This document shows, piece by piece, positions 1-64,000 of a stretch of DNA of 64,000 nucleotides. The number at the start of each line of letters is the position of its first letter. Position 1 is the first letter of the stretch. Position numbers and translations under genes: made by a program. This stretch comes from Clostridiales bacterium (GTDB lineage Bacteria > Bacillota > Desulfotomaculia > Desulfotomaculales > VENG01). The stretch is taken from positions 62,001 through 126,000 of the forward strand of contig JADQBQ010000032.1 of the NCBI GenBank assembly GCA_016278505.1, given 5' to 3'. Under the pieces are notes generated by a model that was given only the letters and a program-made list of their open reading frames with translations, was not told where the DNA came from and made no database searches.

Positions 1-312
1 ATAACGGCTTAACACCTTGCCGGTATCAGAGATAGTTTCCCCGCGTCCCAACTGCAGGTCGGCGGCACTAAGATGGAGCCCGTGCCCCCCCAATTGAAAC
101 ATGGCTACTTCAAAGCTCACCCGGGTACGTGTTGATGGTTTCTGGAAAATCATACCCAATGTTTTTCCCTGCAGCAGCGATGATTGATTACCTTCTTTGT
201 GGGATGCTTTTAGTTCATCTGCCAGATTCAATATCTGGTTAATTTCTTCCGGAGTATAATCTTTCAGGGACAGTAAATCCCGTCCTTTTAAATTGCCTTG
301 TAATAACGGCAT
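1..312 (-). CDS. argF: Ornithine carbamoyltransferase (N-terminal part, cut by window edge)
   Basis: It transfers the carbamoyl group of carbamoyl phosphate to ornithine, giving citrulline in arginine synthesis; the enzyme is cytosolic. Only the first 104 residues lie in the window and the gene runs off its left end. The carbamoyl-phosphate loop STRTR is at residues 60-64. The ATG start follows an AGAGGGTG ribosome site. It is the last visible gene of argC-J-B-D-F, but about 300 bp containing a palindromic repeat separate it from argD. The N-terminus alone could also fit a related carbamoyltransferase; the context makes argF by far the likeliest. Confidence 0.93.
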   Translation of the reverse strand, partial: MPLLQGNLKGRDLLSLKDYTPEEINQILNLADELKASHKEGNQSSLLQGKTLGMIFQKPSTRTRVSFEVAMFQLGGHGLHLSAADLQLGRGETISDTGKVLSRY

Positions 313-370
313 AATTTCACCCTCTTGTTATGGTTTTCAGTCACTCGGGTTATTGACAAAGCTGGTTGCG

Positions 371-581
371 AACCTGCCTTTTGCGCCCGCTCATTGCAAT
401 TCATCTCGCCGGTCAGGCTAAGGCTCAGTCTCACGCTGCAGCGGGGTTCCCGCCCCATTCGCCGTCCTGGCTCAGGGGGCGGCTTCGCACGTCCTGTGCT
501 CAGCCCCGCTTCCGCTTATCGACTTCGCCAAGCCTGGCCACGGCTCGATTCAATGCATTCGCTATGCGCAAAAGGCAGGTT
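371..581. repeat. 210-bp palindromic repeat, copy 1 (between argD and argF)
   Basis: The ends form a perfect inverted pair: AACCTGCCTTTTGCGC on the left and GCGCAAAAGGCAGGTT on the right. The interior also folds imperfectly on itself, with a GCGGG-GTT-CCCGC hairpin near 441-453 and a GCAC-GTCCT-GTGC hairpin near 487-499. Nearly identical copies lie at 3989-4198 and 27940-28151. Short open frames cross it in several frames but none has a convincing ribosome site. It fills the 301-bp gap between argD and argF and would be transcribed within the arg mRNA. Confidence 0.85.
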
Positions 582-613
582 TATCATCAATCTTGAGGGA
601 CAGTCTTCTTCAT

Positions 614-1804
614 TTATACTTTACTTAGGACGCCGTCCAGTATTTCTACTGCGCGGTCTATTTGGGCACGTTCTACATTGAGGGGAGGGATAAAGCGCAG
701 GGTGCTGCCGTTTACACAATTAATGAGTAGACCTTTTTCCTGGCACTTGGCAACAATGCCGGCACCCTCAACGTTTAGTTCCATCCCCAGCAGGAAGCCC
801 ATTCCCCTTACTTCTTTGACGAAATTGTACTTACCGGCTAACACATCAAGCCATTTCTTAAAGTAAAGGCCGGCAGCATTTACCTTGGCCATGAATCCTT
901 CTTCCAGCATAGTCTCCATCACTGCCACACCGGCAGCACAGGCCAGTGGATTGCCCCCGAAGGTGGATGCGTGATCCCCGGGCTGAAATGCTTGGGCCAC
1001 TTCATCTTGGGCCAGCATGGCACCAATGGGAAAACCTCCACCCAAAGCCTTGGCCAGGGTAATAATGTGCGGCTCCACGCCATATTGTTGGTAGGCGAAT
1101 AACTTACCGGTACGGCCCAGCCCGCACTGCACCTCATCAAAAATGAGCAGCAGCCCCTTTTGGTCACATATTTCTTTTACACCTTCCAGGTAGGATTGAT
1201 GAGCTGCATTTACTCCGCCCTCTCCCTGCACAGGCTCCAGCATTACGGCACAGGTATGGGGACCTATAGCCTCTTCCAGCGCGGCCAGGTCATTGAAGGG
1301 CACATATTTAAATCCCTCGGGCAGTGGTTCAAACCCCTGTTGGAATTTTGCCTGCCCCGTAGCTGTAATGGTAGCCAGGGTACGACCGTGGAATGACTTA
1401 AGCGCGGTTATTATTTCGAACTTATCCTGACCCCTTTTAAACTTGGCATATTTGCGCGCCAGCTTGATGGCCGCCTCATTGGCCTCGGCACCGCTGTTAC
1501 AGAAAAAGGCCTTGCCACAGCAAGAGTTTTCCACTAAAAGACGTGCCAGGTGAGCCTGGGGTTCAATATGATAAAGGTTACTTACATGCATCAGGGTACG
1601 CGCCTGCTCAGTAACAGCATCCACCACGGCAGGATGGCAGTGCCCCAGAGAATCTACCGCCAGGCCCCCCACAAAATCCAGGTATTCATTACCCTCGGCA
1701 TCCCACACCCGCGAACCTTGCCCTTTTACCAGGGCCAGCGGCAGGCGGCCGTAGGTTTTCATTATATATTTTTCCGTTAATTCCATTATTTCTTGGGTAC
1801 TCAC
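614..1804 (-). CDS. argD: Acetylornithine aminotransferase
   Basis: A PLP-dependent class III aminotransferase that converts N-acetylglutamate semialdehyde and glutamate to N-acetylornithine and 2-oxoglutarate. The PLP lysine is K252 (in TLAKALGGG), the cofactor-binding Asp is D223 (in IFDEVQ), and NSGAEANE is at residues 103-110. The start chosen is GTG at 1804, placed behind GGGAGGAGG; a longer open frame upstream would overlap argB and lacks a ribosome site. Length is 396 residues, normal for ArgD. It follows argB after about 30 bp in the arg operon. Class III aminotransferases can act on several omega-amino substrates, but the operon fixes the role. Confidence 0.95.
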   Translation of the reverse strand: MSTQEIMELTEKYIMKTYGRLPLALVKGQGSRVWDAEGNEYLDFVGGLAVDSLGHCHPAVVDAVTEQARTLMHVSNLYHIEPQAHLARLLVENSCCGKAFFCNSGAEANEAAIKLARKYAKFKRGQDKFEIITALKSFHGRTLATITATGQAKFQQGFEPLPEGFKYVPFNDLAALEEAIGPHTCAVMLEPVQGEGGVNAAHQSYLEGVKEICDQKGLLLIFDEVQCGLGRTGKLFAYQQYGVEPHIITLAKALGGGFPIGAMLAQDEVAQAFQPGDHASTFGGNPLACAAGVAVMETMLEEGFMAKVNAAGLYFKKWLDVLAGKYNFVKEVRGMGFLLGMELNVEGAGIVAKCQEKGLLINCVNGSTLRFIPPLNVERAQIDRAVEILDGVLSKV

Positions 1805-1833
1805 CAAAAACCCTCCTCCCAAAACCAGATATG

Positions 1834-2718
1834 CTATTCCACCATGGTACCTATACCTTTGTCGGTAAATATCTCCAGCAAAATGGAATGGGGAACGCGA
1901 CCATCCAGTATATGCGTAGTCTTTACTCCGCTTCTGACAGCGGAAACACAACATTCCACCTTGGGAATCATACCACCTTCAATTACACCGCTGTTTATCA
2001 ATGCAGGAACTTCGTTTACACCAATGGTGGAAAGCAATGAATTGCTGTCTTCTTTATCTGCCAGTATACCCTCCACATCAGTGAGAATAATTAGTTTATC
2101 AGCTTTTAAAGCTTCAGCCAGGGCCCCGGCAGCACTGTCAGCATTTACATTGTAGCTGTCACCGCCTTCACCCGCAGCCACCGGTGCCACAACAGGTATA
2201 TAGCCTTCCCTGATCACGGTGGAGATTATCTGCGGGTTTACCCGGTCTATTTCGCCCACGCGCCCAATATCTACCGTCTCCACCTCTCCGCTTTCTGCCG
2301 GCACCCGGCCGAACTTTTTGCGGGCCATCAGCAGATCGGCGTCCTTACCGGAAAGGCCAACTGCCTTGCCGCCAATATTGTTGAGCATACCTACAATTTC
2401 CTTGTTAATTTTACCGACCAGTACCATTTCCACAATATCCATGGTATCCTCATCGGTAACCCTCAGGCCCCCCACAAATTCGCTTTTCTTGCCCACACGC
2501 TTGAGCATCCCGGTTATTCCCGGCCCTCCGCCGTGTACTATCACCGGATGCATCCCTACATACTTCATTAAAACTATATCGGTAAGTACTGCCTTTTTCA
2601 AATCACAATTAATCATGGCGTTTCCACCGTATTTAATGACCACGGTTTTACCATAAAATTTCTTTATATAAGGTAATGCTTCCACCAGGATAGAAGCTTT
2701 TTCCTGCGCGCTCAGCAC
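1834..2718 (-). CDS. argB: Acetylglutamate kinase
   Basis: It phosphorylates N-acetylglutamate with ATP, the second step of the cyclic arginine pathway. The amino-acid-kinase fold is shown by the phosphate-binding KYGGNAM near residues 29-35, the VHGGGPGI loop, and a C-terminal nucleotide-binding half. Length is 294 residues. An N-terminal helix ahead of the first beta strand (residues 1-24) is the segment that, in hexameric arginine-sensitive kinases, joins dimers; feedback inhibition by arginine is therefore plausible but not shown. The ATG is 17 bp downstream of argJ, so the genes are likely co-translated. Confidence 0.96.
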
Positions 2719-2735
2719 TTTACTCTCCCCCTGTC

Positions 2736-3956
2736 TTACGTGCGGTAATCGGCATTGATCTTAACGTAGTCGTACGTAAGGTCGCAGCCCCAGGCCGTGG
2801 CCCCAAACCGCCCGGTTTTCATATCCACCGCAATAACCACCTCATCGGCGGCTAATATTTGCAGAGCATTCTTTTCACTGAAGTTAAGCGCTCCACCTGC
2901 CCGGGCCACCTGCTCTGCGCCAATGAAAATATCAACTTTCTGCGGGTCAAATTCTGCCCCGGAGTAGCCCACCGCACAAAGAATACGCCCCCAGTTTGCA
3001 TCTCTGCCAAATATCGCCGATTTGACCAGGCTGGAAGAGGCCACGGCTTTGGCCGCCAGACGGGCATCCTCTTCTGTACCGGCATTGTTTACTTTAACTT
3101 CCAGAAGCTTGGTTGCCCCTTCACCATCCCTTGCTACCATCTTGGCCAGCCTGGTGCAAACCTTTAACAATGCTTTTTGGAACACTATAAATTCTTTACT
3201 GTCTGTATTCAACTCCGGACCACCCGCAGCTCCATTGGCCATCACTAAAACCATGTCATTGGTACTGGTGTCCCCGTCTACGGTGATCATGTTAAAACTT
3301 CTTTCCACCGCATAACCAAGGGCCGCCTTTAACGCCTCGGGTGAAACCACGGCATCGGTAGTGATGAAACCCAGCATGGTGGCCATATTGGGGTGTATCA
3401 TTCCCGAGCCCTTGGCCATTCCGCCGATGGTCACCTGAAGCCCTCCCATTTCTACGGTCACCGCTGTCTCTTTGATCACTGTGTCAGTGGTCATAATAGC
3501 TTCGGCTGCTTCCGCCCCGCCGCCGGCACTAAGTTCATTCACTGCTAATTCTATGCCCGAAATAATTTTATCCATGGGCATGGGCTGCCCGATAACACCG
3601 GTGGAAGCAACCACCACGCTTTCTTCTTCCATACCCATCAGCCGACTTACCTCGGCCGTCATTTTCCGGGCATCTTCCATACCACCACTGCCATTGCAGG
3701 CATTGGCGTTACCGGAGTTAATGACAACCGCCCGGGCGCTTCCCTTGGCCACCCGCTCCCGAGTTAGAAGCAGCGGATGGGCCTTTACTTTGTTTTGCGT
3801 AAACACCCCGGCCGCAGTAGCCGGATGTTGGGAATACAAAAGGGCTAAATCACGTTTGCCGTTTTTACACCCGCTCCGTATCCCTGCGGCCAAATATCCC
3901 CTGGCTGCCGTAATGCCGCCGGCAACCTCTTTTATTTTCTCTTGCATATCATTCAA
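2736..3956 (-). CDS. argJ: Bifunctional glutamate N-acetyltransferase / ornithine acetyltransferase
   Basis: It recycles the acetyl group from N-acetylornithine to glutamate and may also start the pathway from acetyl-CoA. The self-cleavage site typical of ArgJ is visible as NMATMLGF, the new N-terminal threonine being near residue 193; the precursor splits into alpha and beta chains. The start is uncertain: TTG at 3956 sits 8 nt after GGAG, while GTG at 3965 and ATG at 3947 are in frame. No argA gene is seen nearby, consistent with a bifunctional ArgJ. A palindromic repeat separates it from argC upstream. Confidence 0.95.
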
Positions 3957-3988
3957 GATTATCACTCCACATCAAGGTTTTACAATGG

Positions 3989-4198
3989 AACCTGTCTTTT
4001 GCGCCCGCTCATTCAGTAAATCTCGCAGGCCAGGCTAAGGCTCAGTCTCACGCTCCAGCGGGATTCCCGCCCCATTCGCCGTCCTGGCTCAAGGGGCGGC
4101 CGAGCACGTCCTGTGCTCGGTCCCGCTTCCGCTTATCGACTTCGCCAAGCCTGGCAGCTGCTCGATTTAATTCATTCGCTATGCGCAAATGACAGGTT
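3989..4198. repeat. 210-bp palindromic repeat, copy 2 (between argC and argJ)
   Basis: Same element as 371-581. The end arms read AACCTGTCTTTTGCGC and GCGCAAATGACAGGTT. Compared with copy 1, a C-G pair in the arms has become T-A on both sides, a compensatory change. The inner hairpin is perfect here: CCGAGCAC-GTCCT-GTGCTCGG (4099-4119). It occupies nearly the whole gap between argC and argJ, so it lies inside the operon transcript. Confidence 0.85.
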
Positions 4199-4209
4199 TA
4201 TCACCGTCT

Positions 4210-5250
4210 CTACGGGTACATACCCGGGCTGTCTATACCTGCCGCTTCATCAAAACCATAAATTATGTTCATGTTTTGTACTGCCTGCCCCGACGCCCCC
4301 TTGATCAGGTTGTCTATGGCCGAAGTTACTACCACTCTGCCGGTACGGGGATCAGCGGTTACCGCCACATCGCAGCAGTTGGAACCTGTCACCGCCTTGG
4401 TCTGCGGCAGCATCCCGGGCGGCAGCACACGCACAAAGGGCTCGGTTTCATAAAAAGTATCATACAGTTCGCGCAGAGCCCCGGTGTCCATTTCTCGATT
4501 CAGTTTGCCGTACATGGTACTTAAAATACCCCGGTTCATAGGCGTCAGGTGGGGCGTAAAAGATAGTTTTATAGCCTGCCCAAATACAGCACTTAATTCT
4601 TGCTCGATCTCAGGCGTGTGCCTGTGCAGACCTATGTTATAAGCCCTTATATTTTCATTGACTTCACAATACAATGTCCCCACGGAAGGACTTCTGCCCG
4701 CACCGGAAACACCGGATTTGCTATCGATAATCAGAGTGTCCGGATCCAACAAACGTTCTGCCACCAGTGGTGCCAGCCCCAAAATGGCACTGGTGGGATA
4801 GCACCCCGGATTACCGATGATGGATGCCCTTTTTATTTTTTCCCGGTACAGCTCCGGAAGGCCGTATACTGTTTGCTCAAGTAGTTCCCTTGCCGTATGT
4901 TCCACCTGATACCATTTTTCATATTGATTATAATCCTTAAACCTGAAATCAGCTCCTAAATCTATAAGCTTCTTACCCTGCCGAATAACTTCGGCTCCCA
5001 CAGGCATAGCATGGCCGTGGGGGAGCGCGGTAAATACTACGTCTACTTGTTCCACTAACGCCGGCAGGTCCAGTTTTTCACAGGTTAGATCAATATATTT
5101 ATACAGGTACGGGTAAACCTCCCAAAAGGGTTTCCCTGCATAGCTCTTAGTAGTTAAAACCTTCAACTGCGCCTTCGGGTGGGCGTGGATAATCTTTACC
5201 AGCTCAGAGCCTGCATACCCGGTGGCACCGATAATTCCAACTTTAACCAA
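4210..5250 (-). CDS. argC: N-acetyl-gamma-glutamyl-phosphate reductase
   Basis: It reduces N-acetylglutamyl phosphate to the semialdehyde with NADPH. The N-terminal Rossmann loop GATGYAGSE is at residues 8-16 and the catalytic cysteine is C150 in GNPGCYPT. Length is 346 residues, typical for the long ArgC type. The start is TTG at 5250, seven bases after a strong GGAGGTG site. It is the first gene of the arg operon and follows the promoter and ARG boxes at 5284-5321. Confidence 0.96.
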   Translation of the reverse strand: MVKVGIIGATGYAGSELVKIIHAHPKAQLKVLTTKSYAGKPFWEVYPYLYKYIDLTCEKLDLPALVEQVDVVFTALPHGHAMPVGAEVIRQGKKLIDLGADFRFKDYNQYEKWYQVEHTARELLEQTVYGLPELYREKIKRASIIGNPGCYPTSAILGLAPLVAERLLDPDTLIIDSKSGVSGAGRSPSVGTLYCEVNENIRAYNIGLHRHTPEIEQELSAVFGQAIKLSFTPHLTPMNRGILSTMYGKLNREMDTGALRELYDTFYETEPFVRVLPPGMLPQTKAVTGSNCCDVAVTADPRTGRVVVTSAIDNLIKGASGQAVQNMNIIYGFDEAAGIDSPGMYP

Positions 5251-5283
5251 GGGTCATCACCTCCACTTTACTGTAACTAACGA

Positions 5284-5321
5284 ATGTGATAATTATACAA
5301 TCCTATGAATAAAAATACAAT
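5284..5321. promoter_or_regulatory. Tandem ARG-box-like operators for an ArgR/AhrC repressor
   Basis: TATGAATAAAAATACAAT at 5304-5321 closely matches the Bacillus AhrC operator (CATGAATAAAAATKCAAK, from memory). A weaker second half-match, ATGTGATAATTATACAAT, lies at 5284-5301, 20 bp away and so on the same helix face. The pair overlaps the -35 and -10 of the arg promoter, the position expected for arginine-dependent repression. No argR gene is in the window. Confidence 0.7.
5292..5320 (-). promoter_or_regulatory. Sigma-A type promoter of the arg operon
   Basis: On the minus strand, TTGTAT (-35, 5315-5320) and a perfect TATAAT (-10, 5292-5297) are separated by 17 bp, about 40 bp upstream of argC. 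Both elements are covered by the ARG-box-like operators. Confidence 0.65.
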
Positions 5322-5473
5322 GATAATTTTGGTATGGGTTTATGTTACCCACAAACTTGAATTACAAGCAGCATATGTGATTACTATTTATATACATGAT
5401 AATGGTAAAACTTCCGGGTATCGTCCTGCATAGTATGAAAAGAAAAGAAGGATTAAAAGATTAAGGGCTTTTT

Positions 5474-5813
5474 GACAGGATTACAGGATTTGCAGGATAG
5501 ATAAGTTAGGCGGACTTTGGATTGCCGTCTTGGCTGATTAAGGGGAGTTGTTCGTGTCTACGTTTAAAAGATTAAAAGATAAGACCTTTTTTCGACGGGA
5601 TTAACGGGATTTATGGGATTGTTGGATTACGGGGGCTTGGAGTGGATGGCTTTGTTTTTGGGCAGATGACACAAAGTGGATTAGTTTAAATATGATAAGT
5701 CTCATAAATGCGCAATAACAAAATCCCGTTCGATCCCTTTAATCCCGTCAAAATATAAAAGACCCCAAAGAAATACCCAAGGTTTTTATCGTGTTTTATC
5801 CTGTAATCCTGTC
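5474..5813. repeat. Nested inverted-repeat (foldback) unit A
   Basis: The unit is bounded by GACAGGATTACAGGAT (5474-5489) and its exact reverse complement (5798-5813). Inside is a second inverted pair: GACGGGATTAACGGGAT (5594-5610) against a diverged complement near 5722-5752. It ends with a module reading AAGACCCCAAAGAAATACCC near 5769. There is no credible gene in it. Related blocks recur at 5849-6239, 19976-20026, 24033-24128, 32118-32350 and 37645-38032. Confidence 0.8.
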
Positions 5814-5848
5814 TAAGGTTTAAAGATTTAAAAGATTAAAGACTTTTT

Positions 5849-6239
5849 GACAGGATTACAGGATTTGTAGGATAGGTAAGTTAGGCTGGCTTTGGATTGA
5901 TGCCTTTGCTAAATTAAGAAGTTGTCCGTGTCTGCGATTTAAAAGATTAAAAGATAAGGCCTTTTTTCGACGGGATTTATGGGATTGTTTAATTACGGGG
6001 GCTTGAGTGAATGGCTTTATTTTTTGGGCAGGTAAGGGGCTTTAAGGGACTAATTTTTATAGATTTATTTTTTTATTTATTGGATTAGTGTTTAATATAG
6101 GATGGATTACTTTATAAAAGGCTGAGTGCGGAAATTTAGAAAAACAAAATCCCGCTTGATCCCGTTAATCCCGTCAAAATATAAAAGACCCCAAAGAAAT
6201 ACCCAAGGTTTTTATCGTGTTTTATCCTGTAATACTGTC
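5849..6239. repeat. Nested inverted-repeat (foldback) unit B
   Basis: A second, diverged copy of unit A directly after it in the same orientation. The left end is GACAGGATTACAGGAT (5849-5864) and the right end is its complement with one substitution (6224-6239). Shared stretches include the AAAAGATTAAAAGATAAG and TTACGGGGGCTTG segments, and the run from AATCCCGTCAAAATATAAAA through the ACCCCAAAGAAATACCC module. Unit B carries about 50 extra bases of A/T-rich sequence in the middle. The stretch 5322-6286 holds no gene that I can support. Confidence 0.8.
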
Positions 6240-6286
6240 TAAGGTTTGTGGGGATATACATCAGAAATACCGGGAGGAAAAATAGA

Positions 6287-7258
6287 ATGGCAAAAAATGA
6301 GGAAGGAATCCCGGCGGAAGACCGGGTAAATCAGCCGCATAGTGAAACTGATGGCATAGATGAACCTGCCGTGCCGGAAGAACAAACATCAGTATGGTTA
6401 GAAGAGGATGAAGAGGGAAACAGTGAATCTCTGACCTATGAAACCGTACAGCCCGAAGAACCACCTGATAACAATAATACACAGGAGACGGCTGACGTAG
6501 CACAAGAACAATTACCCCAAAGCGTTACAGATAAAATTGTTTGGCAAAGCCCGTGGAAAGCAGAAAAAAAGGTTCCGCCTCCCTGGGGAGTAGATCTGCA
6601 ATTAAAATGTGAGGCGGAGAAAATTACCACCACGAAAAATGAGAATATTAATCACACGGAAAACGAAAAACCACCTAAAGACGAGCAACAACACCGTCGG
6701 CAAAACGATGAAAAAAACCGTATATCCGGCAGCAATGATACAAACAGTCGCCGCCCACCGAAGTCGGAAAATTCACCGGAAACTTTAAGAGAGCCGCCGA
6801 ACATTCTTTTCCGTGGAGAACTGCTGCTCAACAATGGGTATAACAAATGGAATGGAGACCATTTGATTGACTGGGAAACAAATAATGTCACTCAGACAGG
6901 CGATGCACTTACCGGGACCCGGGCTGTTAGCCTGGGACTGAATCCGGAGCAAGAAGCATATGTTTATCAGGACATTATAGTTGTGCCGGGTCATTGTTAT
7001 GAGCTTAAAGGCAGCTTCAGTCTGCCCGGAGATAATTCCGCTCCCCCCGAAATAATGTTGTTGTGGCTGGATGCTGAACGGCAGACTATAGGCGAAGGTT
7101 TAGTGTTACGGTTAACACCGCATGCCAAACCGCATTACCAACATATAACCCACATCTCGGATAAGTCACCAGGTAATGCAGTTTATGCAAGGCTTTTCAT
7201 AAAAAAGCCGGGGAGAGGAGTTTTGCGTTTGGATACGGTTTCTCTCATTTATCTTTAA
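6287..7258 (+). CDS. Hypothetical acidic protein with C-terminal jelly-roll-like domain
   Basis: Function not recognised. The first ~165 of 323 residues are very hydrophilic and rich in Glu, Asn, Pro, Asp and Lys, probably disordered. The last ~150 residues (from NILFRGELLLNNGY to the end) alternate in the manner of a beta-sandwich and resemble the carbohydrate-binding or NTTRR-F1-like domains found on Firmicutes surface and spore proteins: an N-terminal NNGY...W...W pattern, then YVYQDIIVVPGHCYELKGSF. This assignment is by eye only. No signal peptide is present. ATG at 6287 follows GGGAGGAAAAATAGA. It heads a short plus-strand pair with the 77-residue gene downstream. Confidence 0.75.
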   Translation: MAKNEEGIPAEDRVNQPHSETDGIDEPAVPEEQTSVWLEEDEEGNSESLTYETVQPEEPPDNNNTQETADVAQEQLPQSVTDKIVWQSPWKAEKKVPPPWGVDLQLKCEAEKITTTKNENINHTENEKPPKDEQQHRRQNDEKNRISGSNDTNSRRPPKSENSPETLREPPNILFRGELLLNNGYNKWNGDHLIDWETNNVTQTGDALTGTRAVSLGLNPEQEAYVYQDIIVVPGHCYELKGSFSLPGDNSAPPEIMLLWLDAERQTIGEGLVLRLTPHAKPHYQHITHISDKSPGNAVYARLFIKKPGRGVLRLDTVSLIYL

Positions 7259-7333
7259 TTTGACCCCTTATTGGGTAGCAATCCCGCCTTGCAAAACATA
7301 TTCTGGATTAAAGCCAAAAAAGGAGGGTGGCGG

Positions 7334-7567
7334 ATGTCCGATAATTCCAATTTCTTTGCCAATCCCCTGGCAGCCATGGTCCTACTAATGATGGCGCATA
7401 CCCCTGACCCAGTGGAGAGGCTAAACTCTCTTACCGGCACCGTTAACAGTATGAGAGAAGCCATTAAGCAAGTCAATAGTGGTTTGGCTGCATTCAATAC
7501 CGAAGTCATGCCCATGTTCGCAACGCCGGAAGATAAAACGAAGAACAACTCCAGGAAAAAAAGATAA
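7334..7567 (+). CDS. Small hypothetical protein (77 aa)
   Basis: Not recognised. The ATG follows a strong AAAGGAGGGTGGCGG site, and the stop lies inside the arm of an intrinsic terminator, both good signs of a real gene. The N-terminal half (NPLAAMVLLMMAHTPDPVERLNSLTGTVNSMREAIKQVNSGLAAFN) is predicted helical and amphipathic, and the tail is basic (ends RKKR). It lies 75 bp after the preceding jelly-roll-like gene and may form an operon with it. Confidence 0.7.
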   Translation: MSDNSNFFANPLAAMVLLMMAHTPDPVERLNSLTGTVNSMREAIKQVNSGLAAFNTEVMPMFATPEDKTKNNSRKKR

Positions 7568-7592
7568 AAACCGGCGTCAGCCGGTTTTTATC
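7561..7592. terminator. Bidirectional intrinsic terminator
   Basis: Perfect 14-bp arms with a GTCA loop (AGATAAAAACCGGC at the left, its complement at the right), giving T-runs in both directions. It separates the plus-strand 77-residue gene from the convergent sirtuin gene. Confidence 0.9.
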
Positions 7593-7608
7593 TTCTATTT
7601 GATGCCCT

Positions 7609-8358
7609 TCAAATACCGGCTCTCAGGCAGTCCACCAAGTCAACCAACGTTTTACTGATAGAACGGTTGATCACCAACACCGCCTTTTTATCCCAGGTAG
7701 TTGTACGCTGACTTATAATGGCTACTTTATGTACTAATGACGGTAGAGATGCCGCGGGCCGAACCTTTAGCTTACTACCCGCCACCAATAACAGGTCAGC
7801 TCCATTTATTTCTGAACGGGCATTAAAAAAATCCGGGCTCATTAAATCTTCAAAAAGCACCACCCCCGGCCGTATAATTCCCTGGCAATCCTTACATAAA
7901 GGAGGATTACAACCTTGTTCCACCTGGCTGACAATCTCCGGCAGGGAATACTGGTAGTTACACCTTATGCAGTATCCAGTGCGCAGGTGCCCGTGTATTT
8001 CCCAAACATTTTTAGATCCCGCAGCCTTATGCAACCCGTCAATATTCTGTGTGATTACACCCTTTAGAAAGCCCATTTTCTCCATCTGTGACAGAGCCAA
8101 GTGCCCTAGGTTGGGCCGGGCATCAACAAAACTGTACCACAGGTTTAGAAATTTTTGATAAAATTGCGCAGGGTTTCTATGCAAATCAGTAAGACTTAAT
8201 GATTTCTCCGGATCAATTTTTGCCAAAAAGCCCGGCCCCAGGCTGCGAAAATCAGGTATGCCGCTTTCGGTACTAATACTTACCCCGGTTAAAGCATAAA
8301 CCCGCTCGGAGTTTCTAACAAGGTCTGCCAGCTTTTCAACCATGTCCTTATAGGGCAT
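7609..8358 (-). CDS. NAD-dependent protein deacylase (sirtuin, Sir2 family)
   Basis: It removes acyl groups from protein lysines using NAD+. Visible motifs: the cofactor loop TGVSISTESGIPDFRS (residues 24-39), TQNIDGLH (103-110), catalytic H122 in EIHG, and zinc cysteines C130, C133, C155 and C158. Length is 249 residues. The first motif reads GVS where nearly all sirtuins have GAG, an unusual substitution in the NAD-binding loop. It is a single gene with its own neighbours facing away, convergent with the plus-strand gene at 7334. Substrates cannot be told from the sequence. Confidence 0.9.
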   Translation of the reverse strand: MPYKDMVEKLADLVRNSERVYALTGVSISTESGIPDFRSLGPGFLAKIDPEKSLSLTDLHRNPAQFYQKFLNLWYSFVDARPNLGHLALSQMEKMGFLKGVITQNIDGLHKAAGSKNVWEIHGHLRTGYCIRCNYQYSLPEIVSQVEQGCNPPLCKDCQGIIRPGVVLFEDLMSPDFFNARSEINGADLLLVAGSKLKVRPAASLPSLVHKVAIISQRTTTWDKKAVLVINRSISKTLVDLVDCLRAGI

Positions 8359-8566
8359 AGATGTCTCTCCTTTAAGAGGATTGATAGGTAACCTTATTAT
8401 AATTATGTCAACCGCCTTACATTTGGATTCGGATAATAATTATATTTTAAACTCATGTAAATAAATTCTGCACCCTATTCATCTTTCCTGCCACATTGAA
8501 ACAAATATAAAACACATTACCAAAAAGAACAAAATCGAAACAATATAAAACAATTTAAGAAAAAGG

Positions 8567-8595
8567 TTGCCAGTTGATGATAAAGTAATTACAAT
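8567..8595 (+). promoter_or_regulatory. Putative promoter of the decarboxylase operon
   Basis: TTGCCA (8567-8572), 17-bp spacer, TACAAT (8590-8595), about 57 bp before the first gene of the module. The rest of 8359-8651 is A/T-rich and holds no gene that I can support. Confidence 0.5.
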
Positions 8596-8651
8596 TTTAC
8601 TAATCGGTAGAATTTTTAAATAATTAAAAAAAAGTACCGGGGGGTGACAGC

Positions 8652-8810
8652 ATGGTAGATTGGTCTTCCGCAATTGTTGTAGCAGTCACAGGGATCATGT
8701 CTGTATTTGCCGTATTGTGTCTCTTGAGCGTAACGGTGATCGTTACAGGCAAAATATTTGAAAGAAAGAGCAAACAAAGAAAATCGAAACAAGAAAGCGC
8801 CGGCGCTTGA
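8652..8810 (+). CDS. Small membrane protein, OadG/MmdD-like gamma subunit candidate
   Basis: A 52-residue protein with one membrane segment (about residues 7-31, AIVVAVTGIMSVFAVLCLLSVTVIV is its core in two parts) followed by a short, highly basic tail. Size, topology and position immediately before the beta subunit match the gamma (OadG-type) subunit of sodium-pumping decarboxylases, which anchors and assembles the complex. The ATG follows GGGGGGTGACAGC. The protein is too short for a firm family call, so gamma is an inference from context. Confidence 0.65.
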   Translation: MVDWSSAIVVAVTGIMSVFAVLCLLSVTVIVTGKIFERKSKQRKSKQESAGA

Positions 8811-8959
8811 GGCTAATTTTTTAGCCATTATCGTGTATACAATATTCTTAATGCGGTATGCAGGCATTCTTCTCGTGTTACCGTAGGAGCAGGCAACATT
8901 GTTAAACGAACTTGGCGGATTAACACTCAGAACTATATCTGAAAGGGAGGCACACTCTC

Positions 8960-10075
8960 GTGGAAGAACAAATTGCAAAAAACCTTGCCGGCATGGGACT
9001 GTTTCATCTAACTGCGGGTAATTTGATTATGTGGGCCGTGGCCTTTGTTTTGTTTTACCTGGCCATTAAAAAACAGATAGAACCTTTGTTATTAATACCT
9101 ATTGGCTTTGGAGTATTTATAGCAAATTTTCCTTTGACTGGTTTATTAGGAGAACATGGTCTGTTTGAGATGTTTTATAAATACGGTATTTCCAATGAAC
9201 TTATACCACCACTCATTTTTTTGGGTCTGGGCGCAATGACGGATTTCGGCCCGGTACTGGCCAACCCTAAAACATTTTTATTGGGCGCGGCGGCACAGTT
9301 GGGTGTTTACGGGGCCTTTTTTGGCGCACTGCTGCTGGGATTCACATTACCTGAAGCGGGGGCCATCGGTATCATCGGCGGCGCTGACGGCCCTACTTCC
9401 ATATTCCTTTCCAATGCTCTGGCGCCTCACCTGCTGGGCGCGGTGGCGGTGGCGGCATATTCCTACATGGCCCTTGTCCCCATTATCATTCCACCGGTGG
9501 CCAAGGCTCTTACCACCAAACAGGAACGAAGCATTGTGATGACTCAACTAAGAATGGTCAGTAAAGGAGAAAAGATAGTCTTCCCCCTATTGGCATGTAT
9601 CATAATTATATCGTTAGTGCCTAAATCCGCGCCCCTTATCTCCATGTTTATGCTGGGCAACCTGTTTATGGAATGCGGCGTGGTTGAGCGCCTTACGGAC
9701 GTCAGCCGCAACGCTTTGATGAACATCGTTACCATTCTTTTGGGACTGGGTGTAGGGTCAAGAATGACTGCCGCTACATTTCTCCGGCTGGATACAATCG
9801 GTGTTTTCACCATAGGAATTGTAGCTTTCATCATTGCTTGTGCCGGGGGAGTGCTAATGGCCAAATTGATGAATGTTTTCAGTAAGCAAAAAATTAATCC
9901 ACTTATCGGAGCCGCCGGTGTTTCCGCTGTTCCCATGGCCGCAAGGGTAGTACACATGATGGGGGCCAAGGAAAACCCGCAAAACTACCTGCTTATGCAT
10001 GCCATGGGGCCCAATGTGGCCGGCGTAATTGGTACCGCCGTATGTGCCGGTGCGCTTATTTCAGCGCTTACTTAA
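8960..10075 (+). CDS. Sodium ion-translocating decarboxylase, beta subunit
   Basis: The membrane subunit of the oxaloacetate/methylmalonyl-CoA/glutaconyl-CoA decarboxylase family, which decarboxylates carboxybiotin and pumps Na+ outward. It is 371 residues with about nine or more hydrophobic segments. The conserved family stretch is present: [13 protein letters not shown] near residue 138, in the region carrying the Na+-binding aspartate, and [16 protein letters not shown] near residue 315. The GTG start follows AAAGGGAGG. It is flanked by the gamma-like gene and the biotin carrier. Which acyl-CoA or oxo acid is the substrate depends on the alpha subunit, which is not in the window. Confidence 0.93.
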
Positions 10076-10242
10076 CTGGTTAAATCACAATCTCTTAAAA
10101 GCCGCAGGCTAAAGCCATTAATTTTTTTAAAAGGCATCGACGGGGGTGATTAATTTAAGATACATCCTACAGATTCTTTAAAGCAAAGGTTAGGTAAAGA
10201 TTAAGCTAAAAGTAGTGATAAAAAGACAGGAGGTTTTTTTAA

Positions 10243-10452
10243 ATGGAAGTTTCTACACCCATGCCCGGCACTGTTTTGTCGATCGATGTAAGTGAAGGAC
10301 AAAAGGTGAAAGCGAATGACGAAGTTGCAACCATTGAAGCTATGAAGATGGAGGTAAAAATATATGCACCTAAAGAAGGAGTTATTAAAGAAATAAAAGT
10401 GGGTGCTGGTGATAATCTCAATGTTAACGACGTGGTTATGAATATAGAGTAA
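10243..10452 (+). CDS. Biotin carboxyl carrier protein of the decarboxylase
   Basis: A free-standing biotinyl domain of 69 residues. The biotinylation motif EAMKMEV is at residues 30-36, the lysine being K33. It carries CO2 from the carboxyltransferase to the beta subunit. It lacks the long Pro/Ala-rich linker usual in such carriers. The ATG follows AGGAGG. A gap of about 165 bp separates it from the beta gene, and an intrinsic terminator follows at 10498. Confidence 0.92.
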   Translation: MEVSTPMPGTVLSIDVSEGQKVKANDEVATIEAMKMEVKIYAPKEGVIKEIKVGAGDNLNVNDVVMNIE

Positions 10453-10497
10453 AAATAAGTAGTTGATTTACTGGTATTAAACTGGTTAAGACGAACT

Positions 10498-10526
10498 AAA
10501 ACCTACCGGTCTATGCGGTAGGTTTT
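10498..10526 (+). terminator. Intrinsic terminator after the decarboxylase module
   Basis: AAAACCTACCG and its complement CGGTAGGTTTT around a 7-base loop. The symmetric A/T ends allow it to act on both strands, closing the module and the convergent thi operon. Confidence 0.85.
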
Positions 10527-10600
10527 ATACAGTCTAAACTCACATAAACCATATACACAAACTAGAATTAACATTTATTTTCGTAAAAAAAAGTCCATTT

Positions 10601-11221
10601 TTATGGTTTTAGTTGCTCTCGAATAGAATTAATCTTGCCCGAAATGTCCTGCGCCCCCACTATTTCAGTGACCATAGCCATGCAGGTGGCACCCCTGTCT
10701 TTTACCTCTTTTAGATTATGCTCTTTGATGCCCCCAATGGCCACAAAAGGAATATCAGTATTCTTAGCAACGTATTCCAGGTATTCCAAGCCCACCGGGT
10801 CACATACATCTTTTTTGGTCTTGGTGGCGAATATAGGGCCTACACCTATATAATCGGCACCGCGCTTAACGGCATCGCGTGCCTGCTCCGGTGAGTGCGT
10901 GGACAGTCCTATCATCATTTTATCACCCACCAACCTGCGCACCTCTTCCACCGGCAGGTCATCCTGGCCTACGTGTACCCCGTCGGCACCAACCAGCAGT
11001 GCCAAATCCACATTGTCATTAACTATAAAGGTGACACCCGCAGCCCTGGTTATTTCCCTGATTATTTTACATTCTTCAAACTGGTAAAGTTTCTTCTTTT
11101 CTTTTTCCCGGTACTGAACGATTTTAATGCCTGCTTTAACCAGCTCATTAACCACTTCAATATTGGAGCGGCCCAGGGAATATTCTTCCGCGGTAATGGC
11201 GTAAATGTCTGTATTTAGCAA
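10601..11221 (-). CDS. thiE: Thiamin phosphate synthase
   Basis: It joins HMP pyrophosphate and thiazole phosphate to thiamin phosphate. It is a TIM barrel of 206 residues; the pyrophosphate-binding QYREKEKK is near residues 36-43, VNDNVDLALLVGADGVHVGQDD near 67-88, and GVGPIFATKTK near 126-136. It is the last gene of the thi operon, 31 bp after thiF. The pathway needs all genes upstream plus ThiM/ThiL-type kinases, which are not seen here. Confidence 0.95.
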   Translation of the reverse strand: MLNTDIYAITAEEYSLGRSNIEVVNELVKAGIKIVQYREKEKKKLYQFEECKIIREITRAAGVTFIVNDNVDLALLVGADGVHVGQDDLPVEEVRRLVGDKMMIGLSTHSPEQARDAVKRGADYIGVGPIFATKTKKDVCDPVGLEYLEYVAKNTDIPFVAIGGIKEHNLKEVKDRGATCMAMVTEIVGAQDISGKINSIREQLKP

Positions 11222-11252
11222 AATAAAACCTCCGTTTTACAGTGGCCGGCTG

Positions 11253-11876
11253 TTATTCAATACTTCCTCCATCTAAAACCCAGCTTAACACCACATCAGC
11301 CTGCTTAGCTGCTGCAATGTTTACCCTGGGTGAAACAGGTGGGCAATTTTTTCCCACTTCCGAAACCATATCTCCTATAATGTAAAAATTATCTCTAACC
11401 CGGCGCACTCTAATGTCATCGCTTTTTCCCCAGCCGGCAATGCCGGAGGCAGTAACCAATAGCTTGCCGGTGTTAATAAATACTTCCACCAGTTCTCGCT
11501 TGCATTGAGCATTATCCAGGGCTTCAATTACCACCTGGCATCGATCAAACACTTTCATCATGTTGTTTTTAGTGAGCTTTTCCGGCACCGCCTCTATTTG
11601 TGCTGCCGGGTTAATCTGTTGCAAGTTACTTTTAAGGGCATTAACCTTTAACAAATTAACTTGCTCCTGGAAAAAAAACTGGCGGTTCAGGTTGGAATAA
11701 TCCACCCGATCAAAATCGGCCAACACCAACTGTTTAAACCCACAGCGCACCAGGTGCTGAGCACAGTTGGAGCCTAAACCTCCGGCACCGGCTATACCTA
11801 CTTTTACCTGCTGAACCTTGCGCCAGTTTTCCTCGCCCAGGCATTCTTTTAATGCTTTGTTAAAGGAATTGTTCAC
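11253..11876 (-). CDS. thiF: ThiS adenylyltransferase (ThiF, short family 2 type)
   Basis: It adenylates the C-terminal glycine of ThiS so that sulfur can be loaded for thiazole synthesis. It is an E1-like Rossmann fold with GAGGLGSNC near residues 19-27 and [13 protein letters not shown] near 42-54. Length is 207 residues; it lacks the CxxC zinc pairs of the long ThiF/MoeB proteins. The start chosen is GTG at 11876, which overlaps the TGA of thiH by 3 nt and follows GGAG; a longer frame begins inside thiH. This implies translational coupling. Confidence 0.92.
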
Positions 11877-13012
11877 CAGCCAGCAGCTCCGTCCAACGGC
11901 TCCCAGTTTTTGCATACGGGCTGGTAGCCTTTACTCAACAGCATCTCTTTTATTTCCGGCACACTTCGCTGATCAGATATTTCAAACTGCCCCGTTCCGG
12001 AACTGTCTTCGGTGTGCCCACCCACTTCTGTGCTTACGCCGGCTGACATTTTGGTAATCCCCAGCGGGACCAGGTTATCACGCAGATCCGGGCTTTCCCG
12101 CGTGGAGAGTGTTATACCGCACCTGGGCATAAACAAGCGTAGGGCCAAAATGACCTGCACAAGATGGCGGTCCTGCACATCATACTTGGGGGTAAAACCT
12201 CCCACGTTGGGCCTTATCCTGGGTATGGACACACTGATTTCGGTGTCCAGGTACTTATCCTGCAGGTAATCTGCGTGCAGCCCGGTAAAGAAGGCTTCCT
12301 GGCGCCAGTTTTCCAGGCCCAGCAGAGCGCCTATATTAACATTGCGCATACCGGCCCGGCAGCCCCGTTCCGGTGTATCCAGGCGAAACCGGTAATTCTT
12401 TTTGGGACCCCGGGGGTGCAGTGGCTGATAAGTTTCTTCGTTGTATACCTCCTGGAAAACGGTAAGGCCGTCCACCCCCGCATCCACAAGCCGGTTATAA
12501 TCTTCCATTTCCAGCGGATAAATCTCTATGGCTATGGAATCAAAATGACGTTTTAATACCTTTACACAATCCTCGATATAAGAAACCGGGCTGTGTTTGG
12601 GTGATTCGCCGGTTAAAATAAGGATGTGCTTGAGCCCGGTTGCCGCAATATACTTTGCCTCCGCGTCCACCTGTTCAAGGGTAAGTTTTTTACGCATGTA
12701 ATTATGTCTGGCACTAAAACTGCAGTATACGCAGTGATTGCTGCAGAAATTGGACAGGTACATAGGTGTAAAAAGCTGCATGGTTCGCCCAAAGTGCTGT
12801 ATGGTTAGCCTGTGTGCTTTCCGGGCCATCTTTTCCAGGTAGTTGGAAGCCCGGGGAGATAAAAGAGTCAAATATTCCATTTCATTGATGGTGGTTTTGG
12901 ACAAAGCCCTCTGAATATCTGCATCGCCAAGACCATCCCAGTAACTTTTAAAGTCAAAACCCTTCATTCTCTCATAAGTGTGGTAAAAACTAATTTTAAT
13001 TCCCCCTTTCAT
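11873..13012 (-). CDS. thiH: 2-iminoacetate synthase (tyrosine lyase)
   Basis: A radical SAM enzyme that cleaves tyrosine to dehydroglycine for the thiazole ring, the oxygen-sensitive alternative to ThiO. The cluster cysteines C90, C94 and C97 form CX3CX2C (CSNHCVYC). Length is 379 residues from ATG 13012. The start is uncertain: a stronger ribosome site, AAAGGGGG, lies just inside the frame and would place initiation on an ATT codon at 12994, where the family N-terminus (SFY...) begins. It lies between thiG and thiF. Confidence 0.94.
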
Positions 13013-13047
13013 CAAAAGCCCCGTATCCGGTTGATGCCAGAAAAAGT

Positions 13048-13815
13048 TTAAGATAAGAAACCGGTAAGGGGCGAACTGGCTTCAGCCTCTGTTTTAATGG
13101 GGCCCAGGCCGGACAAATATGCCCTGCGCCCGGCTTCCACAGCCATGCTGAAGGCCTTGGCCATATTAACAGGATCCAATGCCGTAGCCACCGCAGTATT
13201 GGCCAGAACCGCCGCCGCTCCCATTTCCATGGCTTCAGCTGCCTCTGAAGGCCGCCCGATACCGGCATCCACGATGATAGGAAGGTTGATCTCATCAATT
13301 AAAATACGAACCATCTCTTTAGTTTGCAAACCGCGGTTAGTACCAATAGGCGCACCCAGGGGCATCACGGCAGCAACACCGGCATTTTCCAAATCCTTGG
13401 CCACCATCAAATCCGGGCTCACATAAGGTAGAACCACAAACCCTTCCTTTACTAACATCTCGGCAGCCTTTGCTGTTTCGTAATTGTCCGGCAGTAAATA
13501 TTTGTTATCCCTAATAACCTCAATTTTTATCCAGTCGCCGCAGCCACAGGCTCGGGCCAGCCTGGCAATACGCACTGCTTCTTCCGCGTTCCTGGCCCCG
13601 GATGTGTTGGGCAGCAGAATACAGCCCTTAGGTATATGATGCAAAATATTTTCTTCGGGTGATGTTAAGTCCACCCGGCGCAGTGCCACTGTAACAACTT
13701 CTATACCTGACTCGTGAACCAGTTGAGGAATGATACTGTCGTTAGAGTGCTTCCCTGTGCCGGTAAAAAAACGATTAGTTATTTCTTGTTCCCCTATCTT
13801 AAGTTTATCAGTCAT
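13048..13815 (-). CDS. thiG: Thiazole synthase
   Basis: It forms the thiazole phosphate ring from deoxyxylulose phosphate, dehydroglycine and ThiS thiocarboxylate. The Schiff-base lysine is K97 (in DWIKIEV), and the phosphate-binding [10 protein letters not shown] and [10 protein letters not shown] loops are present. Length is 255 residues, typical. It starts 3 bp after the stop of thiS and leads into thiH, so thiS, thiG and thiH are made together. Confidence 0.96.
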
Positions 13816-13818
13816 TTT

Positions 13819-14019
13819 TTAGCCTCCCCCCACAAATTGCAGGATCTCCAGGTTGTCTCTGTCTTTAAGAGCTATGTCTTTCCACTTTTCCCTGTCCACG
13901 ATGACGTAATTATGTTCCACAACCACTACATTTAAATTAATTTTGTTTTGCTCCAGAAACTCATGCAAGGATACTTTTTGATCCAAATTTCGCTGTTCAC
14001 CGTTTACCGTTATCTTCAC
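13819..14019 (-). CDS. thiS: Sulfur carrier protein ThiS
   Basis: A ubiquitin-like sulfur carrier of 66 residues. It ends in QFVGGG, the last glycine being the residue that is adenylated by ThiF and turned into a thiocarboxylate. The beta-grasp pattern (KITVNGEQ at the start) fits. It lies between thiD (4 bp away) and thiG (3 bp away). Confidence 0.94.
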   Translation of the reverse strand: MKITVNGEQRNLDQKVSLHEFLEQNKINLNVVVVEHNYVIVDREKWKDIALKDRDNLEILQFVGGG

Positions 14020-14023
14020 TGCA

Positions 14024-14818
14024 TCACACTCCCTGGCGTGTTATATCGAAAAAATGATTAGTAGGGCCCACTCCTTTGCCCACGGGGAAAGCATTTTCAA
14101 CGGCGCCGGTAATGTATTCTTTAGCCTTTTGGACAGCGTCTTTAAGTTCCATGCCCCTGGCCAGGTTTGCGGCAATGGCAGATGAAAAAGTACACCCTGT
14201 TCCGTGCGTATTTTTATTAGAAAGGCGCGGTGCCGAGTAGGTAACGAACCCGGTACCATCGAACAATAAGTCCACTGCATCCCCGGGCAGGTGGCCGCCT
14301 TTTACCAGTACGTGGCCGGTACCCATTGCTTTAATTATACGGGCCGCCTCTTCCATGGTTTCCATGTCTTGCACCGGAAAACCGGTAATAACCCCGGCTT
14401 CATGCAGATTAGGGGTGACTACCAGGGCCAGTGGAAACAGGTGGTCAGTTAAAGCTTGCCTGGCCTCGGGCTGCAAAAGATGGTCGCCGCTTTTGGCTAC
14501 CATAACCGGGTCCAGTACCACCGGTATATGAGGGTAATCTTGTAAGGTTAAAGCCACATTCCTTATTATTTCAGGGCCGGACAGCATACCGATTTTGACG
14601 GCAGCAACATCCATGTCCTCCAAAACGGCCTGCATCTGCAGGGCCACGAAAGAGGGGTCTATTTCCATTACCCCTTTTACACCTGTTGTATTTTGAGCGG
14701 TAACTGCCGTAATCACAGAGGCACCGTAGACACCATGGGCGGCAAATGTTTTCAAATCAGCCTGAATGCCGGCACCGCCACCGGAATCGGAACCTGCTAT
14801 GGTTAGTGCAATTTTCAT
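14024..14818 (-). CDS. thiD: Hydroxymethylpyrimidine (phosphate) kinase
   Basis: It phosphorylates HMP and HMP phosphate to the pyrophosphate used by ThiE. It is a ribokinase-like fold of 264 residues. The N-terminal TIAGSDSGGGAGIQADLKTF stretch (6-25), LDPVMVAKSG in the middle and the catalytic-aspartate loop NTHGTGCTFSSA near the C-terminus are clear. It lies between thiC and thiS in the operon. Confidence 0.95.
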   Translation of the reverse strand: MKIALTIAGSDSGGGAGIQADLKTFAAHGVYGASVITAVTAQNTTGVKGVMEIDPSFVALQMQAVLEDMDVAAVKIGMLSGPEIIRNVALTLQDYPHIPVVLDPVMVAKSGDHLLQPEARQALTDHLFPLALVVTPNLHEAGVITGFPVQDMETMEEAARIIKAMGTGHVLVKGGHLPGDAVDLLFDGTGFVTYSAPRLSNKNTHGTGCTFSSAIAANLARGMELKDAVQKAKEYITGAVENAFPVGKGVGPTNHFFDITRQGV

Positions 14819-14845
14819 GAGCTAAGTCCCCTTTCAAGAAGCTTT

Positions 14846-16141
14846 TTACGAGGGTCCGGTTTTACCGAGATAACGCTCTACTATTTGCATGGCACAATAA
14901 TCACCGCACATGGTGCAGGCCTCTGTATCTTCAGAATTCCTGCCCTCCCGGTAACGGCTGAATTTTATGGGGTCCAGAGCTAACTCCTTCTGCTTGCCCC
15001 AGTCCAAAGCCTTGCGGGCTTCAGACATTTGGTGATCCCACTGAATAGCTCCGGGTAATCCTTTTGCTACATCTGCAGCATGGCCTGCCAGGCGGCAGGC
15101 CATTACGCCCTCCCGCACATCTTCCTCGGTGGGCAGCCCCAAGTGTTCGGCGGGGGTGACGTAGCATAAAAAATCTGCCCCGGCCATGCCGGCCACGGCA
15201 CCACCTATTGCTGACGTTATATGATCATACCCCGGTGCAACATCCGTTACCAGCGGCCCCAGCACATAAAAGGGGGCACCTTTGCAAAGGCTCTTTTGCA
15301 GTTGCACATTTGCTGTTACCTGGTCCAGCGGCACATGCCCCGGTCCCTCTACCATTACCTGAACTCCTGCCTTACGGGCACGCTCAACCAGTTCGCCCAG
15401 TACGATTAATTCAGCAATTTGGGCACGGTCGGTAGCATCACTTAAACAGCCGGGGCGCAGCCCGTCACCCAAACTAAGGGTGACATCATATTGAAGACAA
15501 ATATCCAGCAAACGGTCATATTGTTCATAAAGGGGGTTTTCTTTCCCGTGGTGGAACATCCAGCCGGTAATGAAGGATCCCCCCCGGCTCACAATGTCCG
15601 CAATCCGCCCCTGCTGTTTAAGTGTCTCTACAACTTGACGGGTAACACCACAGTGCACAGTAAGAAAATCGGCACCCAGGGCAGCATGTTTTTCAATACC
15701 GCGAAACAAATCGTCTGCCGTTAAGCTTACCATGGCACCATGTTTTTCCTGGGCATCAACCATGGCCGAGTAAAGGGGGACCGTACCCACCATAACCGGA
15801 CAATTCTCTATTATGGCCCCGCGATTTTTGTCCAGGTCTCCCCCGGTGCTCAAGTCCATAACGCTGTCAGCGCCTGCTTCAACAGCAGTACGGAGTTTGG
15901 CCATTTCCTCCTGCAGGTCCGGATAGGCGGTGGAGGTACCGATATTAGCATTGACTTTGGTTCTAAGCCCCGCCCCCACACCCATGGGCCTTAAACCGGC
16001 ATGGTTTTTATTACAGGGAATGACGATGGTTCCGTCTTCTATCCCCTTTCTTATAAATTCGGGGTCCCGGTTTTCCTCTTTCGCCACCTGTTTCATAGCC
16101 TCGGTAATCTTGCCCTGCCTTGCTGCTTCCAATTGTGTCAT
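14846..16141 (-). CDS. thiC: Phosphomethylpyrimidine synthase
   Basis: A radical SAM enzyme turning aminoimidazole ribotide into HMP phosphate. It is 431 residues, the short form without the long N-terminal domain of the enterobacterial enzyme. The C-terminal cluster motif reads CTMCGDYC, a CX2CX3C spacing, one residue shorter than the CX2CX4C usually quoted for ThiC. The MSTGGD-like segment ([10 protein letters not shown]) and FLTVHCGVT are present. The ATG follows AGAAGGGAGA. It is the first gene behind the TPP riboswitch, which argues for ThiC and against the BzaF paralogue of cobamide synthesis. Confidence 0.93.
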
Positions 16142-16164
16142 TTATAGTTCTCCCTTCTTTTTTT

Positions 16165-16203
16165 GTCAAAAAATAAAAAACACACCTCGTAGACAAGGTG
16201 CGC
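16165..16203 (-). terminator. Intrinsic terminator of the TPP riboswitch (expression platform)
   Basis: On the minus strand a stem of about 10 bp (GCGCACCTTG / CGAGGTGTGT with G-U pairs, loop TCTA) is followed by TTTTTTATTTTTT. It sits between the TPP aptamer and the thiC ribosome site, where it can stop transcription when thiamin pyrophosphate is bound. Confidence 0.85.
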
Positions 16204-16213
16204 CATAAAATCG

Positions 16214-16310
16214 AATAACCTTCCCTACGCGGGCATTACCCCGATCAGGTTCTCTGGGTCAGGTACTCACTAGTCCTTTCTCAGCCCAAATTATGGACTC
16301 CCCGTGAAAA
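16214..16310 (-). promoter_or_regulatory. TPP riboswitch (THI element) controlling the thi operon
   Basis: On the minus strand the conserved aptamer parts appear in order: ACGGGGAGT, GGGCTGAGA, GACCCAGAGAACCTGATC, GGGGTAATGCCCGCGTAGGGAA. Together these match the THI-box consensus that binds thiamin pyrophosphate. It precedes thiC and is followed by an intrinsic terminator, so control is likely by transcription attenuation. Confidence 0.95.
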
Positions 16311-16418
16311 CTTCTATTTTTTTAGATAGTTGAACAATAAATCTTAACATTGAATGTCTGTTGGTACTTGCTAATATAGTACCATGTTTATGTTAATTCG
16401 TCTAATTTTATATTTGTC

Positions 16419-17168
16419 TTAAACATACTCCCAAGGGCATAATTTGCGCTCCAGGAAATCCAGTGCGGTATAAATTATAAAGCCCAACAACGCCATGCCA
16501 ATGATACCGGCAAAAACCTTATCCCACATAAAGGAAGACCAGGCATTAAGGAGATAGTATCCCAAGCCTACTCTGCTGCTCCAGGTTTCAGCAATAAAGA
16601 GTATTGCTATGGCGGTACCGGAACCTATGCGCAGGGCTGTTAGCACTTTGGGAAGGCAGGCAGGCCATACCACGTGCAGGTATATCTGTAAGCGGTTCGC
16701 ACCCAGGGACTGCATGGAATATATAACAGCTTTGTTTACACCCTTAGCCGCATCCCGGGTAGTCATGAAAATTTGAAAAACAACCACCAGGGTGATCAAA
16801 AATATTTTGGCAAGATCACCCAGCCCCAGTAAAACCATTACCAGGGGCAGGAAAACAACCTTAGGAATAGGATAGATGAGATAGACGAAAGGGGAAAAAA
16901 ACCGGTCAAGTTTCTCCTCCCGCCCGAGCAAAAGGCCCAGAGGCACTCCCACAGCAAAGGATACCAGTATGGCTGCCAGTACCCGGTAAGTGCTGATCAA
17001 AAAATGGTGACCGAGCCCCTTTTGCATTTCCGCAAAAAAGACACTGAAAGCCTCCAGAGGCCCCGGCAGAATGGCCAGCTGTAGTGCGCGTGCCAGCATG
17101 TGCCAGAGGAGCAGCAGCACCAACACAGCCCCGGCCCGGGGTAGTATGTTTTTACTGCATTCCTTCAA
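16419..17168 (-). CDS. ABC transporter permease (SsuC/TauC/ThiX type)
   Basis: A membrane component of 249 residues with about six hydrophobic segments. The permease coupling loop is SMQSLGANRLQIYLHVVWPACLP near residues 143-165 (EAA-type motif). TTG at 17168 follows AAGGAGG, overlapping the ATPase gene by 17 nt. With the NMT1/THI5-like binding protein and ATPase it forms a complete importer next to the thi operon. A role in importing a pyrimidine precursor such as formylaminopyrimidine (ThiXYZ) is inferred; sulfonate or nitrate-type substrates remain possible. Confidence 0.88.
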   Translation of the reverse strand: MKECSKNILPRAGAVLVLLLLWHMLARALQLAILPGPLEAFSVFFAEMQKGLGHHFLISTYRVLAAILVSFAVGVPLGLLLGREEKLDRFFSPFVYLIYPIPKVVFLPLVMVLLGLGDLAKIFLITLVVVFQIFMTTRDAAKGVNKAVIYSMQSLGANRLQIYLHVVWPACLPKVLTALRIGSGTAIAILFIAETWSSRVGLGYYLLNAWSSFMWDKVFAGIIGMALLGFIIYTALDFLERKLCPWEYV

Positions 17169-17907
17169 CCAAAGTCCTCCTTATTTCTGTAGCCAGGGAA
17201 TGAAATCTTGCATCTTTTCTTGCACCGACATCCCCGGCCAGAGGATTATTTATAGCTTTTACTACACGTCCGGGCCGCGGGGAAAGAACAATAATTCTCT
17301 CTCCCAAGAAAACAGCTTCTTCTATACTATGGGTGACCAAAACCATAGTAAGGGACCTTCTTTTCCATATTTCTAATACCAGATCCTGCAATCTTTCCCG
17401 CGTCAGCGCATCCAAGGAGGAAAAAGGCTCGTCCATTAACAATACGTCCGGCTCCAGGCTTAAGGAACGTGCAATACCCACCCTCTGCCGCTGCCCGCCG
17501 CTGAGCTGAGCCGGGTAAAGGCTGTGAAGTTCCCAGATTCCCATCTGCCTGAGCACTTTTTCCCCGCGCGCCCGCAGATCCGGGCCGGAAACGCCACGTA
17601 TTTTTAAGCCCAGCACTGTATTCTGCCAGACGGTTTTCCAGGGTAACAGGCCATAGTCCTGAAGAATCAAGGCAATCTCCTGCCTTCCCGGTGCCGGGTG
17701 CCTGCCGCCTATGGCTGCGCGCCCGTTCCATTGGCCGTTCAGGCCGGCAAGTACAAACAAAAGTGTTGATTTGCCGCACCCTGAAGGGCCGATAACGGCA
17801 CAACTGGCGCCTTCTTCTAATGCCAGCGAAACATCGTGCAGGGCATCAACTTCTCCGTTTTCTCCCCGGTATGTAACACTAAGTTTTTCTACTGTAACCA
17901 TGGACAC
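17152..17907 (-). CDS. ABC transporter ATP-binding protein (SsuB/TauB/ThiZ type)
   Basis: The ATPase of the importer, 251 residues. Walker A is GPSGCGKST near 39-47, the signature LSGGQRQRVGIARS near 133-146, and Walker B with its glutamate is LLMDEPFSSLD near 154-164. The start is GTG at 17907, directly after the stop of the binding-protein gene, so the two are translationally coupled. See the permease entry for the likely substrate. Confidence 0.92.
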   Translation of the reverse strand: MSMVTVEKLSVTYRGENGEVDALHDVSLALEEGASCAVIGPSGCGKSTLLFVLAGLNGQWNGRAAIGGRHPAPGRQEIALILQDYGLLPWKTVWQNTVLGLKIRGVSGPDLRARGEKVLRQMGIWELHSLYPAQLSGGQRQRVGIARSLSLEPDVLLMDEPFSSLDALTRERLQDLVLEIWKRRSLTMVLVTHSIEEAVFLGERIIVLSPRPGRVVKAINNPLAGDVGARKDARFHSLATEIRRTLVEGMQ

Positions 17908-18879
17908 TTACTGCAACACCTTTTCATAAACCAGGTCCTGGTAAGTCAATTCCTTTGACAAAAGCTCATGCTTCAGCATCCACTCTACCACTTCTTGAAT
18001 ATCTTCCCTGGCCGGCAGTTCCGGCGCAGAAAATACTACCTGCATGCCGGTTTTTTCCGGCTGTTCAAGTACTTCCTGGGGCACGCGAGCCTTATTCATA
18101 AGAATGTTGTCAAAGGCCTCAGGCTGAGTTTGAATATCTTGTACGGCCCGTGTGTAAGCACGCATCAGAGCCTTTACTTGCTCCGATTTGTTGTCCAGGG
18201 TATCCTGCCGGAAATAGATGATGGTTTGGGATATATTCCTGGTGGTATCATCCATAACCAGGTTTGCACCTTTGAGCTCGGCTATGGCCGCGGGGGGATC
18301 CGGCAGCACAGCTGCTTTCACCTGCCCGCTTAAAAGAGCCTCTACCCTGGCGGGGATCTTAGGGATGGCCGTTTTTTGAATATCTTCTTCACTAAATCCC
18401 TGACCCATAAGCAGCTTGTCGGTAACATATTCAATAATGGAATTTAGTGATACCGCAATTTGCACGTCCTTTAATTGTTCAGGCCTTGTAATACCTGAGC
18501 CCGGTGCAGATACCAGGGCAAAGCGGCCTTCTTCCGGTGTAACACCCTGACCCAGGGCTACAGCCTTGGCAGAAACTCCTCCGCCGTTCATGGCTGCTAA
18601 AGCCAGTAGGTCACCTAAAGCCCCGTCAATCTGTTTGGCGGAAATGGCACTATCCCTCTCCATGGCACTGTCAAAGGGTACCAAATCCACTTGCACTCCC
18701 TCATCCTCAAAGTATCCTTTTTCCTGGGCCACCCAGAAAGGAAGATTGTCAATAATGGGAAGCACTCCAAACTTTACCGGATCAGCCTGTTCTTCCTCCT
18801 GCCCGGCACACCCCGCAATCAGACCTGTGGCTATAATCAGGGTTAGCATAATTAATTTACCATACTTGTAAACTTTCAA
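17908..18879 (-). CDS. ABC substrate-binding lipoprotein, NMT1/THI5-like
   Basis: A lipoprotein: signal peptide ending LIAGC, lipidated cysteine at residue 24, then an acidic linker. The mature part (VKFGVLPIIDNLPFWVAQEKGYFEDEGV...) is the periplasmic-binding fold that binds pyrimidine precursors, alkane sulfonates or nitrate. Length is 323 residues from TTG 18879 (GTG at 18882 is too close to the GAGGGG site). Position upstream of the riboswitch-controlled thi genes suggests a ThiY-like role, but no THI box precedes it. It follows a leader with three stem-loops. Confidence 0.85.
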   Translation of the reverse strand: MKVYKYGKLIMLTLIIATGLIAGCAGQEEEQADPVKFGVLPIIDNLPFWVAQEKGYFEDEGVQVDLVPFDSAMERDSAISAKQIDGALGDLLALAAMNGGGVSAKAVALGQGVTPEEGRFALVSAPGSGITRPEQLKDVQIAVSLNSIIEYVTDKLLMGQGFSEEDIQKTAIPKIPARVEALLSGQVKAAVLPDPPAAIAELKGANLVMDDTTRNISQTIIYFRQDTLDNKSEQVKALMRAYTRAVQDIQTQPEAFDNILMNKARVPQEVLEQPEKTGMQVVFSAPELPAREDIQEVVEWMLKHELLSKELTYQDLVYEKVLQ

Positions 18880-18901
18880 CACAGTCCCCTCTTTCCTAAG
18901 A

Positions 18902-19011
18902 ATAGTCGTATCCTATTTACAGTTCGACTAATTTCTCAGTTTTCCTCGTAAGGAACTGGTGAAAGCTTTTAGTAATTAAAAAGATAAACTCCCTCTTATA
19001 GAAGTGGGAGT
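18902..19011 (-). promoter_or_regulatory. Structured leader before the ABC importer (three stem-loops)
   Basis: In transcription order: ACTCCC/GGGAGT hairpin (18988-19011) with a following T-rich run, CAGTT(TT)CCT-CGTA-AGGAACTG (18937-18958), and TAGTCG/CGACTA (18903-18930) just before the ribosome site. It contains CTGAGA but no other part of a THI box. It may be an attenuator, or the first hairpin may simply end transcription from upstream. Confidence 0.4.
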
Positions 19012-19034
19012 CTTAACAAGCAGATAAACTTTGT

Positions 19035-19063
19035 AACGCTTTCCCTATGATTTACATATTATA
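19035..19063 (+). promoter_or_regulatory. Sporulation-type promoter (sigma-E/K-like) for the YjcZ-like gene
   Basis: CATATTATA (19055-19063) fits the CATAnnnTA -10 of mother-cell sigma factors, with AAC at 19035-19037 in the place of a sigma-K -35, 17 bp upstream. It lies 42 bp before the spore microprotein gene. Confidence 0.4.
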
Positions 19064-19105
19064 AAATTGCGAGGGAAAACACATTGGCAAAGGGGGTAAG
19101 CATAA

Positions 19106-19216
19106 ATGGCATATGGTGCAGGAGGAAGCGGTTCCTTTATTCTGTTCTTAATCCTCATACTGTTAGTATTCGCCATGCCGTTCTGTGGTGGCTTTTATGG
19201 AGCTGCCGCAGAGTAA
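19106..19216 (+). CDS. YjcZ-like sporulation microprotein (36 aa)
   Basis: A tiny protein beginning MAYGAGGSGSF, then a hydrophobic helix (FILFLILILLVFAM, about residues 11-24) and PFCGGFYGAAAE. Glycine-rich start, single membrane helix and size match the YjcZ family, found in the spore or its membrane in Firmicutes. The ATG follows AAGGGGGTAAGCATAA, and an intrinsic terminator follows 40 bp after the stop, so it is a monocistronic gene. Its molecular role is unknown. Confidence 0.8.
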   Translation: MAYGAGGSGSFILFLILILLVFAMPFCGGFYGAAAE

Positions 19217-19257
19217 AAACAGTATAGGAGAAACAATCATTCTATTAAAGCAGGTTT

Positions 19258-19298
19258 AAACATAAGCATTCCTTCACCGGAGTGCTTATGCTTTTTTT
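19258..19298 (+). terminator. Intrinsic terminator of the YjcZ-like gene
   Basis: CATAAGCA and its complement TGCTTATG, with a shorter inner TCC/GGA pairing, followed by CTTTTTTT. Confidence 0.85.
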
Positions 19299-19345
19299 CC
19301 AGGTATGTATGAGAGATCCCTTGCCGGCCTTGTGTCTACATCTGT

Positions 19346-19942
19346 TTATAAAATATCTGGAACTTTAAATTTATTTTTTAGATAATAGCGGGAGTAAATT
19401 GCTCCCAGCGGGTTGTGAGCCAGCACCCGGTCCTTAACCACCAACGTAGTTACCGGTGCTTCTGAATGCTTAGTAAATAAAATGTCATGCCCTACACAGA
19501 GGCCGACCAGCAAATTAAGGTCGGTTTTTTCCTGGTTCAGGTAGAGCGCCTGTCCCACAGGGTTACACATAGATTCATATTTATCTTTGTTTATCTGCGT
19601 CAAACCGAGGTCTTTTTTATCTTTACCACATACCTTACAGCATACAACCTTAACCGTAAAAAACTGCTCTAAAATGCTGGCTATCACTTCAGCCTCTCTG
19701 GCCAGCCCAATGCAATTAGCAATCCCTATCTGCTTATAATCCATTTCCTGCGCAAACTTTATTACTTCCTCCAACCTGGTGAGCTGCATATAGTAATTTC
19801 CTTCCAGGGCAGTGGAAGTAGCATGCATTCTTTTATTTACAGGATCACTGTAAACACTTTCCATCTTTTCCGTCCAAGGAAAACACGTTTTCCCTTCGGT
19901 ATAACATTTTCTGTCTTTACAATCTTTACATTTCATCATCAA
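19346..19942 (-). CDS. DUF1847 cysteine-rich (probable metal-binding) protein
   Basis: A 198-residue protein of the DUF1847 type, common in anaerobes, function unknown. The N-terminus carries CKDCKDRKC, and more cysteines lie in the middle (VVCCKVCGKDKK) and at MCNPVGQ and LCVGHD. These are suited to hold zinc or an Fe-S cluster. No membrane segment or signal. The ATG start has a GGGAGG site. It follows the split helicase, separated by a hairpin-forming repeat, and may be read through from it. Confidence 0.8.
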   Translation of the reverse strand: MMMKCKDCKDRKCYTEGKTCFPWTEKMESVYSDPVNKRMHATSTALEGNYYMQLTRLEEVIKFAQEMDYKQIGIANCIGLAREAEVIASILEQFFTVKVVCCKVCGKDKKDLGLTQINKDKYESMCNPVGQALYLNQEKTDLNLLVGLCVGHDILFTKHSEAPVTTLVVKDRVLAHNPLGAIYSRYYLKNKFKVPDIL

Positions 19943-19975
19943 ATATCCCTCCCTAAAAACGGCGCGCCGTGGAAC

Positions 19976-20026
19976 GGATTAACGGGATTGATTAAACCCG
20001 GTATATTATTCGAATCCCGTTAATCC
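19976..20026. repeat. GGATTAACGGGATT inverted repeat (hairpin)
   Basis: 14-bp perfect arms (19976-19989 and 20013-20026) with a 23-base loop. It belongs to the same GGATTAACGGGAT family as 5474-6239. It abuts the helicase stop codon and may act as a stem at the 3' end of that mRNA, though there is no T-run. Confidence 0.7.
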
Positions 20027-20028
20027 TG

Positions 20029-21624
20029 TTAGAGCAGCACCGCTATTTCATCCCTGTCCAGAGTACGCCGTATGTGAAACACCTTTTCCTTTAATTCGCG
20101 GTCCTCTCCCGCAGCACGCTCCATTTGACGCAGCAGGTCTATCGCCCGCCTGAGTAAGGAAAAGACATCCCCTTCATGTAAGTTACACCGTCCCATAAGC
20201 TGCTCAAAGGTGGCACCGTTATACCACGCTTCAGCCAGAGGGCCGGGCACCGGTGACCACGCACGCAGATGTTCTGGAACACCCATCTCTTCCAGGTCAT
20301 TTAAAAGCACCCCTACTTCGTCCATTTCATATTCTCCCGGCAGCACCACTTCATCCCGTCCGGGATAATAATCTACCCCGGCCAGGATAGCAGCAACTTC
20401 CGCCGGTGATGCTTCGTGGATGATGCCGGAAAAAACCAGTTCGGTAACTAGTAATTCCTCTACATGCACATAGAGGGCAAAAGCACCCCGGGCCAATAGG
20501 TTACGCCCGTCAACATAGCCCATTGACCTTAATAGCTCTACCATTTTGTCAAATTCCTTGGGATAATCGGTGGTCATACGATTCAACATGCTCCGGCGCC
20601 GCATTAAATGGGATCTTTGCTCCTTAAGGCCTCCCATCTCCTCCTGGGCGTCAGTGCACGCGTGATGCATACAGTTCTTGGTTTTTTCCGCCAGCATTGA
20701 TTTTATCTGCTCTATCCTGCCCGGGTACCGGTCTGTTTTCCTGCGCTTCCTTTTACGCCGGAGCTTGTTCAGTTCTTTATTCAATTTACGGCGAAACATA
20801 GGACACGGCGGAGTGTCCATTTGATCACAGAAGCAACCTTTTAATTCTTCCATGCGTTCATCCATGGAAGCAATATCCTTATCCAGCCGCGCTGTTTCCA
20901 AATTGTTTTGGTAGACCGCCAGGTTTTGGGACAGAAACTTTTGAATCTCGGCATCGGTTTTCCAACACAACAAACTAAGCACAGTATTGGGAGAGATGGT
21001 AAGTCTCCCTCGTACAGGTTCCACTTGTTCCTCATCAAAAAAGCCTGTCTGTTCAGGAAACCTTTCATCAATACGTATATAGACCCGGCCCACTTTATCA
21101 AACCCCCGCCGGCCTGCCCTGCCCGCCATTTGATAGAATTCACGGTTTAATATTGTTCGATGGGCCTCCCCGTCCCATTTACGGCAGGATTCAAAAACAG
21201 TACTGGCCGCTGGAAAATTAATTCCTACGGCAAACGTTTCAGTACAAAATAGAACAAAAATGAGTCTGGTCTCATAAAGATTCTCTACTATTTCTTTTAA
21301 GGCAGGGGAAAGGCCGGCATGATGATAAGCTATTCCCTGGAGCAGTAAGCGGCGTAAATTATTACGTCGCCCGCCAAACATGTTGGCATTTTCCTGCTCT
21401 GCCTGTTGAATAGCTTTTTCCACCTGCTGTTTTTCGTCGGGTAACAGGAAGTCCCACTCCCTGCCCAAATCTTCGGCCAGCCCTTCTGTCTTCCCCCGGC
21501 TGAATACAAAGTAAAGGGCAGGCAAATGTTCTTGTATGGCATCTACTATCTCAACACAAGATGACGTGTTTCTCAAAAAGCGTCTCTCCTCACATATTGT
21601 ATCTTTCTTTATACACTTCCTCAT
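20029..21624 (-). CDS. Ski2-like helicase, C-terminal half (out of frame with N-terminal half)
   Basis: Contains the second RecA domain and the tail of a superfamily 2 helicase: YHHAGLSPALKE, ETFAVGINFPA (motif V) and YQMAGRAGRRG (motif VI). A basic coiled region with several cysteines follows, then a DSHCT-like C-terminal domain (GIIHEASPAEVAAILAGVDYYPGRDE). It cannot work as a helicase without the first RecA domain, which is encoded by the preceding ORF in another frame, overlapping by 35 nt. Real homology appears to begin near LRNTSSCVEIVDAIQ; a GAGGAGAG site before a TTG (about 21572) could start a separate chain. Either a frameshifted gene or a true two-part helicase. Confidence 0.75.
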   Translation of the reverse strand: MRKCIKKDTICEERRFLRNTSSCVEIVDAIQEHLPALYFVFSRGKTEGLAEDLGREWDFLLPDEKQQVEKAIQQAEQENANMFGGRRNNLRRLLLQGIAYHHAGLSPALKEIVENLYETRLIFVLFCTETFAVGINFPAASTVFESCRKWDGEAHRTILNREFYQMAGRAGRRGFDKVGRVYIRIDERFPEQTGFFDEEQVEPVRGRLTISPNTVLSLLCWKTDAEIQKFLSQNLAVYQNNLETARLDKDIASMDERMEELKGCFCDQMDTPPCPMFRRKLNKELNKLRRKRKRRKTDRYPGRIEQIKSMLAEKTKNCMHHACTDAQEEMGGLKEQRSHLMRRRSMLNRMTTDYPKEFDKMVELLRSMGYVDGRNLLARGAFALYVHVEELLVTELVFSGIIHEASPAEVAAILAGVDYYPGRDEVVLPGEYEMDEVGVLLNDLEEMGVPEHLRAWSPVPGPLAEAWYNGATFEQLMGRCNLHEGDVFSLLRRAIDLLRQMERAAGEDRELKEKVFHIRRTLDRDEIAVLL

Positions 21625-23869
21625 CTTCGTAGGATTCAGGGTCGATTTCCTCCCGGGCTTCCCGCTCGTTCAAGACTTCTCCGCCCGAAGTAACCCATTT
21701 AGTAACCAGAGGCACAGCCCTTTCCCTCTCTTCTACAACAGATACCGGATATTGCCTAACATCTGACATCCAGGCGGCCAATTGATGAATATTGGGCACG
21801 GTGGCTGAAAGGCCCAGTATCTTAATGTGCGGCGGTGCAAAAATAATACTTTCCTCCCAGGCTGTTCCCCGGTGTGGGTCATCTAAGTAATGCACTTCAT
21901 CAAAAATCACAAAGGAAATATTGGACATCCATTCAGGGTTGGAAAAACACCAGTTACGGAAAATCTCCGTGGTCATTACCAACAGCGAGGCCCTTTCATT
22001 AATTGAAACATCACCGGTTATCAGCCCTACCCGCTCCCGGCCGTACAACTTGATAAAATCCCTGAATTTTTGATTGGATAAAGCTTTTATAGGAGACGTG
22101 TAGATGACCTCACGTTCCTCTGCCAATACTTTTTCCACCACTTTTTCCGCAATCAGCGTTTTACCGGTGCCGGTGGGAGCAGCAACCAACACAGAAAGGC
22201 CCTCTTCCAGCGCTTGGATGGCTGTTGTCTGGAAAGTGTCCAGGGTGATGGGAGCATCCGGGCGCTTCGGAATTTCTTCCTTATCCCGGTCCGGCCTTCT
22301 TTTCCCGCCTTTTAGCTTGCGTGCGCGGGCTGCCTCCCATTTTTCTTTTAATTGCGATACCACCCCAAGCAGATCCTCCACGTCACCTCGGCGAAATGCC
22401 TTGCCTGACCTTTTTGCCCCGCCGTGCCTTTGTACAGGAGCAAGGTGACCTTCCCGCACCAATTTATGAATGTTATCCTTAGGAATGCCCAAAATGCGTG
22501 CGGCATCCAGTACACCTATTTCTTCCGTTCGCCTGATAGCCCTATCCAGGCCGCCCCCCGGGCGGATCATTTCTAAAGGCCCCGACCAAATACGCAAGGC
22601 CCCTTCCAGAACAATTCCAGGTAAGTAACCCGACTGGTGGAGACTTACAACCTGATTAGGTCTAATAGAAAACTTCCGCGCTACTTCCCCGGGTTTGAGC
22701 GAGTTTTCCAGTAGGTAGACCACAGGAACTTTTTGCTTGCCACCGGAACTAAACTCCAGGCCGGTTAAGCTTTTCATTTCCTCCGCCATCTGCCGCGGAG
22801 GGAATTTAAGTGGAGAGCACCAAAAGGTTTTTCTTTCCAATTCAAGCCACGTACATCCTTCTTCTACCGCTTTTTGTACCGCGGCTTTTTTCTCCATGCC
22901 GCTAAAGCCGGTAAAGGTAAAAAAGGCATTATTATGCATTAAATTAACAAGCTTTTGTTGCACTTTAGCCAGTATTTCCCTGCGCTCTAACTCTTTTTGA
23001 CCCGCAGGATGCTCCTCCACCGTAACGCGGCCGTCCGGCAATATAATAAACGGCTGTACCTCTTTGCCTTTGCGGATGGATGAAACTAACTTTTTATGAT
23101 CCCTGAACATTTTAACAAAAGCTTTTTGCCCCAGAGGTTCACGCCGCCCAATATATAGCGCAATGTCATCCAGTGCAGCAGAGCTATCCGGTAGAGCATA
23201 ATCCCCTCCGGTTAAAATTACTAAATTGCGGGCAACTTCCGGAGACAGGGGTTCCCCCAGTGCTTGTTCCAGTGCTTCTGCCGAAACCGGCCCTCCGCCT
23301 TCCATCAACTTATTAATCATCTCTTTCTGACGGCGCACCTTTCCGGCATTGAGGCGAGCTTCGCGCTGCCTGCGCTTTAACTCGGCCCTTCCTTCTTCTA
23401 CAGACCGCAGTGTATATTTCCCGTCCGGCAAAACAATTACACCCGGTACGGATGCCGGTGTAATACCGTACAAAGGAACAAGCTCCGCCAACTCCTCTTC
23501 CCGGCGCGGAAGCCCATCGGACAATAGCTTTTCAATATTGCTTCTAACTTCATTTACTAGGCGAGACTTACATGACGCCACCTTCAAGGCCACGAATTGA
23601 CCGTCCGGTGGTTGCGTCTCTCCCGTTGTACTGCCGGGCTTCATGACTATTACTTCATCTCCCGCCGGCAGGTCTTTGTTTTTCACTATATCCAGTGATA
23701 TTTCACCCTTTGCCCACATGGACTGCAGGGCTCCGGTTAAAAGATCAAAGGATTCACCCATTTGCTGACATACTGCGTAGAGAGTTAACGTTCGGTTTTC
23801 CAATAAACTATATAGTTTCTGTTTTACCTTTTCAGTCTTAGGGCTGGCCAAGAATAACAACGCTCCCAA
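21590..23869 (-). CDS. Ski2-like helicase, N-terminal half with winged-helix and MerR-like HTH segments
   Basis: The last 200 of 759 residues form the first RecA domain: Walker A APTGTGKT (564-571), motif II DEVH (657-660) and motif III LSAT. Before it lie about 550 residues unlike ordinary Ski2 helicases. They hold several helical winged-helix-like blocks, and at about 451-500 an HTH resembling MerR/excisionase proteins (VLDAARILGIPKDNIHKLVREGHL). The frame ends in TGA soon after motif III, and the second RecA domain continues in the +1 frame. The start (TTG 23869 or TTG 23851) is unsure. RNA processing or DNA repair roles are both possible. Confidence 0.75.
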   Translation of the reverse strand: MGALLFLASPKTEKVKQKLYSLLENRTLTLYAVCQQMGESFDLLTGALQSMWAKGEISLDIVKNKDLPAGDEVIVMKPGSTTGETQPPDGQFVALKVASCKSRLVNEVRSNIEKLLSDGLPRREEELAELVPLYGITPASVPGVIVLPDGKYTLRSVEEGRAELKRRQREARLNAGKVRRQKEMINKLMEGGGPVSAEALEQALGEPLSPEVARNLVILTGGDYALPDSSAALDDIALYIGRREPLGQKAFVKMFRDHKKLVSSIRKGKEVQPFIILPDGRVTVEEHPAGQKELERREILAKVQQKLVNLMHNNAFFTFTGFSGMEKKAAVQKAVEEGCTWLELERKTFWCSPLKFPPRQMAEEMKSLTGLEFSSGGKQKVPVVYLLENSLKPGEVARKFSIRPNQVVSLHQSGYLPGIVLEGALRIWSGPLEMIRPGGGLDRAIRRTEEIGVLDAARILGIPKDNIHKLVREGHLAPVQRHGGAKRSGKAFRRGDVEDLLGVVSQLKEKWEAARARKLKGGKRRPDRDKEEIPKRPDAPITLDTFQTTAIQALEEGLSVLVAAPTGTGKTLIAEKVVEKVLAEEREVIYTSPIKALSNQKFRDFIKLYGRERVGLITGDVSINERASLLVMTTEIFRNWCFSNPEWMSNISFVIFDEVHYLDDPHRGTAWEESIIFAPPHIKILGLSATVPNIHQLAAWMSDVRQYPVSVVEERERAVPLVTKWVTSGGEVLNEREAREEIDPESYEDEEVYKERYNM

Positions 23870-24021
23870 AAAGTTTTTTTCACTATCTTTTTATATTATA
23901 CATAGTATTATACAATTGAATCCTTTTTACTAACCGCGCGTGCAAAGTTGAAGAAATTCCTAAAGCATATCAGCCAACTTATCAACCTTTTTGCTCACTA
24001 ATATCCTCCTCCCTTATTTTT

Positions 24022-24128
24022 TTAAATCCCTTATCCTGCGAATCCTGTAATCCTGTCTAATGTATTTGCCTTTTCTTTTCTAATTGTTTTTAATCTCTAT
24101 CCGAGAATCCCGTCAATCCCGTCAAAAA
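24022..24128. repeat. GACAGGATTACAGGAT / GACGGGATTGACGGGAT repeat module
   Basis: A ~100-bp module that reappears, inverted, at 37683-37774: both blocks plus the linker with AGAGATTAAAA and AAGGCAAA are conserved. It lies in the 374-bp gap 23870-24243, which shows no gene that I can support. Confidence 0.75.
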
Positions 24129-24243
24129 TTGCCCTTTCTTTTGTGTCAGGGGATTACATAGTGTGCTTTTGAAAATATTATAATCATTCTGGACCAAATA
24201 TTAACAATCCTTTATTAATCCATAAAAAAGCGTGGTACGTCCA

Positions 24244-25245
24244 TCACCGGACCAGATTTATTTGCTTTCCGCAGGCAGTACACCTATCCCCTTGTAGGGC
24301 TTCTATATTTACATAGTAGCCCGTCCGTTTAACCAACAACTCTCCGCAATGGGGACAAACAGTATTAGCGCTGTCCAGTTCGGGAGCATTACCTATATAA
24401 ACATAATTAAGTTTTTCCTTCGCTATCTCCAAGGCCTTTTTCATGGTGCTGAGCGGTGTTGCCTCCCGGTCCATTTTATAATTGGGAAAATAACGGGAAA
24501 TATGCAACGGCAAAGAGGGATCCAGGCCGGCCACCCAGTCCACCAGTTTTCTGATTTCCTGCTCAGAGTCATTTAAACCGTTTACCAAAAGGGTGGTTAT
24601 TTCTACATGGCAGAGTGGGACTGACAACTCAACGGTACGCATAACAGGAGCCAGCCTGCCGGCACAATTATCCTTATAAAACCGGTCGGTAAAGGCTTTA
24701 ACGTCAATGTTCATAGCATCAATATAAGGGAGAATCTCCTCTAAAGGCTCGGGGTTGACGTAACCATTAGTCACAAGTACGTTTTTGAGCCCTTTTTCCC
24801 GCACTTTTTGCGAAGTTTCGTACACAAATTCATACCACATGAAAGGTTCCGAATAAGTGTAAGCAACTCCGGCACATTTACCACCGGCGGCATACTTGGC
24901 AGCCAGGTCAGCGGCCTGCCCGGGTGACAGCGGGCGTGTTCCAGGATCAGAGTGAGCAATGTTCCAGTTCTGGCAAAATCCGCAGTGCAGGTTACACCCG
25001 GAGGCACCCAGGGACAAGATACTATGGCCGGGGTAAAAGTGATACAAAGGTTTCTTCTCCACGGGATCCACGGCCAGCGCCGCACAATGCCCGAAGTTTA
25101 AGGAATAAAGGGTGCCGCCCTCGTTCTTGCGCACCCGGCAAAAACCGGTCTTACCTTCCCTTATATTACATAATTTAGGGCAGAGCCTGCAAAAAGTTCT
25201 TTCTCCTTCATCCTGCTCATAGAACATGGCTTCTTGCAATTCCAT
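24244..25245 (-). CDS. AmmeMemoRadiSam system radical SAM enzyme
   Basis: A radical SAM protein of 333 residues. Cluster cysteines C84, C88 and C91 form CX3CX2C (CNLHCGFC), with a second group of cysteines at the N-terminus (C19, C22, C26, C36) and a zinc-ribbon-like tail (CPHCG...CTACG). This architecture is that of the PflA-like enzyme of the AmmeMemoRadiSam set. The reaction is unknown; modification of a protein or nucleic acid has been suggested. It starts 5 bp after the stop of the fused Memo-AMMECR1 gene, so the two form one operon. Confidence 0.88.
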   Translation of the reverse strand: MELQEAMFYEQDEGERTFCRLCPKLCNIREGKTGFCRVRKNEGGTLYSLNFGHCAALAVDPVEKKPLYHFYPGHSILSLGASGCNLHCGFCQNWNIAHSDPGTRPLSPGQAADLAAKYAAGGKCAGVAYTYSEPFMWYEFVYETSQKVREKGLKNVLVTNGYVNPEPLEEILPYIDAMNIDVKAFTDRFYKDNCAGRLAPVMRTVELSVPLCHVEITTLLVNGLNDSEQEIRKLVDWVAGLDPSLPLHISRYFPNYKMDREATPLSTMKKALEIAKEKLNYVYIGNAPELDSANTVCPHCGELLVKRTGYYVNIEALQGDRCTACGKQINLVR

Positions 25246-25250
25246 ACCCC

Positions 25251-26648
25251 CTATAGGTAACGCACAACTTTAAAACGTTCCAACTCTATTTCCTCTTCCG
25301 GAGCAATGCCGGCCTTCTGCATGGCTATGGATACCTGTTCCTCAGCTGTATCTATTCCTTCCAGGTCAGGCAACAACAAACCCTTACGCATGCCGGAGCG
25401 GACAATAACCCCGTAAACATGGGGGTCCAGTTCATCAATACCTGTTACCGGCTCCGGGTCACCTAACACATCAACACTGTATTCCAGCTCATCCAATTCA
25501 TCCGTGCTAACCGGACTAAAACGGGGGTCTCTGGTGCCTGCGCTGATGGCATTTTCCATTATTTCTTCGGCCAGGTTACTGCGTACCGCCTCAATAGTAC
25601 CAATACATCCCCGTAGTTGGCCGTTCTTTTTAATGGATACAAAGGCCCCGGCCTTTTCCTGCAGAAGTTCTTCCGGTACAGGGATATCCTCCAACCGCTC
25701 ACCCCTGCAGTGTTTTTGCAATGTTTCCCGGGCCAGCCTAACCTGTGAACTTTCGGCTGCCCGGTGCTTACCCATTTTTTCCTTTTGCGCCATATGCAAC
25801 CTCTCTGTCAATCTTCGCTCTGGGTCCGGCCGTCCAGGCTTAAAGTCAGCCACCATGTAACCCACTCCAAAGGGTCCCTGGTAAGATAAAACCTGCGGGG
25901 AAATCACCAGCCCGTCAAGCGAGCCCATAGCCATAATAATGGGCCGCAGGCCGCATTCGCCGGCACTGTCCACCAGTTCATGATCTATTGTCACCAGCCC
26001 GCAAGGATCTCCTTCCCCCACCAGGCGCACTACTTCACGATCAAAGGCGGCCCCTGCCGGGTCATACCCTGCCGGAGCATCCGAGGTCAGCCGGTGAGAT
26101 AAATCGCCGCTGGCAATCACGGCGGTATCAACGCCGTTAGCGTCGGATGCCTTTTGGATGGCCAAACCCACCCGGTAGATTTCATGGTAAGGAAGAAGCC
26201 CTATGGAAACAACAACTACCGGGCAATCTACCCCAGCCTCACGTAAAAAATAGAGGGGTACCATAACTCCGTGATCCAGCCGGTCATCCAGCCCTACCCG
26301 GCTCATTATGTCTTCATCTATTCCTGCCACCGGGACATCAAGCTCTCCCGCAGCCTCCACAATTGATACCCCCAGGCGGTGGTTTTGCAAATTAAAATTC
26401 ACCTCGGATGCCCCGAATTCGCCCAGATCACCCTGCATTTTTTTGACGGTGTATACTCCCACCGCGTCAGAGAAAACAGGGCCGTGCGGAGTAATAAATA
26501 CCAATACCTCCGGCTTCTTCTCCTTAAGCCGCCGCCCCAATTCAAGCATGGCCTCCTGGGTTTCCTTTATTTCTTTGTCACGGCCCCTGCCCACTTCCGG
26601 AACCGCAATGGGAGGGTGGGGGGCAATACCGCAAAAAACTATACTCAT
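25251..26648 (-). CDS. AmmeMemoRadiSam fusion protein: LigB/Memo-like + AMMECR1
   Basis: A two-domain protein of 465 residues. Residues 1-275 resemble class III extradiol dioxygenases/Memo (APHPPIAVPEVG, FITPHGPVFSD, IASGDLSHRL: His and Glu ligands). Residues about 300-465 are AMMECR1, with its hallmark LRGCIGT and ENAISAGTRDPRF. In many bacteria these are two genes (AmmeMemoRadiSam proteins B and A); here they are one chain. ATG at 26648 follows GGAAAGGAG, and a longer frame upstream has no ribosome site. The radical SAM partner follows directly. Biochemical function is unknown. Confidence 0.88.
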   Translation of the reverse strand: MSIVFCGIAPHPPIAVPEVGRGRDKEIKETQEAMLELGRRLKEKKPEVLVFITPHGPVFSDAVGVYTVKKMQGDLGEFGASEVNFNLQNHRLGVSIVEAAGELDVPVAGIDEDIMSRVGLDDRLDHGVMVPLYFLREAGVDCPVVVVSIGLLPYHEIYRVGLAIQKASDANGVDTAVIASGDLSHRLTSDAPAGYDPAGAAFDREVVRLVGEGDPCGLVTIDHELVDSAGECGLRPIIMAMGSLDGLVISPQVLSYQGPFGVGYMVADFKPGRPDPERRLTERLHMAQKEKMGKHRAAESSQVRLARETLQKHCRGERLEDIPVPEELLQEKAGAFVSIKKNGQLRGCIGTIEAVRSNLAEEIMENAISAGTRDPRFSPVSTDELDELEYSVDVLGDPEPVTGIDELDPHVYGVIVRSGMRKGLLLPDLEGIDTAEEQVSIAMQKAGIAPEEEIELERFKVVRYL

Positions 26649-26775
26649 AAAAACGCTCTCCTTTCCACCCATTTCTACTTATTGTAACCGGATTAACTTC
26701 GTTCATGTGGGTTCTTTTTCCACCGGCTTATTCCCTGCCGAAAACAATTTAAATGTCATAAAACTAAACTAATTA

Positions 26776-26804
26776 TTGAGGTGGAACAGATTTCTGTTTA
26801 TACT
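26776..26804 (+). promoter_or_regulatory. Promoter of the FliK-like/FlhB-tail pair
   Basis: TTGAGG (26776-26781), 17-bp spacer, TATACT (26799-26804), about 50 bp before the TTG start. Confidence 0.55.
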
Positions 26805-26855
26805 AATCTTAACCATTAAATTAGAGTTATAGTATTTTCAAAGAAGGGATCTTAT

Positions 26856-27482
26856 TTGCAAATAAACAATATGTTGCCTGCAATACTGCAACTCATACTT
26901 TCTACACAAACAGAGCAGAAATCGAATAAGCCGGGCCCCTTAATGCCACAGCTGCCGGGCAAGCAACCAACGCAAAAGGACGGAGATGCTCAAGCCCGTT
27001 TACTCCGCGCCGCCGATAACAGTCGAAGTAAAAACCTTACCAGCAGTTTAACCAAACAAACATCAACGGGACAGCCTAATATAAATAAAGAAACCCCAAA
27101 CCCTCAGAATGAATATATTTTTCTTCCCATTCCTCTAAACTCTGAACTTTTTCCCAATGCTAAGTTTTACAAGCAGATTTCAGCCCAAGAAGATAATCAA
27201 CAGCAAGAGGGTCAAAACCGCCACCGGTTAGTATTCGGCCTGAATGCTCCTTCTCTGGGGGAAATCTACTTTTTGATAGTGCAGCAGGAAGATAAACTAT
27301 CCATACGATGCGCAGCGGCAAAGGCCTCAACGGTTAAGACTATCAAGGAAGGATTCACCAATTTTAGCGAAAAACTAAAGGAAATGGGATGGGGAAAAAT
27401 ACATTGGTCCTGCATCCACGTGGAAAACCCCGGTGAACTTCCGGGGATGCCGGCATCAGGTTTTATTGATCTTAAAATATAA
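26856..27482 (+). CDS. FliK C-terminal-domain-like protein (YlqG type)
   Basis: A 208-residue protein. The first ~85 residues are polar, low complexity and probably disordered. The rest (from about 120: LVFGLNAPSLGEIYFLIVQQEDKLSIRCAAAKASTV) follows the pattern of the C-terminal domain of the flagellar hook-length protein FliK. Start is TTG, seven bases after AGAAGGGAT. It is followed 18 bp later by a FlhB-tail protein. The same pair occurs in Bacillus as ylqG-ylqH, away from flagellar operons. Function unknown; an export-apparatus switch role is inferred. Confidence 0.7.
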   Translation: MQINNMLPAILQLILSTQTEQKSNKPGPLMPQLPGKQPTQKDGDAQARLLRAADNSRSKNLTSSLTKQTSTGQPNINKETPNPQNEYIFLPIPLNSELFPNAKFYKQISAQEDNQQQEGQNRHRLVFGLNAPSLGEIYFLIVQQEDKLSIRCAAAKASTVKTIKEGFTNFSEKLKEMGWGKIHWSCIHVENPGELPGMPASGFIDLKI

Positions 27483-27499
27483 GGTATAAGGGTGGTTAT

Positions 27500-27778
27500 A
27501 TGAGTAAAGAAGAAAAGAAAGGTTCTGAAGTAGCAGCAGCCCTTCGCTATCTACCCGATGAAAACCAGGCCCCCGTGGTAGTAGCAGAAGGAAAGGGTTA
27601 TACAGCTCAGTATATAAAAGAACTGGCCCGCGAACATAATATCCCTGTTTACAAGGATGAAAACCTTGCCCGCACACTAATGCAGCTGGGAGTGGGCACA
27701 GAAATTCCCGAATCCCTGTATGAAGTGGTGGCCGAAATTCTCGTATTTGTAGCCGGGATTGATAAAAAAGCACGCTAA
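27500..27778 (+). CDS. FlhB C-terminal-domain homologue (YlqH type)
   Basis: A 92-residue soluble protein equal to the cytoplasmic tail of FlhB/YscU type III export switch proteins: AALRYLPDENQAPVVVAEG, then AREHNIPVYKDENLARTL and ESLYEVVAEILVFV. It lacks the membrane part, and the NPTH autocleavage motif normally just before this region is absent (the sequence starts after it). It forms a pair with the FliK-like gene. Such stand-alone tails can support FlhB in some bacteria; here the role is an inference. Confidence 0.88.
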   Translation: MSKEEKKGSEVAAALRYLPDENQAPVVVAEGKGYTAQYIKELAREHNIPVYKDENLARTLMQLGVGTEIPESLYEVVAEILVFVAGIDKKAR

Positions 27779-27939
27779 TATCAGTTCCCTTAACTCGCGC
27801 CTTTTTAATACTTTACTCCTTAGCACTTTTCATATATATTGCAAGGTATACTTTAAGTAATAAAAAAGAGGATTAGGAGGCAGCCGAAAGCTGGTTCGTC
27901 ATTATCGGCCGGCCCTTGGGGCCGCCAGGGTGGTTGCTC

Positions 27940-28151
27940 AACCTGCCTTTTGCGCCCGCTCATTGCAATTCATCTCGCCGGGCCATACTAAGGCTCAGTC
28001 TCACGCTCCAGCAGGGTTCCCGCCCCATTCGCCGTCCTGGCTCAGGGGGCGGCTTCGCACGTCCTGTGCTCAGCCCCGCTTCCGCTTATCGACTTCGCCA
28101 AGCCTGGCCACGGCTCGATTCAATGCATTCGCTATGCGCAAAAGACAGGTT
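27940..28151. repeat. 210-bp palindromic repeat, copy 3 (before the fad operon)
   Basis: Same element as 371-581 and 3989-4198, in the same orientation. Arms AACCTGCCTTTTGCGC and GCGCAAAAGACAGGTT pair with one mismatch. It is almost identical to copy 1 through the middle. It lies in the 646-bp gap 27779-28424, which otherwise carries the fad operator region and no gene that I can support. Confidence 0.85.
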
Positions 28152-28252
28152 AACGGCACAGCTTCTTTGAACCCACAACCTGCCTTCTACATCCAATGAC
28201 CAACCCACTCCCAAACGTCAATACTAACATGTAAATGGTCAATATTACACCA

Positions 28253-28266
28253 TGAATGGTCATTCA
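28253..28266. promoter_or_regulatory. Short palindrome TGAATGGTCATTCA (possible second FadR half-site)
   Basis: The arms TGAATG/CATTCA equal the outer parts of the Bacillus FadR operator, but the 2-bp centre is four bases shorter. A degenerate relative, AAATGGTCAATATT, lies just before it. Confidence 0.4.
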
Positions 28267-28341
28267 CAAAGTTTAAGCGGTTAAACTCAAGCATTTATAC
28301 CTATTGACCTAAAGAGCATTATGTACTATTGTATATAAAAA

Positions 28342-28359
28342 TGATTGAGTATTCAGTCA
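28342..28359. promoter_or_regulatory. FadR-type operator before the fad operon
   Basis: TGATTGAGTATTCAGTCA matches 16 of 18 positions of the Bacillus subtilis FadR (TetR family) operator TGAATGANTANTCATTCA (from memory), the two mismatches being symmetric. It is 65 bp before fadN, and a TetR-family gene ends the same gene run. Confidence 0.7.
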
Positions 28360-28424
28360 TACGATTTAACGAAGACCGTTATTTAACTACCTATTTAATA
28401 TATGAGTAAAGGAGGAGTCGCCAT

Positions 28425-30848
28425 ATGAAGCGCAGCATAGACAAAGCTGCCGTACTCGGGGCAGGGGTAATGGGGGCCGCCATCGCCGCACACCTGGCTA
28501 ACGTAGGAATCCCTACTTATCTCCTGGACATAGTGCCCGGAGAACTAACCCCTGAGGAGGAGAAAAAGGGATTAACACTGGAAAGCCCACAAGTACGCAA
28601 CAAACTGGCCGTCAATGCAAAGCAGCAGCTGGTTAAGACCAAGCCCGCACCTTTTTATGTGTCTGAAAATGCAGATTTACTCACACCCGGGAACTTTGAA
28701 GACCACATGAATTACCTGGGAGAATGTGATCTAATCATTGAAGTTGTAGTGGAAAGACTGGACATCAAGCAAAAACTGTTTAAGCAGGTGGAAAACCACC
28801 GTAAGCCGGGCAGCATTGTTGCTTCCAATACATCCGGTTTATCGATTAATGCCATGTGCGAGGGACTCACCCCGGATTTTAAGCAACACTTCCTGGGGGC
28901 GCATTTCTTTAACCCGCCCCGTTATATGAGACTGTTGGAAATTATACCGGCGGAAGACACTCTGCCCGAGATAGTTGACTTTATGTACCGTTTCGGTGAG
29001 CAAGTTTTGGGTAAAGGAATTGTAGTCTGTAAAGATACCCCCAACTTTGTGGCTAACCGAATAGGTGTGTATGGTATGTGCGCTACCATTAATTCCATGG
29101 CGGCCTATGGTTTGTCCGTGGAGGAAGTGGACGCCCTTACCGGAAGGGTAATGTGCAGACCCAAGAGCGCATCCTTCCGCACTCTGGACATGGTAGGGCT
29201 GGACGTACTGGTCCACGTAGCTCAAAATGTCTATAAAGCAGCTATAGATCCCCAAGAAAAAGAAGTATTTAAAACTCCTGCCTTCCTGCAAAAGATGTTG
29301 GATAACAAGTGGTTGGGAGACAAAACAAAACAGGGCTTTTACAAAAAGGTAAAGACGGAAAAAGGTAAGGAAATACTGGGCCTTGATTATGACACTATGG
29401 AATACCGCCCCAGACAAAAACCTCAATTTGCCTCGCTGCAGGCAGCAAAACAGGCAGGAACGCCGGTAAGACAGATGCAGGCACTGCTGGATGGAAAAGA
29501 TAAAGGTGCTCAATTTGCCTGGGATGTGCTCAGTAAAACCATTGTCTACGCCGCGCATTTGCTGGGTGAAATTGCGGATGATATACAATCTATCGATGAT
29601 GCCATGAAATGGGGCTTTAACTGGGATTTAGGGCCTTTTGAAATATGGGACGCTCTGGGCGTAAAGAATGTGGCTGACCGTTTGCGGGCTGAAGGGGGTA
29701 AAATCCCCAAGGTTGTAGAGGACCTGCTGGCTGAGGGCCACAGCAGTTTCTATACCAAGCAAGAAGGCATCAGGCATGTATTCAAGCCGGATAGTAAAGG
29801 AACGGCTCAAGAACGGGTTCCTGCAGGTGCCATATTCCTATCTCCCCTTAAAGAACAGGGTAAAGTAATTAAGAAAAATTCAGGTGCCAGCCTGATTGAT
29901 ATTGGAGACGGAGTGCTTTGCCTGGAATTCCATAGTAAGGCCAATTCCATCGGGGACGACATAGTAAGCATGATTAACTATGCAGTTAAAGAAGTGGAAA
30001 ATAATTGGGAAGGGTTGGTCATTGGCAACTACGGTACTCATTTTTCAGTCGGTGCCAACCTTTTCTTGATACTCATGGAAGCAGAAGATGACGAATGGGA
30101 CGAAGTAGAAATACTGATTGATGAGTTCCAAAAGGCTAACATGCGGCTTAAATACTGCAAAAAACCGGTTATTGCCGCCCCACACGGGATGGCAGTGGGT
30201 GGCGGTTGTGAGGTCTGTCTTCACTCCCACCGGGTTAACGCCTGCGGCGAAACTTACATGGGATTAGTAGAGGTAGGAGTGGGTCTTATCCCCGGCGGCG
30301 GCGGTACCAAGGAGTTGGCGCTAAGGGCCCAGGAGTTGGAGACACCCTCCAGCCAGGTCAAAATTGGCGGCACCAATACTATCCAGCCCATGGTTAACCG
30401 GGCCTTTGAAAATATAGCCATGGCCAAGGTGGCCACCAGCGGGCCCGAGGCCGTTAAATTCGGTCTAATGAGAGAGCTTGACCGTGTCACCACAAACAGG
30501 GACCTAGTAATAGGTGACGCCAAAAGATTCATTTTAGAATTAGCAGCCCAAAATTTCACTCCGCCTAAGCCTACAACATTTAAAGCACCGGGCAAAGCAG
30601 GTTATGCTGCCATAGAGCTGGGAGTTCAGACCCTGCTGTGGGGTAAACAAATCAGCAAACATGATGCACTAATCGCCAAAAAGCTGGCTTATATTCTCAC
30701 CGGCGGTGGTGTAACTCCGGGTACCGCGGTAACGGAGCAGGATCTTTTGGAGCTGGAAAAAGAAACATTTTTGAGCCTTTTGGGCGAGCCAAAGACTCTT
30801 GATCGGATAAGACACATGCTTAAAACCAATAAGCCGTTAAGGAATTAA
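28425..30848 (+). CDS. fadN: 3-hydroxyacyl-CoA dehydrogenase / enoyl-CoA hydratase (FadN type)
   Basis: A two-activity enzyme of fatty-acid beta-oxidation, 807 residues. The N-terminal half is the NAD-binding dehydrogenase ([13 protein letters not shown] at 11-23, then ASNTSGLSI and HFFNPPRYM). The C-terminal half, from about 480, is a crotonase fold ([13 protein letters not shown] and [14 protein letters not shown], oxyanion-hole glycines). This order, dehydrogenase first, is that of FadN and not of enterobacterial FadB. ATG follows AAAGGAGGAGTCGCC. It is followed 17 bp later by thiolase. The FadR-type operator upstream suggests induction by long-chain acyl-CoA. Confidence 0.93.
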
Positions 30849-30864
30849 GGGGGGCCTAAGAATA

Positions 30865-32040
30865 ATGCGTGAAGCTGTAATTGTCAGCGCCGTACGTACT
30901 GCAGTGGGGAAAGCGCCAAAGGGTAAACTCAAAAATACACGGCCGGAATACATGGCCAGCACCGTAGTCAAAGAGGTATTGGCCAGAACACCGGGCCTTG
31001 ACCCAGCTGAAATAGATGACTTTATTCTGGGGTGCTCGTTTCCCGAGGCGGAACAGGGAATGAATGTAGGGCGGATGGTAGCTTTAAAAGCGGGCCTTCC
31101 CAACACCGTCCCCGGGGTGACCGTAAACAGATTTTGTTCTTCCGGGCTGGAAGCCATCGCCATAGGGGCCACCCGTATCATGGCCGGTTTTGCCGATGTA
31201 TACCTGTCCGGTGGGGTTGAAAGTATGAGCCTAGTACCCATGGGCGGTAACAATCTGCTGCCTGATCCCGACTTAATGGAAAGCATTCCCGAGTCTTACA
31301 TGGGTATGGGTTATACAGCTGAAAATGTAGCTGAGTGGTACGGCATATCCCGGCAGGAACAGGATGAGTTTGCCGTAAAGAGTCACCAAAAGGCTGCAGC
31401 AGCCATCACTGAAGGAAAGTTCAAAGAAGAGATTGTACCTCTGGAAATAGTGAATTCCTATCGCCAAAAAGGTAAGTTAGTTGAAGACAAATCTACCTTC
31501 GATATTGATGAAGGAGTTCGTTCCGGCACAACAATGGAAATACTGGGAAAATTGCGCCCTGCATTTAAAGCCGGGGGCAGCGTTACAGCCGGGAATTCGT
31601 CCCAGACCAGCGACGGGGCATCTGCAGTGGTTATCATGAGCAGGAAGAAAGCTGAATCGTTAGGGCTTAAGCCCCTGGCCGTATTCAGATCCTATGCAGT
31701 AGGAGGGTGTCCACCCGAGGTTATGGGCATTGGCCCAACGGTGGCTATTCCCAAGGCCCTTAGACTGGCAGGCATCAACAAGGGCCAGGTGGATGTGTTT
31801 GAACTTAACGAAGCGTTTGCCTCACAGGCCTTAGCCTCTATTAAGGATCTGGGACTGGATGAATCCAAGGTAAACTTTAACGGCGGGGCCATTGCCCTGG
31901 GCCACCCCCTTGGTTGCACCGGCTCCAAACTCACCACCACCTGCTTACATGAAATGAAGCGACAGCAAGCCCGTTACGGTGTGGTCAGCATGTGCATCGG
32001 CGGCGGCATGGGCGCCGCGGCAGTATTCGAGAGGGTTTAA
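30865..32040 (+). CDS. fadA: Acetyl-CoA acyltransferase (3-ketoacyl-CoA thiolase)
   Basis: Cleaves 3-ketoacyl-CoA with CoA to acetyl-CoA and a shortened acyl-CoA. It is 391 residues with nucleophile C91 ([10 protein letters not shown]), NEAFASQA near 311, and the GHPLGCTG histidine/cysteine pair near 354-361. ATG follows AAGGGGGGCC. With FadN before it, it completes the last steps of the beta-oxidation cycle. Confidence 0.95.
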
Positions 32041-32117
32041 ACGGTAGAACGACAAATACTTGAGCTTTGTTATATCTGTTTTCATATTGCTAATAGAAGG
32101 CTGGGTAACACATTTTA

Positions 32118-32350
32118 GACAGGATTACAGGATTCGCAGGATAAGGGATTTAAAGATAACTTTTAAAATAGCCAATTGGTTATAAGTTTAAACTTTAAAG
32201 TGTTAACTAAGAGTTAATGAGAGTTAATGAGAATTATTAAAATTATAACAAAACCGCCAAGACAAATTAATGCTAATAATATTGTATGCAAAAAAATAAT
32301 GAAGGAAAACAAGCAAAGCTAAAAATCCTGTTGATCTTGTTAATCCTGTC
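32118..32350. repeat. GACAGGATTACAGGAT foldback unit between thiolase and acyl-CoA dehydrogenase
   Basis: Left block GACAGGATTACAGGATTCGCAGGAT (split here at 32118-32142; 25 nt in all) faces an inverted AATCCTGTTGATCTTGTTAATCCTGTC block ending near 32350. It fills most of the 362-bp gap 32041-32402 inside the fad gene run. No gene is seen in it. Confidence 0.7.
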
Positions 32351-32402
32351 TAAAAAAGACCCGTAAGCATGACCCCAACTATTAATTGCGAGGTGTTGAA
32401 AA

Positions 32403-34157
32403 ATGCAAAAAGGCGGTATGTTTTTGCTGGAAGAAATTGAAGCGGAAAATATCTTTACACCGGAGGACTTTTCCGATGAGCATAAAATGGTGGCTGACAC
32501 GGTGGCCGATTTTGCGCATAATGAACTAAAACCACTACTGGACGTACTGGACACACAAAAAGAAGGTCTTGCCCGCTCCTTAATGGAAAAAGCCGGGGAG
32601 CTGGGGTTATTATCCGCTGATGTTCCCGAGGAATACGACGGCACCGACATGGGAAAGGTAGCTTCCGCCCTGATTGCCGAAAATATTGTTGCCGGCGGCT
32701 CTTTCTCGGTAACCCACGGCGCGCATACCGGGATTGGCACATTGCCCATTGTTATGTTCGGAACCGAAGAGCAAAAGAAAAAGTACCTGCCCGGCCTGGC
32801 TAACGGTGACCTGGTAGCAGCCTATGCACTCACCGAACCCAATGCCGGCTCCGACGCCCTGGGTGCTAAAACTAAAGCAGCATTATCCGGAGACGGTAAA
32901 TACTACATCTTAAACGGGGAAAAAATATTTATCAGTAACGCCAGCTTTGCCGATGTATTTATTACTTACGCCAAAATTGACGGTGACAAATTTACTGCTT
33001 TTATAGTTGACCGTGATACACCTGGATTTTCCATAGGCGGGGAAGAAAAGAAACTGGGGATCAAAGGTTCTTCTACCTGCCCTTTGGTATTCGAAGATGC
33101 TAAAGTCCCGGTGGAAAATGTCTTGGGTGAAGTAGGTAAAGGACACGTTATCGCTTTTAACGTGCTTAATATTGGCCGGTATAAGTTGGGTGCAGGTACA
33201 GTGGGGTCATCCAAGCTGGCACTAGGGGAAGCGGCCAAATATGCCCTTGAGCGCTCACAATTCGGCATTCCCATTGCCAAATTTGGTATGATTCAACACA
33301 AACTGGCCCAAATGGCAATCAAAATCTATGCCTCCGAAAGTCTTTTATATAGAATGGTGGGGGAAATTGAAGAGGCATTGGAAGACAAAAAGGAAGGCAG
33401 CGAGATAGGTAAGTCCATTGAAGAATATGCCATTGAGTGTTCCATAGCAAAAGTACATGGTTCAGAGACATTGGATTATTGTGTAGACGAAGCATTACAG
33501 ATTCACGGTGGTTATGGCTTTACTCAAGAATATCCCGTAGAAAGGTTTTACCGTGACAGCCGCATTAACAGGATTTTTGAAGGTACTAATGAAGTTAACC
33601 GCCTAATCATTCCCGCCACCCTACTCCGCCGCGGCATGAAGGGACAACTGCCGTTAATGCAGGCTGCGCAGAACCTACAAGAAGAACTAACCGGCCTTAG
33701 GGCCAAGATGCCCTCCGGGGATGAAGATCCCATGGAAGTTGAATTTGACATGCTGCACCGGGCCAAGAAACTTTTCCTCCTGATCGGTGGCACCGCAGCG
33801 CAACAATACAATCAGAAATTGGCCAAGGAGCAAGAACTGATACAGATTCTCGCTGATATGGCCATAGAAGTTTATGCCATGGAGAGTGCTCTTTTACGAG
33901 CACGGAAGGCCGGCAGTAACAATGACCATAATGCCGAGTTTAAAATTGAGCTGGCCACTGCCTATGTATATAACGCCTTCCCCCAGTTTGAAGTTTGGGC
34001 CAAGGAAGCCCTGTCTTACATGTATGAGCCTGGTGATATGCTGCGTACAAACTCCAGCATTGCCAAGCGCTTGGGTAAGTATTACCCGGCTAATGTAATC
34101 TCTTTACGTAAATCAATTGCCGCTCGGGTATTGGAAGAAGGGAAATACATGGTATAA
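32403..34157 (+). CDS. Acyl-CoA dehydrogenase (FadE type)
   Basis: An FAD enzyme for the first oxidation of acyl-CoA, 584 residues, with an extra C-terminal domain beyond the usual ~390, as in Bacillus FadE and very-long-chain enzymes. Motifs: ALTEPNAGSDALGAKT near 139-154, GIKGSSTCPLVFEDAKVP near 218-235, QIHGGYGFTQEYPVERFYRD near 362-381 and RIFEGTNEVNR near 386-396. ATG start behind a modest GAGGTG site. It lies 362 bp after fadA, with a repeat between. An electron-transferring flavoprotein pair is not in the window. Confidence 0.94.
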   Translation: MQKGGMFLLEEIEAENIFTPEDFSDEHKMVADTVADFAHNELKPLLDVLDTQKEGLARSLMEKAGELGLLSADVPEEYDGTDMGKVASALIAENIVAGGSFSVTHGAHTGIGTLPIVMFGTEEQKKKYLPGLANGDLVAAYALTEPNAGSDALGAKTKAALSGDGKYYILNGEKIFISNASFADVFITYAKIDGDKFTAFIVDRDTPGFSIGGEEKKLGIKGSSTCPLVFEDAKVPVENVLGEVGKGHVIAFNVLNIGRYKLGAGTVGSSKLALGEAAKYALERSQFGIPIAKFGMIQHKLAQMAIKIYASESLLYRMVGEIEEALEDKKEGSEIGKSIEEYAIECSIAKVHGSETLDYCVDEALQIHGGYGFTQEYPVERFYRDSRINRIFEGTNEVNRLIIPATLLRRGMKGQLPLMQAAQNLQEELTGLRAKMPSGDEDPMEVEFDMLHRAKKLFLLIGGTAAQQYNQKLAKEQELIQILADMAIEVYAMESALLRARKAGSNNDHNAEFKIELATAYVYNAFPQFEVWAKEALSYMYEPGDMLRTNSSIAKRLGKYYPANVISLRKSIAARVLEEGKYMV

Positions 34158-34212
34158 TTAAGCTACACTATTATATTGCATATTTTTCATACCAAAGGAG
34201 TTGGCACTACCA

Positions 34213-34824
34213 TTGGCCAAACGAACAGGCGACAAGTACAGAAATATTATTGAGGCTGCCGTAAAAGTTATAGCAGAGAATGGTTATCACAACTCACAGG
34301 TTTCTAAAATTGCCAAGGAGGCAGGGGTAGCGGACGGTACCATTTACTTATATTTCAGAAACAAGGAAGATGTACTGATATCCTTGTTTAAGGTCAAGAT
34401 GGGAGAGTTTACCTCTTTGGCCCAAAAGGAACTGGATGCTATTCAAAACCCTTTTGCAAAACTGGCCAAGCTCATTGGCATGCATTTGACACGCCTGGAA
34501 AACGATCGGCACCTGGCCCTTGTATTGCAAATTCAACTTCGTCAATCTGACGCATCCATTAGAAATGCCATCGCTGAACCGCTGAAAGATTACTCAAGGT
34601 TAATTGAAGGTATGGTGTCCCATGGACAAAATGAAGGTTCATTTAGAAAAGATATAGGCCTAAAATTGGCCAGGCAAATCCTTTTTGGGGCCATTGACGA
34701 AGTAGCTACTTCCTGGGTTCTTTCCAGCAAAAACTACAGCCTGTCGGCCCAGATTGAACCTATATACAGAGTTCTGGCAAAGGCCCTATCCACTGACGGC
34801 AGGCACCCGGACTATCCTTTTTAA
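34213..34824 (+). CDS. TetR-family regulator, probable FadR-like repressor
   Basis: A 203-residue protein with an N-terminal TetR helix-turn-helix (VSKIAKEAGVADGTIYLYFRNKEDVL near 34-59). The C-terminal half is a helical ligand domain similar in length to Bacillus FadR (YsiA). The start is taken as TTG at 34213; the earlier TTG at 34201 touches the AAAGGAG site. It closes the fad gene run, and the FadR-like operator at 28342 is its likely target, with long-chain acyl-CoA as inducer (inference). Confidence 0.88.
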   Translation: MAKRTGDKYRNIIEAAVKVIAENGYHNSQVSKIAKEAGVADGTIYLYFRNKEDVLISLFKVKMGEFTSLAQKELDAIQNPFAKLAKLIGMHLTRLENDRHLALVLQIQLRQSDASIRNAIAEPLKDYSRLIEGMVSHGQNEGSFRKDIGLKLARQILFGAIDEVATSWVLSSKNYSLSAQIEPIYRVLAKALSTDGRHPDYPF

Positions 34825-34833
34825 AAAATTACC

Positions 34834-34900
34834 AAAAAGCGCGCACCATGCTTGTGCCCGGAACGGGTATGCCCAGAATGGGTATAAGGCGCGCGCTTTT
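34834..34900. terminator. Long-loop terminator between tetR and cwlD
   Basis: AAAAGCGCGC and GCGCGCTTTT arms enclose a 46-base loop; the T-rich ends on both sides suit the convergent genes. Confidence 0.65.
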
Positions 34901-34910
34901 CTTGTTATAC

Positions 34911-35720
34911 TTAAGGTGCCTCAACGTGAGCAGGTGGGGTGGAAAAAACTTTAACGGCATTGTCTTCGTTAATCGGTCCCGCAGTGGCATCAGGCTGTTC
35001 ACTAAAATACTTTACTATACCCGCGTAAATAGCATACGCTACTTTGCTCTGATAAGACGGATCTGTTAACAGTTTACCCTCTTTAGGATTGGTGATGAAT
35101 CCTATCTCTACTATCGTTGCCGGCATTTTAGCCTCTCTTAGTATATAATAATCAACCTCTTTAGCCTTGCGGTGATTATTTCCCAGTATTCTAACCAGCT
35201 CTGCCTGGATTGTTTCTGCTAAAATTTTACTCTCCTTCGCACCAGGTTGGGCAAATACTTGTGCTCCATGTTCCCCCGGGCCTGACCGAAAACTATTAAC
35301 GTGTATGCTTATAAACAGTTGGGCATTACGACTATTGGCCGTTTTTATGCGCGCATTGAGGTCTTCCCTCTTCCATGATAAAAACTTTTTTCCTCCGGGG
35401 TTAGTAAGTTCAGTGTCAGTTTCCCTGGTAGGGATAACCACCGCTCCCGCTTGTGCTAATATGGTGCTTAATTTTCTGGATACCCCTAGTGTAATTTCTT
35501 TCTCTATGATATCTCCCTTCACTACGCCCGGGTCCTTACCCCCGTGGCCGGCATCCACAACAATTACTTTATTTGCCACCGACCAGGACATTGTCTCCAC
35601 ATTTCTGTTTTCCAAACGCGAAGAAATAAATATCATTATAAATACAGCAGCGCATAAAAAAAAGGCCGCTTTAAGCAGGAACTTAACATTTATTTTAAAC
35701 GTGCGCATAAATAAAGACAT
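34911..35720 (-). CDS. cwlD: N-acetylmuramoyl-L-alanine amidase, CwlD-like (spore cortex)
   Basis: A zinc amidase (Amidase_3) of 269 residues with one N-terminal membrane helix (about 15-34). Zinc ligands lie in VVDAGHGGKDPG (near 54-65), IIEKEITL, ISIHVNS and the catalytic VEIGFITNPKEG. CwlD makes muramic-delta-lactam in the spore cortex, which germination enzymes recognise. ATG follows GAGGGGG. It lies alone between convergent and divergent terminators. A palindrome CATAATAAATATTATG lies 30 bp upstream. Other Amidase_3 enzymes are possible, but size and single helix favour CwlD. Confidence 0.87.
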   Translation of the reverse strand: MSLFMRTFKINVKFLLKAAFFLCAAVFIMIFISSRLENRNVETMSWSVANKVIVVDAGHGGKDPGVVKGDIIEKEITLGVSRKLSTILAQAGAVVIPTRETDTELTNPGGKKFLSWKREDLNARIKTANSRNAQLFISIHVNSFRSGPGEHGAQVFAQPGAKESKILAETIQAELVRILGNNHRKAKEVDYYILREAKMPATIVEIGFITNPKEGKLLTDPSYQSKVAYAIYAGIVKYFSEQPDATAGPINEDNAVKVFSTPPAHVEAP

Positions 35721-35749
35721 AAAAATTACCCCCTCTGCCGGCTTTTGAC

Positions 35750-35765
35750 CATAATAAATATTATG
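35750..35765. promoter_or_regulatory. A/T palindrome upstream of cwlD
   Basis: Perfect 16-bp palindrome CATAATAAATATTATG, 30 bp before the cwlD start. On the minus strand it contains CATAATAT, which fits the sigma-E -10 (CATAnnnT), but no convincing -35 is seen. Confidence 0.35.
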
Positions 35766-35828
35766 CCGGGGGGGAGCATTTCAGTAATAGAAAGTGTTTT
35801 TTAAAAAGACGATAAACAAAGTCCTCAA

Positions 35829-35859
35829 ATAAAAAAAGGAGGAAGTCTCCTCCTTTTTT
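35829..35859. terminator. Intrinsic terminator ending the ribosomal gene run (after rpsI)
   Basis: AAAAAAAGGAGGA / TCCTCCTTTTTTT with a short loop, symmetric and so usable from both sides; it touches the rpsI stop codon. Confidence 0.9.
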
Positions 35860-36251
35860 TAACGCTTTGAAAATTGTGGTGCCTTGCGGGCCTTTTTCAA
35901 ACCGTACTTTCTGCGTTCCTTCATTCTTGGATCTCTGGTAAGAAAACCGGCCTTTTTCAACGAAGGCCGCATATTAGGATCGGCTTCTACAAGGGCTCTG
36001 GCAATACCTAACAAAACAGCTCCGGCCTGCCCGCTCTTTCCACCGCCTATAACTGTAGCCTTAACGTCAAAACGTTCTGCCGCACCAACTGCTACCAACG
36101 GCTGGCGCACTGTAACCTCAAGAGTTCTACGACCGAAATATGCATCGGCTGATTTATTATTAACTGTCACTTTACCTTCGCCGGGAACCAGATAAACCCT
36201 TGCAACAGCATCTTTCCTGCGTCCCGTGCCATAAAATTGAACCTGGGCCAC
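35859..36251 (-). CDS. rpsI: 30S ribosomal protein S9
   Basis: A 130-residue small-subunit protein. It begins [19 protein letters not shown], and its basic tail ends KAPQFSKR, the K-R end that reaches the P-site tRNA. It lies 14 bp after rplM and ends at the terminator, closing a two-gene operon with its own promoter at 36774. Confidence 0.97.
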
Positions 36252-36265
36252 TTAGCAATACCTCC

Positions 36266-36694
36266 TTACGCTTCCCATACTTCAGGTTGTTGAGCCTGAT
36301 GTGGATGTTCAGAACCGCGATAAATCTTTAATTTCTTGGCCAGGCTATCACCGAGCCGGTTATGAGGAAGCATCCCCTCAACAGCCTTACGTACTGCCTT
36401 CTCAGGGTTCTTCTCCATTAATGTCTTGTAATCCATAGATTTAATTCCGCCGGGAAAGCCGCTATGTCTGTACATGTGCTTTTGCTGTAATTTATTTCCT
36501 GTAAGGCGAACTTTATCTGCATTAATAATAACTACAAAATCACCGGCATCGACATGCGGTGTAAATTGAGGCTTGTGTTTGCCCCGCAGAATGCTGGCGA
36601 CTTGAGTAGCTAAACGTCCAAGTACTTTGTCACTGGCATCAATAACGTACCATTTACGTTCTACTTCTGCGGACTTTGCCATGTATGTTTTCAT
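36266..36694 (-). CDS. rplM: 50S ribosomal protein L13
   Basis: A 142-residue large-subunit assembly protein, with the family stretches [28 protein letters not shown] and [12 protein letters not shown] follows GGGAGGG. It is preceded by a promoter and a 9-bp hairpin leader, suggesting autogenous control of rplM-rpsI. Confidence 0.97.
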
Positions 36695-36729
36695 ATTTTA
36701 ATTTTCCCTCCCATTACGCACGTGCTGCA

Positions 36730-36763
36730 GTGATTACGGTTGGGGGCTCAACAACGTAATCAC
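36730..36763 (-). promoter_or_regulatory. Ribosomal-protein leader hairpin (L13-leader-like)
   Basis: GTGATTACG and CGTAATCAC form a perfect 9-bp stem, extended by GTTG/CAAC past a 2-base bulge, close to the predicted 5' end of the rplM mRNA. Position and size fit the L13 leader element of Firmicutes; the match to that family was not computed. Confidence 0.55.
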
Positions 36764-36773
36764 CCACTTAAAC

Positions 36774-36802
36774 ATTTTATTACATGGGTTTTCCAGTGTC
36801 AA
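36774..36802 (-). promoter_or_regulatory. Promoter of rplM-rpsI
   Basis: On the minus strand, a perfect TTGACA (36797-36802), 17-bp spacer and TAAAAT (36774-36779). Confidence 0.8.
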
Positions 36803-36813
36803 GAAACCATTTC

Positions 36814-36861
36814 AAAAAAGCGTGCTCCATTAGCTTTTTAATCAACTTTCCGCGCTTTTTA
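36814..36861 (-). terminator. Intrinsic terminator after truA
   Basis: AAAAAGCG and CGCTTTTTT arms around a 30-base loop, T-run on the minus strand; it separates truA from the rplM promoter. Confidence 0.65.
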
Positions 36862-36864
36862 AAG

Positions 36865-37611
36865 TCAATTGTAGTAAACCTTCTCCAGGAAAAGACCCCT
36901 GCCCGGTACTGTTGGTCCGGCAGCTGTCCGGTCCCGTGCAGCAATAGTATCGCTCATGCTTGCAGGAGAGCGCTTGCCCTGACCGATCTCTAACAGTGTG
37001 CCTGTTATTATGCGGACCATGTTGTATAAGAAGCCGTCACCGGAAAGAGAGAAGTGAATGACATTTGATTCCCGGTAGACCGAGGTCTGAAAAATGGTGC
37101 GGACAGTATTCCTCACCGGAGAATTTGCAGCTTGAAAAGTTTTAAAGTCGTGAGTTCCTTCCAGGAATGCGGCTGCCTTTGCCATGGCCGCGGTGTCCAG
37201 AAAGGACGGCATATAATGACTGTAACGGTTTTCAAAAGGTGAGGGTATGTTATGGTTATAGACGCGATAAAGGTAAGTTTTTCCCTGAGCCGAAAAACGT
37301 GCGTGAAAATCTGGTGCAGCATCTTCTGCTTTTACCGCTGCTATATCGTTAGGCAAAGCACCGTTTATAGCCAGGGGCAGTCTTTCCGTGGGTACAGGCC
37401 AGTTTGTGCAGTCAAAATTTACGACCTGCCCCCGGGCATGGACTCCCGAATCTGTGCGCCCCGCACCATACACCTGTATGCAGCTGCCTGCCATTTTGGA
37501 CAGTGCTGCTTCCAGTACTTCCTGTATGGTGGGCAGCCCTGTTCCCCGCTGTTCCTGAAAACCATAGTAGTCCGTACCATCATAGGCAACAGTCAACTTA
37601 ATATTCCGCAC
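36865..37611 (-). CDS. truA: tRNA pseudouridine synthase A
   Basis: Makes pseudouridine at positions 38-40 of tRNA anticodon arms. The catalytic aspartate is in GAGRTDSGVHARGQ (near residue 52), and DGFLYNMVRIITGTLLEIG near 203-221 is also typical. The start chosen is GTG at 37611 (VRNIKLTVAYDGT), behind GGGGGTGG; a TTG at 37626 is in frame. Length 248. It follows the ECF transporter genes, as in many Firmicutes, but a 489-bp repeat-rich gap lies between. Confidence 0.95.
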   Translation of the reverse strand: MRNIKLTVAYDGTDYYGFQEQRGTGLPTIQEVLEAALSKMAGSCIQVYGAGRTDSGVHARGQVVNFDCTNWPVPTERLPLAINGALPNDIAAVKAEDAAPDFHARFSAQGKTYLYRVYNHNIPSPFENRYSHYMPSFLDTAAMAKAAAFLEGTHDFKTFQAANSPVRNTVRTIFQTSVYRESNVIHFSLSGDGFLYNMVRIITGTLLEIGQGKRSPASMSDTIAARDRTAAGPTVPGRGLFLEKVYYN

Positions 37612-37644
37612 CCGGCCCACCCCCAAACATGAAAAATATTGACG

Positions 37645-38032
37645 GGATTTAAAGCTTTGGGTATTTCTTTGGGGTCTTCTCCTTTGACGGGATTGACGGG
37701 ATTTTCGGGATAGAGATTAAAACAAAGAGAAAAAAAGGCAAACACATTAGACAGGATTACAGGATTTGCAGGATGCATTAGGGTTCTGCTTTGGGGTCTT
37801 AAAAAACATTTTCAAATTATTTGTTTAATATATTGGACAGGCAATAACAAAATAGAATTCATATTTGGTTTCTCTTTACAAAAAGATTAATAAATAAATT
37901 TCATTTCGATTCAATCTCATAAGTATAAGTCATTGTTTTCAATTAATAGTGCTCTTTTAAAACCATGAATTATCTACGCTCTCAAAGTAGATCCTGCTCA
38001 AAAAAAATCCTGCAAATCCTGTTAATCCTGTC
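37645..38032. repeat. GACGGGAT/GACAGGAT repeat cluster between ecfT and truA
   Basis: Contains, in order: GACGGGATTTAAAGC with TGGGTATTTCTTTGGGGTCTT (the inverse of the module at 5769 and 6187), the ~90-bp module inverted relative to 24033-24128 (37683-37774), and a complementary block ATCCTGCAAATCCTGTTAA...CCTGTC (38007-38032). The gap 37612-38100 has no gene that I can support; its middle is A/T-rich. Confidence 0.75.
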
Positions 38033-38100
38033 AAAAAACAACCCCCAAGGAATACCCTAAATGTTTTCCAAAAAGGAATACCCTAAGATTCCCCAAATCC

Positions 38101-38931
38101 CTACCCCAAAATGTTTTTAATCAATCCCCCGTACTCAATCAAAACAACACCTACAGTAAGAGCAAAACTAGCCGCCAGTGCCGCCCAGTCCCGGGGGTAG
38201 AAGCGCAGTACCTGCATCCTGGTGCGGTGCGCGCCGGGCCTGTAACACCGGGCCTCCATAGCTTCGGAGAGCTCATCGGCCCGTCTTAAGATTCCTGCCA
38301 CCACGGGTAACAGCAAAGGCAGCAGATTCTTAAACTGCCGGAATATATTACGGCTACCGAAGCCGGCCCCTCTTGACTGCTGGGCAATTATCACCGTCTG
38401 AAACTCCTGCAGCATCAAGGGAATAAAGCTTATGGCTATTCCCATCATCATGGCCAACTGGCTCACCGGCATTCCTATCCGCTCCAGCGGGCGCAGGATC
38501 TTTTCCAAACCGGCACTAAGGTTGATAGATGTAGTGGTGTAAGTAACCAGAGTGCTCAGGATGACTACTACCACCAGGCGCCAACTCAAGAGGCCTCCGG
38601 ACTCTAGACCTTCCCTGGTTACGGTTAACCCGCCAAGCTCCAGCACAATTTCTCCCGGAACGGAAAAGGCTTGCACCAAAAAGCTTAGCAGTACTATCAG
38701 ATAAATAAATCGCAGACTTTTTAAAAAATGCCCCCATGCTACACCCGATAAGCCCAAAAGAAGTATGGCAGTTAGGCTGTAGGTTAAAAAACTTACCGGT
38801 GATGCCGCAACTAGTGTGCCCATAATTAATATCAAAGAACTGAATATTTTGGTTCGGGGATCCAGGTTATGTATAAGGGAATTTCCCGGCACATAGCTGC
38901 CCAGGGTAAGTCCTTCAAACACCGTGCCCAC
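38101..38931 (-). CDS. ecfT: Energy-coupling factor transporter transmembrane protein
   Basis: The shared membrane subunit of ECF vitamin importers, 276 residues with about six membrane segments. The coupling motifs that clamp the ATPases are visible (QQSRGAGFGSR near 182-192 and MEARCYRPGAHRT near 225-237; Ala-Arg-Gly type). It overlaps the ATPase gene upstream by 17 nt. Substrate-binding S components are not here, so it is a general module. Confidence 0.93.
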   Translation of the reverse strand: MGTVFEGLTLGSYVPGNSLIHNLDPRTKIFSSLILIMGTLVAASPVSFLTYSLTAILLLGLSGVAWGHFLKSLRFIYLIVLLSFLVQAFSVPGEIVLELGGLTVTREGLESGGLLSWRLVVVVILSTLVTYTTTSINLSAGLEKILRPLERIGMPVSQLAMMMGIAISFIPLMLQEFQTVIIAQQSRGAGFGSRNIFRQFKNLLPLLLPVVAGILRRADELSEAMEARCYRPGAHRTRMQVLRFYPRDWAALAASFALTVGVVLIEYGGLIKNILG

Positions 38932-39787
38932 CCCGGTTGCAGTAAATATTCATAATTTCTGCCGCCGCCTGTTCCACAGTATATTCTTCAGATACCTGGT
39001 AACCTCTTTCCGCCAGTGAATGCAGAATTCGGGTGGCAAACGGTACTTCCAATCCCATTGACTCTAACTCAAGGGCTGATAAAAATATGTCCCGTACGGG
39101 TGCACAGGCCTTAACTGCCCCTTTATCCATAACCATTACCCTGTCGGATACAGCCGCAGCGTCATCCATGTTGTGAGTAATTAATATCACTGTCATCCCC
39201 CGGTTTTTATGCAGTCCCTGCAACTGCCTAAGAAGCATCTTGCGGCCTGACGGGTCAAGACCGGCCAACGGCTCGTCCAACACCAGAATTGACGGAAACA
39301 ACGCCACTACTCCCGCTATGGCTACCCGCCGTTTCTCTCCGCCACTGAGTGTAAATGGAGATAAGCTGCCTACCTCCCCCACATCCAGGCCTACTAAGTC
39401 AAGAGCCCTTCCAACTGCCTGTTCAATTTCTTGTCTCGATAAATTGAGGTTTCTTGGTCCGAAGGCCACGTCGTCAAATACCGTGGCTTCAAAAAGCTGC
39501 TTCTCCGGGTGCTGCATCACCAGACCCACTTCCTGCCAGAGCCTCGCTTTTACTTTTCGCTTACTGGTATCTTTTCCGTTAACAAGCACCTTACCCTTTA
39601 CGGGTAATAAAACTCCGTTACAATGCTTTGCTAGAGTGGATTTTCCACTGCCGGAAGCACCTACTACCGAAATTAACTCACCTTTTGTTATTGCTACGGA
39701 AACACATTTCAGGGCCTGCACCATGCTGCGTGGTCCCATACTATATGAATAGCTGACGTTTTTAAATTCCAGACAATTATAGGACAT
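38915..39787 (-). CDS. ecfA2: Energy-coupling factor transporter ATPase EcfA2
   Basis: The second ATPase of the ECF module, 290 residues. Walker A GASGSGKST, signature LSGGEKRRVAIAG, and Walker B LVLDEPLAGLDPSG are present. The start is taken at ATG 39787 (MSYNCLEFKNVSYSY), overlapping the end of ecfA1 by 11 nt; a longer frame exists but lies in ecfA1. It pairs with EcfA1 and EcfT, using ATP to drive vitamin uptake. Confidence 0.92.
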   Translation of the reverse strand: MSYNCLEFKNVSYSYSMGPRSMVQALKCVSVAITKGELISVVGASGSGKSTLAKHCNGVLLPVKGKVLVNGKDTSKRKVKARLWQEVGLVMQHPEKQLFEATVFDDVAFGPRNLNLSRQEIEQAVGRALDLVGLDVGEVGSLSPFTLSGGEKRRVAIAGVVALFPSILVLDEPLAGLDPSGRKMLLRQLQGLHKNRGMTVILITHNMDDAAAVSDRVMVMDKGAVKACAPVRDIFLSALELESMGLEVPFATRILHSLAERGYQVSEEYTVEQAAAEIMNIYCNRGGHGV

Positions 39788-40640
39788 AGGACAACTTTTC
39801 CACCAAGTTCTCCGCGGACAATATATGTTCACTTTGCGGCAGGCAGAGTCCGTTTTTCTCGAGCAAAAGCGTCAGTTGCCGTGCAGCGGGGAGCTCCAGC
39901 CCCAGGCCCTCAAGGTATTCCCGGCGGGAGAAAACTTTTGGTACCGTATCGTCGAGGCTTAGATGGCCGTTATCCATTACCCATACCCTGTGGGCCATAA
40001 TGGCTTCTTCCATGAAATGTGTAACCAACACAATAGCGGTTTGTTGTTCATGGTTCACTCTAACCAGTAAGTCCATTATTAAGCGCCGGTTACGCGGGTC
40101 AAGCATGGATGTAGGTTCATCCAGTACAATGCATTTAGGCTGCATGGCCAAAATGCCGGCAAAGGCCAGAAGCTGCTTTTGACCTCCGGACAAGGTATGG
40201 GGCGGGCGGTACGCCAGCTCTTCCAGCCCCACCCAATCCAGGGCGTCAGCTACCCGCTTGCGCACCTCTTCAGGTGTAATACCCAGGTTTTCCGGGCCGA
40301 AAGCAACATCTTCTTCCACTATTGCAGCAGCCACCTGGTTATCAGGGTTTTGAAAAACCATACCTACTAGGCGCCGAATATCCCAAACATGGTCAGGTTG
40401 CGCCGTATCCATCCCGGCAACCCGCACTTCCCCTCCAGTAGGAATAAGAAGCGCGTTCAAGTGCCTGGCCAACGTGGATTTACCTGAACCGTTGGCACCA
40501 ATAACGGCGATAAAATCACCGGGGGAAATGTTTGCGGATACACCTTGCAAAGCCTTGCGCTGCGTGCCGCCGTTTTGCCCGTAGACATAGTCAAGCCCCT
40601 TTAATGAAATTAAGGGTTTTTCTTTTTCTTTGCCGGTCAC
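39777..40640 (-). CDS. ecfA1: Energy-coupling factor transporter ATPase EcfA1
   Basis: An ABC ATPase of 287 residues: Walker A GANGSGKST near 43-51, Q-loop MVFQNPDNQ, signature LSGGQKQLLAFAG and Walker B IVLDEPTSMLDPRN. It follows rplQ by about 75 bp containing a hairpin, the common position of ecfA genes in Firmicutes. It acts as a heterodimer with EcfA2. Confidence 0.94.
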   Translation of the reverse strand: MTGKEKEKPLISLKGLDYVYGQNGGTQRKALQGVSANISPGDFIAVIGANGSGKSTLARHLNALLIPTGGEVRVAGMDTAQPDHVWDIRRLVGMVFQNPDNQVAAAIVEEDVAFGPENLGITPEEVRKRVADALDWVGLEELAYRPPHTLSGGQKQLLAFAGILAMQPKCIVLDEPTSMLDPRNRRLIMDLLVRVNHEQQTAIVLVTHFMEEAIMAHRVWVMDNGHLSLDDTVPKVFSRREYLEGLGLELPAARQLTLLLEKNGLCLPQSEHILSAENLVEKLSYVL

Positions 40641-40686
40641 CGTTTCACACTCTCCCCTAAACCTTCCCTACCCCAAATACCAAGAA

Positions 40687-40707
40687 GGAAATCCCATAGG
40701 GATTTCC
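40687..40707. other. 9-bp hairpin between rplQ and ecfA1
   Basis: GGAAATCCC-ATA-GGGATTTCC, a perfect stem without a T-run on the minus strand. It could be a weak terminator or an mRNA-processing/stability stem between the ribosomal and ECF genes. Confidence 0.5.
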
Positions 40708-40717
40708 CTTGACACAA

Positions 40718-41056
40718 CTATACTAATTCCAAAATAACAATTTTTGCGGCATCACCCTGGCGGTAACCCATTTTTATAATACGGGTGTACCCACCAGAGC
40801 GATCATCATACTTAGGACCAATAGTATCAAAAAGTTTGCGAACAACATTCTCATCATATACAAACCGGAGTGCCTGTCTTCTGGCTGCCAAATCACCACG
40901 TTTGGCCAAAGTAATCATTTTGTCGGCAATACTTTTGACCTCTTTGGCCCGAGTCTCCGTTGTTTTTATCCGCTCATCTTTGATTAGGGAGGTCACCAAG
41001 TTGCGCAACATTGCTTGCCGGTGACTGGTATTTCGCCCCAGTTTTCTATAGCCCAT
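40718..41056 (-). CDS. rplQ: 50S ribosomal protein L17
   Basis: A 112-residue protein beginning [16 protein letters not shown], lining the outside of the exit-tunnel region. ATG at 41056 follows AAAGGAGG with 7-nt spacing; GTG two codons earlier is too close. It ends the alpha cluster, 14 bp after rpoA. Confidence 0.97.
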
Positions 41057-41070
41057 GGCCACCCCTCCTT

Positions 41071-42018
41071 TTATTCATCTTCTTGGCGCAAAGATAATCC
41101 TAATTCATTAAGCTTATTAATAACTTCTTCCAGGGACTTTTTCCCCAGGTTACGAACCTTCATCATGTCTTCTTCATCACGCTCGACCAGCTCACCCAAT
41201 GCGTTAATGCCGGCCCGTTTGAGGCAGTTGTAAGACCTTACACTTAGATCTAACTCCTCAATTGTCATCTCTAAAAGTTTATCTTTTTGCTCTTCTTCTT
41301 TCTCCACCATGATCTCTACATCATCAGTGCTTTCAGTAAGACCGGTAAATAAATTTAGATGTTCGGCCATGACCCGGGCACTCAAGCTTACCGCTTCGTC
41401 TGGCCTAATGCTGCCGTCTGTCCAAACCTCAAGGGTCAATTTGTCATAGTCAGTACGCTGTCCAACCCTGGTATTTTCCACATTATAATTGACTCTGGTG
41501 ACTGGAGTAAAGATCGAATCAACCGGTATTACCCCGATAACATGGTCTCCCTGTTTATTCTTCTCCGCCGATACATAACCCCGGCCCTTACTCACCTGAA
41601 TCTCCATGGATAAATTAGTATTGCTATCCAGGGTGGCGATTTCCAATTCCGGGTTAAGAATATCCACATCTGCATCTGATATTATATCTGCTGCTGTAAC
41701 AGTCTTCTCGCCACTGGTATCTATCCTGATAGTTTTCTCATCGTCGATATACATCTTAAGGGAAAGACTCTTTAAATTAAGGATAATATCGGTTACATCC
41801 TCGCGCACTCCGGGTATAGTAGAAAACTCATGTAGAACCCCTTCTATTTTCACAGAAGTTACGGCCGCCCCAGGAAGAGAGGAAAGCAAAATTCTGCGCA
41901 AGGAATTACCCAAAGTAATGCCATATCCCCGCTCCAAGGGCTCAACCACAAACTTGCCGTAATTCCCTTCCGGGTTTATTTCTACTACCTCTATATTAGG
42001 CTTCTCAATTTCCAACAT
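41071..42018 (-). CDS. rpoA: DNA-directed RNA polymerase subunit alpha
   Basis: A 315-residue subunit that dimerises to start RNA polymerase assembly. The N-terminal domain (about 1-230) holds [18 protein letters not shown] Glu-rich linker leads to the C-terminal domain (about 248-310, [15 protein letters not shown]), which contacts UP elements and activators. It lies between rpsD and rplQ. Confidence 0.98.
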
Positions 42019-42063
42019 ACTACGGTAAACCCCTCCTTGGGCCGGACTAGGCTTCTTCCCATA

Positions 42064-42690
42064 TTACTTGGAATACAGCTCCACAATGAGGTGTTCCTCG
42101 ACAGGAGCGTCAACTTGTTCCCGGGTAGGAAGCGCTAACACTCGCCCCTTAGCCTCTTCTGCGTCATATTCAACCCAGGCCGGCGGAGTTTGTTCTGCGG
42201 CACGCTCCATAAGCTCTTTGAAGCGCGGAAACTCCTTACTGCGTTCTTTTATGGTGATTTCGTCCCCAGCCTTTACCAAAAAAGAAGGTATATCGGTTTT
42301 CCGCCCGTTTACGGCAAAATGTCCGTGCCTTACGAGCTGGCGTGCTTCAGAGCGAGAAGCTCCCAGTCCCAGCCTATAAACAACATTATCCAGCCTTCTT
42401 TCCAGTAACCGTAACAGGTTCTCACCGGTTACGCCGGGCTGGCTGTTTGCCCGGTCATAATAATTAGCAAACTGCCTTTCCAATACGCCGTAAAAACGTT
42501 TGGCCTTTTGTTTTTCCCTCAGCTGCAGGCCGTATTCGGAAACCTTCTTGCGTCTTTGGCCGTGCTGACCGGGGGCATAGTTTCTACGTTCTATACCACA
42601 CTTACCGGTATAACACCGGTCACCTTTTAAATATAGTTTTAAGCCTTCTCGACGGCATTTTTTACACTGTGCACCAGTATCTCTAGCCAT
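42064..42690 (-). CDS. rpsD: 30S ribosomal protein S4 (zinc form)
   Basis: A 208-residue assembly-initiating protein with an S4 RNA-binding domain ([27 protein letters not shown]). The N-terminus keeps four cysteines (CKKC...RCYTGKC, residues 9-32), the zinc-binding form. It also lies in the alpha cluster, where S4 can repress translation in other bacteria. Confidence 0.98.
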
Positions 42691-42715
42691 ATCTCTTTAA
42701 CCTGCACCTCCTTCT

Positions 42716-43108
42716 TTATACCCTGCGCCGCTTCGGTGGACGACAACCGTTATGCGGAATGGGCGTTACATCTCTGATCAAGCTTACTTCCAAGCCCGCA
42801 GCCTGCAGTGCACGAATTGCGGCCTCACGGCCGGCACCCGGGCCCTTAACGGCAACCTCTAACTGTTTCATGCCGTGATTCTGGGCCTCCTTGGCAGCTT
42901 TTTCGGCGGCCATTTGCGCGGCAAAGGGAGTGCTCTTTCTGGAGCCTTTAAACCCTACCATACCGGCACTGGCCCATGCAATTGCATTACCTTTAATATC
43001 ACTTATAGTGATAATTGTATTATTAAAGGTGGACTTGATACTCGCCACACCCTGCTCAATATTTTTACGTTCCCGCTTTTTGGTCCTTCTGGCGGTTCTG
43101 CGAGCCAC
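42716..43108 (-). CDS. rpsK: 30S ribosomal protein S11
   Basis: A 130-residue platform protein with the family stretch [22 protein letters not shown], ending [14 protein letters not shown]. It lies between rpsM and rpsD in the alpha cluster. Confidence 0.98.
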
Positions 43109-43126
43109 ACTTTACCCCCCTTTTTC

Positions 43127-43498
43127 TTACTTCTTCCTTCGTATACCTACCGTTTTCTTTGGTCCCTTACGGGTACGGGCATTTGTCTTTGTGCGCTGCC
43201 CACGAAGGGGCATTCCACGGCGGTGACGAAGACCCCTGTAGCAGCCAATCTCAATCAGCCGCTTAATATTCAAAGAAATTTCCCTACGCAGGTCGCCTTC
43301 AACAGTATAGTTCTTTTCTATTGCATCACGAAGCTTATTGATCTCTTCTTCAGTGAGATCCTTTATCCGGGTATTCGGGTTTATACCTACTTGGTCCAAT
43401 ATCTTGTTTGAGATAGTTCGCCCCACACCGTAAATATACGTTAGGCCGACTTCCACCCGCTTATCCCTGGGTAGGTCAACACCAGCAATACGTGCCAT
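43127..43498 (-). CDS. rpsM: 30S ribosomal protein S13
   Basis: A 123-residue head protein that contacts the P-site tRNA and forms bridges to the large subunit. It begins [24 protein letters not shown], with [24 protein letters not shown] near the C-terminus. It follows rpmJ. Confidence 0.98.
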
Positions 43499-43518
43499 TA
43501 CCTTTTACACCTCCAGTA

Positions 43519-43632
43519 CTACCCCTGCCTTTGTTTGTGTTTCGGGTTTTCACAGATAATCATTATTTTTCCTTTGCGCTTAATTATTTTACACTTTTCA
43601 CAAATGGGTTTTACCGAAGGCTTAACCTTCAT
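43519..43632 (-). CDS. rpmJ: 50S ribosomal protein L36 (zinc form)
   Basis: A 37-residue protein, too short for many gene finders: [19 protein letters not shown], then [11 protein letters not shown]. The CxxC...C...H pattern is the zinc-ribbon form. The ATG follows AAGGAGG. It lies between infA and rpsM, its usual place. Confidence 0.96.
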
Positions 43633-43670
43633 ACCAGAACCCTCCTTAAAAACTGCCCACGGTCATTATT

Positions 43671-43889
43671 TTATTTATAACGATAAACAATACGACCTCT
43701 CTTCAAATCGTAAGGAGACAGTTCAACCAGAACCCTGTCTCCAGGTAGAATGCGAATAAAGTTCATCCGTATTTTGCCGCTCACGTGAGCCAAAACCTTA
43801 TGACCGTTTTCCAGCTCTACACGAAACATAGCATTCGGCAAAGGCTCAACTACGGTACCCTCAACTTCTATGACATCCTGTTTTGCCAT
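43671..43889 (-). CDS. infA: Translation initiation factor IF-1
   Basis: A 72-residue OB-fold protein that occupies the A site during initiation; [24 protein letters not shown] and [21 protein letters not shown] are typical. It lies between the KOW-domain gene and rpmJ. Confidence 0.98.
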
Positions 43890-43916
43890 CAGGTTAAAGA
43901 AACCCCCTTAACATGG

Positions 43917-44195
43917 TTAACCTTCCAGGCCGACCACAAGATTCTTAATAGCCCTATCCACCTCAACGTTGGTCACCCTTTTATCCTCAAGAAGTTTTTG
44001 GGCCAGATCCTCAGCTACCAAGTTATATTTCTTCAGGTGCTTAATATTCTTCTTCTTGGGAGCCTGCACTTTCCTCATGTATCCGTCGGCCACACTTACT
44101 ATACCGCCGTTTCTTTCCATCGCCAGGAAGTATTTGCCTTTATCCCTCCCGGCTGTAGATTGAACCAGCTGCCCAGGAAGTATATCCTGCGTCAA
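43917..44195 (-). CDS. KOW-domain (L14e-like) RNA-binding protein
   Basis: A small basic protein of about 92 residues. The N-terminal half is a KOW-type barrel (LPGQLVQSTAGRDKGKYFLAM), like archaeal/eukaryotic L14e, and the rest is helical and basic (KKKNIKHLKKYN). Start taken as TTG 44195, about 10 nt after GGAGG; GTG at 44207 is in frame but touches the site. Its place between map and infA is common in clostridia. A ribosome-associated role is inferred; the function is not established. Confidence 0.83.
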   Translation of the reverse strand: MTQDILPGQLVQSTAGRDKGKYFLAMERNGGIVSVADGYMRKVQAPKKKNIKHLKKYNLVAEDLAQKLLEDKRVTNVEVDRAIKNLVVGLEG

Positions 44196-44228
44196 CAGGC
44201 AAACCACCTCCGAAAGCCACCCGCGCTC

Positions 44229-44975
44229 TTAAAGCCGGGTAAAAATCTCGGTACCGGCCTCGGTAATAGCAACAGTATGTTCAAAATGAGCCGAATTAGT
44301 GTAATCCTGGGTGATTACCGTCCAGTTATCCTGTAAAGTTCGCACCTGATAGGAACCCGCATTTACCATTGGTTCTATGGCCAGCGCCATACCAACCTTT
44401 AACCTGGGGCCGCGCCCAGGTCTGCCGAAGTTAGGTACCTGTGGCTCCTCGTGCATGCTTCTACCAATACCGTGCCCCACATAATCTCTTACCACCGAGA
44501 ACCCCTTACCTTCCACGCAAGTTTGCACGGCGTGGGATATGTCAGACAGCCTGTTTCCGGGAACGACTTGTTTTATTCCTTCAAAAAGGGACTGCTCTGT
44601 AACCTGCAGCAATTCTTGCGTTTTTTCGTCCACATCCCCTACAGGTAATGTTACAGCACTGTCACCAAAAAAGCCATTTATTTCCGCACCAATGTCAATA
44701 CTGATAATATCTCCATTTTTTAACTTTCTTAAACCCGGAATACCGTGTACCACCTGCTCATTGACAGAAGCACAGATTGTAGCAGGAAAACCGTATAAAC
44801 CCTTGAAGGCCGGTTTCGCACCCTGAGATAGAATATATTCTTCCGCTACCTTATCCAATTCCCCGGTGGTAACTCCCACATCAACTGCTTTCGCTACAGC
44901 AGCATGTGCCCCGGCAACAATTTTTCCGGCTTCTCGCATATAATCCAGCTCTTGTTTAGATTTACAGATTATCAT
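44229..44975 (-). CDS. map: Methionine aminopeptidase, type I
   Basis: Removes the starting methionine from new proteins. It is 248 residues; metal ligands lie in SIDIGAEINGFFGDSA (two Asp), GHGIGRSMHEEP (His), MALAIEPM (Glu) and the final EHTVAITEAG (Glu). ATG at 44975 is preferred to GTG 44987. In most Firmicutes adk lies between secY and map; here map follows secY after only 23 bp. Confidence 0.97.
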   Translation of the reverse strand: MIICKSKQELDYMREAGKIVAGAHAAVAKAVDVGVTTGELDKVAEEYILSQGAKPAFKGLYGFPATICASVNEQVVHGIPGLRKLKNGDIISIDIGAEINGFFGDSAVTLPVGDVDEKTQELLQVTEQSLFEGIKQVVPGNRLSDISHAVQTCVEGKGFSVVRDYVGHGIGRSMHEEPQVPNFGRPGRGPRLKVGMALAIEPMVNAGSYQVRTLQDNWTVITQDYTNSAHFEHTVAITEAGTEIFTRL

Positions 44976-44998
44976 TCGGCACTGCACCCCTGTCTTAG

Positions 44999-46264
44999 TT
45001 ATTTAATAAAACCCTGGTAACTTCTCATCAAAAGATGGGATTCAATTTGTTTCATTGTATCCAGGGCCACACCAACCACAATCAGGAGTGCTGTTCCGCC
45101 AAAATAAATATTAGGTATTTTAGTAGCTAATAATATAAAGTTCGGTAATATGGCAATCAGGGCTAGGAACACCGCCCCGGCCAAAGTTATTCTGTTCATG
45201 ATCCGTGCAATGAACTCAGCGGTGGGACGCCCAGGTCTTAAGCCCGGTATGAACCCTCCGTACTTTTTAATATTATCGGCCACATCAACAGGGTTCATGA
45301 TTACGGCAGTATAAAAATAAGTAAAGCCGATAATCAAAAGCGCGTACACTAAAGTATGCAGTGCCGACCCCCAGGAAAACATCCTCAGCCACCAGTCGGC
45401 TACAGCTGAACCTTGGAACCAAGAGGCAATTTGATTTGGAAACAACAGTATTGACGAAGCAAAAATGACGGGGATAACGCCTGCCTGGTTAACTTTAATG
45501 GGCAGGTGCGTTGTCTGCCCTCCGTAAACACGGCGTCCCACGACCCGCTTTGCATATTGTACCGGAATGCGACGCTGCCCCTGATGCACAGCAACAACGG
45601 CTGCAATAACGGCAAGGCCGATTATCAACAATAATAAAATGCTGAAAATGTTGATTGTACCTGCCTGCAGCTGCAGGCCCAGGTTACTAATCCCGGAGGG
45701 AAGACGGCTCACGATTCCAGCGAAAATGAGCAATGAAATTCCGTTACCGATTCCTTTATCAGTGATCTGTTCCCCTAACCACATTAAGAAAGTGGTACCT
45801 GCAGTGAGCGTTATGGCGACTACGAAATAAGATAGGATACCAGGGTTATCCAGAGCACCATATCTGCCTATAATAACACTCATCCCTATGGCCTGCAGGA
45901 AAGCCAGCACAACTGTAAAGTACCGAGTATACTGCGTAATTTTTTTACGGCCTTCATCGCCTTCTTTAGAAAGGCGCTCCAGGTGGGGAATAACAACCGT
46001 CAATAACTGCATTATGATCGATGCGTTAATATACGGAATGATACTCATGGCGAATAAAGAAAAACTCTTAAAGGCACCACCGGAAATGACGTTAAAAAAG
46101 CTAAAGAAGACTCCTGTCCCTAACAGCTGCCTAAAAGCTTCTGCGTCAACGCCCGGTACCGGAATATGGGCGCCAATCCGGAAAACAAAGATCATCACCA
46201 GCGTAAAAATAATCTTGGTTCTTAGTTCCGTAACTTTAAGGGCACCCTGCAAGCTGTCTAACAT
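44999..46264 (-). CDS. secY: Preprotein translocase subunit SecY
   Basis: The channel of the Sec pathway, 421 residues with ten membrane segments; the plug and N-terminal FRIGAHIPVPGVD and the cytoplasmic loop GQRRIPVQYAKRVVGRR (about 225-241) are clear. It follows rplO by 2 bp. Confidence 0.98.
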   Translation of the reverse strand: MLDSLQGALKVTELRTKIIFTLVMIFVFRIGAHIPVPGVDAEAFRQLLGTGVFFSFFNVISGGAFKSFSLFAMSIIPYINASIIMQLLTVVIPHLERLSKEGDEGRKKITQYTRYFTVVLAFLQAIGMSVIIGRYGALDNPGILSYFVVAITLTAGTTFLMWLGEQITDKGIGNGISLLIFAGIVSRLPSGISNLGLQLQAGTINIFSILLLLIIGLAVIAAVVAVHQGQRRIPVQYAKRVVGRRVYGGQTTHLPIKVNQAGVIPVIFASSILLFPNQIASWFQGSAVADWWLRMFSWGSALHTLVYALLIIGFTYFYTAVIMNPVDVADNIKKYGGFIPGLRPGRPTAEFIARIMNRITLAGAVFLALIAILPNFILLATKIPNIYFGGTALLIVVGVALDTMKQIESHLLMRSYQGFIK

Positions 46265-46266
46265 TT

Positions 46267-46710
46267 TTAAATCACCTCTGTTTTACCGCCGGCAGCCTCA
46301 ATTTTTTCCACTGCCGATTTACTAAAGGCATTGGCCTTTACGGTTAGGGATTTTTCCAGCTTACCGTTGCCCAGGACTTTAACCCCGTCGCCTACTTTTT
46401 TTATGATTTTATTCTCTATGAGAGATTCCGGAGTTACTTCTGCACCATTGTCAAATTTATTTAAGCTTTCTATATTTACAGAAATAACTTCCTTCTTGAA
46501 AGGGGCATTGGAGAATCCCCGCTTGGGCAACCTGCGGGAAAGGGGCATCTGGCCGCCTTCAAAACCTGGCCTAACTCCACCCCCGCTGCGCGCATTTTGC
46601 CCACCTTGGCCCCTTCCGGCTGTTTTCCCAAGTCCGGAGCCCGGACCTTGCCCTTTACGGGTGGGCTTTTTCCTTGACCCGGCATTGGGCTTTAATTCAT
46701 GCAGCTTCAC
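46267..46710 (-). CDS. rplO: 50S ribosomal protein L15
   Basis: A 147-residue protein with the Gly/Arg-rich extended N-terminus ([20 protein letters not shown]) and [18 protein letters not shown]. It lies between rpmD and secY. Confidence 0.98.
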
Positions 46711-46722
46711 GGTGACACCTCC

Positions 46723-46902
46723 TTATGCATCCTCCACTTTGACCAGGTGAGATACCTTGTTGACCATCCCTCTGACCTGTGGAACATCCTCCTGTATTAC
46801 CGAGCTGTTCATTTTTTTCAAGCCCAAGGCTTCCACTGTAGCTTTTTGGTCCTTGGGTCTACCTATAGTACTCCGAACCAGAGTAATTTTTAACTTGGCC
46901 AC
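46723..46902 (-). CDS. rpmD: 50S ribosomal protein L30
   Basis: A 59-residue protein starting with GTG: (M)[18 protein letters not shown] and ending [17 protein letters not shown] follows GGAGGGAAGGC. It lies between rpsE and rplO; this gene is often missed because of its size and GTG start. Confidence 0.95.
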
Positions 46903-46913
46903 AGCCTTCCCTC

Positions 46914-47414
46914 CTAACCGTACAATTCTTCCACGGATTTACTTCTCAGCCGGGCCACCTCTTCCGGTGTCTTCAACCTCTTCAGTCCGTCCAGGGTTGC
47001 ATTTACCATATTAAAGGCATTGTTTGAGCCCAGTGACTTGGTCAAAATATCCCTGACACCGGCCAATTCAAGGATTGCCCTCACAGGCCCACCGGCTATA
47101 ACTCCGGTACCTGGTGCTGCCGGCTTAAGCATTACTTTACCTGCACCAAACCTGCCCACAATCTCGTGCGGCAGCGTAGTTCCAGCCCGGGGAACTTTAA
47201 TCAGACTCTTTTTCGCATCTTCAACGGCCTTACGGATAGCCTCCGGTACTTCCCCGGCTTTTCCGGTACCTGCTCCCACACGGCCGTTTCCGTCACCAAC
47301 CACTACCAGTGCTGCGAAGCTGAACCTGCGTCCACCTTTGACTACCTTAGCCACACGGTTAATAAATACAACCTTTTCGGAAAACTCGCTTTTTGCCGAA
47401 CCCATTCTGGACAC
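46914..47414 (-). CDS. rpsE: 30S ribosomal protein S5
   Basis: A 166-residue protein guarding decoding accuracy and mRNA entry. [25 protein letters not shown] and [23 protein letters not shown] are typical. GTG start at 47414 behind GGAGGGG. It lies between rplR and rpmD. Confidence 0.97.
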
Positions 47415-47437
47415 CCATTCCCCTCCTTCCGATTATC

Positions 47438-47806
47438 TTAAAACTTAAGGCCATTCTCTCTTGCTGCATCGGCCAATGCCTTTACCCTTCCGTGATAAAG
47501 ATAGCCGGCTCGATCAAAAGCAACCTTCGTTACACCTTTTTCCACTGCCCTTTGGGCCACAAGCTCTCCCACTGCCTTAGCAGCATCAACATTACTGCCA
47601 TTAGTAAGCTTTGCTTTAACTTCCGGCGACAGAGTGGAAGCAGCAGCTAAAGTACGGCCCTCTTCGTCATTTATAACCTGAGCATAGATATTATTCAGGC
47701 TGCGATATACATTTAGGCGTGGCATTTCACTGCTTCCGTTTATTTTATTTCGAACCCGCTGATGGCGCTTTCTGCGCACTTGGTTGCGGTCAGGCTTCTT
47801 AATCAT
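47438..47806 (-). CDS. rplR: 50S ribosomal protein L18
   Basis: A 122-residue 5S-rRNA-binding protein: an arginine-rich N-terminus ([15 protein letters not shown]), [17 protein letters not shown], and [23 protein letters not shown] at the C-terminus. Confidence 0.98.
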
Positions 47807-47842
47807 GTCGGCTCACTCCTTTTTCCCCCAATACTCGCTTAA

Positions 47843-48382
47843 TTAAGCGCCAGCCTTACCGACCTTACGGCGAATATGTTCACCCTCATATTTAATACCT
47901 TTACCCTTATACGGCTCTGGTTCACGTACAGCACGGATATTGGCAGCAAGGGCACCAACCATTTCCTTATCTACACCCTTTACGGTAATCTTGTTCGGAG
48001 ACGGTACTTCAATCTCCAGACCTTTGGGGGGGACAATTTCCACAGGATGTGAATAGCCTACGGCTAAAACCAGTTTTTCTCCTTGCTTGGTGGCCCGGTA
48101 ACCAACACCGACTAACTCCAGGCCCTTTTCAAAGCCCTTCGTAACACCCTCAACCATATTATTAACAAGACTCCTGGTGAGCCCGTGCAGAGATTTGTGC
48201 TCTTTCTTCTCAGTTGGACGCTCTACGATGATATTACCTTCTTCAACCTTTATCACCATGTCCCGGTGAAGTTGGCGCTCCAACTCCCCCTTGGGACCTT
48301 TTACTTTAATATAGTTATTATCATCCAGCTTTACGTCCACACCATCGGGAACCGGCACGGGTTTTTTACCAATTCTGCTCAT
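47843..48382 (-). CDS. rplF: 50S ribosomal protein L6
   Basis: A 179-residue protein near the factor-binding centre: [17 protein letters not shown] at the start and [23 protein letters not shown] at the end, the family's best-kept stretch. Confidence 0.98.
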
Positions 48383-48404
48383 TACAATCCCTCCTGCGCC
48401 TGGA

Positions 48405-48803
48405 TTACCATACGTAACAAAGTACTTCTCCGCCTACGCCTTCACGGCGGGCATCTTTATCACTCATAAGACCTTTAGATGTAGAGATAACGGCAATACC
48501 CAGGCCACCAAGCACCTTGGGAACGGAATCTTTCCTGGCATATACCCTGAGTCCTGGCTTTGATATACGCTTGATTCCGGTAATCACCCGCTCTTTATCT
48601 TGACTGTATTTCATATAAACGCGCAGGATACCCTGTTTGCCGTCTTCAACATATTCATAATCCTTTATATAACCCTCCTGCTTTAAAATTCCTGCAATGG
48701 ATTTTTTCATTTTAGAAGCAGGTGCTTCAATTATACTGTGATAAACCATATTTCCGTTCCTAATGCGGGTAAGGAAATCGGCAACAGGATCAGTCATTAC
48801 CAT
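48405..48803 (-). CDS. rpsH: 30S ribosomal protein S8
   Basis: A 132-residue 16S-rRNA-binding protein: [16 protein letters not shown] and a C-terminal [31 protein letters not shown] at 48803 (9 nt after GGGGG) or 48797. In other bacteria S8 is the translational repressor of this spc cluster. Confidence 0.98.
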
Positions 48804-48824
48804 GCAATGTATCCCCCTTCCTCT

Positions 48825-49010
48825 TTACCAACTTGCCTTTCTCAGGCCGGGTATTTCTCCTCGATATGCCAGTTCACGGAAACATATACGGCAAAGTCCA
48901 AATTTACGCATATAGGCCCGCGGGCGACCGCATATTTTACAGCGGTTAACCTGGCGAACTCTAAATTTATTGGGCCGCTTGGCCTTGGCAATCATCGATT
49001 TCTTGGCCAC
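48825..49010 (-). CDS. rpsN: 30S ribosomal protein S14, zinc form
   Basis: A 61-residue protein of the short zinc type, with [20 protein letters not shown] (two CxxC pairs). GTG at 49010 follows GGAGGGG. It lies between rplE and rpsH. Confidence 0.97.
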
Positions 49011-49058
49011 TTGCACCCCTCCTTCTTTTTTAACTGCTCCCCGCTTTAGCGATTACAG

Positions 49059-49601
49059 CTACGCTGCCTTAAAGGGCATTCCCATCAAACGCAGCAATTC
49101 CCTGGCTTCTTCGTCTGTCTTGGCAGTGGTCACAAATACAATGTCCATTCCTCTGACTTTGTCTACATCATCATAATCGATTTCAGGAAAGATTAACTGT
49201 TCTTTTACTCCTAAGCTGTAGTTACCACGGCCATCAAAGGATTTGGGAGACACTCCGCGAAAATCCCTGACTCTCGGCAGGGCTACATTTACTACTCTAT
49301 CGGCAAATTCATACATCCTGCTGCCCCGTAAAGTAACTTTACAACCAATGTTCATTCCGGCGCGAAGCTTAAAGCTGGCAATGGACTTTTTAGCCTTTGT
49401 AACCACCGGCTTTTGCCCCGTGATAATCATCAAATCGTTTACGGCAGCATCAATTGCCTTGGCGTTTTGAATAGCCTCGCCTACGCCCATATTCACAACT
49501 ATCTTTTCCAGCCTGGGTACCTGCATAACGTTCTCATAATCAAACCTATCCATCATGGACTTTACAATTTCATTTCTGTATTTATCCTTGAGCCTAGGCA
49601 C
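49059..49601 (-). CDS. rplE: 50S ribosomal protein L5
   Basis: A 180-residue 5S-rRNA-binding protein: [20 protein letters not shown] and [20 protein letters not shown] (a P-site tRNA contact loop in this family). Confidence 0.98.
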
Positions 49602-49624
49602 TGATTACTCCCTCCTCTCCGCCG

Positions 49625-49951
49625 CTAATCAAGGACTTCACCGCATTTCTTGCAGTAACGAACCTTCTTATCGGTGTCCAAAACACGTTTTCCTAACCTC
49701 GTGGGCTCATTACACTTCCCACAAACCATTAATACATTGGAAGCATTAATAGCGGCTTCTCTTTCCACTATTCCACCCTGGGGTGCGCCCTGAGTGGGTC
49801 TGGTATGCCGCTTTACTTTATTTATACTTTCAACGATAACCCGGTTGCGCCTGGGCTGAACCTCAAGGACTTTGCCCTTCTTGCCGGCGTCTTTTCCCCT
49901 GATCACTTTCACGGTATCACCCTTACGCACGTGCACCTTGGGCTTTGTCAC
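49625..49951 (-). CDS. rplX: 50S ribosomal protein L24 with C-terminal zinc ribbon
   Basis: A 108-residue protein. The KOW motif (VRKGDTVKVIRGKDAGKKGKVLEV) starts assembly of the large subunit. Unlike the Bacillus protein, the tail carries two pairs, CGKC and CKKC, likely a zinc ribbon. The GTG start at 49951 follows AAGGAGG; a longer frame in the same phase lacks a site. Confidence 0.96.
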   Translation of the reverse strand: MTKPKVHVRKGDTVKVIRGKDAGKKGKVLEVQPRRNRVIVESINKVKRHTRPTQGAPQGGIVEREAAINASNVLMVCGKCNEPTRLGKRVLDTDKKVRYCKKCGEVLD

Positions 49952-50067
49952 AATGGCACACCTCCTTGTTGCGGCCATTAGGCCTTTATCCTATATAATA
50001 AGCAATCTTGAGCTGACTTAATCTTCATTACCGATATGGTCCGGTCAATGACATGTCAACAGAGGCG

Positions 50068-50436
50068 TTAAAGCACTTCAGGGGCCAGGGATACAATTTT
50101 CATAAATTCATGATCCCTCAGTTCCCTGCCCACCGGACCAAAAATACGTGTGCCGCGCGGGCTGTTGTCATCCTTGATAATAACAGCTGCGTTCTCATCA
50201 AATTTTATATATGATCCATCGGGACGTCTGACTTCTTTTTTAGTGCGTACGACAACAGCCTTAACAATTTCGCCTTTTGAAACAACGCCGCCGGGCGTGG
50301 CTTCTTTAACAGCAGCTACTATGACGTCTCCCAAACTTGCATAACGGCGACGTGCACCACCACGAACGCGGATGCACATAAGCTTGCGGGCACCTGTGTT
50401 GTCAGCCACCCTGAGCACCGATTGCACCTGAATCAT
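50068..50436 (-). CDS. rplN: 50S ribosomal protein L14
   Basis: A 122-residue subunit-interface protein: [24 protein letters not shown] and the Arg-Pro-Asp-Gly-Ser motif in [19 protein letters not shown]. About 115 bp separate it from rplX; I see no gene in that gap. Confidence 0.98.
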
Positions 50437-50478
50437 TGGACACCCTCCTTTACATTCAGACCTTAAACGGGCGGCCGG

Positions 50479-50742
50479 TTATATTTGCTTTCCTTTTTCC
50501 AGAACTTCGGCCACTCTCCATCTTTTTTCTTTGGAAAGAGGTCGGGTCTCTGCAATTCTTACCTTATCACCAACCCGGCACTCATTGCTTTCATCATGAA
50601 CCTTGTATTTTTTAGTATACCGAATGGTTCTGGCGTACAACTTATGTCTCTTAAAAGTTTCTACCGCCACAACTACGGTTTTATCCATTTTATTACTTAC
50701 AACTTTACCAGTACGGCTTTTACGCATATTACGTTCGGTCAC
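50479..50742 (-). CDS. rpsQ: 30S ribosomal protein S17
   Basis: An 87-residue OB-fold 16S-rRNA-binding protein: [17 protein letters not shown], then [24 protein letters not shown] start at 50742 behind AAAGGGGG. Confidence 0.97.
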
Positions 50743-50777
50743 CTGGCAATTGACCCCCTTTCAGCGATTACCCATCC

Positions 50778-50987
50778 TTAGCTTTTAACCTTACCCGCAA
50801 ACATTTCTCGTTCTGAAAGAATAGTTTTGGCACGGGCAATACTGCGGCGAACTTCCTTTAACCGCATAGCATTATCCAGCTGCCCGGTAGTAAGCTGAAA
50901 TCTCAGTCTGAATAACTCATCCTTAAAGTCATTTACTTTTTTGATCAGTTCATCATCAGTGAGCTGCCGCAATTCTTTAACTTTCAC
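50778..50987 (-). CDS. rpmC: 50S ribosomal protein L29
   Basis: A 69-residue helical-hairpin protein near the tunnel exit: [17 protein letters not shown] and [19 protein letters not shown]. Start GTG 50987, inside the last codons of rplP, so the two genes overlap and are probably coupled; GTG 50996 is the alternative. Confidence 0.96.
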
Positions 50988-51411
50988 GTGCCTCACCTAC
51001 TTCCATACGCTTAACAAATTTTGTCCTAACGGGCAATTTGTGGCTGGCCAAGCGCAATGCTTCCCTGGCCACATCCTCGGGCACTCCCGCTATTTCAAAC
51101 ATAACTCGACCAGGCTTAACTACAGCTACCCACCATTCAGGGGCTCCTTTACCTTTACCCATGCGTGTTTCAGCCGGCTTTTTGGTAATCGGCTTATCGG
51201 GGAAAATGCGAATCCAAACCTTACCGCCCCTCTTAATATAACGGGTCATGGCAATCCTGGCAGCTTCAATCTGGCGGTTGGTAATCCAGCTGGCGTCTAA
51301 TGCCTGCAGGCCATATTCCCCGAAATGCACTTCAGTCCCGCCCTTAGCCATGCCACGGGCGTTCGGTCCCCGACGCTGCTTGCGGTACTTTACTTTCTTA
51401 GGTACGAGCAC
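50977..51411 (-). CDS. rplP: 50S ribosomal protein L16
   Basis: A 144-residue protein at the A-site tRNA elbow: [32 protein letters not shown] and [20 protein letters not shown]. The GTG start lies 2 bp after the rpsC stop. Confidence 0.98.
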
Positions 51412-51413
51412 AA

Positions 51414-52076
51414 CTATTCGCCTCCTTGGCCAGCAGCGGCTTTAGCTTCCGGCAATACTTCTCCTTTGTATATCCAAACTTTTACACCAATTTTTCCGTA
51501 TGTGGTGTTTGCCTCTGTAAACCCATATTCAATGTCTGCTCTAAGTGTATGCAGGGGTACTTTCCCCTCGCTGTACCATTCGGTGCGGGCTATTTCTGCG
51601 CCGCCCAAACGTCCCGCGCAGGCAACCCTGATACCCTTAGCCCCAAACTTCATCGCCCTATTGACCGTTTGTTTCATAGCCCGGCGAAAGGCTATCCTTC
51701 TTTCCAACTGGGAAGCGATATTCTCGGACACCAGCTGCGCATCTAATTCAGGAACCTTAATTTCAACAATGTTTACATTCACCTGTTTACTTGTCATTTG
51801 AACCAGTTTCCGCCGCAGGGCTTCCACTTCGGCTCCACCGCGCCCAATCACAATACCAGGCTTGGAAGTATGGATGGAAACTTTTATCCTATTAGCAGCT
51901 CTTTCTATCTGTACCCTAGAAACACCGGCGATAAAAAACGTGCTTTTTATATACTTGCGAATTTTCTGGTCTTCCAGTAAGAAATCGGAAAAATTTCTCT
52001 TATCAGCATACCATTTGGCATCCCAATCTCTTATTATACCGATGCGCAGCCCCTTGGGATTAACTTTTTGGCCCAC
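51414..52076 (-). CDS. rpsC: 30S ribosomal protein S3
   Basis: A 220-residue mRNA-entry protein with a KH domain ([20 protein letters not shown]) and the C-terminal [26 protein letters not shown]. Starts 1 bp after the rplV stop. Confidence 0.98.
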
Positions 52077-52077
52077 A

Positions 52078-52419
52078 TTAACCCTCCTTCTTCTCCTCGA
52101 CTATCACAGTAATGTGACTCATGCGATGGCGTAGTATATCCGCGCGCCCCATACCCCGGGCCTTCATACGTTTGAGGGTGGGACCCTCATCGACATAGGC
52201 CTTGGCAACATATAGATTTTCCTGATCCATATCATAATTATGTTCGGCATTAGACGCCGCTGACTGGACAACCTTTGCCACGGGTTTTGACGCACGTTTA
52301 GGAGTAAACCGGAGGATGGCCAGGGCTTCATTTACATCCTTGCCCCTGATAAGGTCCACCACGTGCCGTACCTTCCGGGGCGAAATGCGGATGAATTTGG
52401 CTATTGCTTTAGCCTCCAT
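52078..52419 (-). CDS. rplV: 50S ribosomal protein L22
   Basis: A 113-residue protein whose long hairpin lines the exit tunnel; [17 protein letters not shown] and [20 protein letters not shown] are typical. Confidence 0.98.
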
Positions 52420-52473
52420 TTTTTACTTTCCCCCCTATCTGTTACACAAACCTCATTTATTTTGAGCGAACAT

Positions 52474-52758
52474 TTACTTTAGAGATGTTGATCTTTCGGT
52501 ATGTGAACCATGACCCCTAAACGTTCTGGTAGGCGCAAATTCACCGAGCTTGTGTCCAACCATATCCTCGGTTATATACACCGGAACGTGTTTGCGCCCG
52601 TCGTGAACTGCAATGGTATAGCCGATCATTTCGGGAAATATGGTTGAACTACGACTCCAGGTTTTAATAACCCTCTTTTTACCGGATGTATTCATCTCTT
52701 CAATTCTTTTAAGCAATTTAGGCTCACAATACGGCCCTTTTTTCAGAGAACGTCCCAC
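52474..52758 (-). CDS. rpsS: 30S ribosomal protein S19
   Basis: A 94-residue head protein: [19 protein letters not shown], then [27 protein letters not shown]. It lies between rplB and rplV. Confidence 0.98.
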
Positions 52759-52796
52759 ATGCCTACCTCCTTTCCAACATACTCCCGTGCTGGTAT

Positions 52797-53618
52797 CTAC
52801 TTACGTCTCTTGACTATAAACTTATCACTGGGCTTTTTCTTACGAGTTCTTCGTCCCAGTGCCGGCTTACCCCATGGAGTTACGGGGTTTCTACCAATAG
52901 GTGACTTACCTTCACCTCCGCCGTGAGGGTGATCCGTGGGATTCATAACAACACCACGTACTGTTGGGCGTATGCCCATCCAGCGACTGCGTCCCGCTTT
53001 ACCCACGGTAATGTTTTCGTGATCCACATTGCCTACCTGACCAATTGTGGCCCGGCAACTCTGCAGGAACAGTCGAACTTCACCGGAGGGCATCCTAACA
53101 TGGGCATGTTTACCCTCTTTGGCCATCAACTGAGCGGCGGTTCCTGCGGATCTAACCAGCTGTCCGCCCCCGGCAGGATAGAGCTCTATATTATGAATCA
53201 TGGTACCCACTGGAATATTTCGAATGGGTAGCGCATTCCCCACCTTGATATCCGAATCCGGTCCGGAGATCACTTCCTGACCGACTTTTAATCCCACGGG
53301 TGCTATAATGTACCTTTTTTCTCCGTCCACATAATGAAGTAAAGCAATACGGGCAGAACGGTTAGGATCGTATTCTATAGTGGCAACTTTAGCCGGGATA
53401 CCATCCTTATTCCGCTTGAAGTCAATAATGCGGTACTTCCGCTTGTGCCCTCCGCCCCTGTGCCGGACAGTTAAACGTCCCTGGGCATTGCGTCCCGCTT
53501 GTTTCTTTAGCGGCTCTACCAAAGACTTTTCCGGCTCGGTGGAGGTTATTTCTTCAAAGGTGGGGACGGTAACAAATCTGCGTCCCGGAGATGTCGGCTT
53601 AAACTTTTTAATTCCCAC
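52797..53618 (-). CDS. rplB: 50S ribosomal protein L2
   Basis: A 273-residue protein near the peptidyl-transferase centre; the key histidine lies in [13 protein letters not shown]. The GTG start at 53618 ([14 protein letters not shown]) follows AAGGAGGG; seven upstream codons in frame are not needed. Confidence 0.98.
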
Positions 53619-53670
53619 CTTGTTTCCCTCCTTATTCACCCCTCGTACTTTTATTTCCCAGGGTGTTTAA

Positions 53671-53955
53671 CTACATACCTTCAAAGAGCTCTATCTTTTG
53701 CCCCTCTTCTAAGGTGATAATAGCCTTTTTACGGTCCGGTGTTCTTCCCACGCTGGCACGGAACCTTTTGGGTTTACCCTTTACCCGCATGGTACGAACT
53801 TTAGACACTTTAACTTTAAACAATTCTTCAACGGCCTTACGAATTTCCGGCTTATTAGCCCTCATATCCACAATGAACGTATACTTGTTTTCTTCCAGCA
53901 TCTGCATACTTTTTTCGGTTATTACCGGCTTTTTAATTATATCCCAGGCGTTCAT
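53671..53955 (-). CDS. rplW: 50S ribosomal protein L23
   Basis: A 94-residue tunnel-exit protein, docking site for trigger factor and [25 protein letters not shown]. It overlaps the rplD stop by 4 nt (ATGA). Confidence 0.98.
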
Positions 53956-54578
53956 CGGGTCAGCACCTCCTCAACCGTGCTCACCGCATCTTTAGTAATA
54001 ACCAGCGTCCCAAAGGACAGCAGGTCATAAACATTTAGGCTGCCGGCCGAGAGAGACTTTACGCCGGGAAGGTTACGGGCTGATTTGTAGACATTCTGGT
54101 CATTACCTGCCGTAACAATAACAGCTTTATTATCAATGGACAGTTTCTTCAAAACGCTTGCCATGTCTTTGGTCTTTGGCTGATCCATGGTTAAAGCGTC
54201 CAATACTTTTATTTCGCCGGCTTCCACTTTTGAAGACAAAGCAGATTTTAAAGCTAGTCTGCGAATTTTTTTAGGCAATTTATAACCATAATCCCTGGGG
54301 TGCGGCCCAAAAACGACACCTCCGCCCTTCCAGATAGGTGATTGCCTGCTCCCGGATCTTGCCCGGCCGGTACCTTTCTGGCGCCAAGGTTTCTTACCGC
54401 TGCCACTAACTTGGGCCCTGGTCTTTGTATCGTGGGTTCCCCGGCGGCGCCTGGCTAAATGGGCTGTAACTGCGTCATGCATTGCCTGGCGGTGAACAGG
54501 AACGCCAAAAACATCTTCATTCAGGTCTACCTCACCGAGCTGTTCCCCGCTCATGCTGTATAAAGCAACTTTAGGCAC
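53952..54578 (-). CDS. rplD: 50S ribosomal protein L4
   Basis: A 208-residue protein with a long loop ([21 protein letters not shown]) reaching into the exit tunnel. In other bacteria L4 represses its own S10 operon; I see no S10-leader match that proves this here. Confidence 0.98.
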
Positions 54579-54604
54579 GTCTGATTCCTCCTTTCGCCGC
54601 CATA

Positions 54605-55234
54605 TTACTTGGCCTTAACACTGTTCTTAATTAATACCAACCCACCCTTGGGTCCGGGAATTGCACCTTTGACGGCCAGTAAATTCTTTTCTACATCAAC
54701 TTTCATTACTTCCAAGTTTTGAACCGTAACCCGATCCACCCCAAGGTGTCCCGGCATTTTGCGGCCTTTAAATATTTTGGCCGGCCCCATGGCACCCGCA
54801 GAACCCGGCCTACGGTGATTATTGGATCCATGGGTCATTGGCCCGCGATGGAAATTGTGGCGCTTGATAGTACCGGCGAAACCACGTCCCTTAGAAGTAC
54901 CTACTACATCTACTTGGTCTCCGGTATTAAAGATATCGGCCTTAATTTCCTGGCCCACCTCGTAAGACTCTGCATCTTCTATCTTAATCTCCCGCAAAAA
55001 TCTTGAAGGCTTAAGGTTTGCCTTCTCAAAATGCCCCTTTATGGGCTTATTAAAAAGGCGCTCGCGTTTCTCACCAAACCCTATTTGAAGGGAACTATAC
55101 CCATCAACCTGGGATGTTTTTTTCTGCACGACCACACAGGGACCTGCCTCTATAACTGTTACAGGTATCGCTTCACTATCATCTGTAAATATCTGGGTCA
55201 TTCCTACTTTTCTTCCCAGAATTCCTTTTTGCAT
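54605..55234 (-). CDS. rplC: 50S ribosomal protein L3
   Basis: A 209-residue protein near the peptidyl-transferase centre: [16 protein letters not shown] and the [22 protein letters not shown] loop, whose glutamine-modification site (GQ in enterobacteria) reads GA here. It follows rpsJ by 100 bp. Confidence 0.97.
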
Positions 55235-55334
55235 CTAAAACTGCACCTCCTGTGCCCGCCCGGAATTCCGGACAGGTTTCTGCCAGCGGTTCGCTTATTG
55301 ATTTGCATGGTTACGAACATAGCTTCCAAACCCT

Positions 55335-55643
55335 CTAAAGCTTAATTTCAATATCCACCCCTGCAGGTAGATCAAGCCTCATCAGGGCGTCTACAGTTTT
55401 TGAGGTCGGTTCCTCTATATCAATTAAGCGCTTGTGAGTTCTCATCTCAAACTGCTCCCGGGAATCCTTGTTTACATGGGGGGAGCGTAAAACAGTATAA
55501 ACATTCTTTTCAGTAGGCAGGGGTATTGGCCCTGCAACATTAGCCCCTGTCCGTTTAGCTGTTTCTACAATTTTTTGTGCTGACTGGTCCAGCATGGTAT
55601 TATCATAGGCTTTAAGCCGAATACGTATTTTTTGGCTTTTCAT
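55335..55643 (-). CDS. rpsJ: 30S ribosomal protein S10
   Basis: A 102-residue protein ([35 protein letters not shown]), also a Nus transcription factor partner. The ATG follows AAAGGAGG; a longer frame to 55742 lies in the leader. The 138-bp leader after tuf carries an 8-bp stem (GCTGTCCC/GGGGCAGC) and GCCGC/GCGGC stem just before the ribosome site, possible S10-operon control elements. Confidence 0.97.
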
Positions 55644-55781
55644 CGACTGACCTCCTTTCGCCGCAGGAGCGAATCTTCGCGGCAAAGCTGCCCCTTGCCC
55701 AGGGACAGCCTGCCCGGAATAACAGTGGAAAAGATTTTTCAAGTAAAGTATTTACGCTAGAAAAAGGGGCAATCCCTGTTT

Positions 55782-56987
55782 CTAATCGTTAACGATACCG
55801 GTAACTACGCCGGCTCCCACGGTACGTCCGCCTTCACGGATAGCAAAGCGCAGACCTTCTTCAATGGCGATAGGGGTGATGAGTTCGATGTCCATTTCAA
55901 TGTTATCCCCGGGCATTACCATTTCTGTTCCTTCAGGCAGGTTTGCAACTCCGGTTACGTCGGTAGTACGGAAATAGAACTGCGGCCGGTATCCGTTGAA
56001 AAACGGTGTGTGACGTCCGCCTTCATCTTTGGTCAGTACGTATACTTCGGCGTGGAATTTGGTGTGTGGCAGGATACTGCCGGGCTTGGCCAGTACATGG
56101 CCCCGCTCTACTTCTTTGCGGTCTACTCCACGCAAAAGGCATCCTACGTTGTCTCCGGCTTCCCCACGATCCAGTATCTTACGGAACATTTCTACTCCGG
56201 TTACAACGGTCTTGCGCGGCTTATCCATCAGGCCTACTATTTCTACATCTTCACCTGTGTTGACTACGCCTCTTTCTACACGACCGGTGGCCACTGTTCC
56301 ACGACCGGTGATGCTGAATACGTCTTCTACCGGCATCAGGAATGGCTTGTCGGTGTCACGTTCGGGTGTGGGTACTGATGCGTCTACTGCATCCATCAGT
56401 TCCCAGATACTCTTGCACCATTCACAGTCGCGTTTGCCGCAGCCGCATTCCAGTGCTTTTAAGGCTGAGCCGCTGATAACAGGTACGTCATCGCCGGGAA
56501 ATTCGTATGCACTTAAAAGTTCCCTTACTTCCATGTCTACCAGTTCTAACAGTTCGGGGTCATCAACCTGGTCTACTTTGTTTAGGTATACCACTATGTA
56601 TGGTACTCCTACCTGTCTTGACAGCAGGATGTGTTCCCGGGTCTGCGGCATGGGGCCGTCTGCTGCGCTTACTACTAATATGGATCCGTCCATCTGGGCT
56701 GCTCCGGTGATCATGTTCTTTACGTAGTCGGCGTGACCGGGACAGTCTACGTGGGCATAGTGCCTTTGGTCTGTTTCATATTCTACGTGTGCGGTATTAA
56801 TGGTGATGCCACGCTCTTTCTCTTCCGGCGCGTTATCAATCTCATCGTATTTTTTAACCTGGGTGGTACCTTCCTGGGACAGACAAATGGTTATTGCTGC
56901 AGTCAGTGTGGTCTTACCATGGTCTACGTGACCGATGGTTCCAATGTTTACGTGCGGTTTGTTGCGCTCAAATTTTGCCTTGGCCAT
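55782..56987 (-). CDS. tuf: Elongation factor Tu, with cysteine-rich insert
   Basis: The GTPase that delivers aminoacyl-tRNA, 401 residues. G1 GHVDHGKT (19-26), DCPGHADY (81-88) and NKVD (136-139) are intact. Between the G domain and domain 2, where E. coli EF-Tu has GDAEWEAK, this protein reads C181-G-C183-GKRD-C188-EW-C191, a CXCX4CX2C set fit to bind zinc or a cluster. It lies between fusA and rpsJ. Confidence 0.98.
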
Positions 56988-57026
56988 TTTTATTTTCCTC
57001 CTTTTTTTTCTTGACGTTACAAAAAA

Positions 57027-59102
57027 TTAACCAAAATTCTTGGCAATAATATCTTGGGCAATACTTTGCGGCACCTCTTCGTAATGGCTGAACTGCATGG
57101 TATAGGTACCCCTACCCTGAGTGCGGGACCTTAGCTCGGTAGCGTATCCAAACATTTCAGACAGTGGGACATAGCCGTGAATAACCTGGGTGTTGCCCCT
57201 TGGTTCCATTTCTTCGACCCTTCCCCTACGGGCATTGATATCGCCAATAACGTCACCCATATACTCTTCATTAACCACTACTTCGATTTTCATGAAAGGC
57301 TCTAAGAGGACAGCCTGGGCCCTTTTAACCGCTTCTCGCAGAGCCATGCTGCCTGCAACTTTAAAAGCAATTTCCGAAGAGTCAACATCATGATAGGAGC
57401 CGTCAACCAGAGTTGCCTTTACATCGACCATTTGATACCCGGCCACGGTTCCGTTTTCCAGGGCCTCCCGCACACCGGCATTCACTGCGGGAATATATTC
57501 CTTGGGGACAGAGCCACCGACAACCTTATTGACGAACTCATAACCCAACCCCGGTTCTCTGGGCTCTATTTCTAAGACCACGTGACCGTATTGTCCCCGG
57601 CCACCACTTTGCCGAACGAACTTTCCTTCGGCCTTTGTACTCTTTCGAATAGTCTCTTTGTAAGAAACTTGCGGGCGACCGACATTGGCTTCTACTTTGA
57701 ATTCACGAAAAAGCCGGTCTACAATTACTTCCAAATGCAACTCGCCCATCCCTCTGATTATGGTCTGGCCGGTTTCTTCATCCACATGAACCTTAAAAGT
57801 GGGATCTTCTTCTCCCAGCTTCTGCAGGGCCACTGTCATCTTATCCTGGTCTGTCTTGGTTTTAGGCTCAATGGCCACTGATATCACAGGCTCAGGAAAT
57901 TCCATGGACTCAAGAATGATAGTGTCATCTTCGCTGCACAGGGTATCACCGGTACCGGTAAATTTTAACCCAATGGCGGCTACAATATCTCCGGCATAAA
58001 CCTGGGTAATTTCTTCCCTGTGATTGGCATGCATCCGCAGGATGCGGCCTAGCCGCTCACGCTTACCTTTGGTCGAGTTAAGGACATGAGAACCGGCCTT
58101 GGCAGTACCGGAATACACTCGAAAGAAGGTAAGCCTTCCCACGTAAGGATCTGTCATTATCTTAAAAGCCAATGCAGAAAAAGGACCGTCATCTTTGGCT
58201 GAACGAGCAGCTTCATCATCGGTATCGGGCTTAATCCCCTCCACGGCGGCAACATCCGAAGGAGCCGGCATATAATCTACTATGGCGTCTAAAAGTGGCT
58301 GCACACCTTTATTCTTGAAAGCCGACCCACATAAGAGCGGCACTATCTGCACATCCAGTGTGCTTTTGCGAATGCCTCTTTTTATCTCTTCCGGAGTAAG
58401 ATCTTCACCTTCCAAATACTTCATCATTATTTGGTCATCGGACTCGGCCACATTCTCCAAAAGAATTTCTCTGTACTTGGCGACAATCTCTACCATGTCT
58501 TCAGGAACATCGATTTCCTTGAACTCTCTGCCTAAATCATCCAGATACAAGAAAGCCCTTTGCTCCACCAGATCAACCAGGCCCCGGAAATTGTCTTCAC
58601 TGCCGATGGGCAGTTGAAGTGCCACAGGGTTTGCACCCAAACGGCTTTTAATCATTTCCATACCCCGATAAAAATCTGCACCTATACGATCCATTTTGTT
58701 TATAAAACCAATTCTTGGAACTCCATATTTATCTGCCTGCCGCCACACTGTTTCCGATTGAGGCTCAACTCCACCTACCGAACAAAACACGGCAACGGCG
58801 CCGTCAAGCACCCTCAAGGAGCGCTCCACTTCGACAGTGAAGTCCACGTGCCCTGGTGTGTCAATGATATTGACACAATGATCTCGCCAATGACATGTGG
58901 TGGCCGCAGAGGTTATAGTTATCCCCCGCTCCTGCTCCTGAACCATCCAATCCATGGTAGCGGCACCATCATGAACCTCACCTAACTTATGCACCCTACC
59001 TGTATAAAACAGAATGCGTTCAGTGGTGGTGGTCTTGCCGGCGTCGATATGGGCCATGATACCTATATTGCGCGTTTTTTGCAGCGGAAATTGGCGCGCC
59101 AT
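57027..59102 (-). CDS. fusA: Elongation factor G
   Basis: The translocation GTPase, 691 residues: [18 protein letters not shown] (14-31), [17 protein letters not shown] and [10 protein letters not shown], with domains II-V following. The true start is ATG 59102 ([14 protein letters not shown]) behind AAAGGGGGGG; an open frame continues 52 codons upstream into rpsG and is not used. Confidence 0.98.
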
Positions 59103-59118
59103 GAAGACCCCCCCTTTA

Positions 59119-59610
<492 letters not shown>

Positions 59611-59624
59611 CTAGTCGTATAAAA

Positions 59625-59999
59625 TTACTTTTTAGGACGTTTCGCCCCGTACTTGGAACGACTACGATTCCTGTTTTGAACACCGGCACAGTCAAGTGCA
59701 CCGCGTACTACGTGATACCTTACGCCGGGAATATCCTTAACACGTCCCCCACGCACTAACACTACAGAGTGCTCCTGCAAATTGTGTCCAATACCTGGAA
59801 TATAAGCTGTAACTTCTATACCGTTAGTTAATCTTATCCTGGCAACTTTGCGTAGGGCGGAGTTCGGTTTTTTAGGTGTGGTTGTATAGACCCTTGTGCA
59901 TACGCCACGCTTTTGCGGAGATCCCTTAAGTGCTGGTGAATCTGATTTTTGTGTCATATCTTTTCTACCCTTACGAATAAGCTGATGGATCGTTGGCAT
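59625..59999 (-). CDS. rpsL: 30S ribosomal protein S12
   Basis: A 124-residue decoding protein. The streptomycin-site lysine lies in [16 protein letters not shown] (K at family position 43), so no resistance mutation is seen there. [27 protein letters not shown] is typical. Start ATG 59999 behind AAAGGAGGTG. Confidence 0.98.
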
Positions 60000-60083
60000 C
60001 AACATACACCTCCTTTTGTGAGACAGTAATCAAAGACTAACATGGAAGGCGGAAAAAAACCTTCCTTAAAAACATAACCGGAG

Positions 60084-60335
60084 TTACTCCTCCACTAACG
60101 CTGCTACTGCGCACCCAACTCCTATACCGCAGGCTTTACCTAAGACAACCATTGATTCAACATTTTCAACCGGTATATTATTCTCAATACATGCCTGTTT
60201 GATGGGGTCAACTATGCGCCCTTCAGCGTTTTGGGCCACGAAAATCATTTTTGCTTCTTTTTTCTGTATTGCCTTCAAAGTTTGCTTGGCCCCTATCGTG
60301 ATTTTCTTTGCATTTAACAATTTTTCTAAAGACAT
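60084..60335 (-). CDS. L7Ae-family RNA-binding protein (YbxF-like)
   Basis: An 83-residue L7Ae/L30e-type protein (KQTLKAIQKKEAKMIFVAQNAEGRIVDPIKQACIENNIPV, residues about 17-57; written here in family order). Such proteins bind kink-turn RNA. ATG at 60335 follows GGAG; an earlier frame starts inside the promoter. Its usual site in Firmicutes is between rpoC and rpsL, as here. It carries its own promoter upstream. Confidence 0.9.
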   Translation of the reverse strand: MSLEKLLNAKKITIGAKQTLKAIQKKEAKMIFVAQNAEGRIVDPIKQACIENNIPVENVESMVVLGKACGIGVGCAVAALVEE

Positions 60336-60385
60336 GGTCAGTCTCCATAAACAATAGTAACTACAGCGCATACACGCACCCGTAT

Positions 60386-60414
60386 ATAATATCACCGGCA
60401 CCTGCCAATGTCAA
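60386..60414 (-). promoter_or_regulatory. Promoter of the str cluster (before the L7Ae gene)
   Basis: On the minus strand a perfect TTGACA (60409-60414), 17-bp spacer and TATTAT (60386-60391), between rpoC and the L7Ae-like gene. It suggests that the str and S10 genes can be made independently of rpoBC. Confidence 0.8.
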
Positions 60415-60434
60415 TAATTAAAAGCCCTATCATT

Positions 60435-63400
60435 TTACTCGTGATTAATTGAGGAACCGGGCATCAATTCATCATATTCCGGCTGCATTTGAACACCGCT
60501 GTCCGTTGTGCTTGCAGTTTGGTTCCATTGATCGGCTTCCCCTGCCGGCTGCACAGATTCACTCTGATCTATTTCGATAGAACGATACCTGCTCATTCCT
60601 GTGCCGGCAGGCACCAGCTTCCCAATGATTACGTTTTCCTTAAGTCCCAACAGGGGATCAAGCTTACCCTTGATAGCAGCTTCAGTCAGAACTCTGGTGG
60701 TCTCTTGGAAGGAAGCTGCTGATAAGAAGGAGTCAGTGGCCAAGGAAGCCTTGGTGATGCCGAGAAGTACTTCCGTACTCTTGGCAGGCTCACCGCCTGC
60801 GGCTATGGTCTTTTCATTTTCCTTTTCAAAATCAAATTTATCCACCAAAACACCGGGCAGCATATCAGTATCTCCTGATTCGTCCACTCTCTTCTTGCGC
60901 ATCATCTGCCGTATCATCACTTCTATATGCTTATCATTAATGTCCACGCCCTGCATTCTATAAACCTTTTGCACCTCTTGCAATAAATAAACCTGCACCC
61001 CTCCGGGACCCTTAATCCTCAGCAAGTCATGGGGATTTACCGAACCCTCGGTAAGCTCCTGTCCGGCAATTACGGAATCCCCGTCCCGCACTTTAATCCG
61101 TGCCCCAAAGGGTACCTGATAACTGGCCCGCTCACCATCACTGCGGGTAACATCAATCTCCAGGCGACCTTTAACTTCTTTAACCTGCACTTTTCCTTCC
61201 ACTTCACTGATTATGGCCAACCCTTTAGGCTTGCGGGCCTCAAACAGTTCCTCCACCCGGGGCAAACCCTGAGTAATATCCTCCCCGGCAACACCTCCGG
61301 TGTGGAATGTGCGCATAGTAAGCTGTGTGCCCGGTTCCCCGATAGATTGAGCTGCTATTATGCCCACAGCCTCTCCAATGTCTACCCTAAGTCCTGTAGC
61401 TAAATTACGGCCGTAACAATTAATACAAACACCGGAACGTGTACGACAGGTGAAAGCTGACCTAATTCTAATCTTTTCAATCCCGGCTTCCAAGATTTTA
61501 TCAGCATCTTCTTCTTGAATTGTATCATTTGCTTTAACCAACACTTCGCCTGTTTCGGGTTGAACAATGTCTACCAAAGCCACACGTCCGACAATACGAT
61601 CACCAAACGGTTCAATAACCTCGGTACCGTCTCTGATTTCGCTTACCTCAATACCTTCATCAGTGCCGCAGTCTTCTTCCCGCACAATAACATCTTGGGA
61701 AACATCCACCAAACGCCGGGTCAGGTAACCTGAATCGGCTGTGCGCAGCGCTGTGTCAGCAAGACCTTTGCGAGCACCGTGAGTGGAAATAAAGTATTCC
61801 AAAACCGTTAACCCCTCACGGAAGTTGGCCTTAATGGGCAGGTCGATAATCCGTCCGGACGGGTCTGCCATAAGACCCCTCATGCCTGCCAACTGTCGTA
61901 TTTGTTGGATATTACCACGAGCGCCGGAATTAGCCATCATATAAACAGGATTAAATTTATTCAGGCTTTCTACCAATGCTTCGGTTACAGACTCGGTGGT
62001 CTCTCTCCAGATGCCGGTAACCTTGCGGTACCGTTCGTCTTCAGTTATAAGCCCCCGTCTGTACTGAGCTTCAACTTTTTCCACCCTGCCTTCGGCATGA
62101 GCCAGAAGCTCCTTCTTCTTTCCAGGTATTTTAATGTCGGAAACAGCTATTGTAACCCCTGCCTGGGTGGCATACCTATAGCCCAAATACTTAAGACCGT
62201 CCAAAAGCTCACTTGTAGCGGCAAAGCCCAGCTTTTGGTAACACTTGCTTACGATTTTACCCATGGCCTTTTTGTCTGCCACCTCGTTAAAGTACTTTAG
62301 TTCCTCAGGTAGCGCCTGGTTAAAAATAATTCTACCCACGGTGGTTTCCAATAACCCGCCGCCGGACCTGCGGATTTTAACCGGCATGTGCAAGGTAACC
62401 ACCTTGTTATCATAAGCCATTATGGCCTCATTTTCATCCTTAAAGCAATACTGGGTCTTATCTACTTTGCCATCCAGCTCTTCCCGTGTTCTTGCCATGG
62501 TAAGGTAATAGCAACCCAGAACCATATCCTGCGTGGGGATGGTTACCGGTTTACCATCCTTGGGATTCAATATGTTATGAGCTGAAAGCATTAAAAGCCG
62601 TGCCTCTGCCTGCGCCTCTGCCGACAGGGGTACGTGCACCGCCATCTGATCGCCGTCAAAGTCAGCATTATATGCGGTACATACCATGGGATGAATTTGA
62701 ATGGCCCTTCCCTCAACCAATACCGGCTCAAAAGCTTGAATGCCCAGACGGTGCAGGGTGGGGGCCCGGTTCAATAATACCGGGTGCTCACGAATCACAT
62801 CTTCCAGAACATCCCATACTTCCGGCTTTACTCTTTCCACCATTCGCTTAGCACTCTTTATGTTATGAGCATGCCCCCCATTAACGAGCTTTTTCATTAC
62901 AAAGGGCTTAAAGAGCTCAAGCGCCATTTCTTTTGGCAGCCCGCACTGGTGTATTCTCAGATGTGGCCCTACGACAATAACTGAACGCCCTGAATAGTCC
63001 ACCCTTTTCCCTAAAAGGTTCTGGCGGAACCTGCCCTGCTTACCTTTTAACATGTCGCTCAAGGACTTTAAAGGACGGTTTCCTGATCCTGTGACGGCAC
63101 GCCCCCGTCTCCCGTTATCAATAAGAGCGTCTACTGCTTCTTGAAGCATTCGCTTTTCATTGCGAACAATAATGTCCGGGGCTCCCAAATCTAAAAGCCT
63201 TTTCAACCTGTTATTACGGTTAATAACCCGGCGGTATAAATCATTCAAATCGGAGGTAGCAAACCGTCCGCCGTCCAACTGCACCATAGGCCTTAGTTCA
63301 GGAGGGATTACCGGTATAACGTCCAGTATCATCCAGTCAGGATTATTTCTGCTCTTTTTAAAGGCTTCTGTGACTTCAAGACGCCTGATGGCACGTATCT

Positions 63401-64000
63401 TGCGCTGGCCGCTTACTTCCTTCAGCTCCTGGCGGAGCTCACGGTGCATCTCCGCAAGGTTAATTTCAGCCAATAAATCTTTGATGGCCTCCGCACCCAT
63501 ACCTGCTTTAAAAGAGCCGCCGTATTTATCTCTGTACTCACGGTACTCGGTTTCTGTGAGTAACTGTTTTTTAATTAAAGAAGTATCACCCGGATCTATA
63601 ACAATATAAGACACAAAGTATAATACTTTTTCCAAAGCCCTTGGTGACATATCTAAAAGCAATCCCATGCGGCTGGGAATTCCTTTAAAATACCAGATAT
63701 GTGAAACAGGGGCAGCCAGCTTGATATGACCTAAACGTTCCCGTCGTACTTTGGAACGGGTAACCTCCACTCCGCAACGGTCACAAACAACCCCTTTGTA
63801 ACGAACCCGCTTATATTTACCGCAGTGGCATTCCCAATCCCTGGTGGGGCCAAAAATGCGCTCACAAAACAACCCGTCCCGTTCGGGTTTTAGTGTTCGA
63901 TAATTTATAGTTTCAGGCTTTTTTACTTCTCCACTGGACCAGTGAAGGATCTGATCAGGGGAAGCCAAACCAATGCGGATGCGGTCAAAGTTGTGCAAGT
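60435..64000 (-). CDS. rpoC: DNA-directed RNA polymerase subunit beta' (5' end cut by window edge)
   Basis: The catalytic large subunit; 1187 residues are visible. Zinc-site cysteines C57, C59, C72 and C75 (numbered from the TTG at 63998) and the catalytic NADFDGD at 444-450 are intact, followed by the trigger-loop and C-terminal regions. Relatives begin a few residues earlier ([13 protein letters not shown]-like), so the real start lies just outside the window. It precedes the str cluster, as in most Firmicutes. Confidence 0.98.

Follow-up and report, generated by a model that had tools for sequence, protein, structure and literature searches.

The window (the whole 64,000-nucleotide stretch of DNA analyzed here, from a draft genome of 56 contigs) carries a large helicase that is divided between two reading frames, which raises the question of whether this is one interrupted gene or two genes that encode one motor. 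SF1 and SF2 motors close two RecA domains on ATP, and these domains normally lie on one chain. Here, ORF reading and Pfam assign them to an N-half gene of 759 amino acids that begins at a TTG (positions 21590 to 23869; all window features given here are on the minus strand) and a C-half gene (20029 to 21624) of 531 amino acids when counted from the ATG at 21624. The N half stops at a TGA (21590 to 21592). The C half lies in the +1 frame relative to the N half and overlaps it by 35 nt, its open frame reaching back to 80 nt upstream of the end of the N-half stop. The best-supported C-half start in the window is the TTG at 21574 to 21576, which has an AGGAG 9 nt upstream, lies 13 nt past the TGA, and gives a C half of 515 amino acids. 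ORFs, motifs, and Pfam matches confirm what an earlier note had read from the sequence: a large helicase split between its RecA domains by a +1 frame change, a 35-nt overlap with motifs V and VI in the downstream ORF, a TTG start behind TGA-GGAGAG, and halves broken by no other stops. The N-half ORF does end at the TGA at 21590, as that note had it, but not right after motif III, whose SAT ends 69 residues earlier.

The N half consists of an N-terminal extension of ∼540 amino acids (22234 to 23869) and then RecA1 (Pfam DEAD, residues 546 to 695, E value of 2.9e−25), with motif I/Walker A (APTGTGKT, 22157 to 22180), motif Ia, motif II (DEVH, 21890 to 21901), and motif III (SAT, 21800 to 21808). 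The C half consists of RecA2 (Pfam Helicase_C, E value of 1.2e−9), with the motif IV region (LPALYFVFSRGKT, 21487 to 21525), motif V (TETFAVGINFPA, 21208 to 21243), and motif VI with its arginine fingers (QMAGRAGRRG, 21103 to 21132), then a clustered-cysteine insert that may be a zinc site (20656 to 20835), and finally a DSHCT domain (20050 to 20469; Pfam E value of 5.9e−18, 65.7 bits against a cut-off of 22.7). The Pfam domain matches of both halves are not due to chance. Within the extension, an HTH_17-like segment (22376 to 22507) scored 26.4 bits, just below the Pfam cut-off of 27, and a weak AlphaFold model (pLDDT of 59) contained repeated small helix-hairpin units.

The best solved-structure matches of both halves were Ski2 and Mtr4. 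Against Ski2 (4a4z), the N half aligned over residues 35 to 223 and the C half over residues 326 to 572, which places the cut in the stretch joining RecA1 to RecA2. An AlphaFold model of the core as a joined chain, built from 11 sequences, was poor (mean pLDDT of 61, pTM of 0.40). No NCBIfam model reached its cut-off for the halves, and PADLOC, for which no cut-offs were given, produced only matches to parts of many helicase profiles. The DSHCT domain found by Pfam is that of the Ski2/Mtr4 branch, and the window contains the full set of motifs of a Ski2-like SF2 helicase, I to III and IV to VI, divided between two chains. Because the RecA domains lie on separate ORFs, both in the window and in most relatives described below, we have filed the pair as a two-gene variant and not as an ordinary Ski2-like SF2 member.

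The earlier note had proposed looking for the same split in close relatives, and the split was found through most of the class. The C half was searched against 113 genomes of the window's order, which is here the whole class, and matched in 89 of them at an E value of 1e−3 or better; one of these matches (G075, 3.2e−4) is weak and probably represents another helicase. The N half matched in 90 of the 113 at 1e−20. We read the window's own locus and 86 others, leaving out G101 and the weak G075; one locus (L098, in G012) is truncated where its contig stops, which leaves 86 loci with both halves readable. RecA1 and RecA2 are split in 78 of these and joined in one chain in 8. The split form is present in Desulfocucumis palustris and Pelotomaculum terephthalicicum and in eight genomes assembled as one contig (G023, G035, G054, G056, G058, G059, G063, and G096). 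One candidate single chain of 1,290 amino acids, in G016, contained an in-frame TAG and gave a 517-amino-acid match and was counted as split. The halves adjoin wherever either occurs, with exceptions only at contig ends (G070, G086, and G012). This class-wide presence argues that the break is ancient and inherited rather than the result of damage, as judged from the genome sequences.

The C half is absent from 24 of the 113 genomes, including 16 of the 80 that are at least 90% complete, which shows that members of the class can do without it. Families f2 and f8, with eight listed genomes each, lack both halves. DSHCT was found in 87 of the 113 genomes, as a single match in 86, indicating that there is no intact second copy, and in two pieces in G053 (family f9). 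The locus of this last genome, L094, has a decayed look, with several stops in both halves, and the genome is 72% complete. L094 was dropped from further analysis together with L095, which contains a gap of unknown bases, and the counts of split loci below refer to the remaining 76, which are undamaged.

Both halves retain their parts of the motor. Motifs I, II, and III are present in all 76 split N halves and motifs IV and V in all 76 C halves, with a strict motif VI pattern in 72; L096 and L097 lack motifs Ia and Ic. The view in the earlier note that neither half would be an active helicase by itself is in keeping with this distribution of motifs. Among 21 chosen pairs of relatives, 18 had a finite dS (one of them a fused pair), and their dN/dS ranged from 0.03 to 0.24 for RecA1 and from 0.02 to 0.15 for the C half. 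Both halves are under purifying selection. A loose four-Cys pattern was found in 74 of the 76 split C halves versus 2 of 20 single chains from outside the class, and the insert is possibly a class-specific zinc site.

On this basis, we consider it very likely that the locus encodes a two-gene, Ski2/Mtr4-like superfamily 2 helicase whose ATP site lies between two separately translated proteins. The first gene encodes RecA1, with motifs I to III for binding of the ATP phosphate and Mg and, in the window, the long N-terminal extension; the second encodes RecA2, with motifs IV to VI and the arginine fingers, together with DSHCT. Each gene would be started independently, the second from a site close to the stop of the first or immediately beyond it. 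The two chains would then bind each other so that the ATP site and the nucleic-acid groove form at their interface, Walker A and B being supplied by one chain and the arginine fingers by the other. By analogy with Ski2 and Mtr4, the associated chains may unwind nucleic acid and act as one 3′-5′ motor.

The N-terminal extension does not accompany the pair throughout. Families f1, f4, f9, and f17 have extensions several hundred residues long, f6 has shorter ones, and most other families have none. A bare RecA1 of 249 to 325 codons makes up the whole N half in 34 of the 76 split loci, so that the summed length of RecA1 and the C half is close to that of the single chains found outside the class. 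Scanning ∼0.4 to 3.1 kb of upstream sequence in the bare-RecA1 loci for the extension as a separate gene yielded similar ORFs only in L074 and in the decayed L094, which does not support this idea. Across 15 stretches (14 loci and part of the window, some of them overlapping), no neighbor beyond the halves themselves was common to many families. Two upstream genes, which may be of the AmmeMemoRadiSam type, were common to only the window, L125 (f1), and L122 (f4).

A more speculative version of the two-subunit motor is that it is switched by assembly, with a RecA1 chain that would dock reversibly on the RecA2-DSHCT chain and an activity that would depend on pairing. The docking chain would then bear differing N-terminal extensions, or none, according to family. 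We regard such a switch as doubtful. It is also improbable that RecA1 and RecA2-DSHCT function separately, each with a different partner, and that the pair is only a relic of an operon. The many bare RecA1 ORFs would suit such independence, but complementary motifs are retained in both halves, the halves adjoin everywhere except at the three contig ends, and two lineages appear to have fused them again.

This last point rests on comparison with single-chain relatives. In a sample of 398 genomes of the phylum, some of them from the window's class, 92 matched at 1e−20. Each of the 20 relatives that were read outside the class consists of one chain of at least 641 codons, some of these being cut by contig ends. 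A tree of 104 rows required three changes between the split and the one-chain state, as did a careful tree of 52 rows, on which the grouping of the split rows as one clade was rejected (p-AU of 6.2e−78). The simplest history would be that a single-chain ancestor split once, at the base of the class or close to it, and that the halves later re-fused twice, in L078 (f13) and in a seven-member clade of f17; support for precisely where L078 belongs is modest (74/41, 52-row tree). Outside the class, a single case was seen (G224:C69:3801-5392) in which the helicase part and the DSHCT part lie in two frames, and G405 gave a two-frame match with the break elsewhere in the C half, as in G224.

The junction between the halves varies in frame, stop codon, and spacing. 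The C half lies in frame 0, +1, or +2 relative to the N half in 15, 34, and 27 of the 76 split loci, respectively, and the N half stops at TGA in 39, TAA in 22, and TAG in 15. All three frames occur within each of families f4, f5, f7, f10, f16, and f17 (3/4/8 for 0/+1/+2 in f4 and 3/6/7 in f17), and 9 of the 15 in-frame loci have at least two stops between the halves. The best C-half start lies anywhere between 44 nt within the N half and 244 nt past its end; it overlaps the stop in 19 loci, lies at 0 to 30 nt in 40 (so that 59 of 76 have it no farther than 30 nt past the stop), at 31 to 100 nt in 14, and at more than 100 nt in 3. In L018 (G019), the halves are separated by a 155-nt gap that holds one copy of a palindromic repeat. 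This MITE-like repeat is ∼68 nt long and occurs in 12 copies in that genome, with 87 to 100% identity.

A Shine-Dalgarno match of at least 5 nt accompanies a C-half start near the junction in 54 of the 76 loci, compared to a mean of 10.7 and a maximum of 20 of 76 in control windows inside the same genes (200 draws); the other 22 loci lack a 5-nt match. Most f9 loci have the signal (AGGAGGTG) within the N half. A distance of ∼20 nt is reported to nearly abolish translational coupling (PMC10666635). Set against the junction distances observed here, this indicates that termination-reinitiation coupling is not general among the split loci; in the window's pair, it is possible. The varied frames, stops, and spacing, together with the repeat in G019, do not fit a shared slippery site and fit two genes. 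Of the options listed in the earlier note, the one that finds support is a two-subunit helicase whose second gene has a start of its own.

The same variation bears on a programmed +1 frameshift at the ATG-TGA, which would yield a full-length helicase and which the overlapping +1 frame of the window's C half might suggest. With frames of 15/34/27 and three stop codons, there is neither a conserved frame relation nor a conserved shift site. A sister genus (L013, in G001) has a +2 relation with a TAA, f4 alone contains all three frames, and elsewhere the junction holds more than 100 nt, up to four in-frame stops (L047), or the G019 repeat. Because frame, stop codon, and spacing vary among relatives, a programmed shift is excluded as a shared mechanism, and we think it very unlikely that one operates here. 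A single-chain gene that only seems broken through a sequencing or assembly indel would be in keeping with a draft genome of many contigs, but the split in 78 of 86 loci, one-contig genomes included, and the several loci with gaps or multiple stops between the halves exclude it for the family and make it extremely unlikely in the window. Equally slight is the chance of a pseudogene in decay, of which G053 gives a picture: dN/dS well below 1 in both halves of the tested pairs, long open frames retained through the whole class, and the prevalence of the split exclude recent inactivation for the family.

The two-gene helicase is closest to the Ski2 and Mtr4 (Dob1) RNA helicases, which likewise combine RecA1, RecA2, and DSHCT. 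Unlike the split pair, these are one chain and lack its Cys-containing insert and the long N-terminal extension of some of its families. The single-chain DSHCT helicases of the same phylum are homologous from RecA1 to DSHCT (∼31 to 41% identity in alignments that cover most of the C half) and are a single ORF in 20 of 20 cases examined, whereas the split pair is two. The nearest cases of other divided helicases, Cas3 and DISARM, separate different parts. The split of Cas3 separates the nuclease from the helicase and not RecA1 from RecA2. Both one-chain and split forms (Cas3′ and Cas3″) are known from CRISPR type I systems (PMC5965380). In DISARM, helicase parts lie on the adjacent genes drmA and drmB, whose products form a complex (PMC12458937); what is separate there is an accessory OB-CON-DUF1998 module, whereas the split pair is cut inside the motor. 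The available part of the main text of the GeneTack frame-transition survey (PMC3711429) mentions no helicase, Desulfotomaculum, or Pelotomaculum. In the open-licence PMC literature, to which the search was confined to the exclusion of subscription papers, we found no report of a split between RecA1 and RecA2, and so we could not find a description there of this form of a known helicase family.

Annotation based on reading frames may mislabel such pairs as broken genes. If the motor is switched by assembly, this would be a mode of control that is not available to one-chain SF2 helicases. The split pairs offer natural two-part helicases, and a natural split that is class-wide, deeply conserved, and apparently twice undone would provide a ready test of whether the covalent linkage of the RecA domains matters.
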